DNA of 64,000 bases, taken from the NCBI RefSeq assembly GCF_016863115.1, contig NZ_BOOG01000010.1, positions 1-64,000 on the forward strand, in the 5' to 3' direction. The stretch comes from Sphaerimonospora thailandensis. Lineage in GTDB: Bacteria > Actinomycetota > Actinomycetes > Streptosporangiales > Streptosporangiaceae. Position numbers and translations under genes: made by a program. Below, in pieces: positions 1-64,000 of the stretch; the stretch's first letter is position 1, and every line of letters starts with the position of its first letter. The notes under the pieces were generated by a model that saw only the letters and a list, made by a program, of their open reading frames with translations, did not search any database and was not told the DNA's origin.

Positions 1-322
1 CCGCCTCGAACCGGGCGTCCACCTTGTCGAAGCGGCGGTCGACGCCATCGAACCGGGCGTTCACCGCGGCGAACTGGGCATCCACCTCACCGAAGCGAGC
101 GTCCACCTTGTCGAAGCGAGCGTCCACGCTCACGCGGAAGTCCACCATGTCGTCGCGCAGCGCCTGGAACATGCGCACATTGGCGCCCTGCGCGTGCTGC
201 AGGTCCAGTCGTAGACGCTCGACCTTGTTGTCGACGGCGCCGACCAGAATCTTGATCGACTGCACGTCGATCTCGAGCCCGGTGATGCGGTCCTCGAAGT
301 CCATGTCGGCCATGGTAACCAT
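1..322 (-). CDS. Coiled-coil repeat protein, 3' end outside the window
   Basis: No function recognised. The frame stays open to the window edge, so only the first 107 residues are visible. After a short acidic start (MVTMADMDFED) it becomes an amphipathic helix, and from about residue 63 it runs in 7-residue units of the type VDARFDK/VDAQFAA/VNARFDG, a heptad coiled coil built from 21-bp DNA units. I chose the ATG at 322 because GGAG lies 6 nt upstream; a second in-frame ATG at 313 has poorer spacing. It is separated from dapB by about 350 bp and appears to be its own transcription unit. Related actinobacterial proteins are annotated only as hypothetical. Confidence 0.65.
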   Translation of the reverse strand, partial: MVTMADMDFEDRITGLEIDVQSIKILVGAVDNKVERLRLDLQHAQGANVRMFQALRDDMVDFRVSVDARFDKVDARFGEVDAQFAAVNARFDGVDRRFDKVDARFEA

Positions 323-673
323 GCCTTTCTCCAGGGGGTTGTCGTTTCGCGAGCCGCCGGGTGGCGACCCGCGACAACCATGCCGCATGCCCGGATGGCC
401 TCGGACCACAGAAAAAGGTTCTGTGGATGGACTTCAACCCGATGGACAACGTTTATGAACCTGGAAGGCCAACCAGCCCTCCCGGAACCGCCATCGGCGG
501 CCTGAACTGCGCAGACTCTGCCAGAATCGCCGAAGACGACCGGATCGCGATGGAATTGACCGGAGTCGAGTCTCCACGTTCGCCCAATCGGGACCGGCTT
601 CACCGAGGTTCGGCGGTACCACCCTTCCTGAGGTGGCGGCTCGTTGATCACGCGCCGCAGGCGCCTGCACAGG
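323..673. other. Intergenic region with one small inverted repeat
   Basis: I see no convincing gene in these 351 bases; open frames across it lack a ribosome site and recognisable protein character. The one structure is an 8-bp inverted repeat at 406-426 (CCACAGAA, 5-nt loop, TTCTGTGG). It lies about 85 bp upstream of the coiled-coil gene and could be a leader hairpin or a regulator site. The region should also hold the end of the dapB transcript. Confidence 0.4.
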
Positions 674-1555
<882 letters not shown>

Positions 1556-2866
1556 TCAGGCGATCGCGAAACTGAAGTCCTTGTCCGCGTACGGTCCGAT
1601 AACGGTGAGGGTGAGCGGCCGGTTGAGCACGTCACGCGCGATGTCGGCGATGTCCTCCGCGGTCACGGCCTCGATCCGGGCGAGCACCTCGTCCACCGAC
1701 ATGAGCTCTTCGTACACCAGTTCACTCTTGCCGATACGGGACATGCGCGAGCCGGTGTCCTCCAGCCCGAGCACGAGCCCACCGCGCATCTGGCCCTTAC
1801 CGCGGGTGATCTCCTCTGCGGAGATGCCCTCGGTCACGACCCTCGCCACCTCGTCCCGGCAGATCTTCAGCACATCCTCGATCTTGGACGGCAGGCAGCC
1901 CACATAGATGCCGAACTGCCCGGTGTCGGCGTACTGCGAGGTGAAGCTGTACGCGCTGTAGGCGAGGCCGCGCTTCTCCCTGATCTCCTGGAACAGCCGC
2001 GAGGACATCCCACCGCCCAGGGCCGCGTTGAGCACGCCCAGGGCGAACCTACGATCGTCGGTACGCGAGAGGCCCGTGGTGCCGAGCACCAGATTGGCCT
2101 GCTCCGTCGGGCGGTCGATCACGCGGATGCCCGAACGCGGCTCCACCCCGGGACCCCCGATGCGCGGCGGCGACGGCAGCGCTCCGCCGTCCAGCGCGCC
2201 CGCACGCTCGTAAGCGGCCGCCACCAGCTCGACCACCCGCTCGTGGTCCATGTTGCCGGCGACCGACACCACGGTCCGGGGCGGCAGGTAGTAACGCTGG
2301 TAGTACTCGCGGATGCGGTCACGGGTGAGTGCGTTGATCGAGTCCTCGTTGCCGAGGATCGGCCGGCCGATCGGCGTGTCACCGTACAGTTCGGCGGAGA
2401 ACTGCTCGTGCACCACGTCGGACGGGTCGTCGTCGTGCATGGCGATCTCCTCCAGGATCACGCCGCGTTCGGACTCCACGTCCTCGGCGGTGATCAGTGA
2501 GGAGGTGACCACGTCGGCGAGCACGTCGATCGCGAGTGGGAGATCCTCGTCGAGCACCCGGGCGTAGTAGCAGGTGTACTCCTTGGCCGTGAAGGCGTTG
2601 ATCTCACCGCCGATGCCCTCGATGGACGCGGAGATCTCCATGGCATCCCGCGTGGGGGTGCCCTTGAACAGCAGGTGTTCGAGGAAGTGCGTGGCGCCCA
2701 TGTGCTCGGGCGCCTCGTCGCGTGACCCGATGCCGACCCACATGCCGACCGCGACGCTGCGGACGGTCGGTATGGTCTCGGTCACCACCCGGAGCCCGCC
2801 GGGAAGGACGGTGCGGCGGATGACCCCCACGCCGTCCTTTCCGGGGTACAGAGTTGTGGTCGTCAC
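1556..2866 (-). CDS. M16 family zinc metallopeptidase (processing-peptidase type)
   Basis: A pitrilysin-family protease of 436 residues. The inverted zinc motif HFLEH is at residues 60-64 and the third ligand is a Glu near 139-140 in RGVILEE. An N-terminal catalytic domain is followed by a C-terminal inactive-homologue domain, the layout of mitochondrial-processing-peptidase beta-like bacterial enzymes. There is no signal peptide, so it is probably cytoplasmic. The start is GTG 2866, overlapping the pnp stop codon by the 4-bp GTGA, so translation is coupled to pnp. This pairing is conserved in actinobacteria. The natural substrate is not known to me. Confidence 0.88.
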
Positions 2867-5172
2867 GAGTTGCGGTCGTCCCGTCCGGCTCGGGTGCGGC
2901 TGCGGCGGCGCGGCGTCCGCTGCTCCTCCTCGGGCGCGGCGGCCTCCCCGTCGGCCCCGGTGGCCTCCCCGTCGCTTTCGGCGGAGGCCTTCTCCGCGGC
3001 CTCCTTCTCGACCACCTCGACCGGGACCAGGGAGAGCTTGCCGCGGGAGTCGATCTCGGCGATCTCCACCTGGACCTTCTCACCGACGTTCATGACGTCC
3101 TCGACGTTCTCGATCCGCTTGCCGCCGTGCAGCTTGCGGATCTGGGAGACGTGCAGCAGGCCGTCCTTGCCGGGCAGCAGCGACACGAACGCGCCGAAGG
3201 CGGCGATCTTCACGACCGTGCCCAGGTAGCGCTCGCCGACCTCCGGCATGTGCGGGTTGGCGATGCCGTTGATCAGCGACCGCGCGGCCTCGGCGGACGG
3301 GCCGTCGGTGGCGCCGATGTAGATCGTGCCGTCATCCTCGATCGTGATCTCGGCGCCGGTGTCGTCCTGTATCTGGTTGATCATCTTGCCCTTGGGACCG
3401 ATGACCTCGCCGATCTTGTCGACCGGCACCTTGATCGTGATGATGCGCGGCGCGGTCGGGTTCATCTCCGCCGGAGTGTCGATGGCCTCCTGCATCACGT
3501 CCAGGATCGCCAGGCGGGCGCCTCTCGCCTGCTTCAGCGCGGCGCCGAGCACGTGGGCCGGGATGCCGTCGAGCTTGGTGTCGAGCTGCAGCGCGGTGAT
3601 CAGGTCCTTGGTGCCCGCGACCTTGAAGTCCATGTCGCCCATGGCGTCCTCGGCGCCGAGGATGTCGGTGAGCGTGACGTACTGGTCGCCCTCGCCGATG
3701 AGGCCCATCGCGATGCCGGCGACCATCTCCTTGAGCGGCACACCGGCGTCGAGCAGAGACATGGTGGAGGCGCAGACCGAGCCCATCGACGTCGAGCCGT
3801 TGGACCCGAGTGCCTCCGACACCTGCCGAATGGCGTACGGGAACTCCTCGCGCGACGGCAGCACGGGCAGCAGCGCACGCTCGGCCAGCGCGCCGTGGCC
3901 GATCTCGCGCCGCTTCGGCGAGCCCACCCGGCCGACCTCACCGGTCGAGTACGGCGGGAAGTTGTAGTTGTGCATGTAGCGCTTGGTCCGCTCGGGATTG
4001 AGCGTGTCGATCATCTGCTCCATGCGCAGCATGTTCAGCGTGGTGACACCGAGGATCTGGGTCTCGCCACGCTCGAACAGGGCCGAGCCGTGCACCCTCG
4101 GCACCACGTGGACCTCGGCGCTGAGCAGCCGGATGTCCTTGGGACCGCGGCCGTCGATCCGCACCCCCTCCTTGAGCACCCGCTCACGCATGAGGCTCTT
4201 GGTCAGCGAACGGAAGGCAGCGGCCAGTTCCTTCTCGCGCCCTTCGAAGTCGGGCAGCAGCTTCTCGGCGGCGAGGGCCTTGACCCGATCGATCTCGAAC
4301 TCCCGCTCCTGCTTGCCCGCGATGGTCAGCGCCGAAGAGAGCTCACTGCGCACCGCGGCGGTGACGGCCTCGAGCGCGTCCTCCTGGTGGTCCAGGTAGA
4401 TCGGGTACTCGGCGGTCTCCTTGCCGGCGACCTCGGCCAGCTTGGACTGCGCCTCGCAGAGAACCTTGATGAACGGCTTGGAAGCCTCCAGCCCCTGGGC
4501 CACGACCTCCTCGGTGGGCGCGACGGCGCCATCGGCGACCAGCTTGAGCGTGTCCCGGGTGGACTCCGCCTCAACCATCATGATCGCGACATCGCCGTCC
4601 GGCAGCACGCGCCCGGCGACCACCATGTCGAACGTCGCGCCACCCAGTTCGTCGTGGGTCGGGAACGCCACCCACTGCCCCTGGATCAGCGCGACGCGGA
4701 CGCCGCCGATCGGACCGGAGAACGGCAGCCCGGCGAGCTGGGTCGACATGCTCGCCGCGTTGATCGCGACGACGTCGTACAGATGATCCGGGTGCAGCGC
4801 CATCACCGTCGCCACGATCTGGATCTCGTTGCGCAGACCCTTGACGAAGGACGGGCGCAGCGGCCGGTCGATCAGACGGCAGGTGAGGATCGCGTCCTCC
4901 GACGGCCGGCCCTCACGCCGGAAGAACGAGCCGGGAATCCGGCCCGCCGCGTACATCCGCTCCTCGACGTCGACGGTGAGCGGGAAGAAGTCCAGGCTCT
5001 CCTTCGGATGCTTGGACGCGGTGGTGGCGGACAGGACCATGGTCTCGTTGTCCAGGTAGGCGACCGCGCTGCCGGCCGCCTGCCGGGCGAGGCGCCCGGT
5101 CTCGAACCGGATCGTACGCGTGCCGAATGAGCCGTTGTCGATAACGGCTTCCGTGTTGTGGACACCCTCCAC
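2863..5172 (-). CDS. pnp: Polyribonucleotide nucleotidyltransferase (PNPase)
   Basis: Phosphorolytic 3'-5' exoribonuclease and RNA tail polymerase; in actinomycetes it is also called guanosine pentaphosphate synthetase. The 769 residues hold two RNase PH-like domains with an alpha-helical spacer, then a KH domain containing [15 protein letters not shown] (about 570-620) and an S1 domain containing [19 protein letters not shown] (about 635-700). The tail is Glu-rich and then Arg-rich. The GTG start has AGGAGG 6 nt upstream. It lies downstream of rpsO behind a 370-bp intergenic region with a strong hairpin, and overlaps the M16 gene by 4 bp. PNPase normally works as a trimer in the cytoplasm. 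Confidence 0.97.
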
Positions 5173-5271
5173 GGGGGACCTCCTAGTTCGGTCGGTCTCC
5201 CGCGTCCTTCCGTGCCCGGCTCCCCGTTCAGGTGCAGCGCCGGTCTTCGATCGAAGCGCCCGGTTCCTCTC

Positions 5272-5288
5272 GTACGGCTGTGCCGTAC
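5272..5288. repeat. Short inverted repeat in the pnp leader
   Basis: GTACGGC-TGT-GCCGTAC forms a perfect 7-bp stem about 100 nt upstream of the pnp start. It could be a leader hairpin or a protein site. The rest of the 5173-5506 region shows no gene and no promoter I can place with confidence. Confidence 0.35.
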
Positions 5289-5506
5289 CGACCGGAGGCC
5301 ACTACCGAGGACCGGCCCTCTCACACCGCGGGATCGTGCGTGCGGCTTGCGTTCGGACGCGGGGCTTGTCTCTCGGGTGGGGCAGGCCCGATGGCCCGCC
5401 GCCCCCTCGGCTGTTCAGTTGTTCCATCTGTTCCGCCGCGCGCGGCGTTCAATCCGGCCTCTCACGCGGGACGGACGTCCTCCGGGCCCATTGTGGCCCG
5501 CCATGA

Positions 5507-5538
5507 GAAAGGAGCGGCGAAGGATCGCCGCTCCTTTC
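5507..5538 (-). terminator. rpsO-pnp intergenic hairpin
   Basis: A perfect 14-bp stem (GAAAGGAGCGGCGA paired with TCGCCGCTCCTTTC) with the tetraloop AGGA starts 4 nt after the rpsO stop codon. No T-run follows, as is usual in actinomycetes. In Streptomyces the equivalent rpsO-pnp intergenic hairpin is a known RNase III processing site, so it may act in processing or partial termination rather than full termination. Confidence 0.8.
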
Positions 5539-5542
5539 CACA

Positions 5543-5812
5543 TTATCGGCGCAGACCCAGACGCTCGATGAGGGACCGGTAGCGAGTGATGTCCTTCGCC
5601 TGCAGGTACTTCAGCAACCGGCGGCGGCGGCCGACCAGCAGGAGCAGACCCCGGCGGCTGTGGTGGTCGTGCTTGTGGACCTTCAGGTGCTCCGTCAGGT
5701 CGCTGATGCGCTTGCTCAGCAGCGCGATCTGGACCTCCGGAGACCCGGTGTCTCCTTCGCCGGTGGCGTACTCGCCGATGATGGCCTTGGTGGTGGCCGC
5801 GTCAAGCGACAC
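5543..5812 (-). CDS. rpsO: 30S ribosomal protein S15
   Basis: Primary 16S rRNA-binding protein of the small subunit. The 89 residues match the family length, with the signature region [15 protein letters not shown] followed by [20 protein letters not shown]. The start is GTG 5812, preceded by AGAAGGAGAAGAA; the frame extends further upstream, but that extension is not S15. It is the first gene of the rpsO-pnp-M16-dapB series, and 228 bp separate it from ribF, leaving room for its own promoter. Confidence 0.96.
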
Positions 5813-6040
5813 TTCTTCTCCTTCTGATGGGAGGCACGCACAACATTGCTCAGGTCGTCTCCGACTCCCCAACCCGCGAACGACCGCGCGTGCCTACAGT
5901 CGCCGTGAGGCCGGCCCGGTGGCCCGCCACGTCCGCCGGACATGACGCCACCTGAACATGGCTGACTTGCAAGGTTACCACCGAGTCGCAGACTCGCGCG
6001 CAACTCCGAGATGGCCCGCGCCCGTTATTGAGGAGGCCGG

Positions 6041-6985
6041 TCAGGCCGTGACCTCACGGGCGCGCGCGACGTCCTGGTGCATCTGCTCGATCAGCGCCTC
6101 GATCGAGTCGAACCGCAACGTGTCCCTGAGCCGCTCGGCGAAGTCGACCGCGACATGCGCGCCGTAGAGGTCGAGGTCGTCCCGATCCAGCGCGTACGCC
6201 TCGACCGTGCGCTCCACTCCGTCGAAGGTCGGGTTCGTCCCGATGGAGATGGCGGCCGGCCAGCGCTGCCCCTCGTACGGCGAGTGCGCCTGGACACATT
6301 GCATCCACCCTGCGTAGACGCCCTCCGCCGGGATCGCGGCGAGCGGCGGCGACTCGATGTTCGCCGTCGGGAATCCCAGCGCCCGGCCCCGCTGATGGCC
6401 CCGGACGACCACGCCCTCGACTCGGTGCGGGCGCCCCAGCGCGGCGGCCGCGCCGACGACGTCCCCGACGCCCAGCCGCTCGCGGATGAAGGTCGAGGAG
6501 ATGGTGACGCCGTCACTGACCAGCGGCACCCCCACCGCCACGAAGTCGTACTTCTCCCCCAGCGTCCGCAGCGTGTCCAGGTCCCCGGAGGCCTTGTGCC
6601 CGAAGCGGAAGTTCTCCCCCACCACGACCCCCGCCGCGTGCAGCCGGTCCACCAGCGCCGTCTGCACGAACTCGTCGGGGGACATCCGTGAGAACTCGAG
6701 CGTGAACGGCAGCACGCACACCGCGTCGACGCCCAGTGACGCGAGCAGTTCGGCCTGCCTGTGCAGGGTGGTGAGCCGCAGCGGCTGGGTGCCCGGCCGG
6801 ACGACCTCATCCGGATGCGGGTCGAAGGTGACGACGACCGATGGCAGGCCGAGATCACGGGCCATGCCCACCGTCTGCGCCACCATCCGCTGATGGCCGA
6901 GATGTACGCCGTCGAACACGCCGATCGTGACGACGGACCTGCCCCAGTTCTCGGGGACGCCATCCAGTCCGTGCCAGCTCTGCAC
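6041..6985 (-). CDS. ribF: Bifunctional riboflavin kinase / FAD synthetase
   Basis: Makes FMN from riboflavin and FAD from FMN. The N-terminal nucleotidyltransferase domain shows TIGVFDGVHLGHQRM near residues 18-32 and the family ISSTFIRERL. The C-terminal flavokinase domain shows GRALGFPTANIE and GVYAGW. I start at GTG 6985 (314 residues) because GAGG lies 5 nt upstream; an open extension upstream is created partly by a 17-bp tandem duplication and is not RibF-like. It lies 93 bp downstream of truB, the standard order. Confidence 0.94.
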   Translation of the reverse strand: MQSWHGLDGVPENWGRSVVTIGVFDGVHLGHQRMVAQTVGMARDLGLPSVVVTFDPHPDEVVRPGTQPLRLTTLHRQAELLASLGVDAVCVLPFTLEFSRMSPDEFVQTALVDRLHAAGVVVGENFRFGHKASGDLDTLRTLGEKYDFVAVGVPLVSDGVTISSTFIRERLGVGDVVGAAAALGRPHRVEGVVVRGHQRGRALGFPTANIESPPLAAIPAEGVYAGWMQCVQAHSPYEGQRWPAAISIGTNPTFDGVERTVEAYALDRDDLDLYGAHVAVDFAERLRDTLRFDSIEALIEQMHQDVARAREVTA

Positions 6986-6992
6986 TTCGACC

Positions 6993-7026
6993 TCGATTCC
7001 TGATACGGCTCGATTCCTGATACGGC
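6993..7026. repeat. 17-bp perfect tandem duplication at the ribF start
   Basis: The unit TCGATTCCTGATACGGC occurs twice head to tail at 6993-7009 and 7010-7026. Read on the minus strand, the copy nearest ribF ends in the GAATCGAGG that supplies its ribosome site. Confidence 0.9.
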
Positions 7027-7078
7027 TCGGCAAACCGGCAGTAGACAAGACTGCCATGCCGCCGAGGGTGCATTGATG

Positions 7079-7990
7079 TCAGGGCGCGAAAACCACCAGG
7101 GGCCTGGCCGTACCGCCGCGTTCCTCGACGAGGGCCAGCAGCGCCCCTTCCGGGCCGAAGACTCCGACCGGGCCGGGTCCCAGCCCGGCCGCGGGCAGCC
7201 GGCCGCCGTGCGCCACCAGCCGGGCATCCTGCGCGGTGACGTCCCTGCGGGGGAAGGCCGCGGTCACCGCGTCCGCGATCGGCATGATCACGCATTCCCT
7301 GGCGAGATCTTCGATCGTCCGGGCAGCGGCCAGGCCGTACGGTCCGACCCGGGTGCGCCGGAGGCGGGTGAGGTGGCCGCCGACACCGAGGGCGGCCCCG
7401 AGGTCTCGCGCCAGTGCCCGGATGTAGGTCCCGCTTGAGCAGGTAACGGTGGCGTCGACGTCCACGGCGTCCCCGATGGCCCCGATGGCCCGGCGGATCG
7501 CGGTCACCTCGAACGCGCGGACCGTGACCGGCCGCGCGGCGATCTCGACCTCCTCACCGGCCCGGGCCCGCTTGTAGGCCCGCTCACCGTTGATCTTGAT
7601 GGCGCTCACCTGCGGGGGGACCTGCATGATCTCACCGGTGAGCGCGGCGACGCCGGTGCGCACGTCCGCCTCGGTGACGTGCCCGGCGGGGGTGACCGCG
7701 GTGATCTCCCCCTCGGCATCGTCGGTGTTGGTGACCACGCCGAGCCGGATCGTGGCCTCGTAGACCTTCTCGGTCAGCGCGAGGTGCCCGAGGAGCCGGG
7801 TGGCCTTCTCGACGCCGACGACGAGCACGCCGGTGGCCATCGGGTCGAGCGTGCCGGCGTGGCCGACCTTGCGGGTCCCGGCGATGCCGCGCATCTTGCC
7901 GACGACATCGTGGGAGGTCCAGCCAGCAGGCTTGTCCACCACGATCAACCCGCTCGGCGGCGGAGTTCTGCGAGGCCTTGCCGTACTCAT
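7079..7990 (-). CDS. truB: tRNA pseudouridine(55) synthase
   Basis: Isomerises U55 in the T-loop of tRNAs. The 303 residues contain GLIVVDKPAGWTSHDVV near the N-terminus and the catalytic aspartate in HAGTLDPMATGVL (about residue 49), followed by KVYEATIRLG and the PPQVSAIKINGERAYKRAR segment typical of TruB. The start chosen is ATG 7990 (MSTARPRR); a TTG 12 nt further upstream is possible. It lies 19 bp after the nrnA stop codon in the rbfA-nrnA-truB-ribF series. Confidence 0.95.
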   Translation of the reverse strand: MSTARPRRTPPPSGLIVVDKPAGWTSHDVVGKMRGIAGTRKVGHAGTLDPMATGVLVVGVEKATRLLGHLALTEKVYEATIRLGVVTNTDDAEGEITAVTPAGHVTEADVRTGVAALTGEIMQVPPQVSAIKINGERAYKRARAGEEVEIAARPVTVRAFEVTAIRRAIGAIGDAVDVDATVTCSSGTYIRALARDLGAALGVGGHLTRLRRTRVGPYGLAAARTIEDLARECVIMPIADAVTAAFPRRDVTAQDARLVAHGGRLPAAGLGPGPVGVFGPEGALLALVEERGGTARPLVVFAP

Positions 7991-8009
7991 GGATAGGTCC
8001 AATGCGAGA

Positions 8010-9044
8010 TCAGGAGTTGCGGGGTTCTGGGAGATCAGCCGGGGAGGGAGTGAGGCGCGGGCGCAGGGAGGCGATCGTGTCCTCCGGGGGGAGCCTGGAG
8101 GAGAAGCCGGCCGCGCGGCTGTGGCCGCCGCCGCCCAACTCGGCGCAGGCCCGGCCGACGTCGACCGCGCCCTTGGAGCGGGTCGAGACGTTCCAGACCC
8201 CCTCGTCGTCCTCCTTGAGCACTACCGCGACGTCCGCCTCGTCGACCCGGCGGACCACGTCGATCACGCCCTCCACCTCGTCGTACGGCAGGCCGCCCAG
8301 CACACGGTCGGCACGGGTGACGTAGGTCCACACCAGACCGTGACCCGCCGCGGCCGACCGCTCCAGCGTGACCCTGCCGAGCGCGGCGCCCAGCACCCGC
8401 AGGTAGGCGAACGGCGAGCGGTCGTACAGTTCCCTGGCGATCTCGTCGGGTCTCAGGCCGGCGGTGATCAGCCGCCCCGCCATCGCATGGACCGCCGGGG
8501 TGGTCGCCGAATAGCGGAAGGAGCCCGTGTCGGTCACCAGCCCCGTGTACAGGCAGGTCGCGACGTCCCTGCCCACCGGCAGGGCCAGCCGGTGGATGAG
8601 CTCCTCGGTCAGGACGGCCGTGGCAGCGGCCGAGGGGTCGATCAGATGCAGCGACCCGAACCGGGTGTTGGACACGTGATGGTCGATTACGACGAGCTCC
8701 CCCGCACGGCCCGCGCTCGGGGCGAGCAGGCCGAGCCGCTCCACCGTGGAGGCGTCGAACGTGATCATCAGGGCCGGTTCCGCCGGGTAGGTCGCGGGCT
8801 CGACCAGCAGCTCCTGGCCGGGCAGGAACCGCAGCAGGCGGGGTACGGTGAAGCAGCGGTCACCGAACGACGCGACGACCCTCTTCCCGGTGCGGGCCAG
8901 CGCGAGGCCGAAGCCGAGCATGGAGCCGAGGGCGTCTCCATCGGGGGAGACATGACATGCGAGCGCGACGCTGTCCGCACCGCGGACCAGTTCGATCACC
9001 CGATCCCAGCTCGCCTCCCCGACAGTGGTGTCGATCGTCGTCAC
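8010..9044 (-). CDS. nrnA: DHH/DHHA1 phosphoesterase, NrnA-like nanoRNase / pAp phosphatase
   Basis: Expected to degrade 2-5-nt RNAs and to dephosphorylate 3'-phosphoadenosine 5'-phosphate, using Mn ions. The 344 residues show the DHH-family motifs: [12 protein letters not shown] near residues 30-41, the ITFDAS segment, [12 protein letters not shown], and the DHHA1 glycine-rich [11 protein letters not shown] near the C-terminus. The start is GTG 9044, overlapping the rbfA stop codon by GTGA; a longer open frame upstream overlaps rbfA out of frame and is not part of the protein. The rbfA-nrnA-truB order is conserved in actinobacteria. Confidence 0.93.
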
Positions 9045-9529
9045 CTGGCCCGGCGCCGGTGTTCGTCCTCGCTGTCCACGTCGACGTCGACAGCGACGGC
9101 GTCCCCGGCCTGATCCTCCTCGAACCGGTAGGGGTCGGCGTCTCCGGCGAACTGGGCGCCCTCGGCCTGCCTGGCGATCTCCGCGTCTCTGGCCCGCGCC
9201 GCCGCGAACAGGTCGTCCATGTGGCGTGCGCTGTCGGGCAGCGGGTCGTGGACGAACGTGAGCGTGGGGGTGTGCCGCAGCCCGGTCTGGCGTCCCACCT
9301 CCGACCTGATGATCCCCTTGGCGCTCTCCAGCGCGGTGGCGGTCGCGGCCCGCTCGGCCTCTGAGCCGAAGACCGTGTAGTAGACCGTCGCGTCGCCCAG
9401 GTCGGCGGTGATCCTCGCGTCGGTCACCGTGACGAACCCGAGCCGCGGATCCTTGATCCGCCGCTCCAGCATCTCGGCGACGACCTGCTGGATGCGGTCG
9501 GCCAGTTTTCTGGCGCGCGCTACGTCCAT
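9041..9529 (-). CDS. rbfA: 30S ribosome-binding factor A
   Basis: Assembly factor that binds immature 30S subunits and assists 16S rRNA 5'-end maturation. The KH-like core covers residues 1-115 ([31 protein letters not shown] and later TPTLTFVHD). It is followed by an acidic tail of about 45 residues ending [11 protein letters not shown], longer than in enterobacteria but usual in actinomycetes. I start at ATG 9529, with GGAG 7 nt upstream; GTG 9535 is the alternative. The stop overlaps the nrnA start. Confidence 0.94.
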
Positions 9530-9579
9530 GCTCACGCTCCCTCATTCACTCGTACGGCTGACGCGCCGACCCGGCCGCC

Positions 9580-9879
9580 TTATTCCTCGTGGTCGTTGAA
9601 GAGCCGCTGTCGTACGGACAGCAGTTCGATCTCGGGGTGGAATGCGACCACACGCTCACACGAGCCGAGCACCTCGTCGCAGTTGGCGGCCGACGCCGAA
9701 ACCACCGCGATGCCGATCTCCGCGCGGCGGTGCAGATCCAGGTGACCGGTCTCGGCCACCGCGACGCTCGGGAACCTCCGCTGCAACTCGGCGATCAGCG
9801 GACGGACCACGGAGCGCTTCTGCTTCAGCGAACGCACGTCGCCGAGCAGGATGTCCAGAGTAAGTGCCCCAATGTACAT
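9580..9879 (-). CDS. DUF503 family protein (YlxP-like)
   Basis: A 99-residue protein of the DUF503 family, usually found between infB and rbfA. It has the characteristic MYIGALTLDILLGDVRSLKQKRSVVRPLI start and a small alpha/beta fold. Its function is not established; the constant neighbourhood suggests a role in translation or ribosome assembly. The ribosome site is weak. It follows the infB terminator hairpin and precedes rbfA by 50 bp, so it may be the first gene of the rbfA-nrnA-truB-ribF transcript. Confidence 0.9.
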   Translation of the reverse strand: MYIGALTLDILLGDVRSLKQKRSVVRPLIAELQRRFPSVAVAETGHLDLHRRAEIGIAVVSASAANCDEVLGSCERVVAFHPEIELLSVRQRLFNDHEE

Positions 9880-9902
9880 GGATGTCGTCTTACCGCGGCG
9901 GT

Positions 9903-9951
9903 GACGTTCGGCCGCCGCCCCCGTGCGAGCACGGGGGCGGCGGCACGGACG

Positions 9952-9953
<2 letters not shown>
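9903..9953 (-). terminator. Strong hairpin terminator after infB
   Basis: A perfect 14-bp GC stem at 9911-9924/9931-9944 with loop GCGAGC, plus an outer GACGT/ACGTC pairing, begins directly behind the infB stop codon. It should separate the rimP-nusA-ylxR-infB transcript from the DUF503-rbfA transcript. No T-run is present. Confidence 0.8.
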
Positions 9954-13056
<3,103 letters not shown>

Positions 13057-13247
13057 TGCACTCCCTAACTCGGTCCGGGAGGCTCGCAGTGCCGCCGGAC
13101 CGTCGCTAACTGAACGTACTCATCGCCGCGTGCTCATCAGGCGCTCATAGCAATCTGACTCCGCCCATCAACTCGGCGTCCTACTTGACGATTTCTTCAT
13201 GCCCGGCCCCGGACGTCCGGAGCCGAACGGTAACCATTCACCCGGTG

Positions 13248-13541
13248 CTATCCGGCGTCAAGCCCCTCCAGGTGAGCCCGCAGAACACTCACGTCAAACA
13301 CTCCCTGTGCGCGAAACGCACGAGAGAACGCCCGACGGCGCTCGGCGAGCTCCAGACAGCGCAGGGACGGATGCAGTGACGCACCACGCCCCGGGAGCCG
13401 CCCTCCCGGATCCGGGATGACGACACCCTCGACCACCACCAGGCGGAGCAACTCGGACTTTACCGTGCGAACCCGGCAACCCACGCACGTTCTTAACGGG
13501 GTTGCCCGGCAACCATATTCCAGCTTACCGTGCCGACGCAT
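13248..13541 (-). CDS. ylxR: YlxR (DUF448) RNA-binding protein
   Basis: A small basic protein of 97 residues with the YlxR signature RTCVGCR at about 18-24 and the later [16 protein letters not shown], which correspond to the two conserved surface patches of the fold. YlxR proteins bind RNA or nucleoid and are encoded between nusA and infB. The reading frame overlaps the 3' end of nusA by 17 bp from ATG 13541; no strong ribosome site is visible, so translation is probably coupled. A 190-bp gap without gene content separates it from infB. Confidence 0.85.
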
Positions 13542-14526
13542 CAGCGGGATCAGCCGGTGCCTCTTGGACGTCAGGACGGATGTCGATCCGCCATCCGGTC
13601 AGCCGCGCGGCGAGACGGGCGTTCTGCCCCTCCTTGCCGATCGCCAGCGACAACTGGTAGTCGGGTACGGTCACCCGGGCCATCCGGCCGTCCGGATCGA
13701 TTACCTCGACTCGGGAAACGCGCGCGGGCGACAGGGCATTCCCGACGAAGTCCGCCGGTTCCTCCGACCAGTCGATGATGTCGATCTTCTCGCCGTGCAG
13801 CTCGGTCATGACGTTCCGCACTCGGGACCCCATGGGGCCGATACAGGCGCCCTTGGCGTTCACACCCGACCTGCGCGACCTGACCGCGATCTTGGTGCGG
13901 TGACCGGCCTCGCGGGCGATGGCGGCGATCTCCACGGTGCCGTCGGCGATCTCGGGCACCTCCAGCGCGAAGAGCTTCTTCACCAGGTTCGGGTGCGTAC
14001 GCGACAGGGTCACCGACGGGCCCTTCGGTCCCTTCTTGACCTGGACCACATAGCAGCGGATGCGCTCGCCGTGCAGGTACTCCTCGCCGGGGACCTGCTC
14101 GTTGTGCGGCAGGATCGCCTCGATCTTGCCGAGGTCGACCAGCACGACCCTCGGATCCTTGCCCTGCTGGATGATCCCGGCGACCAGCTCGCCCTCACGG
14201 CTTGCGAACTCCCCGAAATTGATCTCGTCTTCGGCGTCGCGAAGCTGCTGGAGGATCACCTGCTTGGCCGTCGTGGCGGCGATCCGGCTGAAGTTGCCCG
14301 GGGTGTCGTCGTACTCCCTGGCCACCTCGCCGTTCTCGTCGAGCTCGGCGGCCCAGATGGTCACATGGCCGGAGACGCGGTCGAGCTCGGCGCGCGCCTT
14401 CGGCGCGGCGCCCTCGGTCCGGAAGTACGCGATCAGCAGCGCGTCCTCGATCGCCTTGACGACCAGGTCGAAGGAGATGTCCTTCTCCCGCTCCAGGCTG
14501 CGCAGGACGCTCATGTCAATGTCCAC
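13525..14526 (-). CDS. nusA: Transcription termination/antitermination protein NusA
   Basis: Binds RNA polymerase and nascent RNA to control pausing, termination and rRNA antitermination. The 333 residues contain the N-terminal RNAP-binding domain, an S1 domain ([21 protein letters not shown]) and two KH domains ([19 protein letters not shown] and [22 protein letters not shown]). The C-terminal acidic repeats of E. coli NusA are absent, as is normal for actinobacteria. The start is GTG 14526 with GGAG 4 nt upstream; ATG 14514 is less well placed. It is 11 bp after rimP. Confidence 0.96.
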
Positions 14527-14537
14527 AAGGCTCCCCC

Positions 14538-15062
14538 CTAGCCCTCGTCGTCAGTGTCGTCGACATCATGGGCGCCGTCGAAGTCACCGCCGAAGGCGTC
14601 GTCGAACTCGGCCGGCCGGTTGAACTCCACCTGCACCCGGCCCCGGACCAACTCGTCGAACGCGATGCGGCGTGTCCCGTCCAGTTCCACACCGGACTCG
14701 CCCGTCCCGGTCACGCGCCCTTCCACGGTCGTGCCGTCCCGCATCTCGGCCTTCACCAGACGGCCACGCGCCCGGCGCCAGTGGCGCGGCTCGGTCAGCG
14801 GCCTGTCCACACCGGGGGAGCTGACCTCCAGCACGTACGGACCCGTGCCCAGAACGTCCGACTCGTCCAGCCGCTTGGAGACCGACTGGCTCACCTCGGC
14901 CACATCGTCCAGCGTGACGCCGCCGTCGCGGTCCACGATCACGCGTACGAGCCGCCGTCTGCCCGCCGGGACGATCTTCACGTCCTCCAGGTCGAGCCCC
15001 TTCTCGGCGACCACCGGGCCGAGCAGCTCCACCAGACGGCCGCGTCGCGGGTCACTGCCCAT
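14538..15062 (-). CDS. rimP: Ribosome maturation factor RimP
   Basis: Needed for late 30S subunit assembly. The 174 residues show the RimP N-domain ([35 protein letters not shown]), the conserved [28 protein letters not shown] segment and an acidic C-terminal tail ending DVDDTDDEG. Many more residues could be read upstream, but ATG 15062 has GGGAGG 5 nt before it and matches the family start. It is the first gene of the rimP-nusA-ylxR-infB operon and is divergent from the small lipoprotein gene. Confidence 0.95.
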
Positions 15063-15352
15063 GCCGACCTCCCATTCACTGGTGTACCTCGCCCGATGTG
15101 CCAACAGCCTATCGACACCGCAGGGCGGAAATGGCGCCATACCCGAGCGGCGAGCCGACACGAGCCCGACCATCATCACGAAGCGGTGACCACTGGGCAG
15201 CGCGCCGTACGATGCTAGTGCCCCGGCCGACAAGATTCGCCCTGACGGCGCGGTCCTGGAGGGGACGCCGGCCCGACGGCGGAGAAGGCGGGAAGAGCTC
15301 GACGGGAGCCGGCGGGAGGACGTTGGTCGTGGAACGGAGCGGCGGAGCACGC

Positions 15353-15844
15353 GTGACCAGGCGCGCGCTGCTGGGCGCGACGGCTGCCGGACTCACCGCC
15401 ACCGGCTGCTCGTCCCGCTCTCCCGAGCCCCCCGCGCCGAAACCGCCGGACCCTCAGGCGGTGTTGCTGAGCACGCTGATCCGCGACAAGGAGCGGCTGG
15501 TCTCGCTCTATCAGCGGGCCGCTCTCGGCTCGGTCAAGACGGCCGCCGCGCTAGAACCGTTCCGGCAACGGCATGTCGCCCATCTGGCCGCTCTGCGCGA
15601 AATGCTGCCACCTGGCGCCGAAGGCCGCGCAGGCGCCGCCCCGTCTCCCTCTCCTTCGGGCTCACCCTCGCCGTCGGAGGGCCCGTCTGTGACCGTCGGC
15701 AGACTCCGCGACGCCGAACGCCGTGCGGCGGCCGGGCGACCCGGTCAGCTGGCCAAGGCGTCCCCCGCGCTCGCGCAACTGCTGGCGAGCATCGGGGCGT
15801 GCGAGGCCGTCCACGCCGTCGCGCTGGGGAGACTGCGTGACTGA
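15353..15844 (+). CDS. Small lipoprotein next to the ferritin-like gene
   Basis: A 163-residue probable lipoprotein. The N-terminus VTRRALLGATAAGLTATGC gives an RR-containing n-region, hydrophobic core and lipobox ending in Cys-19. The mature part has a Pro-rich linker, an all-helical region, a Ser/Pro-rich stretch and a second helical region. The start GTG 15353 has GGAG 5 nt before it; GTG 15329 is an alternative that would add eight residues to the signal. It overlaps the next gene by 8 bp, so both are probably one unit. The helical pattern suggests a distant relative of the DUF4439 partner, but I cannot prove that. Function unknown. Confidence 0.75.
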   Translation: MTRRALLGATAAGLTATGCSSRSPEPPAPKPPDPQAVLLSTLIRDKERLVSLYQRAALGSVKTAAALEPFRQRHVAHLAALREMLPPGAEGRAGAAPSPSPSGSPSPSEGPSVTVGRLRDAERRAAAGRPGQLAKASPALAQLLASIGACEAVHAVALGRLRD

Positions 15845-16376
15845 CCCGGCCATCGCGCAACCGGCTGCCACGGAGCCGGCCGCCGCCGTCCCCGCGGCCG
15901 GCGGCGACGCTCTCGCCAGGGCGCTGGCAGCCGAGCACGCCGCCGTGTACGCCTACGGGGTGATCGGCGGGAAGGTCGCCGACGGGCTACGCGCGCGGGC
16001 CACGGGCGGGTTCGACGCCCATCGGGCACGACGCGATCAGCTCCGCTCGATGATCGCTCAGCGCGGCGGGTCGCCGACGGAGCCGGGGCCCGCCTATCAC
16101 CTGCCCTTCGAGGTACGGACCTCGGCCGACGCGGTTCGCCTGGCCGTACTGGTGGAGGGCCGCCTGATCACCGCCTACCTGGAGCTCGCGGCCGATCGCG
16201 ACCCGTCGCTGCGCCGACTCGCCGCACTGGCCGCCCAGGAATGCGCCACCCGGGCGTACGGCTGGCAGCCGTCGATCAGCGCCTTCCCCGGAATGCCCGG
16301 CCGGGCCGAATCCGGCCCCTCGCCAGTCGGCCCCACACCACCCTCGTCCCCGTCGCAGCCGAAGCCGATCGGCTAG
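15837..16376 (+). CDS. DUF4439 ferritin-like domain protein
   Basis: A 179-residue protein of the DUF4439 ferritin-like family. The helical core runs from about residue 25 (ALARALAAEHAAVYAYGVIGGKVADGL) to 145 (AALAAQECATRAYGW), followed by a Pro/Ser-rich tail. The AAEHAAVYAYG and AAQECATRAYG segments place acidic and His residues as in four-helix bundles, but metal ligands cannot be assigned from the sequence. GTG 15837 has GGGGAG 5 nt upstream, inside the preceding gene. The pair beside rimP/proS is conserved in actinomycetes; function unknown. Confidence 0.8.
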   Translation: MTDPAIAQPAATEPAAAVPAAGGDALARALAAEHAAVYAYGVIGGKVADGLRARATGGFDAHRARRDQLRSMIAQRGGSPTEPGPAYHLPFEVRTSADAVRLAVLVEGRLITAYLELAADRDPSLRRLAALAAQECATRAYGWQPSISAFPGMPGRAESGPSPVGPTPPSSPSQPKPIG

Positions 16377-16391
16377 CCACACCCCCCATCC

Positions 16392-16548
16392 CGTGATCTT
16401 GCGAATACTCGCACACGCGCCTTCTACCTGTGAAAACGCTTTTATGATCTTTCAGAAACTCGCACAGGGCGCCCCCGAGTCTCTGCAAGATCACGAAGGG
16501 AAACCGGGCAGGTCAACGGGGATTACTGCGAGTATTCGCAAGATCACG
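16392..16548. repeat. Nested inverted-repeat cluster (four copies of one element)
   Basis: Four copies of one element of about 20 bp lie in the convergent gap between the DUF4439 gene and proS. Copy A (16393-16413) is GTGATCTTGCGAATACTCGC plus A, and copy D (16527-16547) is its perfect reverse complement; with flanking bases the arms are 22 bp. Copies B (16445-16464) and C (16476-16494) are a second, imperfect inverted pair inside the first. The order is forward, forward, reverse, reverse. A related single copy is at 42098-42119. It resembles a REP/BIME-type dispersed palindrome and may also serve as a bidirectional terminator. Confidence 0.85.
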
Positions 16549-16576
16549 CCGGGGGGGTTTGGGGTGGGTTGGGGGA

Positions 16577-18331
16577 TTATGCGTGCGGAGTGGGGCGGCA
16601 GGCGGTCAGGATTCGGTCGACGGCCTCGTCGACCGGGATCTCCTCCTTCGTCCCGCTCACCCGGTCGCGCAGCTCCACGACTCCCTGGCCGAGCCCACGG
16701 CCCACGATCAGGATGGTCGGCATGCCGAGCAGCTCGGCGTCCTTGAACTTGACGCCGGGCGAGACTCCGGGACGGTCGTCGACCACAACCCGCAGGCCGC
16801 GCGACTCCAGTTCCTCGGCGAGCCCGATGGCGACCTCGACCTGGTTCTCCTTGCCGGTCCCGACGATGTGGACATCGGCCGGGGCCACCTCGCGGGGCCA
16901 CACCAGGCCCAGCTCGTCGTGGCACTGCTCGGCGAGCACGGCCACGGCCCGGGAGACGCCGACGCCGTACGAACCCATCGTGATCCGGATCGGCTTGCCA
17001 TCGGGCCCGAGGGCGTCGAGTTCGGCGGCGTCGGCATACTTGCGGCCGAGCTGGAAGATGTGGCCGATCTCGATGCCACGGTCGATCGACAGGTGATGAC
17101 CGCAGCGGGGGCAGGCGTCCCCGGCGCGAACCTCCGCGGCCTCGATCGTGCCGTCGGGCTGGAAGTCCCGGCCCGCCACCACGTGGGCGGCGTGCTTGCC
17201 GGGCAGGTTCGCACCCGTCACCCAGGCGGAGCCGGTGACCACGCGCGGGTCCACCAGGTAGGTGATGCCGAGCGCCTTGAGCACCTGCGGCCCGATGTAG
17301 CCGCGCACCAGGCCGGGATGGCGTGCGAAGTCCTCCGCCTCGAAGATCTCCGGGACACCGGGCGCCAGCGCCGCCTCCAGGCGCTTGAAGTCCACCTCAC
17401 GGTCACCGGGGACGCCGATGACCAGCGGCTTGATCTCGTCGGAACCGGGCGTACGGACCTTCACCACGATGTTCTTCAGCGTGTCCGCCGCGGTGATCCC
17501 GAGACCGAAGTGCTCGTTGACGTGGGCGACCAGCGACTCGATGGTCGGCGTGTCGGGCGTGTCCAGGATCTGGAGCGGCGGTTGCCCCCCGGTGACGGCG
17601 GGCGGCGCGGGGGTGACGACGGCCTCGGCGTTGGCGGCGTAGCCACAGTCGTGACAGGACACGAACGCGTCCTCCCCCGTCGGGCAGGGCGCGAGGAACT
17701 CCTCGGAGGCCGAGCCGCCCATCGCGCCGGACATCGCGAAGCAGATCCGGTAGTCGATGCCGAGCCTGTCGAAGATCCGGATGTAGGCGTCCCGGTGCAT
17801 CTCGTAGGAACGCTTCAGCCCGTCGTCGTCCAGATCGAAGGAGTAGGAGTCCTTCATGACGAACTCGCGGCCGCGGAGGATGCCGGCCCGGGGGCGGGCC
17901 TCGTCGCGATACTTCGTCTGGATCTGGTAGAGGGTCACCGGGTAGTCCTTGTAGGAGGAGTACTCCCCCTTGACCATGTCGGTGAACATCTCCTCGTGCG
18001 TCGGCCCCAGCAGATAGTCGGCGCCCTTGCGATCCTTCAGGCGGAACAGCGTGTCGCCGTACTCGGTCCAGCGGCCGGTGGTCTCGTAGTAGTCGCGGGG
18101 CAGCAGCGCGGGGAAGAGCACCTCCTGGGCGCCCATCCGGTCCATCTCCTCGCGCACGACCCGGGCGACGTTCTCCAGTACGATCTTGCCGAGCGGGAGC
18201 CAGGAGTAGATGCCGGGCGCGACCCGGCGGACGTATCCGGCGCGGACGAGCAGCTTGTGGCTCGGCACTTCCGCGTCCGCCGGATCCTCACGCAGCGTGC
18301 GCAGGAACAGGGTCGACATACGCAGCAGCAC
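16577..18331 (-). CDS. proS: Prolyl-tRNA synthetase, bacterial type
   Basis: Charges tRNA-Pro with proline. The 584 residues form a class II core with motif 1 near [10 protein letters not shown], motif 2 in [10 protein letters not shown] with the preceding [16 protein letters not shown], an editing (INS) domain in the middle and the C-terminal anticodon-binding domain ([18 protein letters not shown]). This is the bacterial form with the INS domain. GTG 18331 has AGGAG 5 nt upstream; ATG 18319 is an internal alternative. It ends next to a nested inverted-repeat region. Confidence 0.96.
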
Positions 18332-18727
18332 GGCTACTCCTTGCTCGTGAGAGGTCTCGCGCGATATCTCCTCGATCTTCCCGGAGACGGCGTGAGAGCC
18401 GAAGTGAAGATGATGTGACCCAAGGTTATCGACTTCCGGGACGGGACGCTGCTTCCCGTCGTCCGCCGGCCGCTCTCCTGGCTTCGCCCGCCGGCCACCG
18501 GCCCAGTCAGTCAGAGTCAGTCAGAGTCAGGCGGTGGCGGCGAACGCGCAGACGGCGGCCGCGGCCACGCCGCCGAGCACGTCCGTGGCCAGCAGCACGG
18601 CCAGCAGGCCCGCGGCGGCGTGCACGGACTACTGGTAGTGTAATACGGATGTCAAATAACTGGCCCGATGGACGCCCGGAATGGTAAAGCCTCTCCCCCC
18701 GAGGGTCACGGCGCGGTAGCCGTACGA
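18332..18727. other. Intergenic region with a possible micro-ORF and short repeats
   Basis: No solid gene is visible. Direct repeats of CAGTCAGAGT occur at about 18505-18530. On the minus strand 18527-18625 a GTG frame could encode a 32-residue hydrophobic peptide (VHAAAGLLAVLLATDVLGG then an Ala-rich end), but there is no ribosome site. Next to it are ACTAC-TG-GTAGT and a TTGACA on the minus strand (18655-18650), which would place a -10 box too close to that GTG. The stretch also contains the proS upstream region. Confidence 0.3.
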
Positions 18728-19231
18728 TCAACCGCCGAGCAGTTCCTCCCAGCACCGCCGGGAACCGGCGCGTCGCGCCTCTCCCCCGGCCCGGTCCGCC
18801 GTGACTCCGGCGAGCGTCGCGGACAACCGCCACCGGCCCGGGCGAGCGCGCAGGCGGTCCATGCCCACCGGGTCGACGGCCAGCAGCACGAAGCTCGCGC
18901 CGGTGACGTCCAGCGACGCCGTCGAAGCCGTGGCCGGCCCGCTCAGTCCGGCGAGGGGGACCGCGGCCTCCGGCCCGCGGATCCGGTCGACGAGCAGCGC
19001 GGCGACCTCGGCCGCGTGCGGCCCGTCGCGCCACTCGACATGCCAGCAATGATCGGCGCCCCGCCGCCAGGTGAGATCGCGGCAGGCCTCCCGCACCTCC
19101 GCCTCGCCTGCCAGCGCGGCCAGCACCCGGCCGAGCGCCTCGTATCGCCGGGCGTCGGGCAGACGGACGCCGTCCCGCGCCCCCTCACCCCGACATCGGT
19201 GATCGGCCTCGCAGTGCCGGGCCGGTGCCAT
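18728..19231 (-). CDS. Hypothetical protein
   Basis: An unrecognised protein of about 167 residues. It looks coding: balanced residue use, conserved-looking RRYEALGRVLAALAGEAEVREAC and HCWHVEWRDGPHAAEVAALLVDRI stretches, and an amphipathic helical pattern. No signal peptide or known motif is visible. The start is uncertain; ATG 19231 has GGGA 7 nt upstream, while an ATG 30 bp further upstream is also in frame. It stands alone, divergent from the ferredoxin reductase gene. Confidence 0.5.
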   Translation of the reverse strand: MAPARHCEADHRCRGEGARDGVRLPDARRYEALGRVLAALAGEAEVREACRDLTWRRGADHCWHVEWRDGPHAAEVAALLVDRIRGPEAAVPLAGLSGPATASTASLDVTGASFVLLAVDPVGMDRLRARPGRWRLSATLAGVTADRAGGEARRAGSRRCWEELLGG

Positions 19232-19524
19232 GCCGTCATCCCGTGCCCCGTGCGGTCCCCTCATGTCTGGGAGGGTCCCACCGCCGCGCCACCGCGTCCC
19301 CGGGTTTCCCCCTCCTTTAGATCGTGTTTTCAAAAGTCATTCCCGCCACGCCCGGCCCAGATGGCGACCCACGCTCGCGACGGACACCACGTTTGAAGCA
19401 CTCCCCAGCCCCATGGCCCACAGGCATGAACTGGTCCCACTGACCGAGCGCCGCGTTGCCCTGGCAGGGCGGCGGCCCGATGATGAAGAATCACTCGTAG
19501 GACGCCCGGTATATGGAGGCTATG

Positions 19525-20856
19525 GTGGCACTGCGCGTCGCGATCGTCGGGTCGGGTCCCGCCGGGATCTACACGGCAGAAGCCCTGATCAAGCAGTGCC
19601 CCGAGCCGGTCGAGGTGGACGTCCTGGAGCGGCTGCCCACACCGTACGGACTCGTCAGGTACGGCGTCGCGCCCGACCACACCTCCATCAAGTCGATCGC
19701 GGACTACCTACGGCGGGTCCTGGAGACACCGGGGGTGCGCTTCCTCGGCGGGATCGAGCTGGGCTCGGACGTCTCGGTCGACGATCTGATGGCGTGCTAC
19801 GACGCGGTCGTCTACTGTACCGGGGCGATGATCGACCGCCATCTGGGGATCCCGGGCGAGGATCTGCCGGGCAGCGTCGCCGCCACCGACTTCGTCAACT
19901 GGTACTGCGGGCATCCCGACGTCCCCCCGGAGACGTTCTCCCTCGACACGGAGGATGTCGTCGTCATCGGGGTGGGCAACGTCGCGGTGGACGTCGTGCG
20001 CATCATGGCGAAGACGGCCGACGAGCTGCGCAGCACCGACGTGCCGGAGGACGTGCTCGCCCGGCTGGCGGCCTCGCGCGTCCGGCGGATTCACATGATC
20101 GGCCGCCGCGGCCCCGAGCACGCCAAGTTCACCCTGAAGGAACTGCGGGAACTCGGCGAGCTGCCGAGCGCGGACGTGCTGACGCTGCCCGGTGAGGTCA
20201 AGGTCGAGCCCGAGGACCTCGCCTCGCTCTCGCGGCAGGTCAGAGGGAACGTGGACGTGCTGCGGTCGTGGTCGGAGCGGGTGCCCGCCGGACGGCAGCG
20301 GCGGCTGGACCTGCGCTTCTGGCTGCGCCCGGTGGAGATCCTGGGCGGTTCGCGGGTCGAGGGCGTCCGCCTGGAGCGGACCCGCCTGGAGGGCGGCCGG
20401 GTGGTCGGCACCGGCGAGTTCGAGACGATCCCGGCCGGGATGGTCGTGCGGTCGGTCGGATACCAGAGCGTGGCGCTCGCCGGGGTGCCCTTCGACACGG
20501 CCTCGATGACCGTGCCCAACATCGCCGGGAAGGTCTCAGACCGCCAGTACGTCGCGGGATGGCTGAAGCGCGGCCCGACCGGCGTCATCGGGACCAACAA
20601 GTCCGACGCCGCCGAGACCGTGCGCGGTCTGCTCGCCGAGACCGTTCCCGGTACGGCGCGCCTGCGGCTCGACGACGTCCTGGACGCCCGTGGCGTCGTC
20701 CCGGTGACGTATCAGGACTGGCTCACCATCGAGGCCGCCGAGGCCGGCCTCGCCGCGGCCCTCGATCGCGGCGCCCGGGTCAAGCTCGTCGGCCGGGCCG
20801 CCATGCTGGCGGCCTGCGGTCGCATCGCCCAGCCCGCGCCGCAGTCCCCGTCCTGA
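19525..20856 (+). CDS. FprA-type ferredoxin-NADP(+) reductase
   Basis: A flavoprotein of the adrenodoxin-reductase-like family that moves electrons between NADPH and ferredoxin, for example to supply P450s. The 443 residues carry the FAD-binding VAIVGSGPAGIYTAE near the start, the ERLPTPYGLVRYGVAPDH signature, and a second Rossmann motif VVVIGVGNVAVDV for NADPH, followed by GRRGPEHAKFT. The C-terminal GWLKRGPTGVIGTNKSDA is diagnostic. I chose GTG 19525 because GGAGG is 5 nt upstream; ATG 19513 and 19522 are in frame. There is no ferredoxin or P450 gene nearby. Confidence 0.93.
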   Translation: MALRVAIVGSGPAGIYTAEALIKQCPEPVEVDVLERLPTPYGLVRYGVAPDHTSIKSIADYLRRVLETPGVRFLGGIELGSDVSVDDLMACYDAVVYCTGAMIDRHLGIPGEDLPGSVAATDFVNWYCGHPDVPPETFSLDTEDVVVIGVGNVAVDVVRIMAKTADELRSTDVPEDVLARLAASRVRRIHMIGRRGPEHAKFTLKELRELGELPSADVLTLPGEVKVEPEDLASLSRQVRGNVDVLRSWSERVPAGRQRRLDLRFWLRPVEILGGSRVEGVRLERTRLEGGRVVGTGEFETIPAGMVVRSVGYQSVALAGVPFDTASMTVPNIAGKVSDRQYVAGWLKRGPTGVIGTNKSDAAETVRGLLAETVPGTARLRLDDVLDARGVVPVTYQDWLTIEAAEAGLAAALDRGARVKLVGRAAMLAACGRIAQPAPQSPS

Positions 20857-20889
20857 CCATGATCGAAACGAGATCGATATGAGATCGAC

Positions 20890-22068
20890 ATGGAGACGAC
20901 CCTGACAGGATTGGACGGACCGCTGACCGGGTTCGCGGAGACGCACCGGGAGCAGACCGAGCGGTTTCCCGTACGGGAACCCGCCTGGCAACCGGTGCAT
21001 ACCGTCTATGTCCCCGCCGACAAGGTGACGGCGGCCACCGTGTCCGAGTGGCGGCACGCGGCGACCGACCTCCTGCACCGGCACCTGTTCACTCCGGCCG
21101 ACCTGGCCGCGCTGTTCGAATGCGATCCCGACCTGGCGCAGCCCGTACATGATCGAGTCCGCCGGAAGCTGTCGGTCGAGCCGATCGAGGACCTGCGGAT
21201 CGACTTCGAGGACGGATACGGGCAGCGCCCGCCGGAGGAGGAGGACGGGCACGCCGAGAGCGCGGCGGCGGCCGTGGCCGCGATGCGCGAGGCGGGCACG
21301 CTGCCCCGGCGGTGGGGTCTACGGGTCAAGTCGTTCGCCGACGGTGATCCGCACCGGTCGATCCGTACGCTTGACGGCTTCCTCACCACGGTGATCAGGC
21401 GGGCCGGCGAGTTGCCGCCGGGGTTCACGGTCACCTTCCCGAAGGTGCTCATGGAGGCCTACCTCGGGCAGTTCGCCCGATGCCTGGAGGCACTGGAGGC
21501 GTCGTTGCCGCTCGAACCCGGCACGCTGCGGTTCGAGATGCAGGTGGAGGCCCCGCAGACGGTGCTGCTGCTGCAGCGGTCGGCCGACCTGGTGCCCTCC
21601 CTCGGCGGGCGGCTGGCCGCCGCGCACTTCGGGGTGTTCGACTACACCGCCTCCCTCGGGTTGCCGCCGCACGAACAGCGCCTCGACCATCCCGCGTGCG
21701 ACCACGCCCGTCACGTGATGCAGACGGCGCTGGCCGGGTCCGGCGTGGAACTCTGCGACGGCTCGCTCGCCGCCGCACCGGCCTCGGACTCGGCCGCCGA
21801 CGTGCGGGCGCTACTGCGCAGGCACGCCGCGCTCGTCAGGCATTCGCTGTCCCACGGCTTCCATCAGGGCTGGGACATGCATCCGTCCCATCTCATCAGC
21901 CGCTTCGCCACCGTCTACGCGTTCCACCTCGCCCGCTACGAGGACTACGTCGAGCGGGTACACGCCTGGGAGGAGCGCACCCGGGCGGCGGGCGGCGTCC
22001 TGGACGAACCCGCCACGGTGAAGACCCTCGTCGCCGCGCTGGCCCGGGCCGATCGAGCCCTCGGCTGA
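20890..22068 (+). CDS. DUF6986 protein, HpcH/citrate-lyase-like aldolase fold
   Basis: A 392-residue protein of the DUF6986 family, which resembles HpcH/HpaI aldolases and malate-synthase-type TIM barrels. Visible landmarks are RIDFEDGYGQR (probable metal-binding acidic residues, about 100-110), LRVKSF, FEMQVEAPQTVLL (Glu ligand region, about 215) and HFGVFDYTASLG. In other actinomycetes this family often sits beside purine/allantoin degradation genes, but no such genes are here, so the substrate stays unknown. It follows the reductase gene by 33 bp and may be co-transcribed with it. It ends at a large hairpin facing cutC. Confidence 0.8.
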   Translation: METTLTGLDGPLTGFAETHREQTERFPVREPAWQPVHTVYVPADKVTAATVSEWRHAATDLLHRHLFTPADLAALFECDPDLAQPVHDRVRRKLSVEPIEDLRIDFEDGYGQRPPEEEDGHAESAAAAVAAMREAGTLPRRWGLRVKSFADGDPHRSIRTLDGFLTTVIRRAGELPPGFTVTFPKVLMEAYLGQFARCLEALEASLPLEPGTLRFEMQVEAPQTVLLLQRSADLVPSLGGRLAAAHFGVFDYTASLGLPPHEQRLDHPACDHARHVMQTALAGSGVELCDGSLAAAPASDSAADVRALLRRHAALVRHSLSHGFHQGWDMHPSHLISRFATVYAFHLARYEDYVERVHAWEERTRAAGGVLDEPATVKTLVAALARADRALG

Positions 22069-22085
22069 GCGGCGTTCCGGTGGCC

Positions 22086-22137
22086 GCGCCGCCTCGTCAC
22101 TCCTGATCGACGTCACTCATGATCGACGAGGCGGCGC
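22086..22137. terminator. Bidirectional hairpin between DUF6986 gene and cutC
   Basis: A 13-bp perfect stem (GCGCCGCCTCGTC at 22086-22098, complement at 22125-22137) encloses a 26-nt loop with two TGATCGACG repeats. The right arm lies inside the last codons of cutC, so it can end both convergent transcripts. Confidence 0.65.
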
Positions 22138-22808
22138 CAATCACGCACGCGCGCGGCGTCGACGGGACCGCTCCACCGATCCGGAGATGAACCGGGGTCC
22201 CGTACGGCACCGCCGACGTGGAAGGCCTGGACGCCGTAGTCGAGCAGCACGGGCACGTGCTCCTTCCTGAGGCCTCCCCCGGCCAGCACCAGCGGCCCGT
22301 CCCCGGCCTCGGCGCGGGCGCGCAACACGCCCAGGCCGGTGCCGACACCCTGTGCCGAGCCCGCCGTGAGCACGGTGGCGAGGTTCGGCAGCAGCCGTAC
22401 GGCACGCCAGGCCGCCCGCACGTCGGCGGCGTGGTCCACCGCCCGGTGGAAGGTCCACGGAAGCGGGGCCACCGCGTGGATCAGCGCCTCGGTCGCCGCC
22501 AGGTCCACCGAACCGTCCGCCGTCAGGAACCCGAAGACGAAACCGCCCGCGCCCGCCTGCGCCAGTTCCTTGACGTTCCGGCGCAGCCGGTCCAGTTCCT
22601 GCGGGGTCGCGGCGAAGCCGGCGCTCGACCGCAGCATGACCATCTGCGGCAGCCTGCACTCCTTCGCGATGGCCGCGACGGTCTCCGCCGAGGGGGTGAG
22701 CCCGCCGGAGCTCATATCCGACACGATCTCCAGGCGGTCCGCGCCACCCGCCTCGGCGGCGACGGCGTCGCGCACGTCCAGCGCGATCACTTCAAGGAGC
22801 TTGGTCAT
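22113..22808 (-). CDS. cutC: CutC family protein
   Basis: A 231-residue TIM-barrel protein of the CutC family, historically linked to copper homeostasis although its biochemical role is unsettled. The family blocks LLEVIALDVRDAVAAEAGGADRLEIVSDMSSGGLTPS, VFGFLTADG, WTFHRAVDHA and LTAGSAQG are present. ATG 22808 has no ribosome site, but TACTGT lies exactly 7 nt before it, so a leaderless transcript is likely. The ORF could be read further upstream, but that part is not CutC-like. Confidence 0.9.
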   Translation of the reverse strand: MTKLLEVIALDVRDAVAAEAGGADRLEIVSDMSSGGLTPSAETVAAIAKECRLPQMVMLRSSAGFAATPQELDRLRRNVKELAQAGAGGFVFGFLTADGSVDLAATEALIHAVAPLPWTFHRAVDHAADVRAAWRAVRLLPNLATVLTAGSAQGVGTGLGVLRARAEAGDGPLVLAGGGLRKEHVPVLLDYGVQAFHVGGAVRDPGSSPDRWSGPVDAARVRDWRRLVDHE

Positions 22809-22815
22809 AGTTCGA

Positions 22816-22821
22816 ACAGTA
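22816..22821 (-). promoter_or_regulatory. Probable -10 box of leaderless cutC
   Basis: TACTGT on the minus strand ends 7 nt before the ATG of cutC, which has no Shine-Dalgarno sequence. No good -35 box is seen. Confidence 0.4.
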
Positions 22822-22881
22822 TCGAGTCCATTTGCGGCGCCATATGGCATCCGCTGACATCCGTTCCCGTTCGAGGCTCAA

Positions 22882-23529
22882 CTAGCTTCTTGTGGCGATT
22901 GTTGTCGTCAATGAGCCTCGATGCGCCGGGCCGTGCTCAGCGGCCCGTTGCAGGAGCGGACCCGCGGCCGCGCGCGGGGCGGGCACGCCCGAAGCCCGGC
23001 GCTCGAACAGCGCTCCCGATGCCCGATGCGGCAGGTCGACCGTGCGCACGTGCCGGAATCCGGCGTCGCGGTAGTACGCCTGCAGCCGCGCGTTGTCCTT
23101 GGCGCAGTCGAGCCGCAGCAACCGGCGGCCGAGGGTGCCGGCGCGCAGTGCGGCCCAGGCGAGCAGGGCCTCGCCCAGCCCCTCGCCCGCGTGAGCCCGG
23201 CTCACAGCGAGCTTGTGGACGTACAGCGCGTCAGCGGGACGGTCGGCGGGCAGCCAGAACTCGGGATCGGCATGACCGTCCAGCGCCATCGTGGCCGCCA
23301 GGGCGCCGGTGACGGCGTCGTCGTCCAGGACGTACATCGCCCCGGCTCCGATGAGCGGTTCGATCCGTCCGGCGGGAAAGCCCTCCGCCGGCCACTGCCG
23401 TACGCCGAGCGAGTCCAGCCAGCGGGCTGTCTCGGCCAGCAGCCCGAGCACGGCCCGCAGGTCATCCGGCGTGGCACGGCGGGGAGTGAGCGTGAGCCTG
23501 GCAGGCAGGCTCAGAGTGTTCGCGCGCAT
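22882..23529 (-). CDS. GNAT family N-acetyltransferase
   Basis: A 215-residue acetyltransferase. The GNAT fold is visible from LTPRRATPDDLRAVLGLLAE (motif C region) to YVHKLAVSRAHAGEGLGEALLAWA, where AHAGEGLG is the acetyl-CoA pyrophosphate loop, and LRLDCAKDNARLQAYYRDAGFRHV (motif B). The last 40 residues are low-complexity. ATG 23529 is preceded by AGGA at 7 nt. The substrate cannot be predicted. It is 73 bp upstream of cutC in the same direction. Confidence 0.88.
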   Translation of the reverse strand: MRANTLSLPARLTLTPRRATPDDLRAVLGLLAETARWLDSLGVRQWPAEGFPAGRIEPLIGAGAMYVLDDDAVTGALAATMALDGHADPEFWLPADRPADALYVHKLAVSRAHAGEGLGEALLAWAALRAGTLGRRLLRLDCAKDNARLQAYYRDAGFRHVRTVDLPHRASGALFERRASGVPAPRAAAGPLLQRAAEHGPAHRGSLTTTIATRS

Positions 23530-23722
23530 GGCGAAGTCCTTTCGATGCTGTGGGATTCGTTGCGATCACAGAGGGTGACGAGGGTGCGGCGCGGCGACCT
23601 GCTCCCGGCGGCGGAACAGCGGGGAGGACCCCTCGGGCGAGGGAGCTGCGACGGGGCGGGCGCACCGTACGTGAGCCGGGCCGCCGAAGCCATCGACGGC
23701 GGGGGGGTGCGGGCTCGGTCGT

Positions 23723-24493
23723 TTACGGCCGAGAAGCCGGCTGACGTTCCAGCTCGTATCGGATCAGGTGCTTGTCGGCCGGGAGCACCGACACCGCGAC
23801 CCGTACCGGCGCGTCCTCCCCGTCGTAGCCCACCCGGACATGGACGACGACGGGCGTGCCGGGCTCCAGGCGCAGTCGCAGCGTCTCGTCCGAGGTCGGC
23901 ATCCGCGCCGAGATGTCGTCGACGACCCTCGTCTGCGGGTGGCCGAGCTCCTCCAGGACCCGGTTCGCTCCGCGGGTGATGTTCCCGGGCCTGGCGATCT
24001 CCGAATCCGCCACCAGGTCGAGGGGGAAATACGAGTCATTGGTGTTGTACGGCTGACCGTCCACGAACCGCAGGCGGCGTCGGACGACGGCGAGGCCCCC
24101 GTCGGCGAGGGCGAGCCGCGTGGCGACGTCCTCGGGCGGTTCGACGATGGACACCTCGATGTTCTGGTCGGGGTTGCGGCCCTCCGACGTGACCGCGTGC
24201 ACGAACGAGTCGAGGCGGCGATCGACGTCCTGGTCGCGGGACGGGAACTCGTCCTGAGGGCGCATCAGCAGAGGACGACGCTCCCGTACGAACGTTCCAC
24301 GGCGACGCATCCGCAGGATGAGGCCCTCGTTCTCCAGCTCGCCCAGGGCCAGTCTCACGGTGTTGCGGCTGACGCCGTGCGCCTCCATGAGGTCGGTCTC
24401 GGTCGGGATCTGGTCGCCTGGCGCGAGTTCGCCGGTGTAGATGGCCCGCCGCACCTCGGCGGCCACCTGCTGGTAGAGCGACGACCGTGCCAT
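23723..24493 (-). CDS. GntR/HutC-family transcriptional regulator with UTRA domain
   Basis: A 256-residue regulator. The winged helix at residues 5-70 includes YQQVAAEVRRAIYTGELAPGDQIPTETDLMEAHGVSRNTVRLAL, and the UTRA ligand-binding domain covers about 95-245 (VVRRRLRFVDGQPYNTNDSYFPLDL is typical). The ATG has GAGG 4 nt upstream. A palindrome at 24512-24525 just upstream is a likely autoregulatory operator. Divergent from it, beyond a putative small-RNA unit, is an SDR gene that may be a target. The effector is unknown. Confidence 0.92.
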   Translation of the reverse strand: MARSSLYQQVAAEVRRAIYTGELAPGDQIPTETDLMEAHGVSRNTVRLALGELENEGLILRMRRRGTFVRERRPLLMRPQDEFPSRDQDVDRRLDSFVHAVTSEGRNPDQNIEVSIVEPPEDVATRLALADGGLAVVRRRLRFVDGQPYNTNDSYFPLDLVADSEIARPGNITRGANRVLEELGHPQTRVVDDISARMPTSDETLRLRLEPGTPVVVHVRVGYDGEDAPVRVAVSVLPADKHLIRYELERQPASRP

Positions 24494-24511
24494 CTTTCCT
24501 CAATCCCACCT

Positions 24512-24525
24512 TTTGTTCCAACAAA
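24512..24525. promoter_or_regulatory. Candidate GntR operator
   Basis: TTTGTT-CC-AACAAA is a perfect 6-bp inverted repeat starting 19 bp upstream of the gntR ATG. Its position and GT/AC half-site character fit an autoregulatory site of a GntR-type repressor; binding is inferred. Confidence 0.5.
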
Positions 24526-24559
24526 TCTAGACGATCTCCCTGAAAGGGGGAACAACCCC

Positions 24560-24588
24560 TTGACCAGAGCGCGCTGGACCGCGATTAT
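24560..24588 (+). promoter_or_regulatory. Promoter of the candidate small RNA
   Basis: TTGACC (24560-24565), a 17-nt spacer and GATTAT (24583-24588) match a housekeeping sigma promoter with 5/6 and 4/6 consensus bases. The expected start is near 24595. It points toward two tandem hairpins. Confidence 0.5.
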
Positions 24589-24635
24589 CCAAACGTTGGT
24601 ACAAATCCATCCATTGGGTATGTCCATCGATCCCC

Positions 24636-24690
24636 CCGGCTGACCGGGGCTTCGACCTCAACCCTCGCCGAGGTCGAAGCCCCCAGCCGG
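24636..24690. terminator. Large hairpin upstream of the SDR gene (first of two)
   Basis: GGGGCTTCGACCTC (24646-24659) pairs perfectly with 24670-24683, and an outer CCGGCT/AGCCGG pairing extends the stem. The loop is 10 nt. It is terminator-like in shape, without a T-run. Confidence 0.6.
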
Positions 24691-24697
24691 GGCGGGC

Positions 24698-24732
24698 GCG
24701 TCCTGGCGGGTCCCCCACACCCGCCAGGACGC
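24698..24732 (+). terminator. Second hairpin with T-rich tail
   Basis: GCGTCCTGGCGGGT (24698-24711) pairs perfectly with 24719-24732 around a 7-nt loop and is followed on the plus strand by CTTTCATT. The orientation of the T-rich tail indicates termination of plus-strand transcription. Confidence 0.65.
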
Positions 24733-24786
24733 CTTTCATTCACGACCGCCCCAGCCCACGCCTCCGTACGGGAACCGACTGATCGG

Positions 24787-24792
24787 TATGCT
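24787..24792 (+). promoter_or_regulatory. Probable -10 box of the leaderless SDR gene
   Basis: TATGCT ends 7 nt before ATG 24800, which has no Shine-Dalgarno sequence. This spacing is typical of leaderless actinobacterial mRNAs. Confidence 0.5.
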
Positions 24793-24799
24793 TCCGGGT

Positions 24800-25555
24800 A
24801 TGACCCTGTTCTCTGTGGACGGCAAGACCGTGGTCGTCACGGGCGGCTCGCGTGGGATCGGCAAGATGATCGCCAAGGGCTTCCGGGACGCGGGCGCGAC
24901 CGTCTACATCTCCTCTCGGAAGAAGGACGAACTGGAGGCCACCGCCGCCGAACTGGGCTGCCACGCCGTCCAGGCGGACCTGTCGACGGCGGAGGGGGTC
25001 GAGACCCTGGTCGAGGCCGTGTCGGCCCGGGAGAGCCGGCTCGACGTGCTCGTCAACAACGCGGGAGCGAGTTGGGGCGCGCCGCTCGAGGAATATCCCG
25101 AGCACGCCTTCGACAAGGTCTGGAACATCAACGTCAAGGGCGTGTTCTTCCTGACGCGGCGGTTCCTGCCCCTGCTGCGCGCCGCCGCTTCGGCCGACGA
25201 CCCGGCCCGCGTCATCAACGTGGGCTCGGTGGACGGCATCCGCGTCTCCGCGATGGAGCACTACGCCTACTCGGCTTCAAAGGCGGGGGTGCACATGCTG
25301 ACCCGGCATCTGGCCCACCGGCTCGCCCGCGAATCCATCACGGTGAACGCCATCGCGCCCGGGCCGTTCGAGTCGAAGATGATGGCATTCGTGCTGGACG
25401 ACCCCGCGATGCGCGGCGCCGTCGAGAGCCAGATCCCGCTGGGCCGCATCGGCCGGCCCGATGACATGGCCGGAGCGGCCGTCTTCCTCGCCTCCCGTGC
25501 GGGCGCATACCTCACCGGCACTGTCATCCCCGTCGACGGCGGCCTCACCGCCTGA
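24800..25555 (+). CDS. Short-chain dehydrogenase/reductase
   Basis: A classical SDR of 251 residues that oxidises or reduces an unknown alcohol/ketone with NAD(P)H. The cofactor loop TGGSRGIG, the NNAG motif, the catalytic Ser in NVGSVDG, and YAYSASKAG with the catalytic Tyr and Lys are all present. VNAIAPGPFESKMM and the C-terminal LTGTVIPVDGG are standard. I prefer ATG 24800 as leaderless start; ATG 24788 would add four residues and lacks a ribosome site. It converges on the ATP-grasp gene with an 11-bp overlap. Confidence 0.92.
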   Translation: MTLFSVDGKTVVVTGGSRGIGKMIAKGFRDAGATVYISSRKKDELEATAAELGCHAVQADLSTAEGVETLVEAVSARESRLDVLVNNAGASWGAPLEEYPEHAFDKVWNINVKGVFFLTRRFLPLLRAAASADDPARVINVGSVDGIRVSAMEHYAYSASKAGVHMLTRHLAHRLARESITVNAIAPGPFESKMMAFVLDDPAMRGAVESQIPLGRIGRPDDMAGAAVFLASRAGAYLTGTVIPVDGGLTA

Positions 25556-26423
25556 GCAGCTCGACCAGAGCCTGCGCGAACATGTCGGGGGCCGCGAGCT
25601 CGTACCGGAGGAAGAGGTACGGCTCGACGACTTCGAGCTCCATGAGCACCGGCTCGCCGTCCGGCATCCGGACCAGGTCGACCCGGGCGTAGAGAAGGTC
25701 CGCCGGCGCCTCTCCTGGGAAGCGGCGCGCGCACTGATCCAGAACGCGCTCGGCGAGGGCGAACTGGTCGTCGTCCGGATCTCGCAGCGTCGCCCGTTCC
25801 TCGGTCGTGCGCCTGGTGTCCGACAGCATCGGGTGGCGCCGGACGGCGTGGCTGAACTGCCCGCCGAAGTACAGCAGCGAGAGCTCGCCCTCGTGCTCCA
25901 CGGTCCGGAGGTACGGTTGGATCATGACCGTCCGACCCTCGTCGAGGAGCCCGGCCGCGTGCTTCTCGGCCGCCACCCGGTCGGCGGTCCGCAGCGCGCC
26001 GCGCGCCCCGGCCGAGACCGCCGGCTTGACCACGTACTCGTCCCAGTCCGGGAACCCGCCCTCGGACGAACCCTTCCCGGAGAACCGGGCCCCGGGTGAG
26101 GCCCAGCACGTCGGCACGATCGGCACCCCGAGGTCTTTGAGGTAGGTCTTGTCGGTGTTCCACTCGATCACTGAAGCGGGATTGAACAGCCTCGTCGCCG
26201 TCCCGGCCCGGTGAGCCCAGGCGACGAAACCGTCCCTGCTGTCGATGTAGTCCCAGGTCGATCGGACGACGGCGGCGTCGAACGACGACCAGTCGACGCG
26301 CGGGTCGTCCCACGCCGCCGGTGAGCCCTCGATGCCGGCGCCGTACCAGGCCGCCAGGACGATCTCTCGCTCGTCGTCATGGCCGGCCACCGGATGGCCG
26401 GTGGTGACGTACGCAACCTTCAT
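25545..26423 (-). CDS. ATP-grasp domain ligase (glutathione-synthase/RimK-like)
   Basis: A 292-residue ATP-grasp protein. The N-terminal part has VAYVTTGHP and the sequence AAVVRSTWDYIDSRDGFVAWA, which is shared with DcsG-like and related amide-forming ATP-grasp enzymes. The central part has DKTYLKDLGVPIVPT and WDEYVVKPAVSAGARGA (nucleotide binding), and the C-terminal part LYARVDLVRMPDGEPVLMELEVVEPYLFL carries the Mg ligands. It probably joins a carboxylate to an amine, but the substrates are unknown. ATG 26423 has GGAGGG 5 nt upstream. No biosynthetic partner gene is adjacent. Confidence 0.87.
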   Translation of the reverse strand: MKVAYVTTGHPVAGHDDEREIVLAAWYGAGIEGSPAAWDDPRVDWSSFDAAVVRSTWDYIDSRDGFVAWAHRAGTATRLFNPASVIEWNTDKTYLKDLGVPIVPTCWASPGARFSGKGSSEGGFPDWDEYVVKPAVSAGARGALRTADRVAAEKHAAGLLDEGRTVMIQPYLRTVEHEGELSLLYFGGQFSHAVRRHPMLSDTRRTTEERATLRDPDDDQFALAERVLDQCARRFPGEAPADLLYARVDLVRMPDGEPVLMELEVVEPYLFLRYELAAPDMFAQALVELLRR

Positions 26424-26473
26424 CGTGCTCCCTCCGTTACCAGGTGCGAACCCATGCTACGGAGACGCACCGC

Positions 26474-28003
26474 TCACCCGGGAACCACTCCGGTCAGCGC
26501 CTCGGCGGCCGCCTGGCCACAGACCCGGGCCGAGCCGTGGGTGGCGATGTGGGCCACGCCGAGGTCGGTGCGGCCGGGCAGGCCCATCTCGACGACGACG
26601 CCGTCCGGCCGGGCGGCGAGCAGCCGCTCCACCAGGCCGAGCTGCCAGAGATGACGATGGGCGTCCCGTACGACCAGCACGAGCGGCCGGTCGGCGGCCT
26701 GATCGAGCACCGCGTCCGACATGTCGCCGCCCGGCCCGACGACGTCGGGCTCGGTCAGGCGGGTGACCGTGGTGCCCGGCAGCAGCTTGCTCAGCGGCTC
26801 ACCGGCCCCCCACGGCATGCCCTTGTCGATCGCCAGATTGGTCTCCGGCGCCAGCTCCACCACGTGCGGGGCCGCCGTCAGGGGGAGCACGGCCTCGGCT
26901 CCCGGCCGGCGAGTGATCCGTACGGCACGGCGCGCGGCCGCCAGGCCGATCTCCACCGTGGTGTCCCCCTCCCCGGAAACCGTCGGGGCGTCCCAGGCGG
27001 TGCGGTCCGCGAGCCAGGCGGCGAGTGCCCGCACCCGGGCCGCCGCGTCGGCGAGCCGATCCTCCGGCAACGCGCCCCCGGTGACCGCGTCGACGATCGC
27101 CTCGCGGATGCGGTCCAGGGTGGCCTCGTCGGCGTTCTCCCCGCCCACGCAGACCGCGTCCGCCCCCGCCGCGACGGCGAGCGCACTCGCGCCGCCAATG
27201 CCGTACGCCCCCGACACCGCGGCCATTTCGATGCCGTCGGTGACGATGAGGCCGTCGAAGCCGAGCTCGGTGCGCAGCAGGCCGGTGAGGATGCGCGGGC
27301 TGAGCGTGGCCGGCCGCTCGGCGTCGTAGGCGGTGACGAGCAGGTGGCCGGTCATGACACAGCGCACGCCCTCACGGATCGCGGCCCGGAACGGCCACAG
27401 CTCGACTTCGGCGAGCTCCTCCCGGGAGACCCCGACCCTCGGCACCCCGTGGTGGGAGTCGACCGACGTGTCGCCGTGACCGGGGAAGTGCTTGGCGCAG
27501 GCGGCCACGCCGGTGGACTGCAGGCCGCGGATCCATGCCGCCGTATGCCTCGCCACCAGCATCGGGTCCGCGCCGAACGAGCGCAGTCCGATCACCGGGT
27601 TGTCGGGGTTGGAGTTGACGTCGGCGGCCGGGGCGAAGTCCAGGTTGATCCCGGCGTCGTGCAGGTCCCGCCCGATGTCGCGGGCCACCCGCTCGGTCAG
27701 TTCCTCGTCGTCGACCACGCCGAGCGCGTAGTTTCCCGGCCGCGAACTGCCCGTGCGCGCTTCCAGGCGGGTCACCTCCCCGGCCTCCTCGTCGATGCCG
27801 ATGAGAATGTCGGGGCTCTCCGCGCGCAGGGCCGCAGTGAGGCCGCCGAGCTGGGCCGGGGTGGCGATGTTCCGGGAGAAGAGCACGACCCCCGCGAGTC
27901 CGTCGCCGATCCGGCGCCGCACCCAGTCGGGAGCCGTGGTGCCCTCGAAACCGGGCAGGATGACCGTGTCCGCCAGACGGAGCAGATCCGGGCTTCGCTT
28001 CAT
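26474..28003 (-). CDS. nagZ: GH3 beta-N-acetylhexosaminidase (NagZ-like)
   Basis: Removes N-acetylglucosamine from muropeptides or chitin fragments. The 509 residues contain the GH3 barrel with KHFPGH at 171-176, the DSH of the His/Asp dyad loop at 182-184 and the nucleophile Asp-256 in IVTDGIEM, plus a C-terminal domain. There is no signal peptide, so it should act in the cytoplasm on imported oligosaccharides. ATG 28003 lacks a ribosome site but overlaps (ATGA) the stop of a 10-codon leader ORF, so it may depend on coupled translation. A perfect palindrome covers its promoter. Confidence 0.92.
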   Translation of the reverse strand: MKRSPDLLRLADTVILPGFEGTTAPDWVRRRIGDGLAGVVLFSRNIATPAQLGGLTAALRAESPDILIGIDEEAGEVTRLEARTGSSRPGNYALGVVDDEELTERVARDIGRDLHDAGINLDFAPAADVNSNPDNPVIGLRSFGADPMLVARHTAAWIRGLQSTGVAACAKHFPGHGDTSVDSHHGVPRVGVSREELAEVELWPFRAAIREGVRCVMTGHLLVTAYDAERPATLSPRILTGLLRTELGFDGLIVTDGIEMAAVSGAYGIGGASALAVAAGADAVCVGGENADEATLDRIREAIVDAVTGGALPEDRLADAAARVRALAAWLADRTAWDAPTVSGEGDTTVEIGLAAARRAVRITRRPGAEAVLPLTAAPHVVELAPETNLAIDKGMPWGAGEPLSKLLPGTTVTRLTEPDVVGPGGDMSDAVLDQAADRPLVLVVRDAHRHLWQLGLVERLLAARPDGVVVEMGLPGRTDLGVAHIATHGSARVCGQAAAEALTGVVPG

Positions 28004-28032
28004 GCTGCGCCCATGAGGGAGTGTTGAGGCAT
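28000..28032 (-). CDS. Leader peptide MPQHSLMGAA upstream of nagZ
   Basis: A 10-codon frame starts at ATG 28032, exactly 6 nt after the -10 box TAGATT, so it would be the first codon of a leaderless mRNA. Its TGA stop overlaps the nagZ ATG in the form ATGA. This explains why nagZ has no ribosome site of its own. The peptide has no codon run that suggests amino-acid-dependent attenuation. Confidence 0.5.
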   Translation of the reverse strand: MPQHSLMGAA

Positions 28033-28038
28033 GCCCGC

Positions 28039-28062
28039 AATCTAATAGGAAAGTTTCCTATT
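28039..28062 (-). promoter_or_regulatory. nagZ promoter and palindromic operator
   Basis: AATAGGAAAGTTTCCTATT at 28044-28062 is a perfect 9-bp inverted repeat with a central G. Its last base is the first base of the -10 box TAGATT (28044-28039), so the palindrome fills the spacer between -35 and -10. A bound repressor would block RNA polymerase directly. AGGAAA/TTTCCT palindromes precede sugar-utilisation genes in other actinomycetes as far as I recall; the cognate regulator is not in the window. Confidence 0.7.
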
Positions 28063-28087
28063 TGCTAGTCCGCCGAACGGCGGAATC

Positions 28088-29464
28088 TCACAGGTCGGCC
28101 CGGCGTAACCGGTTCTTCTCGACCGTGAAAACTGCGGCCGTGGACACCGGTGCGCCCGGCCGGTCCACGTAGCCGACCACTCGGTAGTCGGCGCGGAAGT
28201 CGTCCATGCTCGCCCTGCAGGAGACGTAGCCCCGGTGGCCGTCGAAGAACTCGATGTGCGGATTGGCGGCGAGGATCGCCTTCGCGTCGGTGTCGGGCGG
28301 CAGGCTGGTGACCGACGTGCCGACGAACTCGACGCCGAGCGGCGCCGACGCCGGATCGGACCAGTCGGCGCGCAGATCGCAGGCCCAGTTGTTGTGCACG
28401 TCGCCGCCCAGCACCACCAGCCCGTCCGGGGCGTTCGCGAGGACGCGGGCGCGGGAGTCGGGAAAGCCGTCCCAGGCATCGGCGCTCAGCGTCCCGTTCG
28501 GGAATCGCCGCTGGGCGAAGAACACGGCCTGCGCGAGCACCTTCCACCTGGCCGTCGCGCCCTTCAGCCGACTGATCAGCCACTCTTCCTGCTCACGGCC
28601 GAGCATGTCCCGGCCGCCGCGGTACTGCCTGGTGTCGGCGAGCATGAAGTCGATCACCCGTCCGTACGGCCGCCAGCGGTAGTTGCGCAGATCCGGCCCG
28701 GTCGGGCGCACCCGCAGCGGCAGATGCTCGTAGTACGCCTGGAAGGCGGCGGCTCGGCGTTTGAGGAAGGCCGACGGGCTGCTGCCGTTTCCCGGCAGCC
28801 CCCCGGCCCAGTTGTCCCGCACCTCGTGATCGTCGGGAAGCGCGAGCCACGGCGCGGCGGCGTGCGCCGCCTGGAGGTCGGGGTCCATGTGATAGCGCGC
28901 GTAGCGCCTGCGGTAGGCGGCCAGCGTGGTGCACTCGGCCTCCGACTCCAGCGGACGTACGTAGCGGCCCGGGCGGGGCTGCTTCGGCTTGCCGTACTCG
29001 TAAATGTAGTCGCCGAGGTGGAGCACCACGTCGGGCCGCTCGTCGGCGAGATGGCGCAGCGCCGTGAAATAGCCGTGCTCGTAGCGCTGGCACGACGCGA
29101 AGCAGAAATGGACGGGGTCGGTGGAGTCCGGCGCCGGAGCCGTCTTGGTACGGCCGACGGGGCTGACGTGGTCGTCGACGGAGAACCGATAGAAGTACTC
29201 CGTGCCCGGTCGCAGCCCGGCGACCCTGACGTGGAGGCTGTGCGCCCATTCCGGCTGGGCCGCCGCGGTTCCGGTCTGGACGACGCGGGCGAACGCACGA
29301 TCCTCGGCGAGCTGCCAACGCACGGACACGGTCCGATCGGGCATGCCGCCCGGCCGCTTCGCGTTCAGCGGATCGGGAGCCAGCCGGGTCCACAGGACCA
29401 CACCATCGGGTAACGGTTCCCCCGAAGCGACTCCGAGCGTAAATGGATAACCAGATTTGGCCAT
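28088..29464 (-). CDS. PhoD-like alkaline phosphatase/phosphodiesterase without signal peptide
   Basis: A 458-residue member of the PhoD family. The N-terminal PhoD_N domain (residues 5-95) is followed by the metallophosphatase domain with FASCQRYEHGYF, LHLGDYIYEYG, LPDDHEVRDNW and LGGDVHNNWACD, which supply the metal-binding and catalytic residues. PhoD enzymes are normally Tat-exported, but here a TGA stop lies two codons upstream of the ATG, so no signal peptide can be encoded. AGGA is 8 nt upstream. Either it works in the cytoplasm or the gene has lost its export signal. It is divergent from a TetR gene. Confidence 0.9.
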   Translation of the reverse strand: MAKSGYPFTLGVASGEPLPDGVVLWTRLAPDPLNAKRPGGMPDRTVSVRWQLAEDRAFARVVQTGTAAAQPEWAHSLHVRVAGLRPGTEYFYRFSVDDHVSPVGRTKTAPAPDSTDPVHFCFASCQRYEHGYFTALRHLADERPDVVLHLGDYIYEYGKPKQPRPGRYVRPLESEAECTTLAAYRRRYARYHMDPDLQAAHAAAPWLALPDDHEVRDNWAGGLPGNGSSPSAFLKRRAAAFQAYYEHLPLRVRPTGPDLRNYRWRPYGRVIDFMLADTRQYRGGRDMLGREQEEWLISRLKGATARWKVLAQAVFFAQRRFPNGTLSADAWDGFPDSRARVLANAPDGLVVLGGDVHNNWACDLRADWSDPASAPLGVEFVGTSVTSLPPDTDAKAILAANPHIEFFDGHRGYVSCRASMDDFRADYRVVGYVDRPGAPVSTAAVFTVEKNRLRRADL

Positions 29465-29620
29465 GTTTCAGATCCTGCCGCAGGCAAAGTGACTGCGGTC
29501 GTGGCTGCGGGGCCGTGCAGCCGGAGGTTCGGGGAGGCGATCACGCGGGAATGCGGATCGCAGCTGGTCAGGACGGGGGAATGTCGGAATTTTGAGCGAG
29601 CCCTTGCTTGAGAGCCCATA

Positions 29621-30307
29621 ATGGAGCCCGTGAGCCAGCGAAAGAACTCAGGCGCCGCCTCCGCCGCGACGCGGGCGACGCGAGCGGTCGCCACCGGCGC
29701 GGGCGCGTCAGATCGCCGCGATCACCTCGTGAAACTCGCCGCCGAGCTCTTCGCACGAAAAGGCTTCCAGGCCACCACGGTCCGGGAGATCGCCCTGGAG
29801 GCCGGCATCCTCTCGGGGAGCCTCTACCATCACTTCGATTCCAAAGAAACCATCGTCGACGAGGTTCTCCGTACCTTCCTCGACGACGTGACCGCCCGCT
29901 ACCGGGCGGCGCTGAGCGGCGACGGCGACCCCCGGTCGGTCCTTTCGGAGATGGTGCGGGTCGGATTCGGATCCCTGGACGCGCACCGCGCGGCCATCAC
30001 GGTGATGCAGAACGACTGGAGCTACCTGCGGTCACTGCCCGACGACCGCTTCGGCTACCTGGATCGGGCCGAGGACGAGGTCGAGCGCATGTGGGTGGAG
30101 CAGATCCGGCGCGGCCAGGCCGTGGGACAGTTCCGTTCCGACGTGGATCCCAAACTCACCTACCGGATGATCCGCGACACGGTCTGGGTCACCGCACGGT
30201 GGTTCCGCCCCGACGGTCACCTGGACACGGGCGCCCTCGCCGACCACTTCGTCAAGGTACTTTTCGACGGCCTCGCCTCCGGCGACGAGACCGGCGGATC
30301 ACGATGA
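29621..30307 (+). CDS. TetR family transcriptional regulator
   Basis: A 228-residue regulator with an Ala-rich N-terminal extension of about 28 residues and a TetR_N helix-turn-helix at 33-80 (LVKLAAELFARKGFQATTVREIALEAGILSGSLYHHF). The ligand domain resembles KstR2-type regulators. It is translationally coupled (ATGA) to an AlkD-like glycosylase gene and divergent from the phoD-like gene, so either may be a target. The ATG has GAGAG at 6 nt. The ligand is unknown. Confidence 0.9.
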   Translation: MEPVSQRKNSGAASAATRATRAVATGAGASDRRDHLVKLAAELFARKGFQATTVREIALEAGILSGSLYHHFDSKETIVDEVLRTFLDDVTARYRAALSGDGDPRSVLSEMVRVGFGSLDAHRAAITVMQNDWSYLRSLPDDRFGYLDRAEDEVERMWVEQIRRGQAVGQFRSDVDPKLTYRMIRDTVWVTARWFRPDGHLDTGALADHFVKVLFDGLASGDETGGSR

Positions 30308-30987
30308 CGACGCTTGTCGAGGAGGTACGGCTCGCGCTGACCGAGGTGGCAGACCCCTCGCGCGCCCCGGCCATGACCGCCTACATGAAATCGGTCATGC
30401 CGTTTCTCGGTGTGACGTCCGTGCCACGCCGGAACGCCCTGCGGCGAGTCTTCCGGGAGCATCGCCTGGAATCGGCGCCCGAGTGGCGCAGGGCCGTACT
30501 CTCCCTGTGGCGGGAGGCCGAGTACCGCGAGGAGCGGTACGCCGCGATCGAGCTCGCCGCCCACCGTTACTACCAGTCGTGGCAGACGCTCTACACAGTG
30601 CCGATGTACGAAGAAATGATCGTCACGGGTGCCTGGTGGGACGTGGTCGACGACATAGCGGTGCACCGGATCGGCACGCTGCTGGAGCGCTATCCCGACG
30701 CGATGCGCCCGCTCATGCTGGAGTGGGCGGGCGACGCCGACATGTGGAAGCGGCGCGCCGCGATCCTGTGTCAGAACGCGTTCAAGAAGGGTACGGATCT
30801 CGGCCTGCTGTACGCGTGCATCGAGCCGAATCTGTCGGACACCGAGTTCTTCATCCGCAAGGCCATCGGCTGGGCGCTTCGCGAGTACGCCAAGACCGAC
30901 CCGGACGAGGTGGTCCGCTATGTGAACCACCAGGGCATCAGCGGCCTGAGCCGGCGTGAGGCGCTGCGCAACGTGCCCGTCTCCTGA
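30304..30987 (+). CDS. AlkD-like DNA alkylation repair protein
   Basis: A 227-residue HEAT-like repeat protein of the DNA alkylation repair (AlkD) family, which excises or recognises bulky and positively charged alkyl-purines. The family features VPRRNALRRVF, the catalytic-region WWDVVDDIA, DADMWKRRAAILCQ and FFIRKAIGWALREYAKTDPDEVVRYV are present. It overlaps the TetR stop codon by 4 bp, suggesting damage- or ligand-dependent control of the pair. A hairpin terminator follows 25 bp downstream. Confidence 0.92.
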   Translation: MTTLVEEVRLALTEVADPSRAPAMTAYMKSVMPFLGVTSVPRRNALRRVFREHRLESAPEWRRAVLSLWREAEYREERYAAIELAAHRYYQSWQTLYTVPMYEEMIVTGAWWDVVDDIAVHRIGTLLERYPDAMRPLMLEWAGDADMWKRRAAILCQNAFKKGTDLGLLYACIEPNLSDTEFFIRKAIGWALREYAKTDPDEVVRYVNHQGISGLSRREALRNVPVS

Positions 30988-31011
30988 CTTGGGGAGACGC
31001 CTGCGGTCCTC

Positions 31012-31038
31012 CCCGGCGCGCCCTTGCGGGCGGCCGGG
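31012..31038 (+). terminator. Hairpin terminator after the AlkD gene
   Basis: CCCGGC-g-CGCCC pairs with GGGCG-GCCGGG around the loop TTGC; the stem is 11 bp with one bulged G. Confidence 0.6.
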
Positions 31039-31100
31039 AAGAACCGCTGCGACCTGAATGTCGGCTCAGGCGCCGGGAAAAGCGGCAGGCCACACCCTGC

Positions 31101-31667
31101 TCAGAAGCCGCCGAGCCCCTCGCCGAACCGCGGGAACCTGTTGAACGGCAGAGTCGGCTGGATCACCCGCTGCTGGGTCGGCTGGACCGCGACCGGCTGG
31201 ATCACCCGCTCACGCTGGACCGGCTGGATCACCCGCTCACGCTGGACCGGCTGAACGAGCACGGGTTGGTTCACCCCACGGTTCCGCTGGAGCGGGTGCT
31301 CGTTGATGTTCCGGTTGTTGCCGAACGCGTTGTTGCCGCCGAACATCGCGCGGTTGTTCCACCAGTTGTTGAGGAACTGCTTGTCGTCCCGGTTGTCCTT
31401 CTGCTGGAACCCGAGCACGACGTCCTTCACGGCCATGCCGAGCGCTTCGCGACCGTTCCGGTTGTCGGCCCTGCCCAGCTGGTTCCACCAGTTGTTCTGC
31501 GGAGAGAACCAGTGGTTGTTGTGCATGTAGTCGTTGTTGTTGTTGATGAGGCGGTTGTTGTCCGGGCCGGTGCTGGCCCCGGCGGCGGTGGCCCCCAGGG
31601 CCACGATGCCACCGGCGAGCGCGGTGCCGAGCGCCAGCCCTGCGATAACCTTCGCGAACATCGTCAT
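31101..31667 (-). CDS. Secreted Asn-rich protein of unknown function
   Basis: A 188-residue protein with a clear signal peptide (FAKVIAGLALGTALAGGIVALGATAAGAS), then an Asn/Trp-rich body (NNRLINNNNDYMHNNHWF, NNWWNNRAMFGGNNAFGNNRN) and a C-terminal repeat region with VIQPVQRER units. The 27-bp unit coding for QPVQRERVI is duplicated exactly. It has no Cys and no known domain; low-complexity Asn/Gln-rich secreted proteins in actinomycetes may be surface or aggregate-forming, but that is speculation. The ATG has GGGGGA 8 nt upstream. A 400-bp AT-rich leader region lies upstream. Confidence 0.75.
   Translation of the reverse strand: MTMFAKVIAGLALGTALAGGIVALGATAAGASTGPDNNRLINNNNDYMHNNHWFSPQNNWWNQLGRADNRNGREALGMAVKDVVLGFQQKDNRDDKQFLNNWWNNRAMFGGNNAFGNNRNINEHPLQRNRGVNQPVLVQPVQRERVIQPVQRERVIQPVAVQPTQQRVIQPTLPFNRFPRFGEGLGGF
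31197..31250. repeat. 27-bp tandem duplication inside the Asn-rich gene
   Basis: Two perfect head-to-tail 27-bp copies (31197-31223 and 31224-31250) encode the repeated QPVQRERVI. Confidence 0.9.
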
Positions 31668-32000
31668 ATTGTTGTTCCCCCGTTCTGTGATTTTTCCCGA
31701 GACATCAATCCCGAATATATGGATGAATGCCCTCGCAGTCTATTGTCGGTTACCTTTCCTGTGCATGTTGATTTCCAGCTGGATGCGACCATAAACAGCC
31801 ACCTGCAGCTTTTAGGCTGGCATTATCGCTTTATAGATGCCTTCATGCAATAAACACCCCTATTGTAGTAATATGTCCGTTTTATCCATGCGGACAAATC
31901 GGACCGGCGTCGGCCGCGAAGACAACTGCGGGGCATCTCACACCGGCGACCACAGAACCGGGACATATGCTGACTAAATAGCATGAATATGGAACAAAGA
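31668..32000. other. AT-rich intergenic region
   Basis: About 46% GC in the central 120 bases by direct count, far below the surroundings. I find no protein-coding frame of quality. It contains short inverted repeats such as GTCCG...CGGAC (about 31889-31910). It is a likely promoter or leader region of the Asn-rich secreted gene, or foreign DNA. Confidence 0.5.
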
Positions 32001-32027
32001 ACCCGGGGCCGGTCCCCGGCCCCGGGT
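32001..32027 (-). terminator. Terminator of the oxidase/dehydrogenase operon
   Basis: A perfect 12-bp GC stem (ACCCGGGGCCGG and complement, loop TCC) followed on the minus strand by TTCTTTGTTCC, a classical intrinsic terminator 45 bp after the aldehyde dehydrogenase gene. Confidence 0.85.
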
Positions 32028-32072
32028 CGAATGGTCAGTATGGGAACTGTCGTCTGGTCAGTGAGGACTTCG

Positions 32073-33470
32073 TCAGGCGGGACGGAAGGAGTCACGTGCC
32101 GCCGGCGCCGCATGCTTGATCATGAGGTGCCGGGTGACCGAGTATTCCCGCACCGCCTCCTGGCTCATGTCCTTACCGAAACCGCTGCCCTTGACCCCGC
32201 CGTGCGGCGCCTCCGAGGCGATGGGCAGGTGGTCGTTAACCCAGGTCACGCCCACGTCCAGCCGATGGGACACGCGCAGCGCCCGGGAGACGTCGCTCGA
32301 CCAGACCGACGAGGCGAGGCCGTACGGCGTGCCGTTGGCGAGGCTGACCGCCTCGTCCTCGCCGTCGAACGGCATGGCCACCAGCACCGGGCCGAAGATC
32401 TCGCCCTGGACGACCTCGCTCGACTGATCGACATCGGCGATGAGCGTCGGTGTGTAGTAGAAACCGGGCCCGTCCATCGGCGCGCCACCGCAGACGATCC
32501 GGCCGGACGCCCGGGACACGAAGCCGTGCACCCGCTCGCGGTGGGCCGCCGAGATCAGCGGGCCGATGTCGGAGTCGGCGGCCCAGGGGTCGCCCGGCCG
32601 CACCCGCGCCAGTGTCTCGCGCAGCGCCTCCACCGCCTCGGCGTACCGGGGCCTCTCGATGTAGACGCGGGTGGCGGCGGTGCAGTCCTGGCCCGTGTTG
32701 TAGGTGGCCCCCATCACGACCCCGGCCGCCATCTCCTCGAGTGACGCGTCGGCGAAGACCAGCGCCGGGGCCTTGCCGCCCAGTTCCAGGTGGACCCGCT
32801 TGAGCCCGTCGACCGCGCCCCGCATGACCGCGCGGCCGGTCTCGGTCGATCCGGTGACGCTGACCATGTCCACGCCCGGATCGGTGACAAGCGTCCGGCC
32901 CACCTCGGCTCCTCCGGTCACCACCCGCAGCAGCCCCTCCGGTGCGCCCGCCTTGGCGAACAGCTCTGCCAACCGCAGGGTGCTGCGTGGCGTGGTCGGC
33001 GCCGGCTTGATGACGACGGCATTGCCGCCGGCGATCGCCGGTCCGATCTTCCAGACCGCCATGACGAACGGGAAGTTCCACGGCGCGATCGAGCCGACGA
33101 CCCCGACCGGTCGCCTGACCAGCACCGAGGTGTAACCAGGGCTGAAAACGCCGGCCCCGGTCCCCTCGAGCGACCTGGCCGCCCCGGCGAAGAAGCGCAG
33201 GTTGTCGGCGGCGAACGGCAGTTCGCCGTCCCGGAACACCGCCGCCGGTTTGCCGGTCTCCTCGACCTCGAGCCGGGTCAGCTCCTCTGCGTCCTGCTCG
33301 ACCAGGTCGGCCAGGCGCAGCAGCACCCGTGCCCGCTCCCCCGGCGTCGTCTCGCGCCATTGCTCGTACGCCTCCCGGGCCGCCCGTACGGCTGCCGCCA
33401 CGCCCTCCGCGGTCGTTTCCGGCACCTCGCCGAGCACGCGCCCGTCGGCGGGATTGATCAAAGTGGCCAT
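32073..33470 (-). CDS. Aldehyde dehydrogenase, gamma-aminobutyraldehyde type
   Basis: NAD(P)-dependent dehydrogenase of 465 residues, closest in character to gamma-aminobutyraldehyde dehydrogenases of putrescine catabolism. It shows APWNFPFVMAVWKIGPAIAGGNAVVIKPA (cofactor binding), SVTGSTETG, the general base Glu in LELGGKAP and the nucleophile Cys in NTGQDCTAATR. GGGGAG is 4 nt before the ATG. Its position after a DAO-type amine oxidase and beside a PotABCD-like transporter supports oxidation of an aminoaldehyde to an amino acid such as GABA. A 105-bp gap with two 19-bp direct repeats separates it from the oxidase. Confidence 0.9.
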   Translation of the reverse strand: MATLINPADGRVLGEVPETTAEGVAAAVRAAREAYEQWRETTPGERARVLLRLADLVEQDAEELTRLEVEETGKPAAVFRDGELPFAADNLRFFAGAARSLEGTGAGVFSPGYTSVLVRRPVGVVGSIAPWNFPFVMAVWKIGPAIAGGNAVVIKPAPTTPRSTLRLAELFAKAGAPEGLLRVVTGGAEVGRTLVTDPGVDMVSVTGSTETGRAVMRGAVDGLKRVHLELGGKAPALVFADASLEEMAAGVVMGATYNTGQDCTAATRVYIERPRYAEAVEALRETLARVRPGDPWAADSDIGPLISAAHRERVHGFVSRASGRIVCGGAPMDGPGFYYTPTLIADVDQSSEVVQGEIFGPVLVAMPFDGEDEAVSLANGTPYGLASSVWSSDVSRALRVSHRLDVGVTWVNDHLPIASEAPHGGVKGSGFGKDMSQEAVREYSVTRHLMIKHAAPAARDSFRPA

Positions 33471-33495
33471 GCGACTCCCCTGTCGTCCGTACCTT

Positions 33496-33533
33496 GTTCC
33501 TCTGGATAGGCGGCGTTCCTCTGGGTGGGCGGC
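33496..33533. repeat. Tandem 19-bp direct repeats upstream of the dehydrogenase gene
   Basis: GTTCCTCTGGATAGGCGGC (33496-33514) is repeated as GTTCCTCTGGGTGGGCGGC (33515-33533) with two changes. It lies in the untranslated space 25-65 bp upstream of the gene and could be a regulator site. Confidence 0.6.
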
Positions 33534-33575
33534 GCTTCCCGCGAGCAGCGGATGCCGGGAAGCGCGGCGGGTGGT

Positions 33576-34967
33576 TCAGCTGTCGAAGCCGACACCGAAG
33601 CGGTCCAGGAGACGTAGCCAGGGACCGCGGCGGCCTTCGTTGTCGTCGGCTCGGGCCAGCGCCCGGCGGGTGACCTCCACCACCGGCCAGCGCAGCGGCT
33701 CCGGCGGGAACGGCACCGGATGACGCCGGACCATTCGAAGCCGCGTCCAATCGGTGGACCGTCCGGCCAGCAGATCGAGGCCGACCAACGCGCCGAATCT
33801 CGACGCCCCGACGCCGAGGCCCGTGTAGCCGAGGGCATAGGCCACCCGTCCGCCCATGGCCGTACCGAAGAACGGGGTGAACCGGCTGGTCGAGTCGATC
33901 ATCCCGCCCCATCTGTGGGTGAAGCGAAGGCCGTGGAGCTGCGGGAACGTCTCGAAGAAGTGTACGGCGAGCCGCTTGTGCGTGGCGTCTCGCTGCTCGC
34001 TGCCCGAGCCGCCGAAGTTGTAGATCGCGTCGTATCCGCCCCAGAGGATGCGATCGTCCGCCGTGAGCCGGTAGTAGTGGAAGCGGTTCCCGGCGTCGGT
34101 CAGGCCCTGGCCCTGCGCCCAGCGGATCGAGGCGCGCTGGGCGGGTGACAGCGGCTCGGTGACGAGCACGTAATCCCAGACCGGCAGCACGAAGTTGCGC
34201 AGCCTGCGCAGGACCGCGGGGAAGGCGTTGGTGGCCAGCAGCACCTGCCCCGCGTACACCACGCCGCAGGCCGGCGGTCTCGATGTGGTGCGCATGGTCG
34301 CCTCGACGCCGGCCCCTGCCCGCGTCAACGCGGTCACCTCGGTGTCCTCGTGGATCGCGACGCCGAGACGTTCGGCGACCCGGGCCAGCCCCCAGGTGAG
34401 CGCGGCCGGGTCCACGAGGCCGCCCGCGCCGCGCAGGCGAAGCCCCCCGAGATAGGTGGGCGAGTCGACGTCGGCTCGCATCTCGTCACGGTCCAGGAAC
34501 ACCGCGTCCTCGCCGTGCTCGCGGTGCAGTTTCTCGGCCCGCCTCAGCTCCGCCACCTGGTACGGCTCGACCGCCACCGTGGTCTTGCCGACCAACCGGA
34601 GGTCGGCGTCGATGCCGTGGTGCGCCAGGAAGTCCGCGACGGCCGCGAGATTGGCCCGGCCGAGCGTGAGCAGCGTCCCGATCTCCGAAGGCCACCGGCG
34701 CGATCCGTGGGCGAGGCCGTGGGTCAGCGAGTCGGAGATGAATCCGCCGTTTCGGCCGCTCGCGCCGTAGGCGATCGACCGGCGCTCGACGAGGACGACG
34801 TCGCAGGCGGGATTCTCCTGCTTGGCCAGCACGGCGGCCCACAGACCGGTGAGACCGCCGCCGACGATCAGCAGGTCGGCCGTCGTGCGAGTGCGCGGCG
34901 GCTCCCAGGGACCGGGCGCCCCGGGCCTGTCGGTCCAGAAGACCCGGGGCGCGGCATCCTTGATCAC
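33576..34967 (-). CDS. FAD-dependent amine oxidoreductase (DAO family, PuuB-like)
   Basis: A 463-residue flavoprotein of the D-amino-acid-oxidase superfamily. The FAD motif DLLIVGGGLTGLWAAVLAKQ is at about 31-50, then RRSIAYGASGRNGGFISD and the C-terminal GGRVAYALGYTGLGVGASRFGA. This type includes gamma-glutamylputrescine oxidase and related oxidases that release an aldehyde, ammonia and H2O2. It starts at GTG 34967, overlapping the glycosyltransferase stop by GTGA, and is followed by the aldehyde dehydrogenase. The expected role is oxidation of an amine that enters through the neighbouring transporter; the true substrate is not proven. Confidence 0.88.
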   Translation of the reverse strand: MIKDAAPRVFWTDRPGAPGPWEPPRTRTTADLLIVGGGLTGLWAAVLAKQENPACDVVLVERRSIAYGASGRNGGFISDSLTHGLAHGSRRWPSEIGTLLTLGRANLAAVADFLAHHGIDADLRLVGKTTVAVEPYQVAELRRAEKLHREHGEDAVFLDRDEMRADVDSPTYLGGLRLRGAGGLVDPAALTWGLARVAERLGVAIHEDTEVTALTRAGAGVEATMRTTSRPPACGVVYAGQVLLATNAFPAVLRRLRNFVLPVWDYVLVTEPLSPAQRASIRWAQGQGLTDAGNRFHYYRLTADDRILWGGYDAIYNFGGSGSEQRDATHKRLAVHFFETFPQLHGLRFTHRWGGMIDSTSRFTPFFGTAMGGRVAYALGYTGLGVGASRFGALVGLDLLAGRSTDWTRLRMVRRHPVPFPPEPLRWPVVEVTRRALARADDNEGRRGPWLRLLDRFGVGFDS

Positions 34968-36238
34968 TTCGCGGCGATCTTCTCGATCACGTCGGCGGCG
35001 GCGCGTAGGCCGTCACGACCGCGGATCTCCTCTCCCGCCGCCGCCAGGCGGGCCCGTAGCTCGGTGTCGGCGAGCAGCCGGTCGATGGCCCCGGTCAGTT
35101 CCTCGTCTGCGAAGCCGTAGGTGTCGAGGCGGACACCGAGGCCGGTCTCGTCGATCCGCTGCGCGTTGTCGTACTGGTCCCAGAAGATCGGCAGCACGAT
35201 CATGGGCTTGCCGAAGTGCAACGCCTCGGTGGTCGTGTTGTTGCCGCCATGCGTGATCACCAGGTCGACCATGGGGATGATCTTCGTCTGCGGCACGAAC
35301 TCGGCGCCCCACATGTTCGGCGCGAGCTCGATCTCCTCGTGCAGCGGGCCCTTGGAGACGATGTAGCGGTGCGGCGTCCGGCCGAGCACGGAGATCACCC
35401 GGCGCATGAGCTCCAGGTCGGCCGAGCCGAGCGAGCCGAGTGAGAAGTAGATCAGCGAGCCGTCGCCGGGGATGTCCGGGAGCGTGAACTCCTCTTCGGT
35501 CTCCCGTACGGACGAGTCCACCCGGGTCCAGGAGTCGTCCAGCGGCCGGTCGGCGACGTAATCGATGATCTCGGGATAGACGTAGAGGTTAGCGTTGCCC
35601 TCGTGGACGAACTCGAGATCCCGCAGCGGCGGCGCCCCCTGCTCGACGACCCACTCGTTGAAGGCCGTCCACATCTCCCGGTGGGTCCTGTCGTACTCGG
35701 CGCGGAACTCCGCCCAGCCGGTGCCGCCCGCCGGCAGCCCGGAGAAGGGCGGCGCGATGCCCGGCCCCTTCACCTCCAGCGGGTTGCACGACACGATCCG
35801 GACGAACGGCACGCCGGCCGTCATGAGGGCCGGGAAGGCGAGGACGTTGTCCTCGACGACGACGTCCGGGCGGACCCGCTCGATGATCTCCTTGAGCCGC
35901 GGCTCGCAGTACTTGGCGCCGTCGATGAGCGCCTGCCAGATCGGCTTGATCACCGTCTCGAGCTGCGCCAGGGTGCTCTTGCGGTACTCCGGCGCGGTGT
36001 CGCGGATGAAGTCCTTCCAGAACTGGCCGGGGTCCTGCTCCTCCTCGGCCGGCGGCTCGAGGTCGACCAGGTCCTCCTCGAAGCCCAGCGCCTCCAGCTT
36101 CCCCTTCCACGACGTCTCGGCCGCGAACACCACCCGGTGGCCGCGGCGGCGCAGGACATCGCCGATGCCGATGCAGTTGTTGGTCGGCCCGTAGGCGCTC
36201 TCCGGCATGAACAGGATCGTCAGCGGCTTGTCCGTCAT
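34964..36238 (-). CDS. GT1-type glycosyltransferase (MGT/UGT-like)
   Basis: A 424-residue GT-B enzyme. The N-terminal acceptor domain starts LTILFMPESAYGPTNNCIGIGDVLRRRGHRVVFAAE. The C-terminal sugar-nucleotide domain has FSLGSLGS, then FVPQTKIIPMVDLVITHGGNNTTTEALHFGKPMIVLPIFWDQYDNAQRI, the complete GT1 donor-binding signature. ATG 36238 has GAGGAG 7 nt upstream. It is the first gene of the operon and its stop overlaps the amine-oxidase start, so glycosyl transfer and amine oxidation are produced together. This is unusual for an amine catabolic locus. A TetR operator lies 24 bp upstream. Confidence 0.9.
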   Translation of the reverse strand: MTDKPLTILFMPESAYGPTNNCIGIGDVLRRRGHRVVFAAETSWKGKLEALGFEEDLVDLEPPAEEEQDPGQFWKDFIRDTAPEYRKSTLAQLETVIKPIWQALIDGAKYCEPRLKEIIERVRPDVVVEDNVLAFPALMTAGVPFVRIVSCNPLEVKGPGIAPPFSGLPAGGTGWAEFRAEYDRTHREMWTAFNEWVVEQGAPPLRDLEFVHEGNANLYVYPEIIDYVADRPLDDSWTRVDSSVRETEEEFTLPDIPGDGSLIYFSLGSLGSADLELMRRVISVLGRTPHRYIVSKGPLHEEIELAPNMWGAEFVPQTKIIPMVDLVITHGGNNTTTEALHFGKPMIVLPIFWDQYDNAQRIDETGLGVRLDTYGFADEELTGAIDRLLADTELRARLAAAGEEIRGRDGLRAAADVIEKIAAK

Positions 36239-36261
36239 CTGGGGACTCCTCGGAACTCTAG

Positions 36262-36277
36262 TTGAACCGAGATTCAA
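36262..36277. promoter_or_regulatory. TetR operator O1
   Basis: TTGAA-CCGAGA-TTCAA is an inverted repeat between the divergent glycosyltransferase and tetR genes. A closely matching site (TTGAA-TCTAAA-TTCAG) is at 40916-40931. Twelve of 16 positions agree, and both are preceded by G. Confidence 0.65.
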
Positions 36278-36344
36278 ATACGAGACTGGCAGAACCGTCA
36301 AGAGCTGGGAGATTATGTTGTCTCATCAGATGAAGCGGAGTGGA

Positions 36345-36962
36345 ATGAGTCAGCGCAAGAGCAAGGCGGACCGGCGGCTCGACCTCATCGACGCGGCTCG
36401 GCGGGCGATGATCCAGCACGGCACGGAGGGCGTCCACCTCAACCAGATCGCCGAGGAGGCGGGCCTCACCTCCGGCGCTGTGCTGTACCACTACCCGAAC
36501 CTGCGCGACCTTCTGATCGAGGCCCATCAGGCCGGGATGGAGCGCTTCTACGAGCGACGGGTCAAGAAGATCAGCGGCATCGCCGACCCCGCGCAGAAGC
36601 TCATCGTCACGATCCGGTCCGGGCTGCCCGAAGGGCCCGACGACGCCGGCGTCCGGCTGCTGTGCGAGCTCGGCGGCGCGGCCGGACGCAACCGCGTGTA
36701 CGCCACCCTGCTGACCACGCTGTTCGACCGGCAGGTGTCGATGTACCAGACGATCCTGGAGACGGGCGCCGCCCACGGCGTCTTCACGCTGGCGCAGGAC
36801 TCCGAGATCATCGCCCGCAACCTCGTGGCGCTGGAGGACGCGTACGGCTACCGCATCATCGCCCGGCACCACTCCATCGACCCGGAGAAGGCCGTCGAGC
36901 TCATCCTCGACCACGCCCGCCTGGCCACCGGCAACCCCCTCAAGCCCACCACCCGCCGCTAG
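36345..36962 (+). CDS. TetR/BetI-like regulator of the amine locus
   Basis: A 205-residue TetR protein. The helix-turn-helix at about 12-60 reads LIDAARRAMIQHGTEGVHLNQIAEEAGLTSGAVLYHY, and the C-terminal domain resembles BetI-type regulators that sense small amines. I start at ATG 36345 with GGAG 4 nt upstream; ATG 36330 and 36315 are in frame. It is divergent from the glycosyltransferase-oxidase-dehydrogenase operon and convergent with potA. The shared operators O1 and O2 suggest it controls both operons; that is an inference. Confidence 0.9.
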   Translation: MSQRKSKADRRLDLIDAARRAMIQHGTEGVHLNQIAEEAGLTSGAVLYHYPNLRDLLIEAHQAGMERFYERRVKKISGIADPAQKLIVTIRSGLPEGPDDAGVRLLCELGGAAGRNRVYATLLTTLFDRQVSMYQTILETGAAHGVFTLAQDSEIIARNLVALEDAYGYRIIARHHSIDPEKAVELILDHARLATGNPLKPTTRR

Positions 36963-36976
36963 GCCCTCGTGAGGGC
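36963..36976. terminator. Small hairpin between tetR and potA
   Basis: GCCCTC-GT-GAGGGC directly follows the tetR stop codon and lies 18 bp from the potA stop; a weak bidirectional terminator is possible. Confidence 0.3.
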
Positions 36977-36994
36977 GGCGGAGCCAGGCCGGAG

Positions 36995-38076
<1,082 letters not shown>

Positions 38077-38080
<4 letters not shown>

Positions 38081-38862
38081 TTGAGTGCCTCGGTCAACCT
38101 GGTCATGCGCTGGGCGACGATGACCACGGTGAAGCTCACCGCGAGCAGCAGCGTCGCCAGCGCGTTGATCTCGGGGGTCACGCCGAACCGCACCATCGAG
38201 TAGATGACGATCGGCAGGGTCGGCTCGGACGGCGCGGCCGTGAAGAACGCGATCACGAACTCGTCGAGCGAGAGCGTGAAGGCGAGCAGCGCGCCCGCGA
38301 GGACGCCCGGAGCGAGCGTGGGCAGCGTCACCGTGAAGAACGTGGTGATCGGGGTCGCGCCGAGGTCCCGGGATGCCTCCTCCAGCGAGGTGTCCATGTG
38401 GCTGAGCCGCGCGCGTACGACCGCGGAAACGAACGCCATGCCGAAGACCGTGTGCGCGATCAGCACAGAGTGCAGGCCCAGCGTCATCTTGACCGCGGTG
38501 TAGAACACCAGGAGCCCGATGGCCAGGACCAGGTCGGGCAGGATCGCGGGCAGCGTCGAGAGCGCGTCGAGCAGCCGCGACCTCGTGTACCGCGCCAGGC
38601 CGACGGCGAGCAGCGTGCCGAGGACGGTCGACAGCACCGTCGCCCCGAACGCCACGATCAGGGTGTTGACCAGACCGCCGCGGATCGAGTCGTTCTCCGC
38701 GAGCCTGCCGTACCAGTCGAGTGAGAAGCCGCCCCACGTGTACGGCGTCTTCGCCCGGTTGAACGACATGATCACCAGCACGGCGATCGGGGCGTACAGG
38801 AACAGGTAGGTGAGCCAGAAGGGCAGCCGCAGCCAGCCCAGGCGGGCGGATCGGTCACGCAT
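38077..38862 (-). CDS. potC: ABC transporter permease, PotC-like
   Basis: A 261-residue inner-membrane permease with six predicted membrane helices (first LPFWLTYLFLYAPIAVLVIMSF). The coupling-helix EAA loop reads EEASRDLGATPITTFFTVTLPTLAPG. It starts inside the 3' end of potB (8-bp overlap) and is coupled to potA. It pairs with PotB to form the channel. Confidence 0.92.
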
Positions 38863-39724
38863 CGCGTCCCGCCCTCCGCGCCGCCCATGCCTGGGCGAAC
38901 AGCAGCAGTACGAGCACCGCGATCACGGCCAGCGCCAGCACCGAGCCGAACGGCCAGTCGCGGGCCTTGAGGAACTGGTCGCGGATGAGGTTGCCGACCA
39001 TGATGCGGCGGCCCCCGCCGAGCAGTTCGGGGATGACGAAGTTGCCCAGGCTCGGCACGAACACGAACACGCAGCCGGTCAGCACGCCCGGCAGCGACAG
39101 GGGAAGCGTCACCGACCAGAACGTCCTGGCGGGCCGCGCGCCCAGGTTCGCCGACGCCTCGCGCAGGCTCGGGTCCAGCCGCTCGATCGCCGAGTAGAGC
39201 GGGAGGATCATCAGCGGCAGGTAGGCGTACAGCAACCCGGCGACGATCGCGCCGTCGGTGTAGAGCAGTTCAACCGGGCCGAGGCCGAGCGCCTTCAGCC
39301 CGGAGTTGAGCATCCCCTCGGAGTTGAGCAGCACGATCCAGGCGTACGTCCTGATCAGGAAGTTCGTCCAGAACGGCAGCACGACCGCCACCAGGGCGAT
39401 GACCTTCCACTTCGCGGGCAGCTTGGCGATCATGTACGCCGTCGGATAGCCGAGCAGCAGCGCCAGCAGCGTTGTGATCACCGCGAGCTTCACCGAGCCG
39501 AACACGACGTCGAGGTAGAGCGGATCGGCGAGGCGGGTGAAGTTCTCCCCCGTCGGCTCGTGGACGACCCCGCCGAACCGGCCCCGCCGGAACACGGTGT
39601 AGCTCAGCACCAGCGCCAGCGGGACCAGCAGGAAGACGGTCAGGAAGCCGAACCCGGGGCCCAGCGTCACGAGCCGGCCCGCCGCCTTGCGTACGGCGGC
39701 GACGGGCGGTCCGGTACCCGTCAT
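38855..39724 (-). CDS. potB: ABC transporter permease, PotB-like
   Basis: A 289-residue permease with six membrane helices. The PotB-type periplasmic/TM segment VVLPFWTNFLIRTYAWIVLL is present, and the EAA loop is REASANLGARPARTFWSVTLPLSLPG. It starts in ATGA overlap with the potD stop codon, so the four transport genes form one tightly coupled operon. Confidence 0.92.
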   Translation of the reverse strand: MTGTGPPVAAVRKAAGRLVTLGPGFGFLTVFLLVPLALVLSYTVFRRGRFGGVVHEPTGENFTRLADPLYLDVVFGSVKLAVITTLLALLLGYPTAYMIAKLPAKWKVIALVAVVLPFWTNFLIRTYAWIVLLNSEGMLNSGLKALGLGPVELLYTDGAIVAGLLYAYLPLMILPLYSAIERLDPSLREASANLGARPARTFWSVTLPLSLPGVLTGCVFVFVPSLGNFVIPELLGGGRRIMVGNLIRDQFLKARDWPFGSVLALAVIAVLVLLLFAQAWAARRAGRDA

Positions 39725-40812
39725 TGCGCCGCCGAGACCTCGGTGGACAGGCGGGTGTACATGGTGGACGCCTCGCCGAGGTCGATCAGGCTCTCACCCT
39801 TGAGCAGCTCGGCGGGCGGCTGCGCCAGCGCCGGGTAGCTCTCGAGCAACTTGGGGTCGAGGGCGTCCATCGCCACCTTGTTGGGGATCTTGTACAGGAT
39901 GTTCTGCGCCACCCAGCCGTGGATCTCGGGGTCGAGGATGTAGTTGATGAAGGCGTGCGCCGCCTCCTTGTTCCTGGAGCTCTTGAGGATCACCATGGTG
40001 TCCGCCCACAGGTCGCTGCCCTCGGACGGCACCACGAACTTGATGTTCTTCTCCGCCGTCGGGCACCACCCGTCCCAGGCCTCGGCCATCGCGGCCTCGC
40101 CGGACTTGAGCCGGTCGCCGAACGTCGTGTCGTCGTAGGCCAGCAGGTCGGGCTTGACCTTCAGCAGCATCTGCTTGGCCTTGTCGAGCACGGCCTGGTC
40201 GGTGGTGTTGACCGATGCGCCGAGCAGCTTGAGCGCGGGCAGCGCCAGCCACCGCTCGGTGGTCATCATCGTGATCTTCTTCTTCAGCTCGGCCGGCGGG
40301 TTCAGCAGGTCGCTCCAGCTCGTCGGCGGGGTCTTGACGAGATCGCTGCGGTAGCACAGGCCGGTGGTGCCCCAGGTGTACGGCACCGAGAACGTGTTGC
40401 CCTTGTCGTAGGCGAGCTGGGCGGCCTCGGGGAAGAGGTTCTTGAGGTTCGGGATCAGGTCGGCGTGGAGCGGCTCCAGCAGGCCCTGGGCGTTCAGCGC
40501 CTGCGCGTACTGCCCCGACACGAACGCCACGTCGATGCCGCTGTCGCCGCCGGCGGTCAGCTTGGCCATGATGGTCTCGTTCGTGTCATGGATGGCGACC
40601 TTGGTGTCGAACCCGAGCTTCGCCTTCACCCGCTCCGGCAGGTCCTTCGGGCTGTATCCGTCCCAGATCGAGATCGTCAGGCTCTGCTTCGACAGATCCG
40701 CGTTGGCGTCGAGCGTCGCGGGCGCGGAGTCGGTGGTGGAGGCTCCGCCGCACGCGGTCAGAGTGAACGCCAGGCAGGCGGAGGCCACGGCGACGGGTGC
40801 GCGACGTGTCAT
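39721..40812 (-). CDS. potD: Polyamine-type substrate-binding lipoprotein
   Basis: A 363-residue lipoprotein with lipobox LTACGG (Cys about residue 21). The mature protein has the periplasmic-binding fold of PotD/PotF: ISIWDGYSPKDLPERV, VAFVSGQYAQALNAQGLLEPL, FSVPYTWGTTGLCYRSD and AEAWDGWCPTAEKNIKFVVPSEGSDLWADTMVI, which includes aromatic and acidic residues typical of amine binding. GGGAG is 7 nt before the ATG. It is the first gene of the transport operon and is divergent from a sugar-kinase-like gene, with operator O2 between them. Confidence 0.93.
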   Translation of the reverse strand: MTRRAPVAVASACLAFTLTACGGASTTDSAPATLDANADLSKQSLTISIWDGYSPKDLPERVKAKLGFDTKVAIHDTNETIMAKLTAGGDSGIDVAFVSGQYAQALNAQGLLEPLHADLIPNLKNLFPEAAQLAYDKGNTFSVPYTWGTTGLCYRSDLVKTPPTSWSDLLNPPAELKKKITMMTTERWLALPALKLLGASVNTTDQAVLDKAKQMLLKVKPDLLAYDDTTFGDRLKSGEAAMAEAWDGWCPTAEKNIKFVVPSEGSDLWADTMVILKSSRNKEAAHAFINYILDPEIHGWVAQNILYKIPNKVAMDALDPKLLESYPALAQPPAELLKGESLIDLGEASTMYTRLSTEVSAAQ

Positions 40813-40867
40813 GTGGGGACTCCCTTGGGACGAGGATGGCGGCCAGTGTTGCAGGACAGCTCAACGT

Positions 40868-40883
40868 AGACAAGACTTTGTCT
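40868..40883. promoter_or_regulatory. Second palindrome in the potD control region
   Basis: AGACAA-GACT-TTGTCT is a perfect 6-bp inverted repeat 56 bp upstream of potD. It differs from the TTGAA operators and may bind another regulator. Confidence 0.45.
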
Positions 40884-40915
40884 GTCGACCGTGACCTTTA
40901 TGTTTGTGTTTCTTG

Positions 40916-40931
40916 TTGAATCTAAATTCAG
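40916..40931. promoter_or_regulatory. TetR operator O2
   Basis: TTGAA-TCTAAA-TTCAG, near-identical to O1 at 36262-36277. Its right half overlaps the Shine-Dalgarno sequence (AGGAG) of the kinase gene, and it lies about 105 bp upstream of potD. Confidence 0.6.
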
Positions 40932-40939
40932 GAGATCAT

Positions 40940-42061
40940 GTGGAACCGTCCCGCTGGCCGCACGTCGCGGAGGCATCCGACGGGACGCTCACGCTGGTGG
41001 CGGCCGAGGGCGTCACCTCGTCGGTCGTGCGCGCCCTGGCGGACGGCGCCGCCCCGCCACCGCCTTTCTCCGTACGCTCGTTCGCGCCGCTGCCGGCCGC
41101 CTCGTACGAGGAGCGCCCGATCACGGTCGACCAGACCAACCACTCGGTGATCGTGGGCGAGAGCGTGGTGGTCAAGTGGTTCCCCCGGCCCGTCCGCGGC
41201 CCGCATCCGGCTCTCGGCCCGCTCGCCCATCTCGCCGACTTCGCCCGTACGGCCCGGCCGTACGCCGCGATCTTCTGGGAGGACGCGCCGGTCGCCCTGG
41301 TGACCGCTTACCTGCCGGACGCGCGGGACGGCTGGGAGTGGTGCGTGGACGAGGCGGTCCGCGGGGGCATGGAGTTCGCGGCCGAGATCGGCCGGCTCGC
41401 CGCCGAGTTGCACCTGGCGATGGCGACGCCGTCGCGGACCTTCCCCGATCCCGTACGGCTCCCGCCGGCCGAGGCCGTACCGGTGGTCTATGGGAAGAGG
41501 GCGGAGGAGGCGCTGGATGCGGCGCTCGCGCTGACGGCCAGTGAGAATGTGGCGGACAGCGCGGACGGCGCCTGGCTGGCCGCCCGAGCCGCGGTGCTGC
41601 GCGGCGAGCTCGTCCCGCTCGCCCTGCCGGTCCGTACGCCCCTGATCCGCATCCACGGGGACCTGCACGTGGGCCAGATCCTGCGGTGGCGAGGCGGTTA
41701 CGCCGTGGTCGACTTCGACGGCAATCCGACGGTGGCGGCGGACGACGCCGAGGCGTTCCAGCCCGCGGCGCGCGACCTGGCGCAGCTCGCCACGAGCCTC
41801 GATCACGTCGGTCAGGTCGCGATCAGGCGCAGGACAGTCGATCCCGCCGAGGTTGCGAGATGGGTGACGATCACCCGATCCGAGCTGGTCGGCGCGTACA
41901 CGGCGGCGCTCGACGAGGCCGGCCGGGCGGAGCTGCTGGACCGGTCGCTGCTGCGGCCGTTCGAGATCGAACAGGAGTGCCGTGAGCTGATCTACGCGGC
42001 GCGGCACCTGCCACGCTGGCGGTATGCCCCCATGGGCGTGCTGCGCTCATGGTTTACATGA
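40940..42061 (+). CDS. Phosphotransferase, glucosamine-kinase-like
   Basis: A 373-residue aminoglycoside-phosphotransferase/maltokinase-fold kinase. DQTNHSVIVGESVVVKWF gives the substrate-proximal loop and the ATP-binding Lys, IRIHGDLHVGQILRWRGGYAVVDFDGNP the catalytic Asp and metal-binding Asp. These features fit the actinobacterial glucosamine kinase family, related to maltokinase. GTG 40940 has AGGAG 5 nt upstream; the frame continues upstream but without this signal. The next gene is a SIS-domain isomerase/deaminase, which supports aminosugar use. Its promoter region is shared with potD. Confidence 0.8.
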   Translation: MEPSRWPHVAEASDGTLTLVAAEGVTSSVVRALADGAAPPPPFSVRSFAPLPAASYEERPITVDQTNHSVIVGESVVVKWFPRPVRGPHPALGPLAHLADFARTARPYAAIFWEDAPVALVTAYLPDARDGWEWCVDEAVRGGMEFAAEIGRLAAELHLAMATPSRTFPDPVRLPPAEAVPVVYGKRAEEALDAALALTASENVADSADGAWLAARAAVLRGELVPLALPVRTPLIRIHGDLHVGQILRWRGGYAVVDFDGNPTVAADDAEAFQPAARDLAQLATSLDHVGQVAIRRRTVDPAEVARWVTITRSELVGAYTAALDEAGRAELLDRSLLRPFEIEQECRELIYAARHLPRWRYAPMGVLRSWFT

Positions 42062-42097
42062 TCACAAAAGCCGTTTGGGCACGCCGACACATGAGCG

Positions 42098-42119
42098 TGC
42101 GAGTTCCTTCAAGATCGCG
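42098..42119. repeat. Isolated copy of the 16.4-kb palindromic element
   Basis: TGCGAGTTCCTTCAAGATCGC shares 15 of 21 positions with copy D of the nested repeat at 16527-16547. It lies in the gap between the kinase and SIS genes. Confidence 0.5.
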
Positions 42120-42133
42120 AGAAGAGGGAGAGG

Positions 42134-43093
42134 GTGGCGGTGGACGCCGGGCTCTATCGGGCGGATCTCGAGGCCAAGCCGGAGGCGCTGGGGGCGCTGG
42201 CCGACCGACTCGAACGGTGTGACCCGTTCGAGAACCTGCCCGAGGATTTCGATCGGATCGTCTTCCTCGGCATGGGCAGTTCCCGGTACGCCGCGGGTGT
42301 GGCCGCGCAGCGGCTCCGGGCGGCCGGGATCGACGCGATCGCCGAATACGCCTCCGCCTCGCTCGGCACGCCACCGGGCCCCCGGACCGTGGCCGTGGCC
42401 ATCTCGGCGACCGGCGGCAGCCGGGAGACGCTCGACGCGCTGGCCCGCCACACCGGCGAGTCGTTCGTCGTGGCGATGACGAACGCGCCCGGGTCCCCGG
42501 TCACCGACGGCGCCGACCTCGTGGTGCCGATGGCCGCCGGGGAGGAGCGCGGCGGCGTGGCCTGCCGCACGTTCCAGCACACGCTGGCCCTCCTGCTCAC
42601 GCTGGCGGCCCGCTTCCGGAGCGGCGAGAGCGGCGCCGGGCTCGTACGGCGGGCCGCCGAGGCGACGGCCGACCTGCTCGACCGGCGCGTCGAATGGCTG
42701 GCGGACGCCGGGGCGCTGCTGGACGGGCCGGACGGCGTCTACACGATCGCGCCGGCCGAGCGGCTGTCGTCGGCCGAGCAGTCCGCGCTCATGTTCCGCG
42801 AAGGTCCGCGCCGCCAGGCCGACGCCTGCGAGACCGGTGACTGGGCCCACGTGGACGTGTATCTGACCAAGACCCGCGACTACCGGGCGCTCGTGTTCCC
42901 CGGCTCGCCCTACGACGAGCAGGCCATGGACTGGATCAGGCGGCGCGGCTCCACCGTGCTCACGATCGGAGGCGATCTCGCCGGTCAGGCGGGCTCGATC
43001 CGCTACCGGCACGACACCGATCCCGACGTGGCGCTGCTCACCGAGACCCTGGTGGCCGAGCTCGTCGCCGCCATATGGTGGGCGCGCGGATAG
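42134..43093 (+). CDS. SIS-domain protein, aminosugar isomerase/deaminase-like
   Basis: A 319-residue protein with two SIS domains as in GlmS C-terminal halves and AgaS-type deaminases. The first shows FLGMGSSRYAAGVAAQRLRAAG and VAISATGGSRETLDAL (phosphosugar-binding Ser/Thr loop). The second contains EGPRRQADACETGDWAHVDVYL. There is no glutaminase domain, so it probably deaminates or isomerises a phosphorylated aminosugar made by the upstream kinase. GTG 42134 follows GGGAG by 3 nt; GTG 42140 is the alternative. A terminator follows 12 bp after the stop. Confidence 0.82.
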   Translation: MAVDAGLYRADLEAKPEALGALADRLERCDPFENLPEDFDRIVFLGMGSSRYAAGVAAQRLRAAGIDAIAEYASASLGTPPGPRTVAVAISATGGSRETLDALARHTGESFVVAMTNAPGSPVTDGADLVVPMAAGEERGGVACRTFQHTLALLLTLAARFRSGESGAGLVRRAAEATADLLDRRVEWLADAGALLDGPDGVYTIAPAERLSSAEQSALMFREGPRRQADACETGDWAHVDVYLTKTRDYRALVFPGSPYDEQAMDWIRRRGSTVLTIGGDLAGQAGSIRYRHDTDPDVALLTETLVAELVAAIWWARG

Positions 43094-43105
43094 CTCGATC
43101 CGTCT

Positions 43106-43143
43106 GACGCAGGATCCAGCGAGCGGCCCGCTGGATCAGCGTC
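43106..43143 (+). terminator. Terminator of the kinase/SIS pair
   Basis: GATCCAGCG (43113-43121) pairs with 43129-43137, and an outer GACGC/GCGTC extends the stem to 14 bp with a small bulge. Confidence 0.7.
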
Positions 43144-43291
43144 CGCTGGGCGAGGCCAACATTTTCCACAAGTAGCGATCGGGAGCGTTCGTGGACGAGC
43201 GTCTTGAGAGGGCGATACGGGCCGTACGACGCGATGGGACGGGCTTGAGCCGACGTTCGACAAATCAGCAAGCGACTGGATGATGTGCCGC

Positions 43292-43297
43292 TAGTCT
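43292..43297 (+). promoter_or_regulatory. Probable -10 box of the leaderless ATPase gene
   Basis: TAGTCT ends 7 nt before ATG 43305; no ribosome site precedes that ATG. Confidence 0.4.
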
Positions 43298-43304
43298 CGT
43301 CGGC

Positions 43305-44591
43305 ATGCTACCGGGAACCGTTCCACGTCTGGCCGAGCCGCGGCTCGAACTCCTTGCGGGAGGGCTCCGGGTCGTCATCGTCAACGGCCCCCGCCAGGGC
43401 GGCAAAAGCACACTGCTCCAGGCCTACCACAGGGAACACGGCGGCGAGTACCTGTCGCTCGATGACGAGGAGACGCTGCGCGCCTCGCTGGACGATCCCA
43501 TAGGGTTCCCCCGCTACCAGTCACGTCCCACACTGATCGACGAGGTGCAGCGCGGCGGCGACGCGCTGGTCCGCGGCATCAAACTGGTCGTCGATGAGAC
43601 CAATCACCGTGGCCAGTTCATCTTGTCTGGCTCGTCGCGCTTCCTCACGGTTCCAAATCTGTCCGAGTCGCTCGCGGGCCGGGCGGGGTTCATCGAGTTG
43701 TGGCCGCTTGCCAGTGCTGAACTGCATGGCGGCCCGGCGGACTTCTGCGACCAGGTGTTCAAAGACCCGACCGCGCTGCTCGGCCGCTCCTCGGTCTGGC
43801 GGCGGGAGGACTATCTGCGTGCCATCACCCGGGGCGGCTTCCCCGAAGCCGTTGAGCTCGTCGATCCTCGACTGAGGAAAGCCTGGTACGACGGATACCT
43901 CGCCACCGTGACAACTCGCGACATCACGGATTTCGCGCAAATCCACCAGGTGAGCGCGCTGCCCACGCTCATGCGCCTGGTCGCCGCGAGATCCGGAGGT
44001 CCGTTCGTGCTCGCCGACGTCGCTCGTGGCGCCGGCCTGAGCCCCGCCACGGCCAAGACGTACGCGATCTATCTGGAGACCGTCTTCCAACTCGGACAGG
44101 TGCCCGCCTGGTCCACCAACCTCACCTCCAAAATCACCAAGTCTCCGCGGATGTTCGTGACGGACTCCGGCCTGGCCGCGCACCTGCTCAACGTGAGCGA
44201 GGACGCCCTGCTGCCTGCCGGGCATCCGGCCCTGGGCGGCCTGGTAGAGACCTTCGTCTACACCGAACTACTCAAACTGCGCACATTCAGCGAGACTCCC
44301 TTCGAGATCCACCATTACCGCGACCGGGACGGCCGGGAGATCGACTTCATCCTCGAAAGCTCCGATGGCCGCGTCGTCGGCCTCGAGGTCAAGGCCAGCA
44401 GTTCCCCCGGCAGCGAGGCGTCGAAGCATCTGCGCTGGTTGAAGGATCGACTGGGTGATCGGATGCTCGCCGGAGCCGTCCTGCATTTGGGAACCTTCGC
44501 CGGCTCCCACGGCGGCGGCATCTACTCCATGCCCGTCTCGTCCCTCTGGGGCCACGCCGGGCCCTGGCCAGGCTCCGGCACCTCGCGCTGA
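43305..44591 (+). CDS. AAA_14/DUF4143 ATPase
   Basis: A 428-residue ATPase of the widespread AAA_14-DUF4143 family, with unknown role. Walker A is GPRQGGKST (about 28-36), Walker B is PTLIDEVQR, and sensor-like LSGSSRF follows. A winged-helix part (VLADVARGAGLSPATAKTY) and the nuclease-like C-terminal DUF4143 region (HYRDRDGREIDFILE...VVGLEVKAS) are present; that last part resembles PD-(D/E)xK nuclease motifs. It stands alone as a leaderless unit, and its last 70 bp overlap the 3' end of the convergent kinase gene. Confidence 0.9.
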   Translation: MLPGTVPRLAEPRLELLAGGLRVVIVNGPRQGGKSTLLQAYHREHGGEYLSLDDEETLRASLDDPIGFPRYQSRPTLIDEVQRGGDALVRGIKLVVDETNHRGQFILSGSSRFLTVPNLSESLAGRAGFIELWPLASAELHGGPADFCDQVFKDPTALLGRSSVWRREDYLRAITRGGFPEAVELVDPRLRKAWYDGYLATVTTRDITDFAQIHQVSALPTLMRLVAARSGGPFVLADVARGAGLSPATAKTYAIYLETVFQLGQVPAWSTNLTSKITKSPRMFVTDSGLAAHLLNVSEDALLPAGHPALGGLVETFVYTELLKLRTFSETPFEIHHYRDRDGREIDFILESSDGRVVGLEVKASSSPGSEASKHLRWLKDRLGDRMLAGAVLHLGTFAGSHGGGIYSMPVSSLWGHAGPWPGSGTSR

Positions 44592-46714
44592 TCAGTCATC
44601 TCGGGCGCCGGGGAGGGCGTCGGCGGAGGCGCGTCGTGGGGGCACGGGCGCCCTTTCGCCACCACGTCGGCAGAGGCCGTCGCGCCCCCCGGTGAGGTGG
44701 TGACCGTGGCGGTCCTGACATCCTCGAAACCGCACTCCGGCTGGTCGAAGGACACTTTGAACGACGTCGTGTAGTCCGTCGATCCGGACAGCTTCCTCGT
44801 CGCTTCACGCCGGACGGCGGCGGTTCGCCCCTTGTGCGTCAGCCGCTGCGTGAAGGTGATCGTGAGATCCACCGGGGCCGTCGTGCCTCTGGTCGTCACC
44901 CGTACGGTGGCCTCCGTGCCGTCCCAGGAGTCGATGGAGACGGACGGGCAGGGCGCACTCGTCACCTTCATCAGCCTGGTCCGGGTCCCGCCCGCCGCCT
45001 GCGGCATCGTCCTGGCCGTCACCCGCCGGAAGACGGTGGTGCCGCAGGCCGGTGGCGGGAAGCCGTACCGGACGGTCTGCGCGTAGGAGTTCGCACCACG
45101 CAGGGGGATGGTCCGGCGCGGGCCGGGGGCCAGCCGACGGGGGGAGGAACCCTCGGCGAACCGGACCATGAGCAGTGCTCGCCCGCTACTGGTGGTCTGC
45201 ACGCCGATCGTCGCCGAATCGCCGTCGAACTCGGTTATGTCGAGCGCCGTCACCTTCATGGGTGGCGTCGTCGGCGCGGTGGACTGCTCATCAGCAGGCT
45301 CGACAGAAGGCTCGATGGTGGGGCCACCGGTCGGCCCGCGGGTCGTGTCGGGATCGATGGGCCACCCGAAGATCGGCTGTCCGGCCGCGGAACCGCGCTG
45401 CGCCATTTTGGCCGGGGCCAGTCGGGTGGGGGCCAGTCGGGTGCGGGCCATTTCGGTCGGGTGCGAGTCGGGCATCGCGCGGGGCGGCACAGGGGAGGGC
45501 GCGGACGGCCTGGGTGAGGACACGCCCGGGCCCGGCGACGGTTGCACGATTCGGCTGTGCGGCGGCGGGCTGAGTCTGTTCGGCTGGGTGAACATCCGGG
45601 CGGAGGGAATGCCCCGATCCGCCGCGACGATCGCCACGATCACCATCGCCGACAGCACGGCCGCGCCGATCGTGAACCGGGGTCCCGAGTGCATCTGCCG
45701 ACCGGTGAGCATGGCCCGGCCGGGCGGCCTGCGCCGGAACAACCTACGGCGGAACGGCCTCCGGGTGGGTGGCGTCCGGGCGAGCATGGTGCGACCGAGG
45801 GAGGTCCGGGCGATCGAGGTGCTCACCTCGATCGGCTCGGCGGGGGTCGCCAGTGGGAACGTCAGCGCCAGCAGGGTGGCCAGTTCGGCGAGGCGGCGGC
45901 GGCCGCGCCGCTCCCAGTCGGGTCCGTACGCCCCGGCCGCCGCGGCCTCCAGTTCGGTGAGGAACGCCCGGGCGCCGGCCGGCCGGTCGGCCGGGTTCTT
46001 GGCCAGTCCCCGCGCCATGAGGCGGCGTACCGGGGCCGGCGCGTCGACGACCGGGATCGGCGCGCTCCGGTGCTGGTGCCGCAGCGCTGTCGGGTGCTCG
46101 GCCCGGTACGGCTTGCGCCCGGTGAGGCATTCGAAGAACACGCAGGTGGCTGCGTAGACGTCGGCGGCCGGGCCGGAGGGTCCGCCGTCCCATTGCTCCG
46201 GCGCCATATAGGGCGGTGTCCCGGCGGGCGTACCGGGCTCTCCGCTCGGCGTGGCTATCCCGAAGTCCGAGAGCTTGCTGGTCCCGTCGGCCTGGACCAG
46301 CACGTTCTCCGGTTTGTAGTCCCGGTGCACGATGCCCGCGGCGTGTGCGGCCGCCAGGCCTTTGAGCGACCCCTTCAGCACCGCGAGTGCCGCCTCCGGG
46401 CCGGTAGGTCCGTGCTGGGCGAGGATCGCGCGCAGCGAGACTCCGTCGATGAGCTCCATGACGATCGCCGCGCCGTCGCGGGCCTCGACGTATTCGTAGA
46501 GCCGCACGATGGCGGGGTCGTCGAGCTCCACCATGATCCGGGCTTCCTGACGGAGCCCGGCCAGAAACAGGGGGTCGCCCCTCAGCTCGTCACGCAGATA
46601 CTTGACGGCGACATAGGCCCCGGTGGCGGTATAGGTCGCGAGCACCACCCTGCCGGTGCCGCCCGTCCCGAGCTCGCGCACTTCCCGGTATCCCGGGACC
46701 GACCAGGCGTCCAT
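44522..46714 (-). CDS. Membrane Ser/Thr protein kinase with duplicated extracellular domain
   Basis: A 730-residue PknB-type receptor kinase. The catalytic domain (9-260) has the ATP-binding Lys-38, HRDYKPENV at 130-138 and DFG at 150-152. A juxtamembrane Arg-rich stretch and one membrane helix (about 348-365) follow, then a Pro/Ser-rich linker. The extracellular part contains two similar domains, about 505-610 and 610-705, each with a PxCG...PCP cysteine pair. No PASTA repeats occur. The ATG follows a G-rich ribosome site. The ligand is unknown. It overlaps the DUF4143 gene by 70 bp at the 3' ends. Confidence 0.9.
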   Translation of the reverse strand: MDAWSVPGYREVRELGTGGTGRVVLATYTATGAYVAVKYLRDELRGDPLFLAGLRQEARIMVELDDPAIVRLYEYVEARDGAAIVMELIDGVSLRAILAQHGPTGPEAALAVLKGSLKGLAAAHAAGIVHRDYKPENVLVQADGTSKLSDFGIATPSGEPGTPAGTPPYMAPEQWDGGPSGPAADVYAATCVFFECLTGRKPYRAEHPTALRHQHRSAPIPVVDAPAPVRRLMARGLAKNPADRPAGARAFLTELEAAAAGAYGPDWERRGRRRLAELATLLALTFPLATPAEPIEVSTSIARTSLGRTMLARTPPTRRPFRRRLFRRRPPGRAMLTGRQMHSGPRFTIGAAVLSAMVIVAIVAADRGIPSARMFTQPNRLSPPPHSRIVQPSPGPGVSSPRPSAPSPVPPRAMPDSHPTEMARTRLAPTRLAPAKMAQRGSAAGQPIFGWPIDPDTTRGPTGGPTIEPSVEPADEQSTAPTTPPMKVTALDITEFDGDSATIGVQTTSSGRALLMVRFAEGSSPRRLAPGPRRTIPLRGANSYAQTVRYGFPPPACGTTVFRRVTARTMPQAAGGTRTRLMKVTSAPCPSVSIDSWDGTEATVRVTTRGTTAPVDLTITFTQRLTHKGRTAAVRREATRKLSGSTDYTTSFKVSFDQPECGFEDVRTATVTTSPGGATASADVVAKGRPCPHDAPPPTPSPAPEMTDQREVPEPGQGPAWPQRDETGME

Positions 46715-46990
46715 GACCCCGCCCCCTCGGATAGCCCCTGAACCAAGGTCCCATCCGAAAGGCCGACTGTCACCGGAGCATTAGTGTCACTCGCAGGTTG
46801 TACTCCCGTCCCTGCCCGTTGCGGCGCTTCGTCCACCCAGGATCCTGGCGTCGGCGGCCTTCCGGAATGAGGTGATGGCCGCACTCCGGTTCCGGAACGG
46901 GATAGCGGTTTCTGGCCTTTACGGTGGGTCGCGGTCCGGTCACACTTGGAACGTTCGATTGTCAGGCAACGGAGCAGGAGGGAGTACGAC

Positions 46991-47068
46991 ATGGTTCCAG
47001 GCTGCGGACAGTGCTCGTGTAGCTTGGAGGAACGGCCCCCGCGATGGCAGATCACCATCGAGACGTAA
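46991..47068 (+). CDS. Possible 25-residue Cys-rich small protein
   Basis: ATG 46991 is preceded by AGGAGGG 8 nt upstream, an almost perfect ribosome site. The frame encodes 25 residues beginning MVPGCGQCSCSLEERPP, with a CxxCxC pattern that could bind metal, and ends TAA three bases before a strong hairpin. Its position between the kinase start and the acetyltransferase terminator makes it a plausible overlooked gene. Only expression or conservation would prove it. Confidence 0.4.
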   Translation: MVPGCGQCSCSLEERPPRWQITIET

Positions 47069-47071
47069 GAA

Positions 47072-47096
47072 AACGGCCCGGTCGAACCGGGCCGTT
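47072..47096. terminator. Bidirectional intrinsic terminator
   Basis: AACGGCCCGGT and its complement form a perfect 11-bp stem with loop CGA. On the minus strand it is followed by TTTTCTTACG, ending the acetyltransferase transcript; on the plus strand it closes the small ORF region. Confidence 0.85.
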
Positions 47097-47120
47097 CCCC
47101 ACATCTCACCCGGGACGTGT

Positions 47121-47966
47121 TCAGAACAGGACCGACATGAAGGTGTCGACGTCCCGGAAGCCGACCTTCCGGTAGGCGGCCCGGGCGGGCAGGTTGTAGT
47201 CGTTGACATAAAGGGTGACGAGCGGGGCGAAGTAACTCATCGCCTGCTCCACGACGGCCGCCATGCCGGACACCGCGTGACCGCGCCCCCTGAGTTCGGG
47301 ATCCACCCACACACCCTGGACCTGGCAGGCCTGTGGGGTGACCGCGCCGATCTCCGCTTTGAACACCACCCGGCCGTCCTCGATCCTGGCGTAGGACCGG
47401 CCGATGCGGATCAGTTCGGCGACCCTCGACCGGTAGAGCGCGCCGCCGTCCCCGCTGTCCGGGGAGATGCCGACCTCCTCGGTGAACATCGCCACGCAGG
47501 CCGGCAGCAGGACGCCGAACTGTTCGGGGCGGACCCTCCGTACGAGCGGGTCCGGCTCGACGTGCGGCAGCGACCTGGTCACCATGACCGGCTGCGACCT
47601 TCTGATCGCGCGGGCCGGGCCCCAGTGCGGCTCCAGCCGCTCCCATAGCCGCTCGACCGCCTCCGCAGGACCGACGATCGACGAGCAGCGCCGTCCCTGC
47701 CTGCGCGCGCGGTCGGCGAACGCGTGCAGAGCCTCGGGTGTGGCGTTGACGGGGACCAGGTTGGCTCCGGCATAGCACAGGGACACAAGCCCGCCGCGCG
47801 GGCCGAACCCCCACATCTGACCGCCGAGCCGCGAGGTGTTGAGCCCCACGGCCCTGACCCGGGAGGCGACGAATACGTTGGCGACCGGGTCCGTGTCGAG
47901 GAGCGCCAGCACCTCGTCGCGATCGCTGTCGTCGAGCACGCGCGACGCCGATGTACGCAGCATCAC
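47121..47966 (-). CDS. DUF4081 / GNAT acetyltransferase
   Basis: A 281-residue protein with an N-terminal DUF4081 domain (about 1-120) and a C-terminal GNAT domain (VQGVWVDPELRGRGHAVSGMAAVVEQA holds the acetyl-CoA loop; YVNDYNLPARAAYRKVGF is motif B). In mycobacteria its orthologue is encoded directly after ispG. Here a peptidase gene separates the two. GTG 47966 has no ribosome site, but TAGGCT at 47978-47973 lies 6 nt upstream, so it may be leaderless. The substrate is unknown. Confidence 0.9.
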   Translation of the reverse strand: MMLRTSASRVLDDSDRDEVLALLDTDPVANVFVASRVRAVGLNTSRLGGQMWGFGPRGGLVSLCYAGANLVPVNATPEALHAFADRARRQGRRCSSIVGPAEAVERLWERLEPHWGPARAIRRSQPVMVTRSLPHVEPDPLVRRVRPEQFGVLLPACVAMFTEEVGISPDSGDGGALYRSRVAELIRIGRSYARIEDGRVVFKAEIGAVTPQACQVQGVWVDPELRGRGHAVSGMAAVVEQAMSYFAPLVTLYVNDYNLPARAAYRKVGFRDVDTFMSVLF

Positions 47967-47972
47967 GGGCCA

Positions 47973-47978
47973 AGCCTA
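47973..47978 (-). promoter_or_regulatory. Probable -10 box of the leaderless DUF4081 gene
   Basis: TAGGCT on the minus strand, 6 nt before GTG 47966. Confidence 0.4.
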
Positions 47979-48062
47979 CGCGACCATGTTGTTTTTGGAA
48001 GTCGGGGACTGTTTGCGAGGCGCCGTCCGCCCCGCAGCGGGAGATGACTCGTGAAGCCCTCC

Positions 48063-49820
48063 CTAACGGCGTGCCGACCGCACCAGGTCGTGCCTCGGTG
48101 TCCTGAGCAGGTCCCGGTGATCCCGTACGGCCCCCGGCGCCGCTTTGCGTGCCGCCGCTTTGCCTGCCGCCGATTTCCGTGCCGTCGGCCGTGGGCCGGG
48201 CTGGGCAGGGCAGGTCGCGTCGGCGCCGCGTACGCCCCGGCGCTGCGGCAGCAGGGCCGCGTCCCGCAGATATGCGGCGAGTTGCCGGTCGACGCAGGGG
48301 TTCCCGGCCAGCGACACACCATGGTTGCCCCCGCCCACCTCGGTGAGCAGCCGGGCCGTCGGGAAGCGGCCGCGCATGCGCAGGGCGCCCGCGTACGGCG
48401 TGGCCGCGTCACGCTCGGCCTGAATCAGCAGCACCGGCGGCAGTCGGTCGGCCCCGATCTTCACCGGGGTGCCGCCGCGCACCGGCCAGAAGGCGCAGGG
48501 CGCGTTGTAGACGGCGTTCTGCCAGGCCATGAACGGTGCCTTCGCGTGCATCTTCACCGTGTCCGCGTGCCAGCGGGACCAGTCACGCGGCCAGGCCGCG
48601 TCGCGGCACTCGACTCCCAGATAGACGGCATAGGAGTTCTCCTCCTCGGCGTCCACCTCGGCCTGGTCGTGGAAGAGTTTGACAAGGCCGGTCGTGTCCC
48701 CCCTGCGCACGTAGGCGGAGAACGCTTCGGCGAGAGCCGGCCAGAGCAGGTTCGAGTAGCCGCCCGAGGTGTAGATGTCGTCCAGTTCGCTGGGGCCGAC
48801 GATCCCCCCGGCCGGCCGCTCCCGCAGGCGTGACCGCATCGAGGACCACGCGAACTCCACCGCCCTTTCGGTACGGCCCAGCCGGTAGGCGTCGTGGTGC
48901 TCCGCCATCCAGGCCAGGAAGTCGCGCTGGCGGCGATCGAAGCTGCGGTCCTGGGCGAGGTTCACGTCGTACCAGACGCCCTCGGGGTCGACCACGCTGT
49001 CCAGCACGAGCCGGCGTACCCGCTTGGGGAACAACGTGGCGTAGACGGCACCGAGATAGGTGCCGTACGAGTAGCCCAGGTAGCTGATCTTCTCCTCGCC
49101 CAGGGCCGCGCGGATCATGTCCATGTCCCGCGCCGTGTTCTCGGTCGTGAGGTACGGCAGGAACCACGACCAACGGTTGCCGCACGCCTCGGCGTACTGC
49201 CTGGCCCGGGCGACCAGCACGTCCTCCTCGGCCTTGCCGCGCGGCACGTTGTCCGGGCGCGGCGGGGCGTAGTAGTGCTTGGGATTCACGCAGGCGATGG
49301 CCGGCCGGCTGGCGCCGACTCCGCGCGGGTCGAACCCGATCACGTCGAACCTCGTGGCGATGTCCCGGGGCAGCTGGGACGCGACGAACCTGGCCAGCTC
49401 CAACCCCGAGCCGCCCGGACCCCCGGGATTGACCAGCAGCGAGCCGAGGTGGTTGCCGTCCCTGGAGACCGAGCCCCTGATCCGGTTCAACGCGATCGTT
49501 ATCTGCTGGCCGTACGGCTCGGCGTAGTCGAGCGGCACCCGGACCGTCCCGCACTCCTCGCCCTGCGCCCGGTTCCTGCTCTGCTTGGCGGGCAGCACAG
49601 GGCCGAGAGCGGCGCCGAGCTTCGACGACAGTCCCGAACGCTCACAGGGACCCCAGGTGATCCCCTGCCGTCCCCGCCAGGGCGCCGGGTGGGACGCGTC
49701 CGGGAGAGCCCGCGCTCCGGCGGCGCCGATCGCCCAGACAGGGCCTACCGGGCCGACCGGCCCGACCAATCCGGTGACCAGCACCGTCACACCCGCGAAC
49801 ACTCCGACGACCCGCTTCAC
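48063..49820 (-). CDS. Secreted tripeptidyl-aminopeptidase-like alpha/beta hydrolase
   Basis: A 585-residue secreted hydrolase of the TAP family that removes N-terminal peptides from proteins. The signal peptide contains a GPV repeat (GLVGPVGPVGPVWAIGAAGA). The fold shows LLVNPGGPGGSG (oxyanion hole), the nucleophile in YLGYSYGTYLG, Asp in LLIQAERDAATPYAGA and His in VGGGNHGVSL, with a C-terminal TAP_C domain. The last 45 residues are Lys/Arg/Ala-rich. GTG 49820 has GGGAG 8 nt upstream. It is placed between ispG and the DUF4081 gene, where other actinobacteria have none. Confidence 0.9.
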   Translation of the reverse strand: MKRVVGVFAGVTVLVTGLVGPVGPVGPVWAIGAAGARALPDASHPAPWRGRQGITWGPCERSGLSSKLGAALGPVLPAKQSRNRAQGEECGTVRVPLDYAEPYGQQITIALNRIRGSVSRDGNHLGSLLVNPGGPGGSGLELARFVASQLPRDIATRFDVIGFDPRGVGASRPAIACVNPKHYYAPPRPDNVPRGKAEEDVLVARARQYAEACGNRWSWFLPYLTTENTARDMDMIRAALGEEKISYLGYSYGTYLGAVYATLFPKRVRRLVLDSVVDPEGVWYDVNLAQDRSFDRRQRDFLAWMAEHHDAYRLGRTERAVEFAWSSMRSRLRERPAGGIVGPSELDDIYTSGGYSNLLWPALAEAFSAYVRRGDTTGLVKLFHDQAEVDAEEENSYAVYLGVECRDAAWPRDWSRWHADTVKMHAKAPFMAWQNAVYNAPCAFWPVRGGTPVKIGADRLPPVLLIQAERDAATPYAGALRMRGRFPTARLLTEVGGGNHGVSLAGNPCVDRQLAAYLRDAALLPQRRGVRGADATCPAQPGPRPTARKSAAGKAAARKAAPGAVRDHRDLLRTPRHDLVRSARR

Positions 49821-49960
49821 CGGCCACGCTCCCTCTGCTCTCAAACGGCAGAGGACAGCTTCCCGGACGTGATCGCAGGGCTACCGCCCACACTACCCGA
49901 TCATTACCATTCCGTAGTCACTCTATTGCGCCATGTAATGGAGTGGCCGGCATACGACGA

Positions 49961-51121
49961 TCAGTGGACCACGACCTCGGGGCCGGGCTCGTCGTCGAGG
50001 TCCACATCCACACCCATGGCCTCGGCGAGGCGCAGGGCCTCCTCGATGAGGGTCTCCACGATCTGCGACTCGGGCACGGTCTTGATGACCTCACCCTTGA
50101 CGAAGATCTGGCCCTTGCCGTTGCCGGAGGCGACGCCGAGGTCGGCCTCGCGCGCCTCTCCCGGGCCGTTGACGACGCAGCCCATCACCGCGACGCGCAG
50201 CGGGACGTTCAGCCCCTCCAGCCCCGCCTGCACCTGTTCGGCGAGGGTGTAGACGTCCACCTGGGCCCGGCCGCAGGACGGACAGGAGACGATCTCCAGG
50301 CCACGCTCGCGCAGGCCCAGCGACTCCAGGATCTGGGTGCCGACCTTGACCTCCTCGACCGGCGGCGCGGACAGCGAGACCCGGATCGTGTCGCCGATGC
50401 CCTCGGCCAGCAGCGCGCCGAACGCGACGGCCGACTTGATCGTGCCCTGGAACGCGGGACCGGCCTCGGTGACGCCGAGGTGCAGCGGATAGTCGCACCG
50501 CTCGGCGAGCAGGCGGTACGCCTGGATCATCACGACGGGGTCGTTGTGCTTCACCGAGATCTTGATGTCGCGGAAGTCATGCTCCTCGAACAGTGAGCAC
50601 TCCCACAGCGCCGACTCGACCAGGGCCTCGGGTGTGGCCTTGCCATACTTGCGGAGCAGGCGCGGGTCGAGCGAGCCCGCGTTGACGCCGATGCGGATCG
50701 GCACCCCGGCGGCCGAGGCGGCCTTGGCGATCTCGCCGACCTTGTCGTCGAACTTCTTGATGTTGCCCGGGTTCACCCGTACGGCCGCGCACCCGGCGTC
50801 GATGGCGGCGAACACGTACTTCGGCTGGAAGTGGATGTCGGCGATCACCGGGATCTGGGACTTCTTCGCGATGGCCGCAAGCGCGTCGGCGTCGTCCTGC
50901 GACGGTACGGCCACCCGCACGATCTGGCAGCCGGCCGCGGTGAGCTCGGCGATCTGCTGAAGTGTCGCGTTGACGTCGGAGGTCGGCGTGGTGGTCATCG
51001 ACTGCACCGAAACGGGAGCGTTCCCGCCCACCGCGACCGGGCCGACCATGATCTGGCGCGATGCCCGCCGCTTGGCGATCGGCTGGGTCCGGACGGTGGG
51101 AATCCCGAGATCAACTGACAT
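49961..51121 (-). CDS. ispG: 4-hydroxy-3-methylbut-2-enyl-diphosphate synthase
   Basis: Iron-sulfur enzyme of the MEP isoprenoid pathway that converts MEcPP to HMBPP. The 386 residues show the TIM barrel ([39 protein letters not shown]) and the [4Fe-4S] ligands in SCPSCGR (about 280) and GCVVNGPGE (about 315). AAGGTG precedes the ATG. The pathway partner dxr lies 1.3 kb away on the opposite strand. Confidence 0.96.
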
Positions 51122-51263
51122 TTCAGCACCTTGTGTGTTGGCGAGCCCGGCGAGCCGATGTGCCGGCGGTCCCAGTCTAGGGATGTCCGGCGATGGCGGG
51201 GCGTCCGCGATTCACCTCCGCCACCCTCCGTTGACCGGTGGCTCCAACGCCCGGGTCAATGTG

Positions 51264-52361
51264 TCACGCCCGCTGGGCGGCCTGGAACAGGTCCCTGGCC
51301 GCCGCGCCGAAATAGGGGCCGTACATCGTGCGGTGGTCGTTGCTGTACTTGAAGCTGCTCACCGAGGTGAGCGTGCCGCGGCCGGTGGCCGGGTCGAAGC
51401 CGCTGAGCCAGGGCCCGCCGCTCGCCCCGGCCGTGAGATCGCAGCGCAGCCCCTGATCGCGGGTCTGCCCCTGGGGATCCGCGCGGACCACACCCGCGCA
51501 GTACAGCAGGTGCTCCCCGTTGTAGGGCGGGTCGGCCGGGAAGCCGAACCCGTAGGTGCGCAGCCCCCGCCGGGCGTTGAAGCCGATCTCCTGGCCGCCC
51601 ACGGCGTCGCCGAGGTGGCGGCCGTTCGCCGTGGTCACCGCCACCATGCCCAGGTCGTAGTCGTCGTTCCCGCCACGGGCCCACGGCCCGGCGACGAACA
51701 TCCGCCGGGCGGTGTAGGCGCCGTACGGTCTCCGTCCGGCACGGTAGCCGGGGACGAACGTCCAGTTCTCCGCCCAGGACCCCGAGCCGTTCTTCACACA
51801 GTGTCCGGCCGTGACCACCACGTCCTTGTTCGCACTGCGTACGGCACTGGCCGAGCAGACGAAGTCGACGCCGTCCATGGTCAGGAACACCCGGCCGGTG
51901 GTCCTTGTCACCGCACCGCCCGCGTTCCACTTCGACCCGCTCGTCCTGGCCTGCGGCAGGCCGGGTCGGCGTGCCAGTCCGGCCTGCCGTACGCGCCGGG
52001 GCCCGGTGGAAGCGGCGTCGGGAGACGGGGAGGGAGACGGGGAGGGAGACGGGGAGGGAGACGGGGAGGGAGACGGGGAGGGAGATGGGGGAGGCACGGG
52101 GGAGGCCACGGCGGCCGGAAGGATGCCGGCGGTCGCCATTTCCACCCGCTTGACCGTGGACAGCAGGTCTATGGGGAGCGCCCGCTCCATCCGCTCCGGC
52201 GTCCAGTAGGTGCCCAGGGCCGAGGCGGTCACGTGATCCACGATGTCGGAGGCGGCGGCCGGAGATGGCGCGGCGGACATGGTGACGACCCCGGGCTGCG
52301 GGACTCCCGTGAGTCCGGTGACGAGGGCGGCGAGGGCGAGCAGGGGGAGACAGGGAGTCAT
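51264..52361 (-). CDS. Secreted trypsin-like serine protease
   Basis: A 365-residue exported protease. Signal peptide [20 protein letters not shown], a propeptide region, then a Ser-Pro repeat linker of about 24 residues (encoded by 12-bp repeats), and a chymotrypsin-fold domain with catalytic His in VVTAGHC, Asp in DDYDLGMV and Ser in GASGGPW. Two further Cys pairs suggest disulfides. The start is uncertain: ATG 52361 fits the signal peptide but has no ribosome site, and GTG 52439 is in frame. It lies between ispG and dxr. Confidence 0.87.
52021..52092. repeat. 12-bp tandem repeats coding for the Ser-Pro linker
   Basis: Five perfect copies of GGAGACGGGGAG run from 52021 to 52080, followed by a degenerate copy. 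On the minus strand they code for Ser-Pro dipeptides in the protease linker. Copy number is likely variable by slippage. Confidence 0.9.
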
Positions 52362-52469
52362 GGAACCCGAGTTTGGACCACGATCTGTCGTCTCGTGGCT
52401 ACTTTCAGTGAATCCGATGGCGGATGCGTGCCGGTCCACCGAGCGCTCCTCCTCGGAGACAATGAGGCT

Positions 52470-53702
52470 ATGACCACAGATCGCCGTCAGCCGGCCGAGT
52501 CGCCCCCGGGTTCACCACCCCCGTCACCGCCCGGGCGGGAACGCTCGATCGTGGTGCTCGGGTCGACCGGGTCCATCGGCACCCAGGCGCTCGACGTCGT
52601 CGAACGCGCGTCCGGGCGCTTCCGGGTGGCCGCCCTGGCGGCCGGGGGCGGTCGCGTCGACCTGCTGGCCGGTCAGGCCGCCAGGTTCGGGGTGGAGGCG
52701 GTCGCCGTCGCCGACGCGGCAGCCGTACCGGCGCTCCGGGAGGCCCTCGCCGCACGCGGCGCACGGCCGAGGATCCTGGCCGGGCCGGAGGGCGTCGCCG
52801 AGCTCGCCGCCCTCCCCTGTGACATGGTGCTGAACGGGATCACCGGCGCGCTCGGATTGACCTCCACCCTGGCGGCCCTGGAGGCGGGCCGGGTGCTCGC
52901 GCTGGCCAACAAGGAGTCCCTGATCGTCGGCGGACCGCTGGTGAAGCGACTGGCCGCGCCGGGGCAACTGCTCCCGGTGGACTCCGAGCACTCCGCACTC
53001 GCCCAGTGCCTGTGGGCCGCCGGGCCGTCCGGAGCCGACGCCCGGGCCGTACGCCGCCTGGTCGTGACGGCGAGCGGCGGCCCGTTCCGGGGGAGGCACC
53101 GAGCGGAGTTGGGGGACGTCACGCCCGAGATGGCGCTCAACCACCCGACGTGGAACATGGGCCCCGTGATCACGGTGAACTCCGCCACCCTGGTCAACAA
53201 GGGCCTGGAGGTGATCGAGGCACACCTGCTCTTCGACATCGGCTTCGACCGGATCGACGTGGTGGTGCACCCGCAGTCGGTGATCCACTCGATGGTCGAG
53301 TTCACCGACGGTTCCACGGTCGCCCAGGCGAGCCCGCCCGACATGCGGCTGCCGATATCCCTCGCGCTGGGATTCCCCGAGCGCGTTCCGGGCGCGGCGT
53401 CGGCCGTGGACTGGACCGCCGCGCACACCTGGACGTTCGAGCCGCTCGACGACGAGGCGTTCCCGGCCGTCGCGCTGGCCCGCCATGTCGGCGCCCAGGG
53501 TGGTACGGCTCCCGCCGTCTACAACGCGGCCAACGAGGTGTGCGTGGAGGCGTTCCTCAAGGGCGGCCTGCCGTTCCTCGGCATCATGGACACCGTGGAG
53601 CGGGTGGTCGCCGAACACGCGCCGGGACCGGCCTCATCGGTCGAGGAGGTGCTGGCCGCCGACGCGTGGGCCCGTACCCGCGCCGCCGAACTGACCGGGT
53701 GA
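52470..53702 (+). CDS. dxr: 1-deoxy-D-xylulose 5-phosphate reductoisomerase
   Basis: First committed enzyme of the MEP isoprenoid pathway (DXP to MEP with NADPH). The 410 residues include [16 protein letters not shown] (NADPH loop), [21 protein letters not shown] (metal ligands), VTASGGPF and [28 protein letters not shown]. An N-terminal Pro/Ser extension of about 22 residues is atypical but harmless. The ATG follows GAGGCT. A frame continues far upstream, without DXR character. It is separated from and inverted relative to ispG. Confidence 0.95.
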
Positions 53703-53724
53703 GCCGAGCTCACCAGGTGAGGAA

Positions 53725-53755
53725 CGGCCGACCGGGTTGCCGCCCCGGTCGGCCG
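53725..53755. terminator. Bidirectional terminator between dxr and aldehyde dehydrogenase
   Basis: CGGCCGACCGGG (53725-53736) and its complement (53744-53755) form a perfect 12-bp stem with a 7-nt loop, between two convergent genes. Confidence 0.8.
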
Positions 53756-53765
53756 AGTCATGTGA

Positions 53766-55226
<1,461 letters not shown>

Positions 55227-55233
55227 GCTTCTC

Positions 55234-55239
55234 ACGCTA
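55234..55239 (-). promoter_or_regulatory. Probable -10 box of the leaderless dehydrogenase gene
   Basis: TAGCGT on the minus strand, 7 nt before ATG 55226. Confidence 0.4.
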
Positions 55240-55356
55240 TGCCACCCCGCCGACACCGGCGTTGCTCCATGCCGCACAATCGGAGGCGGGCGACACGCCG
55301 ATGTGGACAAGATTTCGCCTGGTCACGAATGCGCGGCAATTTCAGGATGTTTTCCG

Positions 55357-55374
55357 TTTCAATGCGGTTTGAAA
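55357..55374. promoter_or_regulatory. Candidate operator between aldehyde dehydrogenase and tetR
   Basis: TTTCAA-TGCGGT-TTGAAA is a perfect 6-bp inverted repeat in the divergent region, suited to a TetR dimer. Confidence 0.5.
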
Positions 55375-55447
55375 GACGAGCGGCATGGTTAAGTCATCTT
55401 CCGGGTCTGGTTTGTGAGACTCCCGATATGAGAAGGGCTCGTCGCTG

Positions 55448-56089
55448 ATGGGTACGCCGGCGCCGCTCGGACTTCAGGGTGCCTACACGCGCGGCCACCG
55501 CAGCACATACGACGAGCTGCGCACGCGCCTGCTCGACGTCGCCGGCCGGCTGCTCGACTCCTCCGGGCCGGAGAGCCTCACCGTCCGCCGGATCGCCGCC
55601 GAGGCGGGCTGCTCGGCCCAGGTCATCTACACGATGTTCGGCAGCAACGAAGGACTCGCCGAAGCTCTGTATCTGGAGGGCTTCGAGCGCTTTCGACGCC
55701 GCCTTGAGGCAGTGCCGGACCGCCGCGACCCGCTGGAGCACCTCACCGCGCTGGGTCCGGCCTACCGGGACGCCGCGCTGTCCGAGCCGGGCTACTACAG
55801 TCTCATGTTCGAGCGGGCCATCCCCGGTTTCGTGCCGAGTGAGCGGGCCCGCACGCTCGCCCGGGCCGCGTTGAACATCGTCGACCGGGTGATCGCCGAC
55901 TGCATCTCCGCCGGTTATCTGGTGCCGACGCAGCCACGACGGATCGCCGACGCGGTGTGGGCCGCCGCCCAGGGTGCGCTGAGCCTGGAACGTGCCGGTC
56001 ATCTGGCCGACGGCAGGACGTACGAGACCATTACTACCGCCGCCATCCGCAGCTTCATGACCGATCCTGGTCCCACGCCGAGCCCCTGA
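55448..56089 (+). CDS. TetR family transcriptional regulator
   Basis: A 213-residue regulator. The helix-turn-helix at about 25-70 reads LLDVAGRLLDSSGPESLTVRRIAAEAGCSAQVIYTMFGS. The C-terminal TetR_C domain (PAYRDAALSEPGYYSLMFERAIPGF) is of the WHG type. No good ribosome site precedes ATG 55448, so the exact start is uncertain. Divergent from the aldehyde dehydrogenase, its likely target through the palindrome at 55357-55374. Confidence 0.88.
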   Translation: MGTPAPLGLQGAYTRGHRSTYDELRTRLLDVAGRLLDSSGPESLTVRRIAAEAGCSAQVIYTMFGSNEGLAEALYLEGFERFRRRLEAVPDRRDPLEHLTALGPAYRDAALSEPGYYSLMFERAIPGFVPSERARTLARAALNIVDRVIADCISAGYLVPTQPRRIADAVWAAAQGALSLERAGHLADGRTYETITTAAIRSFMTDPGPTPSP

Positions 56090-56119
56090 CACTGCCGAGC
56101 CACCGCACCCACCACCTGG

Positions 56120-56252
56120 GAGCTTGTCGAGGCGGGTGTCGATATTGCCGCGGATGCGTTCGGTGCACCAGGTCGGGCCGGCACATCGTGAGCTGCGCGC
56201 GGCGGCGCACCGAGCTGGTACCGATCAGGGACCCGGCGAGGCTTGGAGGCAT
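56120..56252 (-). pseudogene. Remnant of hemC (hydroxymethylbilane synthase)
   Basis: Minus-strand translation gives LAGSLIGTSSVRRRAQL and then RPDLVHR in one frame, followed one base out of frame by ERIRGNIDTRLDKL. These match, in order, the GTSSxRRxAQL...RPDL and IRGNxDTRLxKL blocks of porphobilinogen deaminase. The flanking sequence no longer resembles the enzyme, so about 45 codons remain, broken by a single-base frameshift near 56160. The intact hemC must be elsewhere. The remnant marks a rearrangement point at the edge of the glycosyltransferase island. Confidence 0.75.
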
Positions 56253-56337
56253 GGGCTTGGGCCGGATGCGAATAGATCCCTGCGATGAGCTCTCAGAGTG
56301 GGCATGATGGTTGACAAGGATGTGCGGGGAGGTATCC

Positions 56338-57693
56338 ATGCCGTTCGAGGCGCGGGAAATCGATCCAGCCGGGTCCTCCCGTGCACAACTCGGCGCGGAA
56401 ATACGACGGCTGCGCACAGAACGGGGGCTCAGTCAGGCCGGACTGGGCCGACTCATCCACTGCAGCGCGGATCTGGTGCGGCGGGTGGAGACGACGGAGC
56501 GATTCCCGACACAGGACTTCCTTGTGGCCTGCGACAGGGCGCTGGATGCAGGTGGGTTACTGACAGCGCTTTGGCCGGCGCTGTCGGCCGAGCGGCGGCG
56601 TGGTGGGGCAACCACGGGGGCGGCGGTGCGGCTCGTCGCAGCCGAGTCCGACATGGCCGTTTCCGCCTGGCTGGCCGGGAGTGGGGCTGGAGCGGGGGCA
56701 GTCTCCGAAAGCCCCTCCCGCGATGGTGACGGCCTGTGGGTGACGGAGCAGGATCTGGCCGTTGCCGAAGGCATGCTGACGATGTTCCGGCAGTTGGATC
56801 ACGCTCACGGCCCAGGGACGTTCGCGCCGCAGTTGGTCGCCTACACCGAGCGGGAGTTGGCGCTCCTGCTCTCCCGCCAAGCCGCTCATCCGGCCGTTGC
56901 GTGCGAGCTGGCACGGCTGGCGTCGCGGTTCTGGGAACTGGCGGGCTATCAGGCCGTCGATGCCGGCCAGCCGGGGACTGCCCAGCGGTACTACCAGCGG
57001 GCGTTACAACTGGCAGACGAAGCCGAAGACCGCTGTCTGGGCGGCTATCTGGTGGCGGTGAACCTGGGGCACTTGGCCTTGCACTGTGAGCATCCACACA
57101 TCGCCATGCGGTGGGCGCAAGCCGCCGAGACGGCAGTGGGGACGGCCGCAAGTCCGTCGACACGGGCGGCGATTCTGGCGGTACAGGCCCGAGCCCAGGC
57201 GAGGATGGGCCGGGAGAGCGACAGCACCGGACTCCTGCTGCGAGCCGAAGCCCTGGTCAGCTCCGCTGAGGGCGTGGAAGAGCCGGAGTGGATCCGGTAC
57301 TTCACTCGCGCCTACCTGGCCGATGAGATCGCGCATTGCCTGCACGACCTGGGCCGCCCGTCGGACACTCGCGTGGAGGCTGCCGACGCACTGAACGGAG
57401 TCGGTATTACGCATGTGCGCAGGCTCGCCATTGACACCGCGCTGGTGGCCACTTCGTGGCTGCGCTCGGAGGACGTCGAGCAGGCGTGCGCGGTGGCGCG
57501 GGACGCGGTCGGCTACGCCGCCCGTACCTCCTCCGGGCGCTGCGTGCAGCGGATTGCGGTCCTACTGACGGAACTGGCACCGCACGCTCGCCTCGCCTGT
57601 GTGGCTGACCTTTACGCCTACGTGGAGCAGGTGCTGTCAGCCGCCTTACTGGCCCAGCCGGTCACAGGCGACGCCTCAGCTGCGCGCTCATGA
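56338..57693 (+). CDS. XRE-family regulator with TPR-like C-terminal domain
   Basis: A 451-residue protein. The N-terminal helix-turn-helix (about 16-75) reads LGAEIRRLRTERGLSQAGLGRLIHCSADLVRRVETTERFP. The rest is all-helical with TPR-like pairs (AQRYYQRALQLADEAEDRCLGGYLVAVNLGHLAL). Such XRE-TPR regulators are typical near actinomycete secondary-metabolism and signalling loci. ATG 56338 has GGGGAGG 5 nt upstream. Its end overlaps the convergent S9 peptidase gene by 32 bp. It could bind the 29-bp palindrome at 59579-59607; that is an inference. Confidence 0.88.
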   Translation: MPFEAREIDPAGSSRAQLGAEIRRLRTERGLSQAGLGRLIHCSADLVRRVETTERFPTQDFLVACDRALDAGGLLTALWPALSAERRRGGATTGAAVRLVAAESDMAVSAWLAGSGAGAGAVSESPSRDGDGLWVTEQDLAVAEGMLTMFRQLDHAHGPGTFAPQLVAYTERELALLLSRQAAHPAVACELARLASRFWELAGYQAVDAGQPGTAQRYYQRALQLADEAEDRCLGGYLVAVNLGHLALHCEHPHIAMRWAQAAETAVGTAASPSTRAAILAVQARAQARMGRESDSTGLLLRAEALVSSAEGVEEPEWIRYFTRAYLADEIAHCLHDLGRPSDTRVEAADALNGVGITHVRRLAIDTALVATSWLRSEDVEQACAVARDAVGYAARTSSGRCVQRIAVLLTELAPHARLACVADLYAYVEQVLSAALLAQPVTGDASAARS

Positions 57694-59470
57694 GGCGACG
57701 GTAGAAGGCCAGTTCAGCCTCCAAGGCGGCACGGCGGCTGCTCGGCTCGGACAGGTAGTGGCCCGCGCCATCGAGGAAGAGGGTCTCGTGGTCGGTGCCT
57801 GCCTCGCGCAGGGCCGCTGCGAGTTGGCGAACGTCGTCGGCCGGGGCGACGGTGTCGCCGGTGCCGTGGATCATCAGTACCGGCAGGTCGATGTCCTTGG
57901 CCTCGACCGCGCCCGCAGGGCCGGCGAGGGCGAGTGCGTGGGCGCGTTGGAAACGCGGGACACTGTTCGCCCATCGAGCTGGGTCGGTGATAGCCGAAAC
58001 GGCGGTGACGCCAGCGAAGGGTGAGCCCGCACGTCGTGCGGCTTGGAGGGCGGTGTATCCGCCGGCGCTGGCTCCCGTTAGGAAGACGGCTCCGGCACGC
58101 GCCGTGCTTTCGTCGACCAGGGCGCGGGCGACATCCTGGCAGTCGTCGGCATCAAAGGTGCCCCAGTGGCCGTAAAGGGCCTGGCGGTAGGCGCGCCCCC
58201 GGCCGGTGCTGCCGCGGTAGTCGACGTCAGCGACTGCGAAGCCGTGACCCACGAAGTACTGGACAGTCAGGTCAAGGCGCTCAGTGGCGCTGTCGGTAGG
58301 GCCGGGGTGCGCGCGGACCAGCAGCGGGACCGGGCCTCGCGTCGCCTCGGCGGGGAGGTGCAGCAGGTAGTCGACGGGTGCTCCGGCTCGGGCCAGGACG
58401 CGGCGCTGCGGGGGCTTGGCGGCGCAAGGGGAGTCTTCGCCCACGAGTCGCGTCGCGGCGGCCGCGGTCCTGCCTGCGCCGGGGCTGATGAGCCAGACTG
58501 CCGGAGTGGTCACGGATTCGGCGGCGATGACGGCGAGTTGGTCGCCGAGGGACGCGGCGTACGGCTTTGCGGATGTGAGTTCGGGGCACAACTCCTTGAG
58601 TGTGCCGTCCGGCTCCCGCAGGACCAGTTGGGTGCGGGCGCCCTGACGCACCGTCAGTACCGTGCGCCCTCCAGTCAGGAATGCGTAGGACTGGTAGCCG
58701 GCCTCCCACGGTGCCGGGGCGCAGTCGCTGTTCATGGGCGCGAGAGCACGGACAGCCGCGTCGCGCCAGGCGTAGAGGTTCCACCATCCGGTGCGGTCGG
58801 AGATGAAGTACAGCGTGCCGTCCGGCCCCCAGACGGGCTGGACCACGGACTCGTCTGCGCCGCCCGCCAGCGGTTGGCTTGGTCCCAGCTCCCGGCCGGG
58901 GCGGTGTTCGGCCAGCAGGAGGCAGCTGGCGTCCCAGGGCATCCGGTCAGCGTCCCACTTGAGGTAGGCAAGGTGGCCGTTGTGTAAGCGGGGCGCGCCG
59001 AGGAAGCCTGGTGCGCGGACCAGGACCCGTTCGGCCCGGGTGCGGAGGTCCACCTCGACAATCGCGTCGCCGTCCTCGCCGCCGCGTACCGCAAGCAGGA
59101 AGTCTCCCGCTGCGAACAGGTCACCGTAGGCAGCGTCCGCGGTGCGGGGCGTCAGCACCAGTTCTGGCACGCCGCTGTCCGGGCCGACGATGTTCAGTGC
59201 CCCGTCGTTGCCCACGACCCAAATGCCGTGGCCGGTAGCCGCGAAGGCGCCGCCTCCATAGGCGTGGAGCCAGCCGCCGACCGAAAAGCGGGGGTCGGTC
59301 ACGGCCTCTGGGCCAGTGGCGAGCGTCCAGCGCATCAGGCGGGTGGCGCCGGAATGGCGCGGGTCGCTTTGCAGCCACCACAACGCGCCTTGGGCGCAGG
59401 TCAGTCCGTCCACGGACACGAGTCGCTCGGCGACCCGCGCGGCATCGAGTGCGGAGTTCTCGCCCGTCAT
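57662..59470 (-). CDS. S9 family peptidase (prolyl-oligopeptidase/DPP-like)
   Basis: A 602-residue serine peptidase. An N-terminal beta-propeller-like region (about 20-340; PVWGPDGTLYFISDRTGWWNLY) is followed by the alpha/beta hydrolase domain with the Ser in LTGASAGGYTAL, Asp in MIHGTGDTVAPADD and His in DGAGHYLSEP. No signal peptide, so probably cytoplasmic. GGAGG lies 6 nt before the ATG. It is divergent from the ATPase/epimerase operon across a large palindrome. The role may be processing or turnover of a small peptide product; this is a guess. Confidence 0.9.
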   Translation of the reverse strand: MTGENSALDAARVAERLVSVDGLTCAQGALWWLQSDPRHSGATRLMRWTLATGPEAVTDPRFSVGGWLHAYGGGAFAATGHGIWVVGNDGALNIVGPDSGVPELVLTPRTADAAYGDLFAAGDFLLAVRGGEDGDAIVEVDLRTRAERVLVRAPGFLGAPRLHNGHLAYLKWDADRMPWDASCLLLAEHRPGRELGPSQPLAGGADESVVQPVWGPDGTLYFISDRTGWWNLYAWRDAAVRALAPMNSDCAPAPWEAGYQSYAFLTGGRTVLTVRQGARTQLVLREPDGTLKELCPELTSAKPYAASLGDQLAVIAAESVTTPAVWLISPGAGRTAAAATRLVGEDSPCAAKPPQRRVLARAGAPVDYLLHLPAEATRGPVPLLVRAHPGPTDSATERLDLTVQYFVGHGFAVADVDYRGSTGRGRAYRQALYGHWGTFDADDCQDVARALVDESTARAGAVFLTGASAGGYTALQAARRAGSPFAGVTAVSAITDPARWANSVPRFQRAHALALAGPAGAVEAKDIDLPVLMIHGTGDTVAPADDVRQLAAALREAGTDHETLFLDGAGHYLSEPSSRRAALEAELAFYRRLMSAQLRRRL

Positions 59471-59578
59471 CCGTCACCTCCAGCCGTGGACGTCCGGCGC
59501 ACGCCCGACCGTATCGCGATTCGTGAGCTCCACCGCGAGCAAGGCCAGTATGCGATCGTTCGCGCGGGCAGCCGGAAT

Positions 59579-59607
59579 CCATGCGGACAACCGTGTTGTC
59601 CGCATGG
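59579..59607. promoter_or_regulatory. 29-bp perfect palindrome, likely operator
   Basis: Arms CCATGCGGACAAC and GTTGTCCGCATGG (13 bp each, no mismatch) flank CGT. It is centred about 123 bp upstream of the S9 gene and about 116 bp before the ATPase start. Size and position suit a dimeric regulator controlling both directions; as RNA it would also fold into a strong hairpin. Confidence 0.65.
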
Positions 59608-59621
59608 CGCCCATAGCCCCG

Positions 59622-59638
59622 GGGGTGGAATTCACCCC
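59622..59638. repeat. Second inverted repeat near the palindrome
   Basis: GGGGTG-GAATT-CACCCC, 6-bp arms, 14 bp to the right of the larger palindrome, in the same control region. Confidence 0.4.
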
Positions 59639-59708
59639 ACGCTTGAATCCAGCCGAACAAGGCAGCATGAACGAGCGCTCCGCAGGTGAGATCCAGGGAG
59701 GTGGGAAG

Positions 59709-60173
59709 GTGCGAGACCGAGGGACCACGTCCGGCGAGGGCCGGGCGATGACCTTGATCGCACTGGGAGGGCGGGCCGAAGCGTCCGCTCGTCTGGACTG
59801 CGACCTGCCGGCCGAGCCGTCATCAGCATGCATGGCACGCGCCCGTGTTCGGGGGCACTACGCCCTCAGGGGCAGCGATGACAGGCTGGACGACCTGGAA
59901 CTGGTTGTCGGCGAACTGGTTGCCAACGCAGTGGACGCGTCGACGGACGGCCAGCGGGTGCGGGTGCGCCTTGCCCACGAGCACGCCCACGTCCTCGTGG
60001 AGGTCTTCGACCATTCCAGTCTCCCGCCGGTCCGCCGCAACGCCGAACTTCTCGCGGTGCGGGGTCGCGGGCTGGAAATCGTTGACGCGCTGACAAGCGC
60101 CTGGGGTTGGTACCCCACCTCCTTCGGCAAGGTCGTCTGGGCATTGTGCCCTGCGCCATCTGCTCAGCCCTGA
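59709..60173 (+). CDS. RsbW-like ATP-binding protein (HATPase_c)
   Basis: A 154-residue GHKL ATPase of the anti-sigma/regulatory kinase type. The N-box reads ELVVGELVANAVDAS, the G1 region VEVFDHSSLPP, and the G2 region RGRGLEIVDALTSAWGW. Many actinomycetes encode stand-alone copies that regulate differentiation or metabolism. GTG 59709 is preceded by GGGAGG at 7 nt, the best of three in-frame starts (59667, 59709, 59748). It leads the operon of sugar-modifying enzymes, with 86 bp before the epimerase gene. Confidence 0.85.
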   Translation: MRDRGTTSGEGRAMTLIALGGRAEASARLDCDLPAEPSSACMARARVRGHYALRGSDDRLDDLELVVGELVANAVDASTDGQRVRVRLAHEHAHVLVEVFDHSSLPPVRRNAELLAVRGRGLEIVDALTSAWGWYPTSFGKVVWALCPAPSAQP

Positions 60174-60259
60174 CCCCCGCTTCTCGCTTCTCACGCACGC
60201 CCGACGAGTCGCACTGTCCCGCGTGCCTGTCTTCTTCCATCAGCCAGGAGGTCTGCTTC

Positions 60260-61252
60260 GTGTTGCCCGAAATCCCATCAGCGCCCACGTGGCGCTTCCA
60301 CAGAGCCGTGGTGACCGGTGGCAGCGGTTTCGTTGGCTCGCACCTGTGCGAGGCGCTGCTCGCTCGCGACACCGAGGTTGTGTGCGTCGACAACTTCTTG
60401 ACCAGCAGCCCGGACACGCTCACGCGCCAGCTCGGCGCGGACGGGTTCGCGCTGCTAAAGCACGACGTGTGCGCCGCGTTCGACGTACCGGGTGAGGTGG
60501 ACCTGGTGCTGCACCTGGCCTCGCCTGCCTCCCCAGCCGACTACCTCAAGCTCCCGCTGCAGACCCTGCGCGCCGGATCGGCGGGGACGCTGAACGCGCT
60601 GGAACTGGCCCGCCGTAAGGGGGCCCGGTTCGTGCTGGCATCGACCTCGGAGGTGTACGGGAACCCGCTGGTGCATCCCCAGCCGGAGACGTATTGGGGG
60701 AACGTCAGGCCGACCGGCCCACGCAGCGTCTACGACGAGGCGAAGCGGTTCGCGGAGGCGACGACCGCCGCCTACCGGCGGGAGTTCGGCACCGACACCG
60801 CGATCGTGCGGATCTTCAACACCTACGGGCCGCGGATGCGCCCCCACGACGGCCGCGTCGTGCCGACCTTCATCCGGCAGGCGCTGAGCGGCGAACCGCT
60901 GACCGTGGCCGGAGACGGAAGCCACACGCGATCCCTGTGCTACGTCTCGGACACCGTCGACGGGTTGCTCGCGGCCGCAGAAAGCACGCTGGCGGGGCCG
61001 GTGAACCTGGGCTGTCCCGAGGAGCTGACTGTTCGGGCGATCGCCGAACTGGTAGGGCAGTTGTGCGGCTCCGATTTGCCACTCACCTTCACGCCGCTGC
61101 CGGCGGACGACCCGGCTCGCCGCTGCCCCGACATCTCGCTGATCCGTCAAGCCACCGGCTGGCAGCCCCGGGTCCCCTTGCGGGATGGTCTGACGGCCAC
61201 CATCGCCTGGTTCACCGGTCAACTCGCCACTCCCATCCCGGCTGTGAGGTGA
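60260..61252 (+). CDS. NAD-dependent epimerase/dehydratase, UDP-xylose-synthase-like
   Basis: A 330-residue extended SDR. VTGGSGFVGSHLCEALLARD is the NAD loop; LHLASPASPADYLKLPLQTL, LASTSEVYGNPLVHPQPETYWGNV and SVYDEAKRFAEA carry the catalytic Ser/Thr, Tyr and Lys. The HLASPASPxxY and HPQxExYWGNV features are typical of UDP-glucuronate decarboxylase, which makes UDP-xylose, but a dTDP-sugar substrate is also possible. GTG 60260 has AGGAGG 8 nt upstream. The next gene begins 4 bp after the stop. Confidence 0.88.
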   Translation: MLPEIPSAPTWRFHRAVVTGGSGFVGSHLCEALLARDTEVVCVDNFLTSSPDTLTRQLGADGFALLKHDVCAAFDVPGEVDLVLHLASPASPADYLKLPLQTLRAGSAGTLNALELARRKGARFVLASTSEVYGNPLVHPQPETYWGNVRPTGPRSVYDEAKRFAEATTAAYRREFGTDTAIVRIFNTYGPRMRPHDGRVVPTFIRQALSGEPLTVAGDGSHTRSLCYVSDTVDGLLAAAESTLAGPVNLGCPEELTVRAIAELVGQLCGSDLPLTFTPLPADDPARRCPDISLIRQATGWQPRVPLRDGLTATIAWFTGQLATPIPAVR

Positions 61253-61256
61253 CGCC

Positions 61257-61952
61257 ATGTCCTCGCTCCTTCCTCCCGCTCGTGCCCACGACAGCCTTGC
61301 CGCAGCCGACCTCTCCAGTGGCCTCGCCGCTACCGGCTTCGGCGTCGCACCCGCAGTCGTCACCGGACCACTGCTGTCGGCACTGCGTGACGAGGCCCAG
61401 CGCCTGATCGACGCCCACGACGGCACCCCGGGCTACTCACCCGACTACTGGACCTTCACGGACTCGGCGACCGGAGACGAGGTTCTGTACCGGATCCACC
61501 GCCTGGAGCAGCAGCCGGGCGCCGTCCACGCAGCGAGCCTGTTCGCGGACGGGCCGCTGCACCGATTGGCCGAGGATCTATTCGGCGGGCCGGTGCGGGC
61601 CACCGTGTGCGCGATGATCGTGAAGGTGCCCTGGCACGCTGCTGCGGTCCCATGGCACCGCGACCGGACCGAGGTGCCGGCCGGGAGGGTGTGCAACCTG
61701 AGCCTGTTCCTGGACGACTGTGATGCCGCCAACGGTTGTCTGCAGTTCGTCCCGGGCTCTCACCTGCTGGCCGACGACGCCGACGCGGAGAGGGCGCGGC
61801 TGGCGGGGCCGGTGGTGGAGCTGCCGATGCGCGCGGGGGACGTGGCCGTGCACGACGTCCGCGCCGTGCACGCCTCGCTGCCCAACCACAGCGCGCGGAT
61901 CCGCCGCAGCATCGTCGTCGAGTTCGCCTCCTCCGCCTGGGAGCTGTCATGA
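61257..61952 (+). CDS. Phytanoyl-CoA dioxygenase (PhyH) family oxygenase
   Basis: A 231-residue Fe(II)/2-oxoglutarate oxygenase. The facial triad is visible as WHRDRTE (His, Asp) and the distal His in VHDVRAVHASLPNHSARIRRSI, whose Arg should bind 2-oxoglutarate. CLQFVPGSHLL is typical of PhyH proteins. It probably hydroxylates a sugar, lipid or small-molecule intermediate. GAGG is 7 nt before the ATG. It is coupled to the GT2 gene by an ATGA overlap. Confidence 0.88.
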   Translation: MSSLLPPARAHDSLAAADLSSGLAATGFGVAPAVVTGPLLSALRDEAQRLIDAHDGTPGYSPDYWTFTDSATGDEVLYRIHRLEQQPGAVHAASLFADGPLHRLAEDLFGGPVRATVCAMIVKVPWHAAAVPWHRDRTEVPAGRVCNLSLFLDDCDAANGCLQFVPGSHLLADDADAERARLAGPVVELPMRAGDVAVHDVRAVHASLPNHSARIRRSIVVEFASSAWELS

Positions 61953-62998
61953 GCGCCGAACGGCCCGGACGCGTCCGGGTGGCGACGGTCACGGTGGGGA
62001 CCAACGAGCGGCGCTGGCTGGAGCCGTGCGTGTCCACACTCGTCGACTCGGCGTGCCCTGAGGTGGAGCTGACGGTGTGGTACGTCGACAACGCGTCCCG
62101 GGACGGCAGCGCGGACTTCGTCCGTGAGCGCTTCCCCCAGGTGCGGGTGATCGAGAACGCGTGCAACGAGGGCTTCGCGCGGGCAAACAACATCGGCATG
62201 CGCGCCGCGCTCGCCGACGGCGCCGACTACTTGTTCCTGGTCAACCCCGACACCCGGACGCCCGCGTCCCTGGTGGCCGACCTGGTGGCGTTCGGCGAGG
62301 CATGGCCCGAGTACGGGATCTTCGGCCCGATGCAGCACCGCTACGCGCCGCACTGCACGCGGATCGCGTGCGGGGACTGGAACGACTGGTCACGGACGGC
62401 CGTGCGCTGGGACGAGCAGCACGCCTTCGCCGGAGACTGGCCGGACCATCCCTCGCCCGCCGGTCCGCTGGAGAGGCGAGCGCCGGACACACTCGAGCAC
62501 GCCTACGTCCAGGGCGCGGCGCTGGTGGTACGCGGTGAAGTCCTGCGCAGGGTCGGGCTGTTCGACGAGGTGTTCCACACCTACTACGAGGAGACGGACC
62601 TGTGCCGACGCGCCCGGTGGGCCGGATGGCGGGTCGCGCTGTGCCTGACGCTCGGCATCGAGCACCAGGGCGGCGGGGGTGCGGGCCAGGGCGTCTACCG
62701 ACGTGTCCAGATGCGGCGAAACCGCTACTACTACCTGCTCACCGATATCGACTGGTCGCCGTTGGACGCCGCCCGACTGGCTGCACGCTGGCTGCTGAAG
62801 GATTTGCGCGGACGCAGCGTGGGCGGACGCACCACCTGGTGGCGGGGCTGGTGGGAGACGGCGCGCGCTGCGGGCTGGCTGGCTGCCCGGGCGGGCGTGA
62901 TCTGGACTCGGCGGCGCGAGTACCGGCGGCTGCGTACCGCCGGCTCCCGGCCCGCGAAGCGAATGGCCGGCGCCGAGACGGCTGGGGGTGCCAGGTGA
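61949..62998 (+). CDS. GT2 family glycosyltransferase
   Basis: A 349-residue GT-A enzyme like rhamnosyl/galactofuranosyl transferases. The nucleotide-binding start is VATVTVGTNERRWLEPCV, then WYVDNASRDGSADF and FLVNPDTRTP (the DxD-equivalent), and the catalytic-base region FDEVFHTYYEETDLCRRAR. No membrane helix is seen; the last 80 residues are Arg/Trp-rich. GGAG lies 5 nt before the ATG. It is coupled on both sides (ATGA with PhyH, GTGA with the next gene). Confidence 0.9.
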   Translation: MSAERPGRVRVATVTVGTNERRWLEPCVSTLVDSACPEVELTVWYVDNASRDGSADFVRERFPQVRVIENACNEGFARANNIGMRAALADGADYLFLVNPDTRTPASLVADLVAFGEAWPEYGIFGPMQHRYAPHCTRIACGDWNDWSRTAVRWDEQHAFAGDWPDHPSPAGPLERRAPDTLEHAYVQGAALVVRGEVLRRVGLFDEVFHTYYEETDLCRRARWAGWRVALCLTLGIEHQGGGGAGQGVYRRVQMRRNRYYYLLTDIDWSPLDAARLAARWLLKDLRGRSVGGRTTWWRGWWETARAAGWLAARAGVIWTRRREYRRLRTAGSRPAKRMAGAETAGGAR

Positions 62999-64000
62999 CC
63001 GGGCCGAGGATCGTGTTCGCCGGGGACTTCCACTGGCAGGCCGGCTCCAGCCACACGATCGCGGAATACGTGCGGACCGCCGCCGAGGTGGGCTGCGAGG
63101 TGGCGGTCTCCCGCGAACTGTCCCGCCTGGACGGCCATGTGGACGCGGTGCTGCCGTTGGTCGACGATCTTGCCTGGGGCTCGCACCTGGTGCTGGTCTT
63201 CGAGGGCCGCCAGTTCCTGGATGCACAGCGGCTCGACCTGGTTGAGCGGCGCATCCCTCGTCGGTGTCGGCTGATCGTGGACCCCGACGGGCGCTGGGGG
63301 CCATACCTCGCCTGCGGCACGGACGACGAAGGCGGACCGGAACGGCACGCCGCCTGGCAGGACCTGTATCGGCGGCTGTCGGCTACGGTGTTGCAGCCCC
63401 GGCTCGGCCAACTGCCGGACGGCGCCTGGTTCTTCAGCTACTTCGGAATGCCCCAGCCGGTCGCCGCGCGCAGACCGGCCCGCTGGGACCTGCAGTACGT
63501 GGGCGCGAACTGGTGGCGCTGGCGGCAGTTCGCGGACCTGGTCGAGGCGGCCCGGACGGCTCTGGGTTCCGGGCGTGTGCGGGTGTGTGGGCGCTGGTGG
63601 GACGGCGCCCCGCATCCCGAGCACCTTGCCGCCACCGGCAACGAGCCCGGCTGGCTCGCCGCCCGCGGGGTGGACGTACGCCCGCCGGTTCCGTTCGGGC
63701 AGGTCGTCACCACCATGGCCGAGTCCGTGCTGACCCCGGTGCTGGCACGTCCGCTGCTGGCCCGCAAACGGCTGCTGACGCCGCGGATGTTGGAGACCCT
63801 CGCCGCGGTCGGCACCGCCCCGGTCCTGCCCGCCTCTCTGGCCTACACCCGTCACCTGTACGGCGACGCGATCGTCCCGTTCCTGCTCGGCGACGCTGCC
63901 GCGGACGCGCTGGCGCGCCTGCACCGCGAGGCCGAGGCCCGCCAGTCGGCCCTCGATGCGCTGCGGGCGGGCCTGTACCACCGCTTCAACTACCGCACCG
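62995..64000 (+). CDS. CgeB-like glycosyltransferase, cut by window end
   Basis: The frame opens at GTG 62995 (GTGA overlap with GT2) and is open to the last base, giving at least 335 residues. It begins VTGPRIVFAGDFHWQAGSSHTIAEYVRTAAEVG. The C-terminal half has LLTPRMLETLAAVGTAPVLPASLAYTRHLYGD, similar to the donor-binding end of spore-protein CgeB/YkvP-type glycosyltransferases. The middle has WDLQYVGANWWRWRQF. It continues the coupled operon, which extends beyond the window. Confidence 0.82.
   Translation, partial: MTGPRIVFAGDFHWQAGSSHTIAEYVRTAAEVGCEVAVSRELSRLDGHVDAVLPLVDDLAWGSHLVLVFEGRQFLDAQRLDLVERRIPRRCRLIVDPDGRWGPYLACGTDDEGGPERHAAWQDLYRRLSATVLQPRLGQLPDGAWFFSYFGMPQPVAARRPARWDLQYVGANWWRWRQFADLVEAARTALGSGRVRVCGRWWDGAPHPEHLAATGNEPGWLAARGVDVRPPVPFGQVVTTMAESVLTPVLARPLLARKRLLTPRMLETLAAVGTAPVLPASLAYTRHLYGDAIVPFLLGDAAADALARLHREAEARQSALDALRAGLYHRFNYRT

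What the first reader, a model, noticed from the sequence alone, without database searches (positions are those of the whole stretch)
56338..64000. Uncharacterised glycoside-type biosynthetic island
XRE-TPR regulator, S9 peptidase, RsbW-like ATPase, UDP-xylose-synthase-like epimerase, PhyH oxygenase, GT2 and CgeB-like GT stand together, the last four with gaps of 4 bp or ATGA/GTGA overlaps. I know of no described pathway with this exact set. It starts beside a hemC remnant, as expected for an inserted block, and continues beyond the window.
Basis: partly seen in the sequence, partly recalled or inferred. Interest (0 to 1): 0.65.

Follow-up and report, generated by a model that had tools for sequence, protein, structure and literature searches.

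The report
Compact orthosomycin-like oligosaccharide gene cluster
A nine-gene cluster that appears to build a small sugar-chain antibiotic related to avilamycin sits beside a gene that probably protects the maker's own ribosomes, and it offers a stripped-down version of a pathway whose key ring-forming step is still not assigned to an enzyme.

Summary
The genes are real, but the window cuts the cluster. On the same contig the operon runs on to 68976: nine co-directional genes (UDP-xylose-synthase-like epimerase, PhyH oxygenase, GT2, CgeB-type GT, pyruvyltransferase-family protein, second epimerase, HAD, GT2, GT4). A convergent gene follows (69019-69849), 72% identical to AviRb, the avilamycin-resistance 23S rRNA methyltransferase. 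Eight of the nine genes have counterparts in orthosomycin (avilamycin/everninomicin-type) clusters; the PhyH's best solved relatives are AviO1 and EvdMO1. The pyruvyltransferase-family gene has no counterpart there. The same nine genes, in the same order beside an AviRb homolog, occur in 8 Streptomyces/Kitasatospora genomes; a tenth genome has a rearranged variant. Our operon has no PKS, halogenase, deoxysugar, methyltransferase or eurekanate-type gene. A genus-mate has an empty site: about 56.09-70.33 kb is inserted (or was lost there), and this block also carries XRE, S9 and RsbW-like genes, which I do not count as part of the pathway. Best reading: a PKS-free 'mini-orthosomycin' pathway with AviRb-type self-resistance. 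Orthoester, pyruvylation and ribosome target are inferred, not shown.

The parts
56090..56240 (-). hemC (porphobilinogen deaminase) remnant, two frames, at the left edge of the inserted block (limits approximate)
   Evidence: Pfam PF01379 E 4e-4, below the curated cut-off; frame translations
56338..57693 (+). NsdA-family XRE/TPR regulator; on the block; a role in the pathway is uncertain
   Evidence: NF053720 E 4e-76; a 31-36% relative lies upstream of the operon in L019-L022, 4 of 8 same-order loci
57662..59470 (-). S9 peptidase; on the block, not conserved with the operon
   Evidence: PF00326; no hit in the related loci
59748..60173 (+). RsbW-like HATPase; on the block, not conserved with the operon
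   Evidence: PF13581; start; only weak partial matches, in L024 and L026
60260..61252 (+). EpiA: UDP-glucuronate decarboxylase (UDP-xylose synthase) type SDR; GTG start with AGGAGG upstream
   Evidence: human UXS1 (4gll, 2b69) E 5e-96; 57-61% to the counterpart in 4 orthosomycin-type loci
61257..61952 (+). PhyH: AviO1/EvdMO1-type Fe/2OG oxygenase, putative orthoester former
   Evidence: PF05721; PDB 4xaa E 9e-48, 6ec3 E 6e-43; H134, D136, H205, R216 conserved; tree
61949..62998 (+). GT2a glycosyltransferase
   Evidence: PF00535; 58-61% to 3 orthosomycin-type loci
62995..64000 (+). CgeB-type GT (PF13524); its stop is at 64032, beyond the window. The rest of the unit also lies beyond the window on the same contig (numbering continued): PPT/PF04230 64051-65256 +, EpiB 65314-66381 +, HAD 66378-67112 +, GT2b 67109-67981 +, GT4 67978-68976 +, AviRb-type methyltransferase 69019-69849 -
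   Evidence: CgeB-GT; 43-48% to 3 orthosomycin-type loci; alignment A3 matched 4 of 250 family genomes: ours, G217, G120 and a broken copy in G076. Beyond the window: Pfam; PPT in 10 of 10 operon loci and no hit at E 1e-4 in the orthosomycin-type sources; EpiB 60-63% to 7 loci, HAD 42-45%, GT2b 38-41%, GT4 49-52% to 3 loci each; AviRb-type: PDB 1x7o E 2e-133, 72%, adjacent in 10 of 10 operon loci

Best explanation
The island is a compact, PKS-free biosynthetic operon of the orthosomycin lineage. EpiA probably makes UDP-xylose and/or UDP-4-keto-xylose, which EpiB remodels (inferred: towards L-lyxose). Four glycosyltransferases assemble a short oligosaccharide. The AviO1-type Fe/2OG oxygenase closes one spiro-orthoester between two sugars. 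The PF04230 protein decorates a sugar, most likely with pyruvate. The AviRb-type enzyme methylates 23S rRNA at the orthosomycin site, so the product would be an orthosomycin-like translation inhibitor: roughly the 'eastern', pentose-bearing half of avilamycin without its aromatic cap, deoxysugars and eurekanate. Shown here: gene content, order, homology, the empty site in a genus-mate, and conservation beside AviRb homologs. Inferred: substrates, orthoester, pyruvylation, target, antibiotic activity.
For: (1) Eight of nine genes have counterparts in the orthosomycin-type regions of G217 and G120; G217 also holds AviRa-, halogenase-, NDP-hexose-2,3-dehydratase-, E1-dehydrogenase- and radical-SAM-family genes by Pfam. 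In the tree of each of the eight, the operon copies form one side of a branch (100/99 or 100/100; 94/100 for EpiB). (2) PhyH: best solved relatives 4xaa and 6ec3 (AviO1 and EvdMO1 by recall); the HxD...H and distal Arg positions are kept in 10 of 10. (3) Eight named genomes, L019-L026, have the same nine genes in the same order; a tenth (L062) has a rearranged variant. (4) An AviRb homolog lies directly downstream, convergent, in 10 of 10 loci, although AviRb homologs occur in only 27 of 295 genomes of the Streptomyces set (E 1e-80) and 23 of 100 family genomes, ours included (E below 1e-100). (5) Our operon has no methyltransferase by Pfam, while a methyltransferase stands directly upstream of, or in one frame with, the AviO1-type PhyH in 5 orthosomycin-type loci; so a methylenedioxy bridge, which presumably needs an added methyl carbon, is less likely here than an orthoester. 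(6) In evernimicin on the ribosome rings D-E contact H89 and F-G contact H91 (PMC10497419, passages), so a shortened product could still bind.
Against: No product, expression or activity data. The AviRb tree does not group the operon-linked copies (5 label changes, at least 2 forced by well-supported branches; an operon-free copy, G785, sits among them), so AviRb did not simply travel with the operon. AviRb homologs also occur without the operon in many genomes. An AviRa query (PF11599) found nothing in G000. No transporter in the operon. L062 lacks EpiA, has only a 36%-identical EpiB-like gene, and does have a methyltransferase next to PhyH. Pyruvyltransferase function rests on Pfam alone: no PDB sequence matched and the modelled fold matches many GT-B proteins. 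The same passage that gives the F-G contact says direct interactions of ring F are not supported. Six of the eight single-gene trees hold only 3 or 4 orthosomycin-type rows.
Confidence: 0.66

Rival explanations
1. The operon makes an orthosomycin-related oligosaccharide that is not an antibiotic (signal or protective glycan); AviRb beside it is a common resistance gene that served as a landing site.
For: AviRb is widespread without the operon (22 of the 99 other family genomes; 24 of 292 operon-free genomes of the Streptomyces set; a few of these, such as G120, G217 and G613, may hold full orthosomycin-type clusters). Ten contexts, five and five, showed no operon gene beside it. AviRb lineages beside the operon are mixed.
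Against: Adjacency and orientation are the same in 10 of 10 loci although the AviRb copies do not form one clade; repeated landing at one gene of thousands without functional linkage is unlikely.
Confidence: 0.17
2. A cell-surface or spore-coat polysaccharide locus: PF04230 and CgeB-type proteins are known from S-layer and spore-crust glycans (recalled).
For: PF04230 with weak CsaB/WcaK similarity, far below the cut-offs of those models; CgeB-type GT; four GTs.
Against: No glycosyl-1-phosphate transferase, flippase, polymerase or ABC exporter among the nine genes by Pfam; all genes except PPT have orthosomycin counterparts; AviRb neighbour.
Confidence: 0.1
3. A decayed or partial orthosomycin cluster (remnant of a full avilamycin-type cluster) without its own product.
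For: Only 10 of 39 (G217) and 11 of 48 (G120) genes of the orthosomycin regions, as I delimited them, have a hit of at least 100 bits in the operon loci: the eight counterparts, AviRb and one further epimerase in each, plus in G120 a methyltransferase matched in L062 only.
Against: Nine open, mostly overlapping frames; the same order in 9 genomes of three genera at 46-71% identity to ours; the shared genes form their own clades; PPT is in 10 of 10 operon loci and in none of the orthosomycin-type DNA searched.
Confidence: 0.04

Closest known systems
Avilamycin / curamycin cluster (avi; S. viridochromogenes, S. curacoi)
   Same: AviO1-type PhyH (L027 of S. curacoi nearly identical to 4xaa), UDP-GlcA-decarboxylase-type EpiA and GalE-like EpiB in L027, AviRb in the S. 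curacoi genome; counterparts of GT2a, CgeB-GT, GT4, GT2b and HAD in the similar clusters G217 and G120. Names AviE2 and AviQ come from PMC8234114 passages; the match to them is inferred. That S. curacoi makes curamycin is recalled
   Different: No PKS, halogenase, deoxysugar, radical-SAM or methyltransferase genes, no E1-dehydrogenase pair, only one oxygenase; an added PF04230 gene not found in the orthosomycin-type DNA searched
Everninomicin cluster (evd; Micromonospora)
   Same: EvdMO1-type oxygenase domain (6ec3); a glucuronate decarboxylase step as described for EvdS6 (PMC10338323)
   Different: EvdMO1 has a fused methyltransferase (a title in the reference list seen, and recall); here the oxygenase stands alone. 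50 genes and eight SDRs in evd (PMC10338323), three oxygenases (recalled), against nine genes, two SDRs and one oxygenase here
Hygromycin B (HygX orthoester oxygenase)
   Same: Orthoester chemistry by an oxygenase of the same group (PMC8234114, passages); no PKS (recalled)
   Different: Aminocyclitol scaffold (recalled) and a small-subunit target (PMC10497419); no chain labelled HygX among the 17 PDB hits of our PhyH; no aminocyclitol genes among the nine

Membership tests
Orthosomycin biosynthetic cluster | AviO1/EvdO/HygX-type Fe/2OG oxygenase with intact active site | tested here: met
   the role of the conserved residues is family knowledge, recalled
Orthosomycin biosynthetic cluster | Set of sugar-assembly genes homologous to avi/evd-type clusters | tested here: met
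   8 of 9 genes with counterparts in G217 and G120
Orthosomycin biosynthetic cluster | Interglycosidic spiro-orthoester in the product | not testable with these tools
   needs the isolated compound
Avilamycin/everninomicin subclass | Orsellinate PKS, halogenase, deoxysugar genes, E1-dehydrogenase-type eurekanate genes, several oxygenases | tested here: not met
   G217/G120 copies of the PKS, halogenase, 2,3-dehydratase, nucleotidyltransferase, radical-SAM and E1 genes have no hit in the ten operon loci; the dehydratase-like SDR and the other oxygenases hit only under 100 bits, the SDR on the operon's own epimerases. So not filed as avilamycin- or everninomicin-type
Orthosomycin self-resistance (AviRa/AviRb) | AviRb-type SpoU 2'-O-methyltransferase | tested here: met
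   E 2e-133; 72%; activity not tested
Orthosomycin self-resistance (AviRa/AviRb) | AviRa-type methyltransferase | tested here: not met
   an AviRa-family query (PF11599) has no match in G000 at E 1e-5 (which ran no positive control)
Polysaccharide pyruvyltransferase (PF04230) | Pyruvyl transfer from PEP | not testable with these tools
   Pfam family met; activity unknown; fold generic GT-B

The most novel reading that the evidence does not exclude
A family of PKS-free, possibly pyruvylated 'mini-orthosomycins' exists in at least ten actinomycete species. They carry a single orthoester made by one AviO1-type oxygenase, bind the H89/H91 site of the 50S subunit, and are countered by an AviRb-type enzyme that the cluster acquired more than once.
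Probability: 0.42. Interest if true: 0.86.

Novelty: new variant of a known kind. Interest (0 to 1): 0.72.

Why it matters
Orthosomycins bind the 50S subunit far from the peptidyl-transferase centre that most ribosome-targeting antibiotics use, but the everninomicin D cluster has 50 genes (PMC10338323), and in the papers I could read the orthoester step is assigned only by homology, structure and proposal (PMC8234114, passages). A nine-gene cluster with one AviO1-type oxygenase and no methyltransferase separates orthoester formation from methylenedioxy-bridge formation and makes it testable in a small heterologous system. If the product binds, it defines a minimal pharmacophore and a tractable scaffold.

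Tried and rejected
Single-protein scan of genome contigs with PPT found nothing (79 pattern stretches, none confirmed); the alignment of PhyH worked. PPT in 394 genomes of the class: ours only. Plasmid collection: PhyH none, PPT one 28% Novosphingobium hit, not followed. The G1002 PPT hit of the phylum search (2 of 356 genomes, ours and G1002) is 28% identical and lies among other genes with no further operon hit: not a member. The G076 CgeB-type hit is a broken solitary copy. PDB profile searches for PPT and CgeB found nothing. No tRNA on 50001-89099 and no convincing direct repeat at the edges (one 11-mer), so how the block moved is open. No consensus promoter; two terminator-like sites against 3.5 expected. 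GC does not mark the block (70.1% against 70.3/70.2%), though GC3 of XRE, S9 and RsbW is lower. The first PhyH tree (26 rows) needed two label changes and mixed the long EvdO2-type rows with ours; I rebuilt it without rows under 160 aa or at most 40% identical and without EvdO2 (20 rows), so the clean split rests on that reduced set. The S. scabiei BGC table (PMC8914351, passages) shows no entry between SCAB_20801 and SCAB_23071; that our locus falls there is my estimate from tag spacing, not checked. Passages of PMC12498427, PMC9290621 and PMC13372681 held nothing on this cluster.
Full report
What is there. The window is G000:C10:1-64000, the contig being 89,099 bases. Beyond the window the operon continues: CgeB-type GT to 64032, PF04230 protein 64051-65256, second SDR epimerase 65314-66381, HAD 66378-67112, GT2 67109-67981, GT4 67978-68976, then a convergent SpoU methyltransferase 69019-69849. 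Six of the eight junctions of the nine-gene operon are a 4-bp gap or ATGA/GTGA overlaps; the other two (CgeB/PPT, PPT/EpiB) are gaps of 18 and 57 bp.

The block is inserted relative to relatives. In the genus-mate G034 the left flank (52271-56067, 90%) and the right flank (70331-76490, 84%) lie 42 bp apart; G009 and G005 show the same junction with 46 and 205 bp between the matches. So about 14.2 kb was gained in our genome or lost in the others. The block carries XRE, S9 and RsbW-like genes as well. S9 has no match in the related loci; the HATPase has weak partial matches in L024 and L026; an NsdA-type regulator (31-36% identical) lies upstream in 4 of the 8 same-order loci (L019-L022).

Relatives. 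PhyH reaches E 1e-20 in 3 of 250 family genomes, ours included. The other two, G217 and G120, hold it inside large clusters, where EpiA, EpiB, PhyH, GT2a, CgeB-GT, GT4, HAD and GT2b all have counterparts at 38-62% identity. I call these clusters orthosomycin-type because their PhyH groups with the AviO1 and EvdMO1 structures' sequences, they carry AviRb homologs and an EvdO2-like oxygenase (4xab groups with the G217 and L030 copies), and G217 has AviRa, tryptophan-halogenase-family, NDP-hexose 2,3-dehydratase, radical-SAM and E1-dehydrogenase/transketolase-type genes by Pfam. In the S. curacoi locus L027, whose PhyH is nearly identical to 4xaa, Pfam finds a PKS, KAS III, EryCIII-type GT, nucleotidyltransferase, methyltransferases and a radical SAM protein (9 of its genes were scanned).

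Using the PhyH alignment, a scan of one genome per species (84,980 by the tool's description) confirmed 15 loci of 116 pattern matches. Eight (L019-L026: Kitasatospora mediocidica, Kitasatospora sp. A2-31, Streptomyces scabiei 87.22, S. zingiberis and four Streptomyces sp.) have all nine genes in our order. Seven (L027-L033) fall in the orthosomycin-type PhyH clade. The scan depends on two short peptide patterns, so these are lower bounds; it did not return L062 (G896), found through PPT. L062 has PhyH, GT2a, CgeB-GT, PPT, HAD, GT4, GT2b and AviRb but no EpiA, only a 36% EpiB-like gene, and two extra genes: a nitroreductase-family one and a methyltransferase. That methyltransferase (50% to the G120 copy) lies just upstream of PhyH. 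Its relatives in L027, L028 and L029 do too, and in L032 and L033 the match lies directly before PhyH, in L032 within one called gene. G217 keeps only a 72-residue match there, and in G120 the gene lies elsewhere in the cluster. The methyltransferase query had no hit at E 1e-5 in the nine same-order loci.

Evolution. In trees of each of the eight shared genes the operon copies form one side of a branch: PhyH, EpiA, CgeB-GT, HAD, GT2b and GT4 100/100, GT2a 100/99, EpiB 94/100. Six of these trees have only 3 or 4 orthosomycin-type rows, so each alone is a modest test. PPT has no tblastn hit at E 1e-4 in G217 (100 kb), G120 (100 of 102 kb) or the 20-kb loci L027-L029 and L031-L033. Of the genes in the G217 and G120 regions as I delimited them, 10 of 39 and 11 of 48 have a hit of at least 100 bits in any of the ten operon loci: the eight counterparts, AviRb, one further epimerase, and in G120 the methyltransferase matched only in L062.

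Self-resistance. The downstream gene matches 1x7o with E 2e-133. PMC9508554 (passages) lists AviRb as 1X7P, which the tool shows as the same sequence as 1x7o, with product 23S Um2479; PMC12772374 (passages) states its role in protection from avilamycin. The adjacency holds in 10 of 10 operon loci. Controls: AviRb homologs without the operon are common (E below 1e-100 in 23 of 100 family genomes, ours included; 27 of 295 in the Streptomyces set at E 1e-80). The operon-specific PPT is in 3 of 295 of that set, two of them already known, and all three have AviRb. Against a simple co-transfer, the AviRb tree needs five label changes, at least two forced by well-supported branches, and the operon-free G785 copy sits among operon-linked ones. 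I read this as repeated pairing of the operon with AviRb genes, or loss of the operon beside it, which fits function; a landing-site explanation is not excluded. An AviRa query found nothing in G000 (no positive control in that call).

Mechanism. EpiA matches human UDP-glucuronate decarboxylase at E 5e-96. In avilamycin AviE2 makes UDP-xylose for the L-lyxose ring (PMC8234114, passages), and in everninomicin EvdS6 makes UDP-xylose and UDP-4-keto-xylose (PMC10338323, first of eight parts and passages). Eurekanate is thought to need an acetyl transfer by a pyruvate-dehydrogenase-like pair (same paper), which is absent here; a PF04230 protein, a family that usually uses phosphoenolpyruvate (recalled), is present instead. 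The PhyH keeps the HxD...H and distal Arg positions in 10 of 10 copies. The review's table gives AviO1 and AviO3 'formation of orthoester bond and glycosidic bond' and AviO2 'residue H biosynthesis'. The nine-gene operon has no methyltransferase, which argues against a methylenedioxy bridge, so orthoester formation is my choice; L062, which keeps the methyltransferase, may differ. In evernimicin rings D-E contact H89 and F and G contact H91, though the same passage adds that direct contacts of ring F are not supported (PMC10497419), so a short product could bind the same site.

Limits. No product, expression or activity is known. PPT's model (pLDDT 85) matches many GT-B proteins about equally, so pyruvylation is a family-level guess. 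The literature held is open-access only; the listings (30 of 59 papers shown; 20 of 47; none; 12 of 49; 1) showed no description of this cluster. The PNAS paper on orthosomycin oxygenases is not held and is known to me through the review and by recall. The labels AviO1 for 4xaa and EvdMO1 for 6ec3 are recalled; the tool lists 'Putative oxygenase' and 'Methyltransferase domain-containing protein'; EvdO2 for 4xab is the tool's label. That the genus set is Streptomyces follows from its centre, S. scabiei. On checking, the facts that changed (weak HATPase matches, the methyltransferase of L062, AviRa now confirmed by Pfam) did not require new odds.

Noticed in passing
L062 (G896:C1:1500000-1519999): Rearranged variant of the operon without EpiA, with a methyltransferase beside PhyH and a nitroreductase-family gene, still next to an AviRb homolog.
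   Followed up: partly
L030-L033, G217 (L008, L011-L014): Orthosomycin-type PhyH with neighbouring sugar genes in Spongiactinospora, Dactylosporangium roseum, Catenuloplanes japonicus, Micromonospora rubida and an unnamed relative; apparently large clusters worth full annotation.
   Followed up: partly
L044-L048, L071-L075: Solitary AviRb homologs in genomes without the operon, one of them convergent with an AviRa-like gene (L045, judged by eye): a possible reservoir of orthosomycin resistance.
   Followed up: partly
L089 (G076:C1:4976000-4995999), about 9848-10686: Broken solitary copy of the CgeB-type GT with no other operon gene nearby: possibly a decayed cluster.
   Followed up: partly
window 51264-52439 (-): Trypsin-like protease ORF (PF13365, 23.8 bits, below the cut-off of 27.6) with a long Ser-Pro repeat stretch; G009 and G005 each show two matches to it in this neighbourhood.
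   Followed up: no
G217, L008 upstream of PhyH (about 49148-49363 of the composite): Only a 72-residue match to the methyltransferase that stands beside or in frame with PhyH in five other orthosomycin-type loci: perhaps a truncated gene.
   Followed up: no
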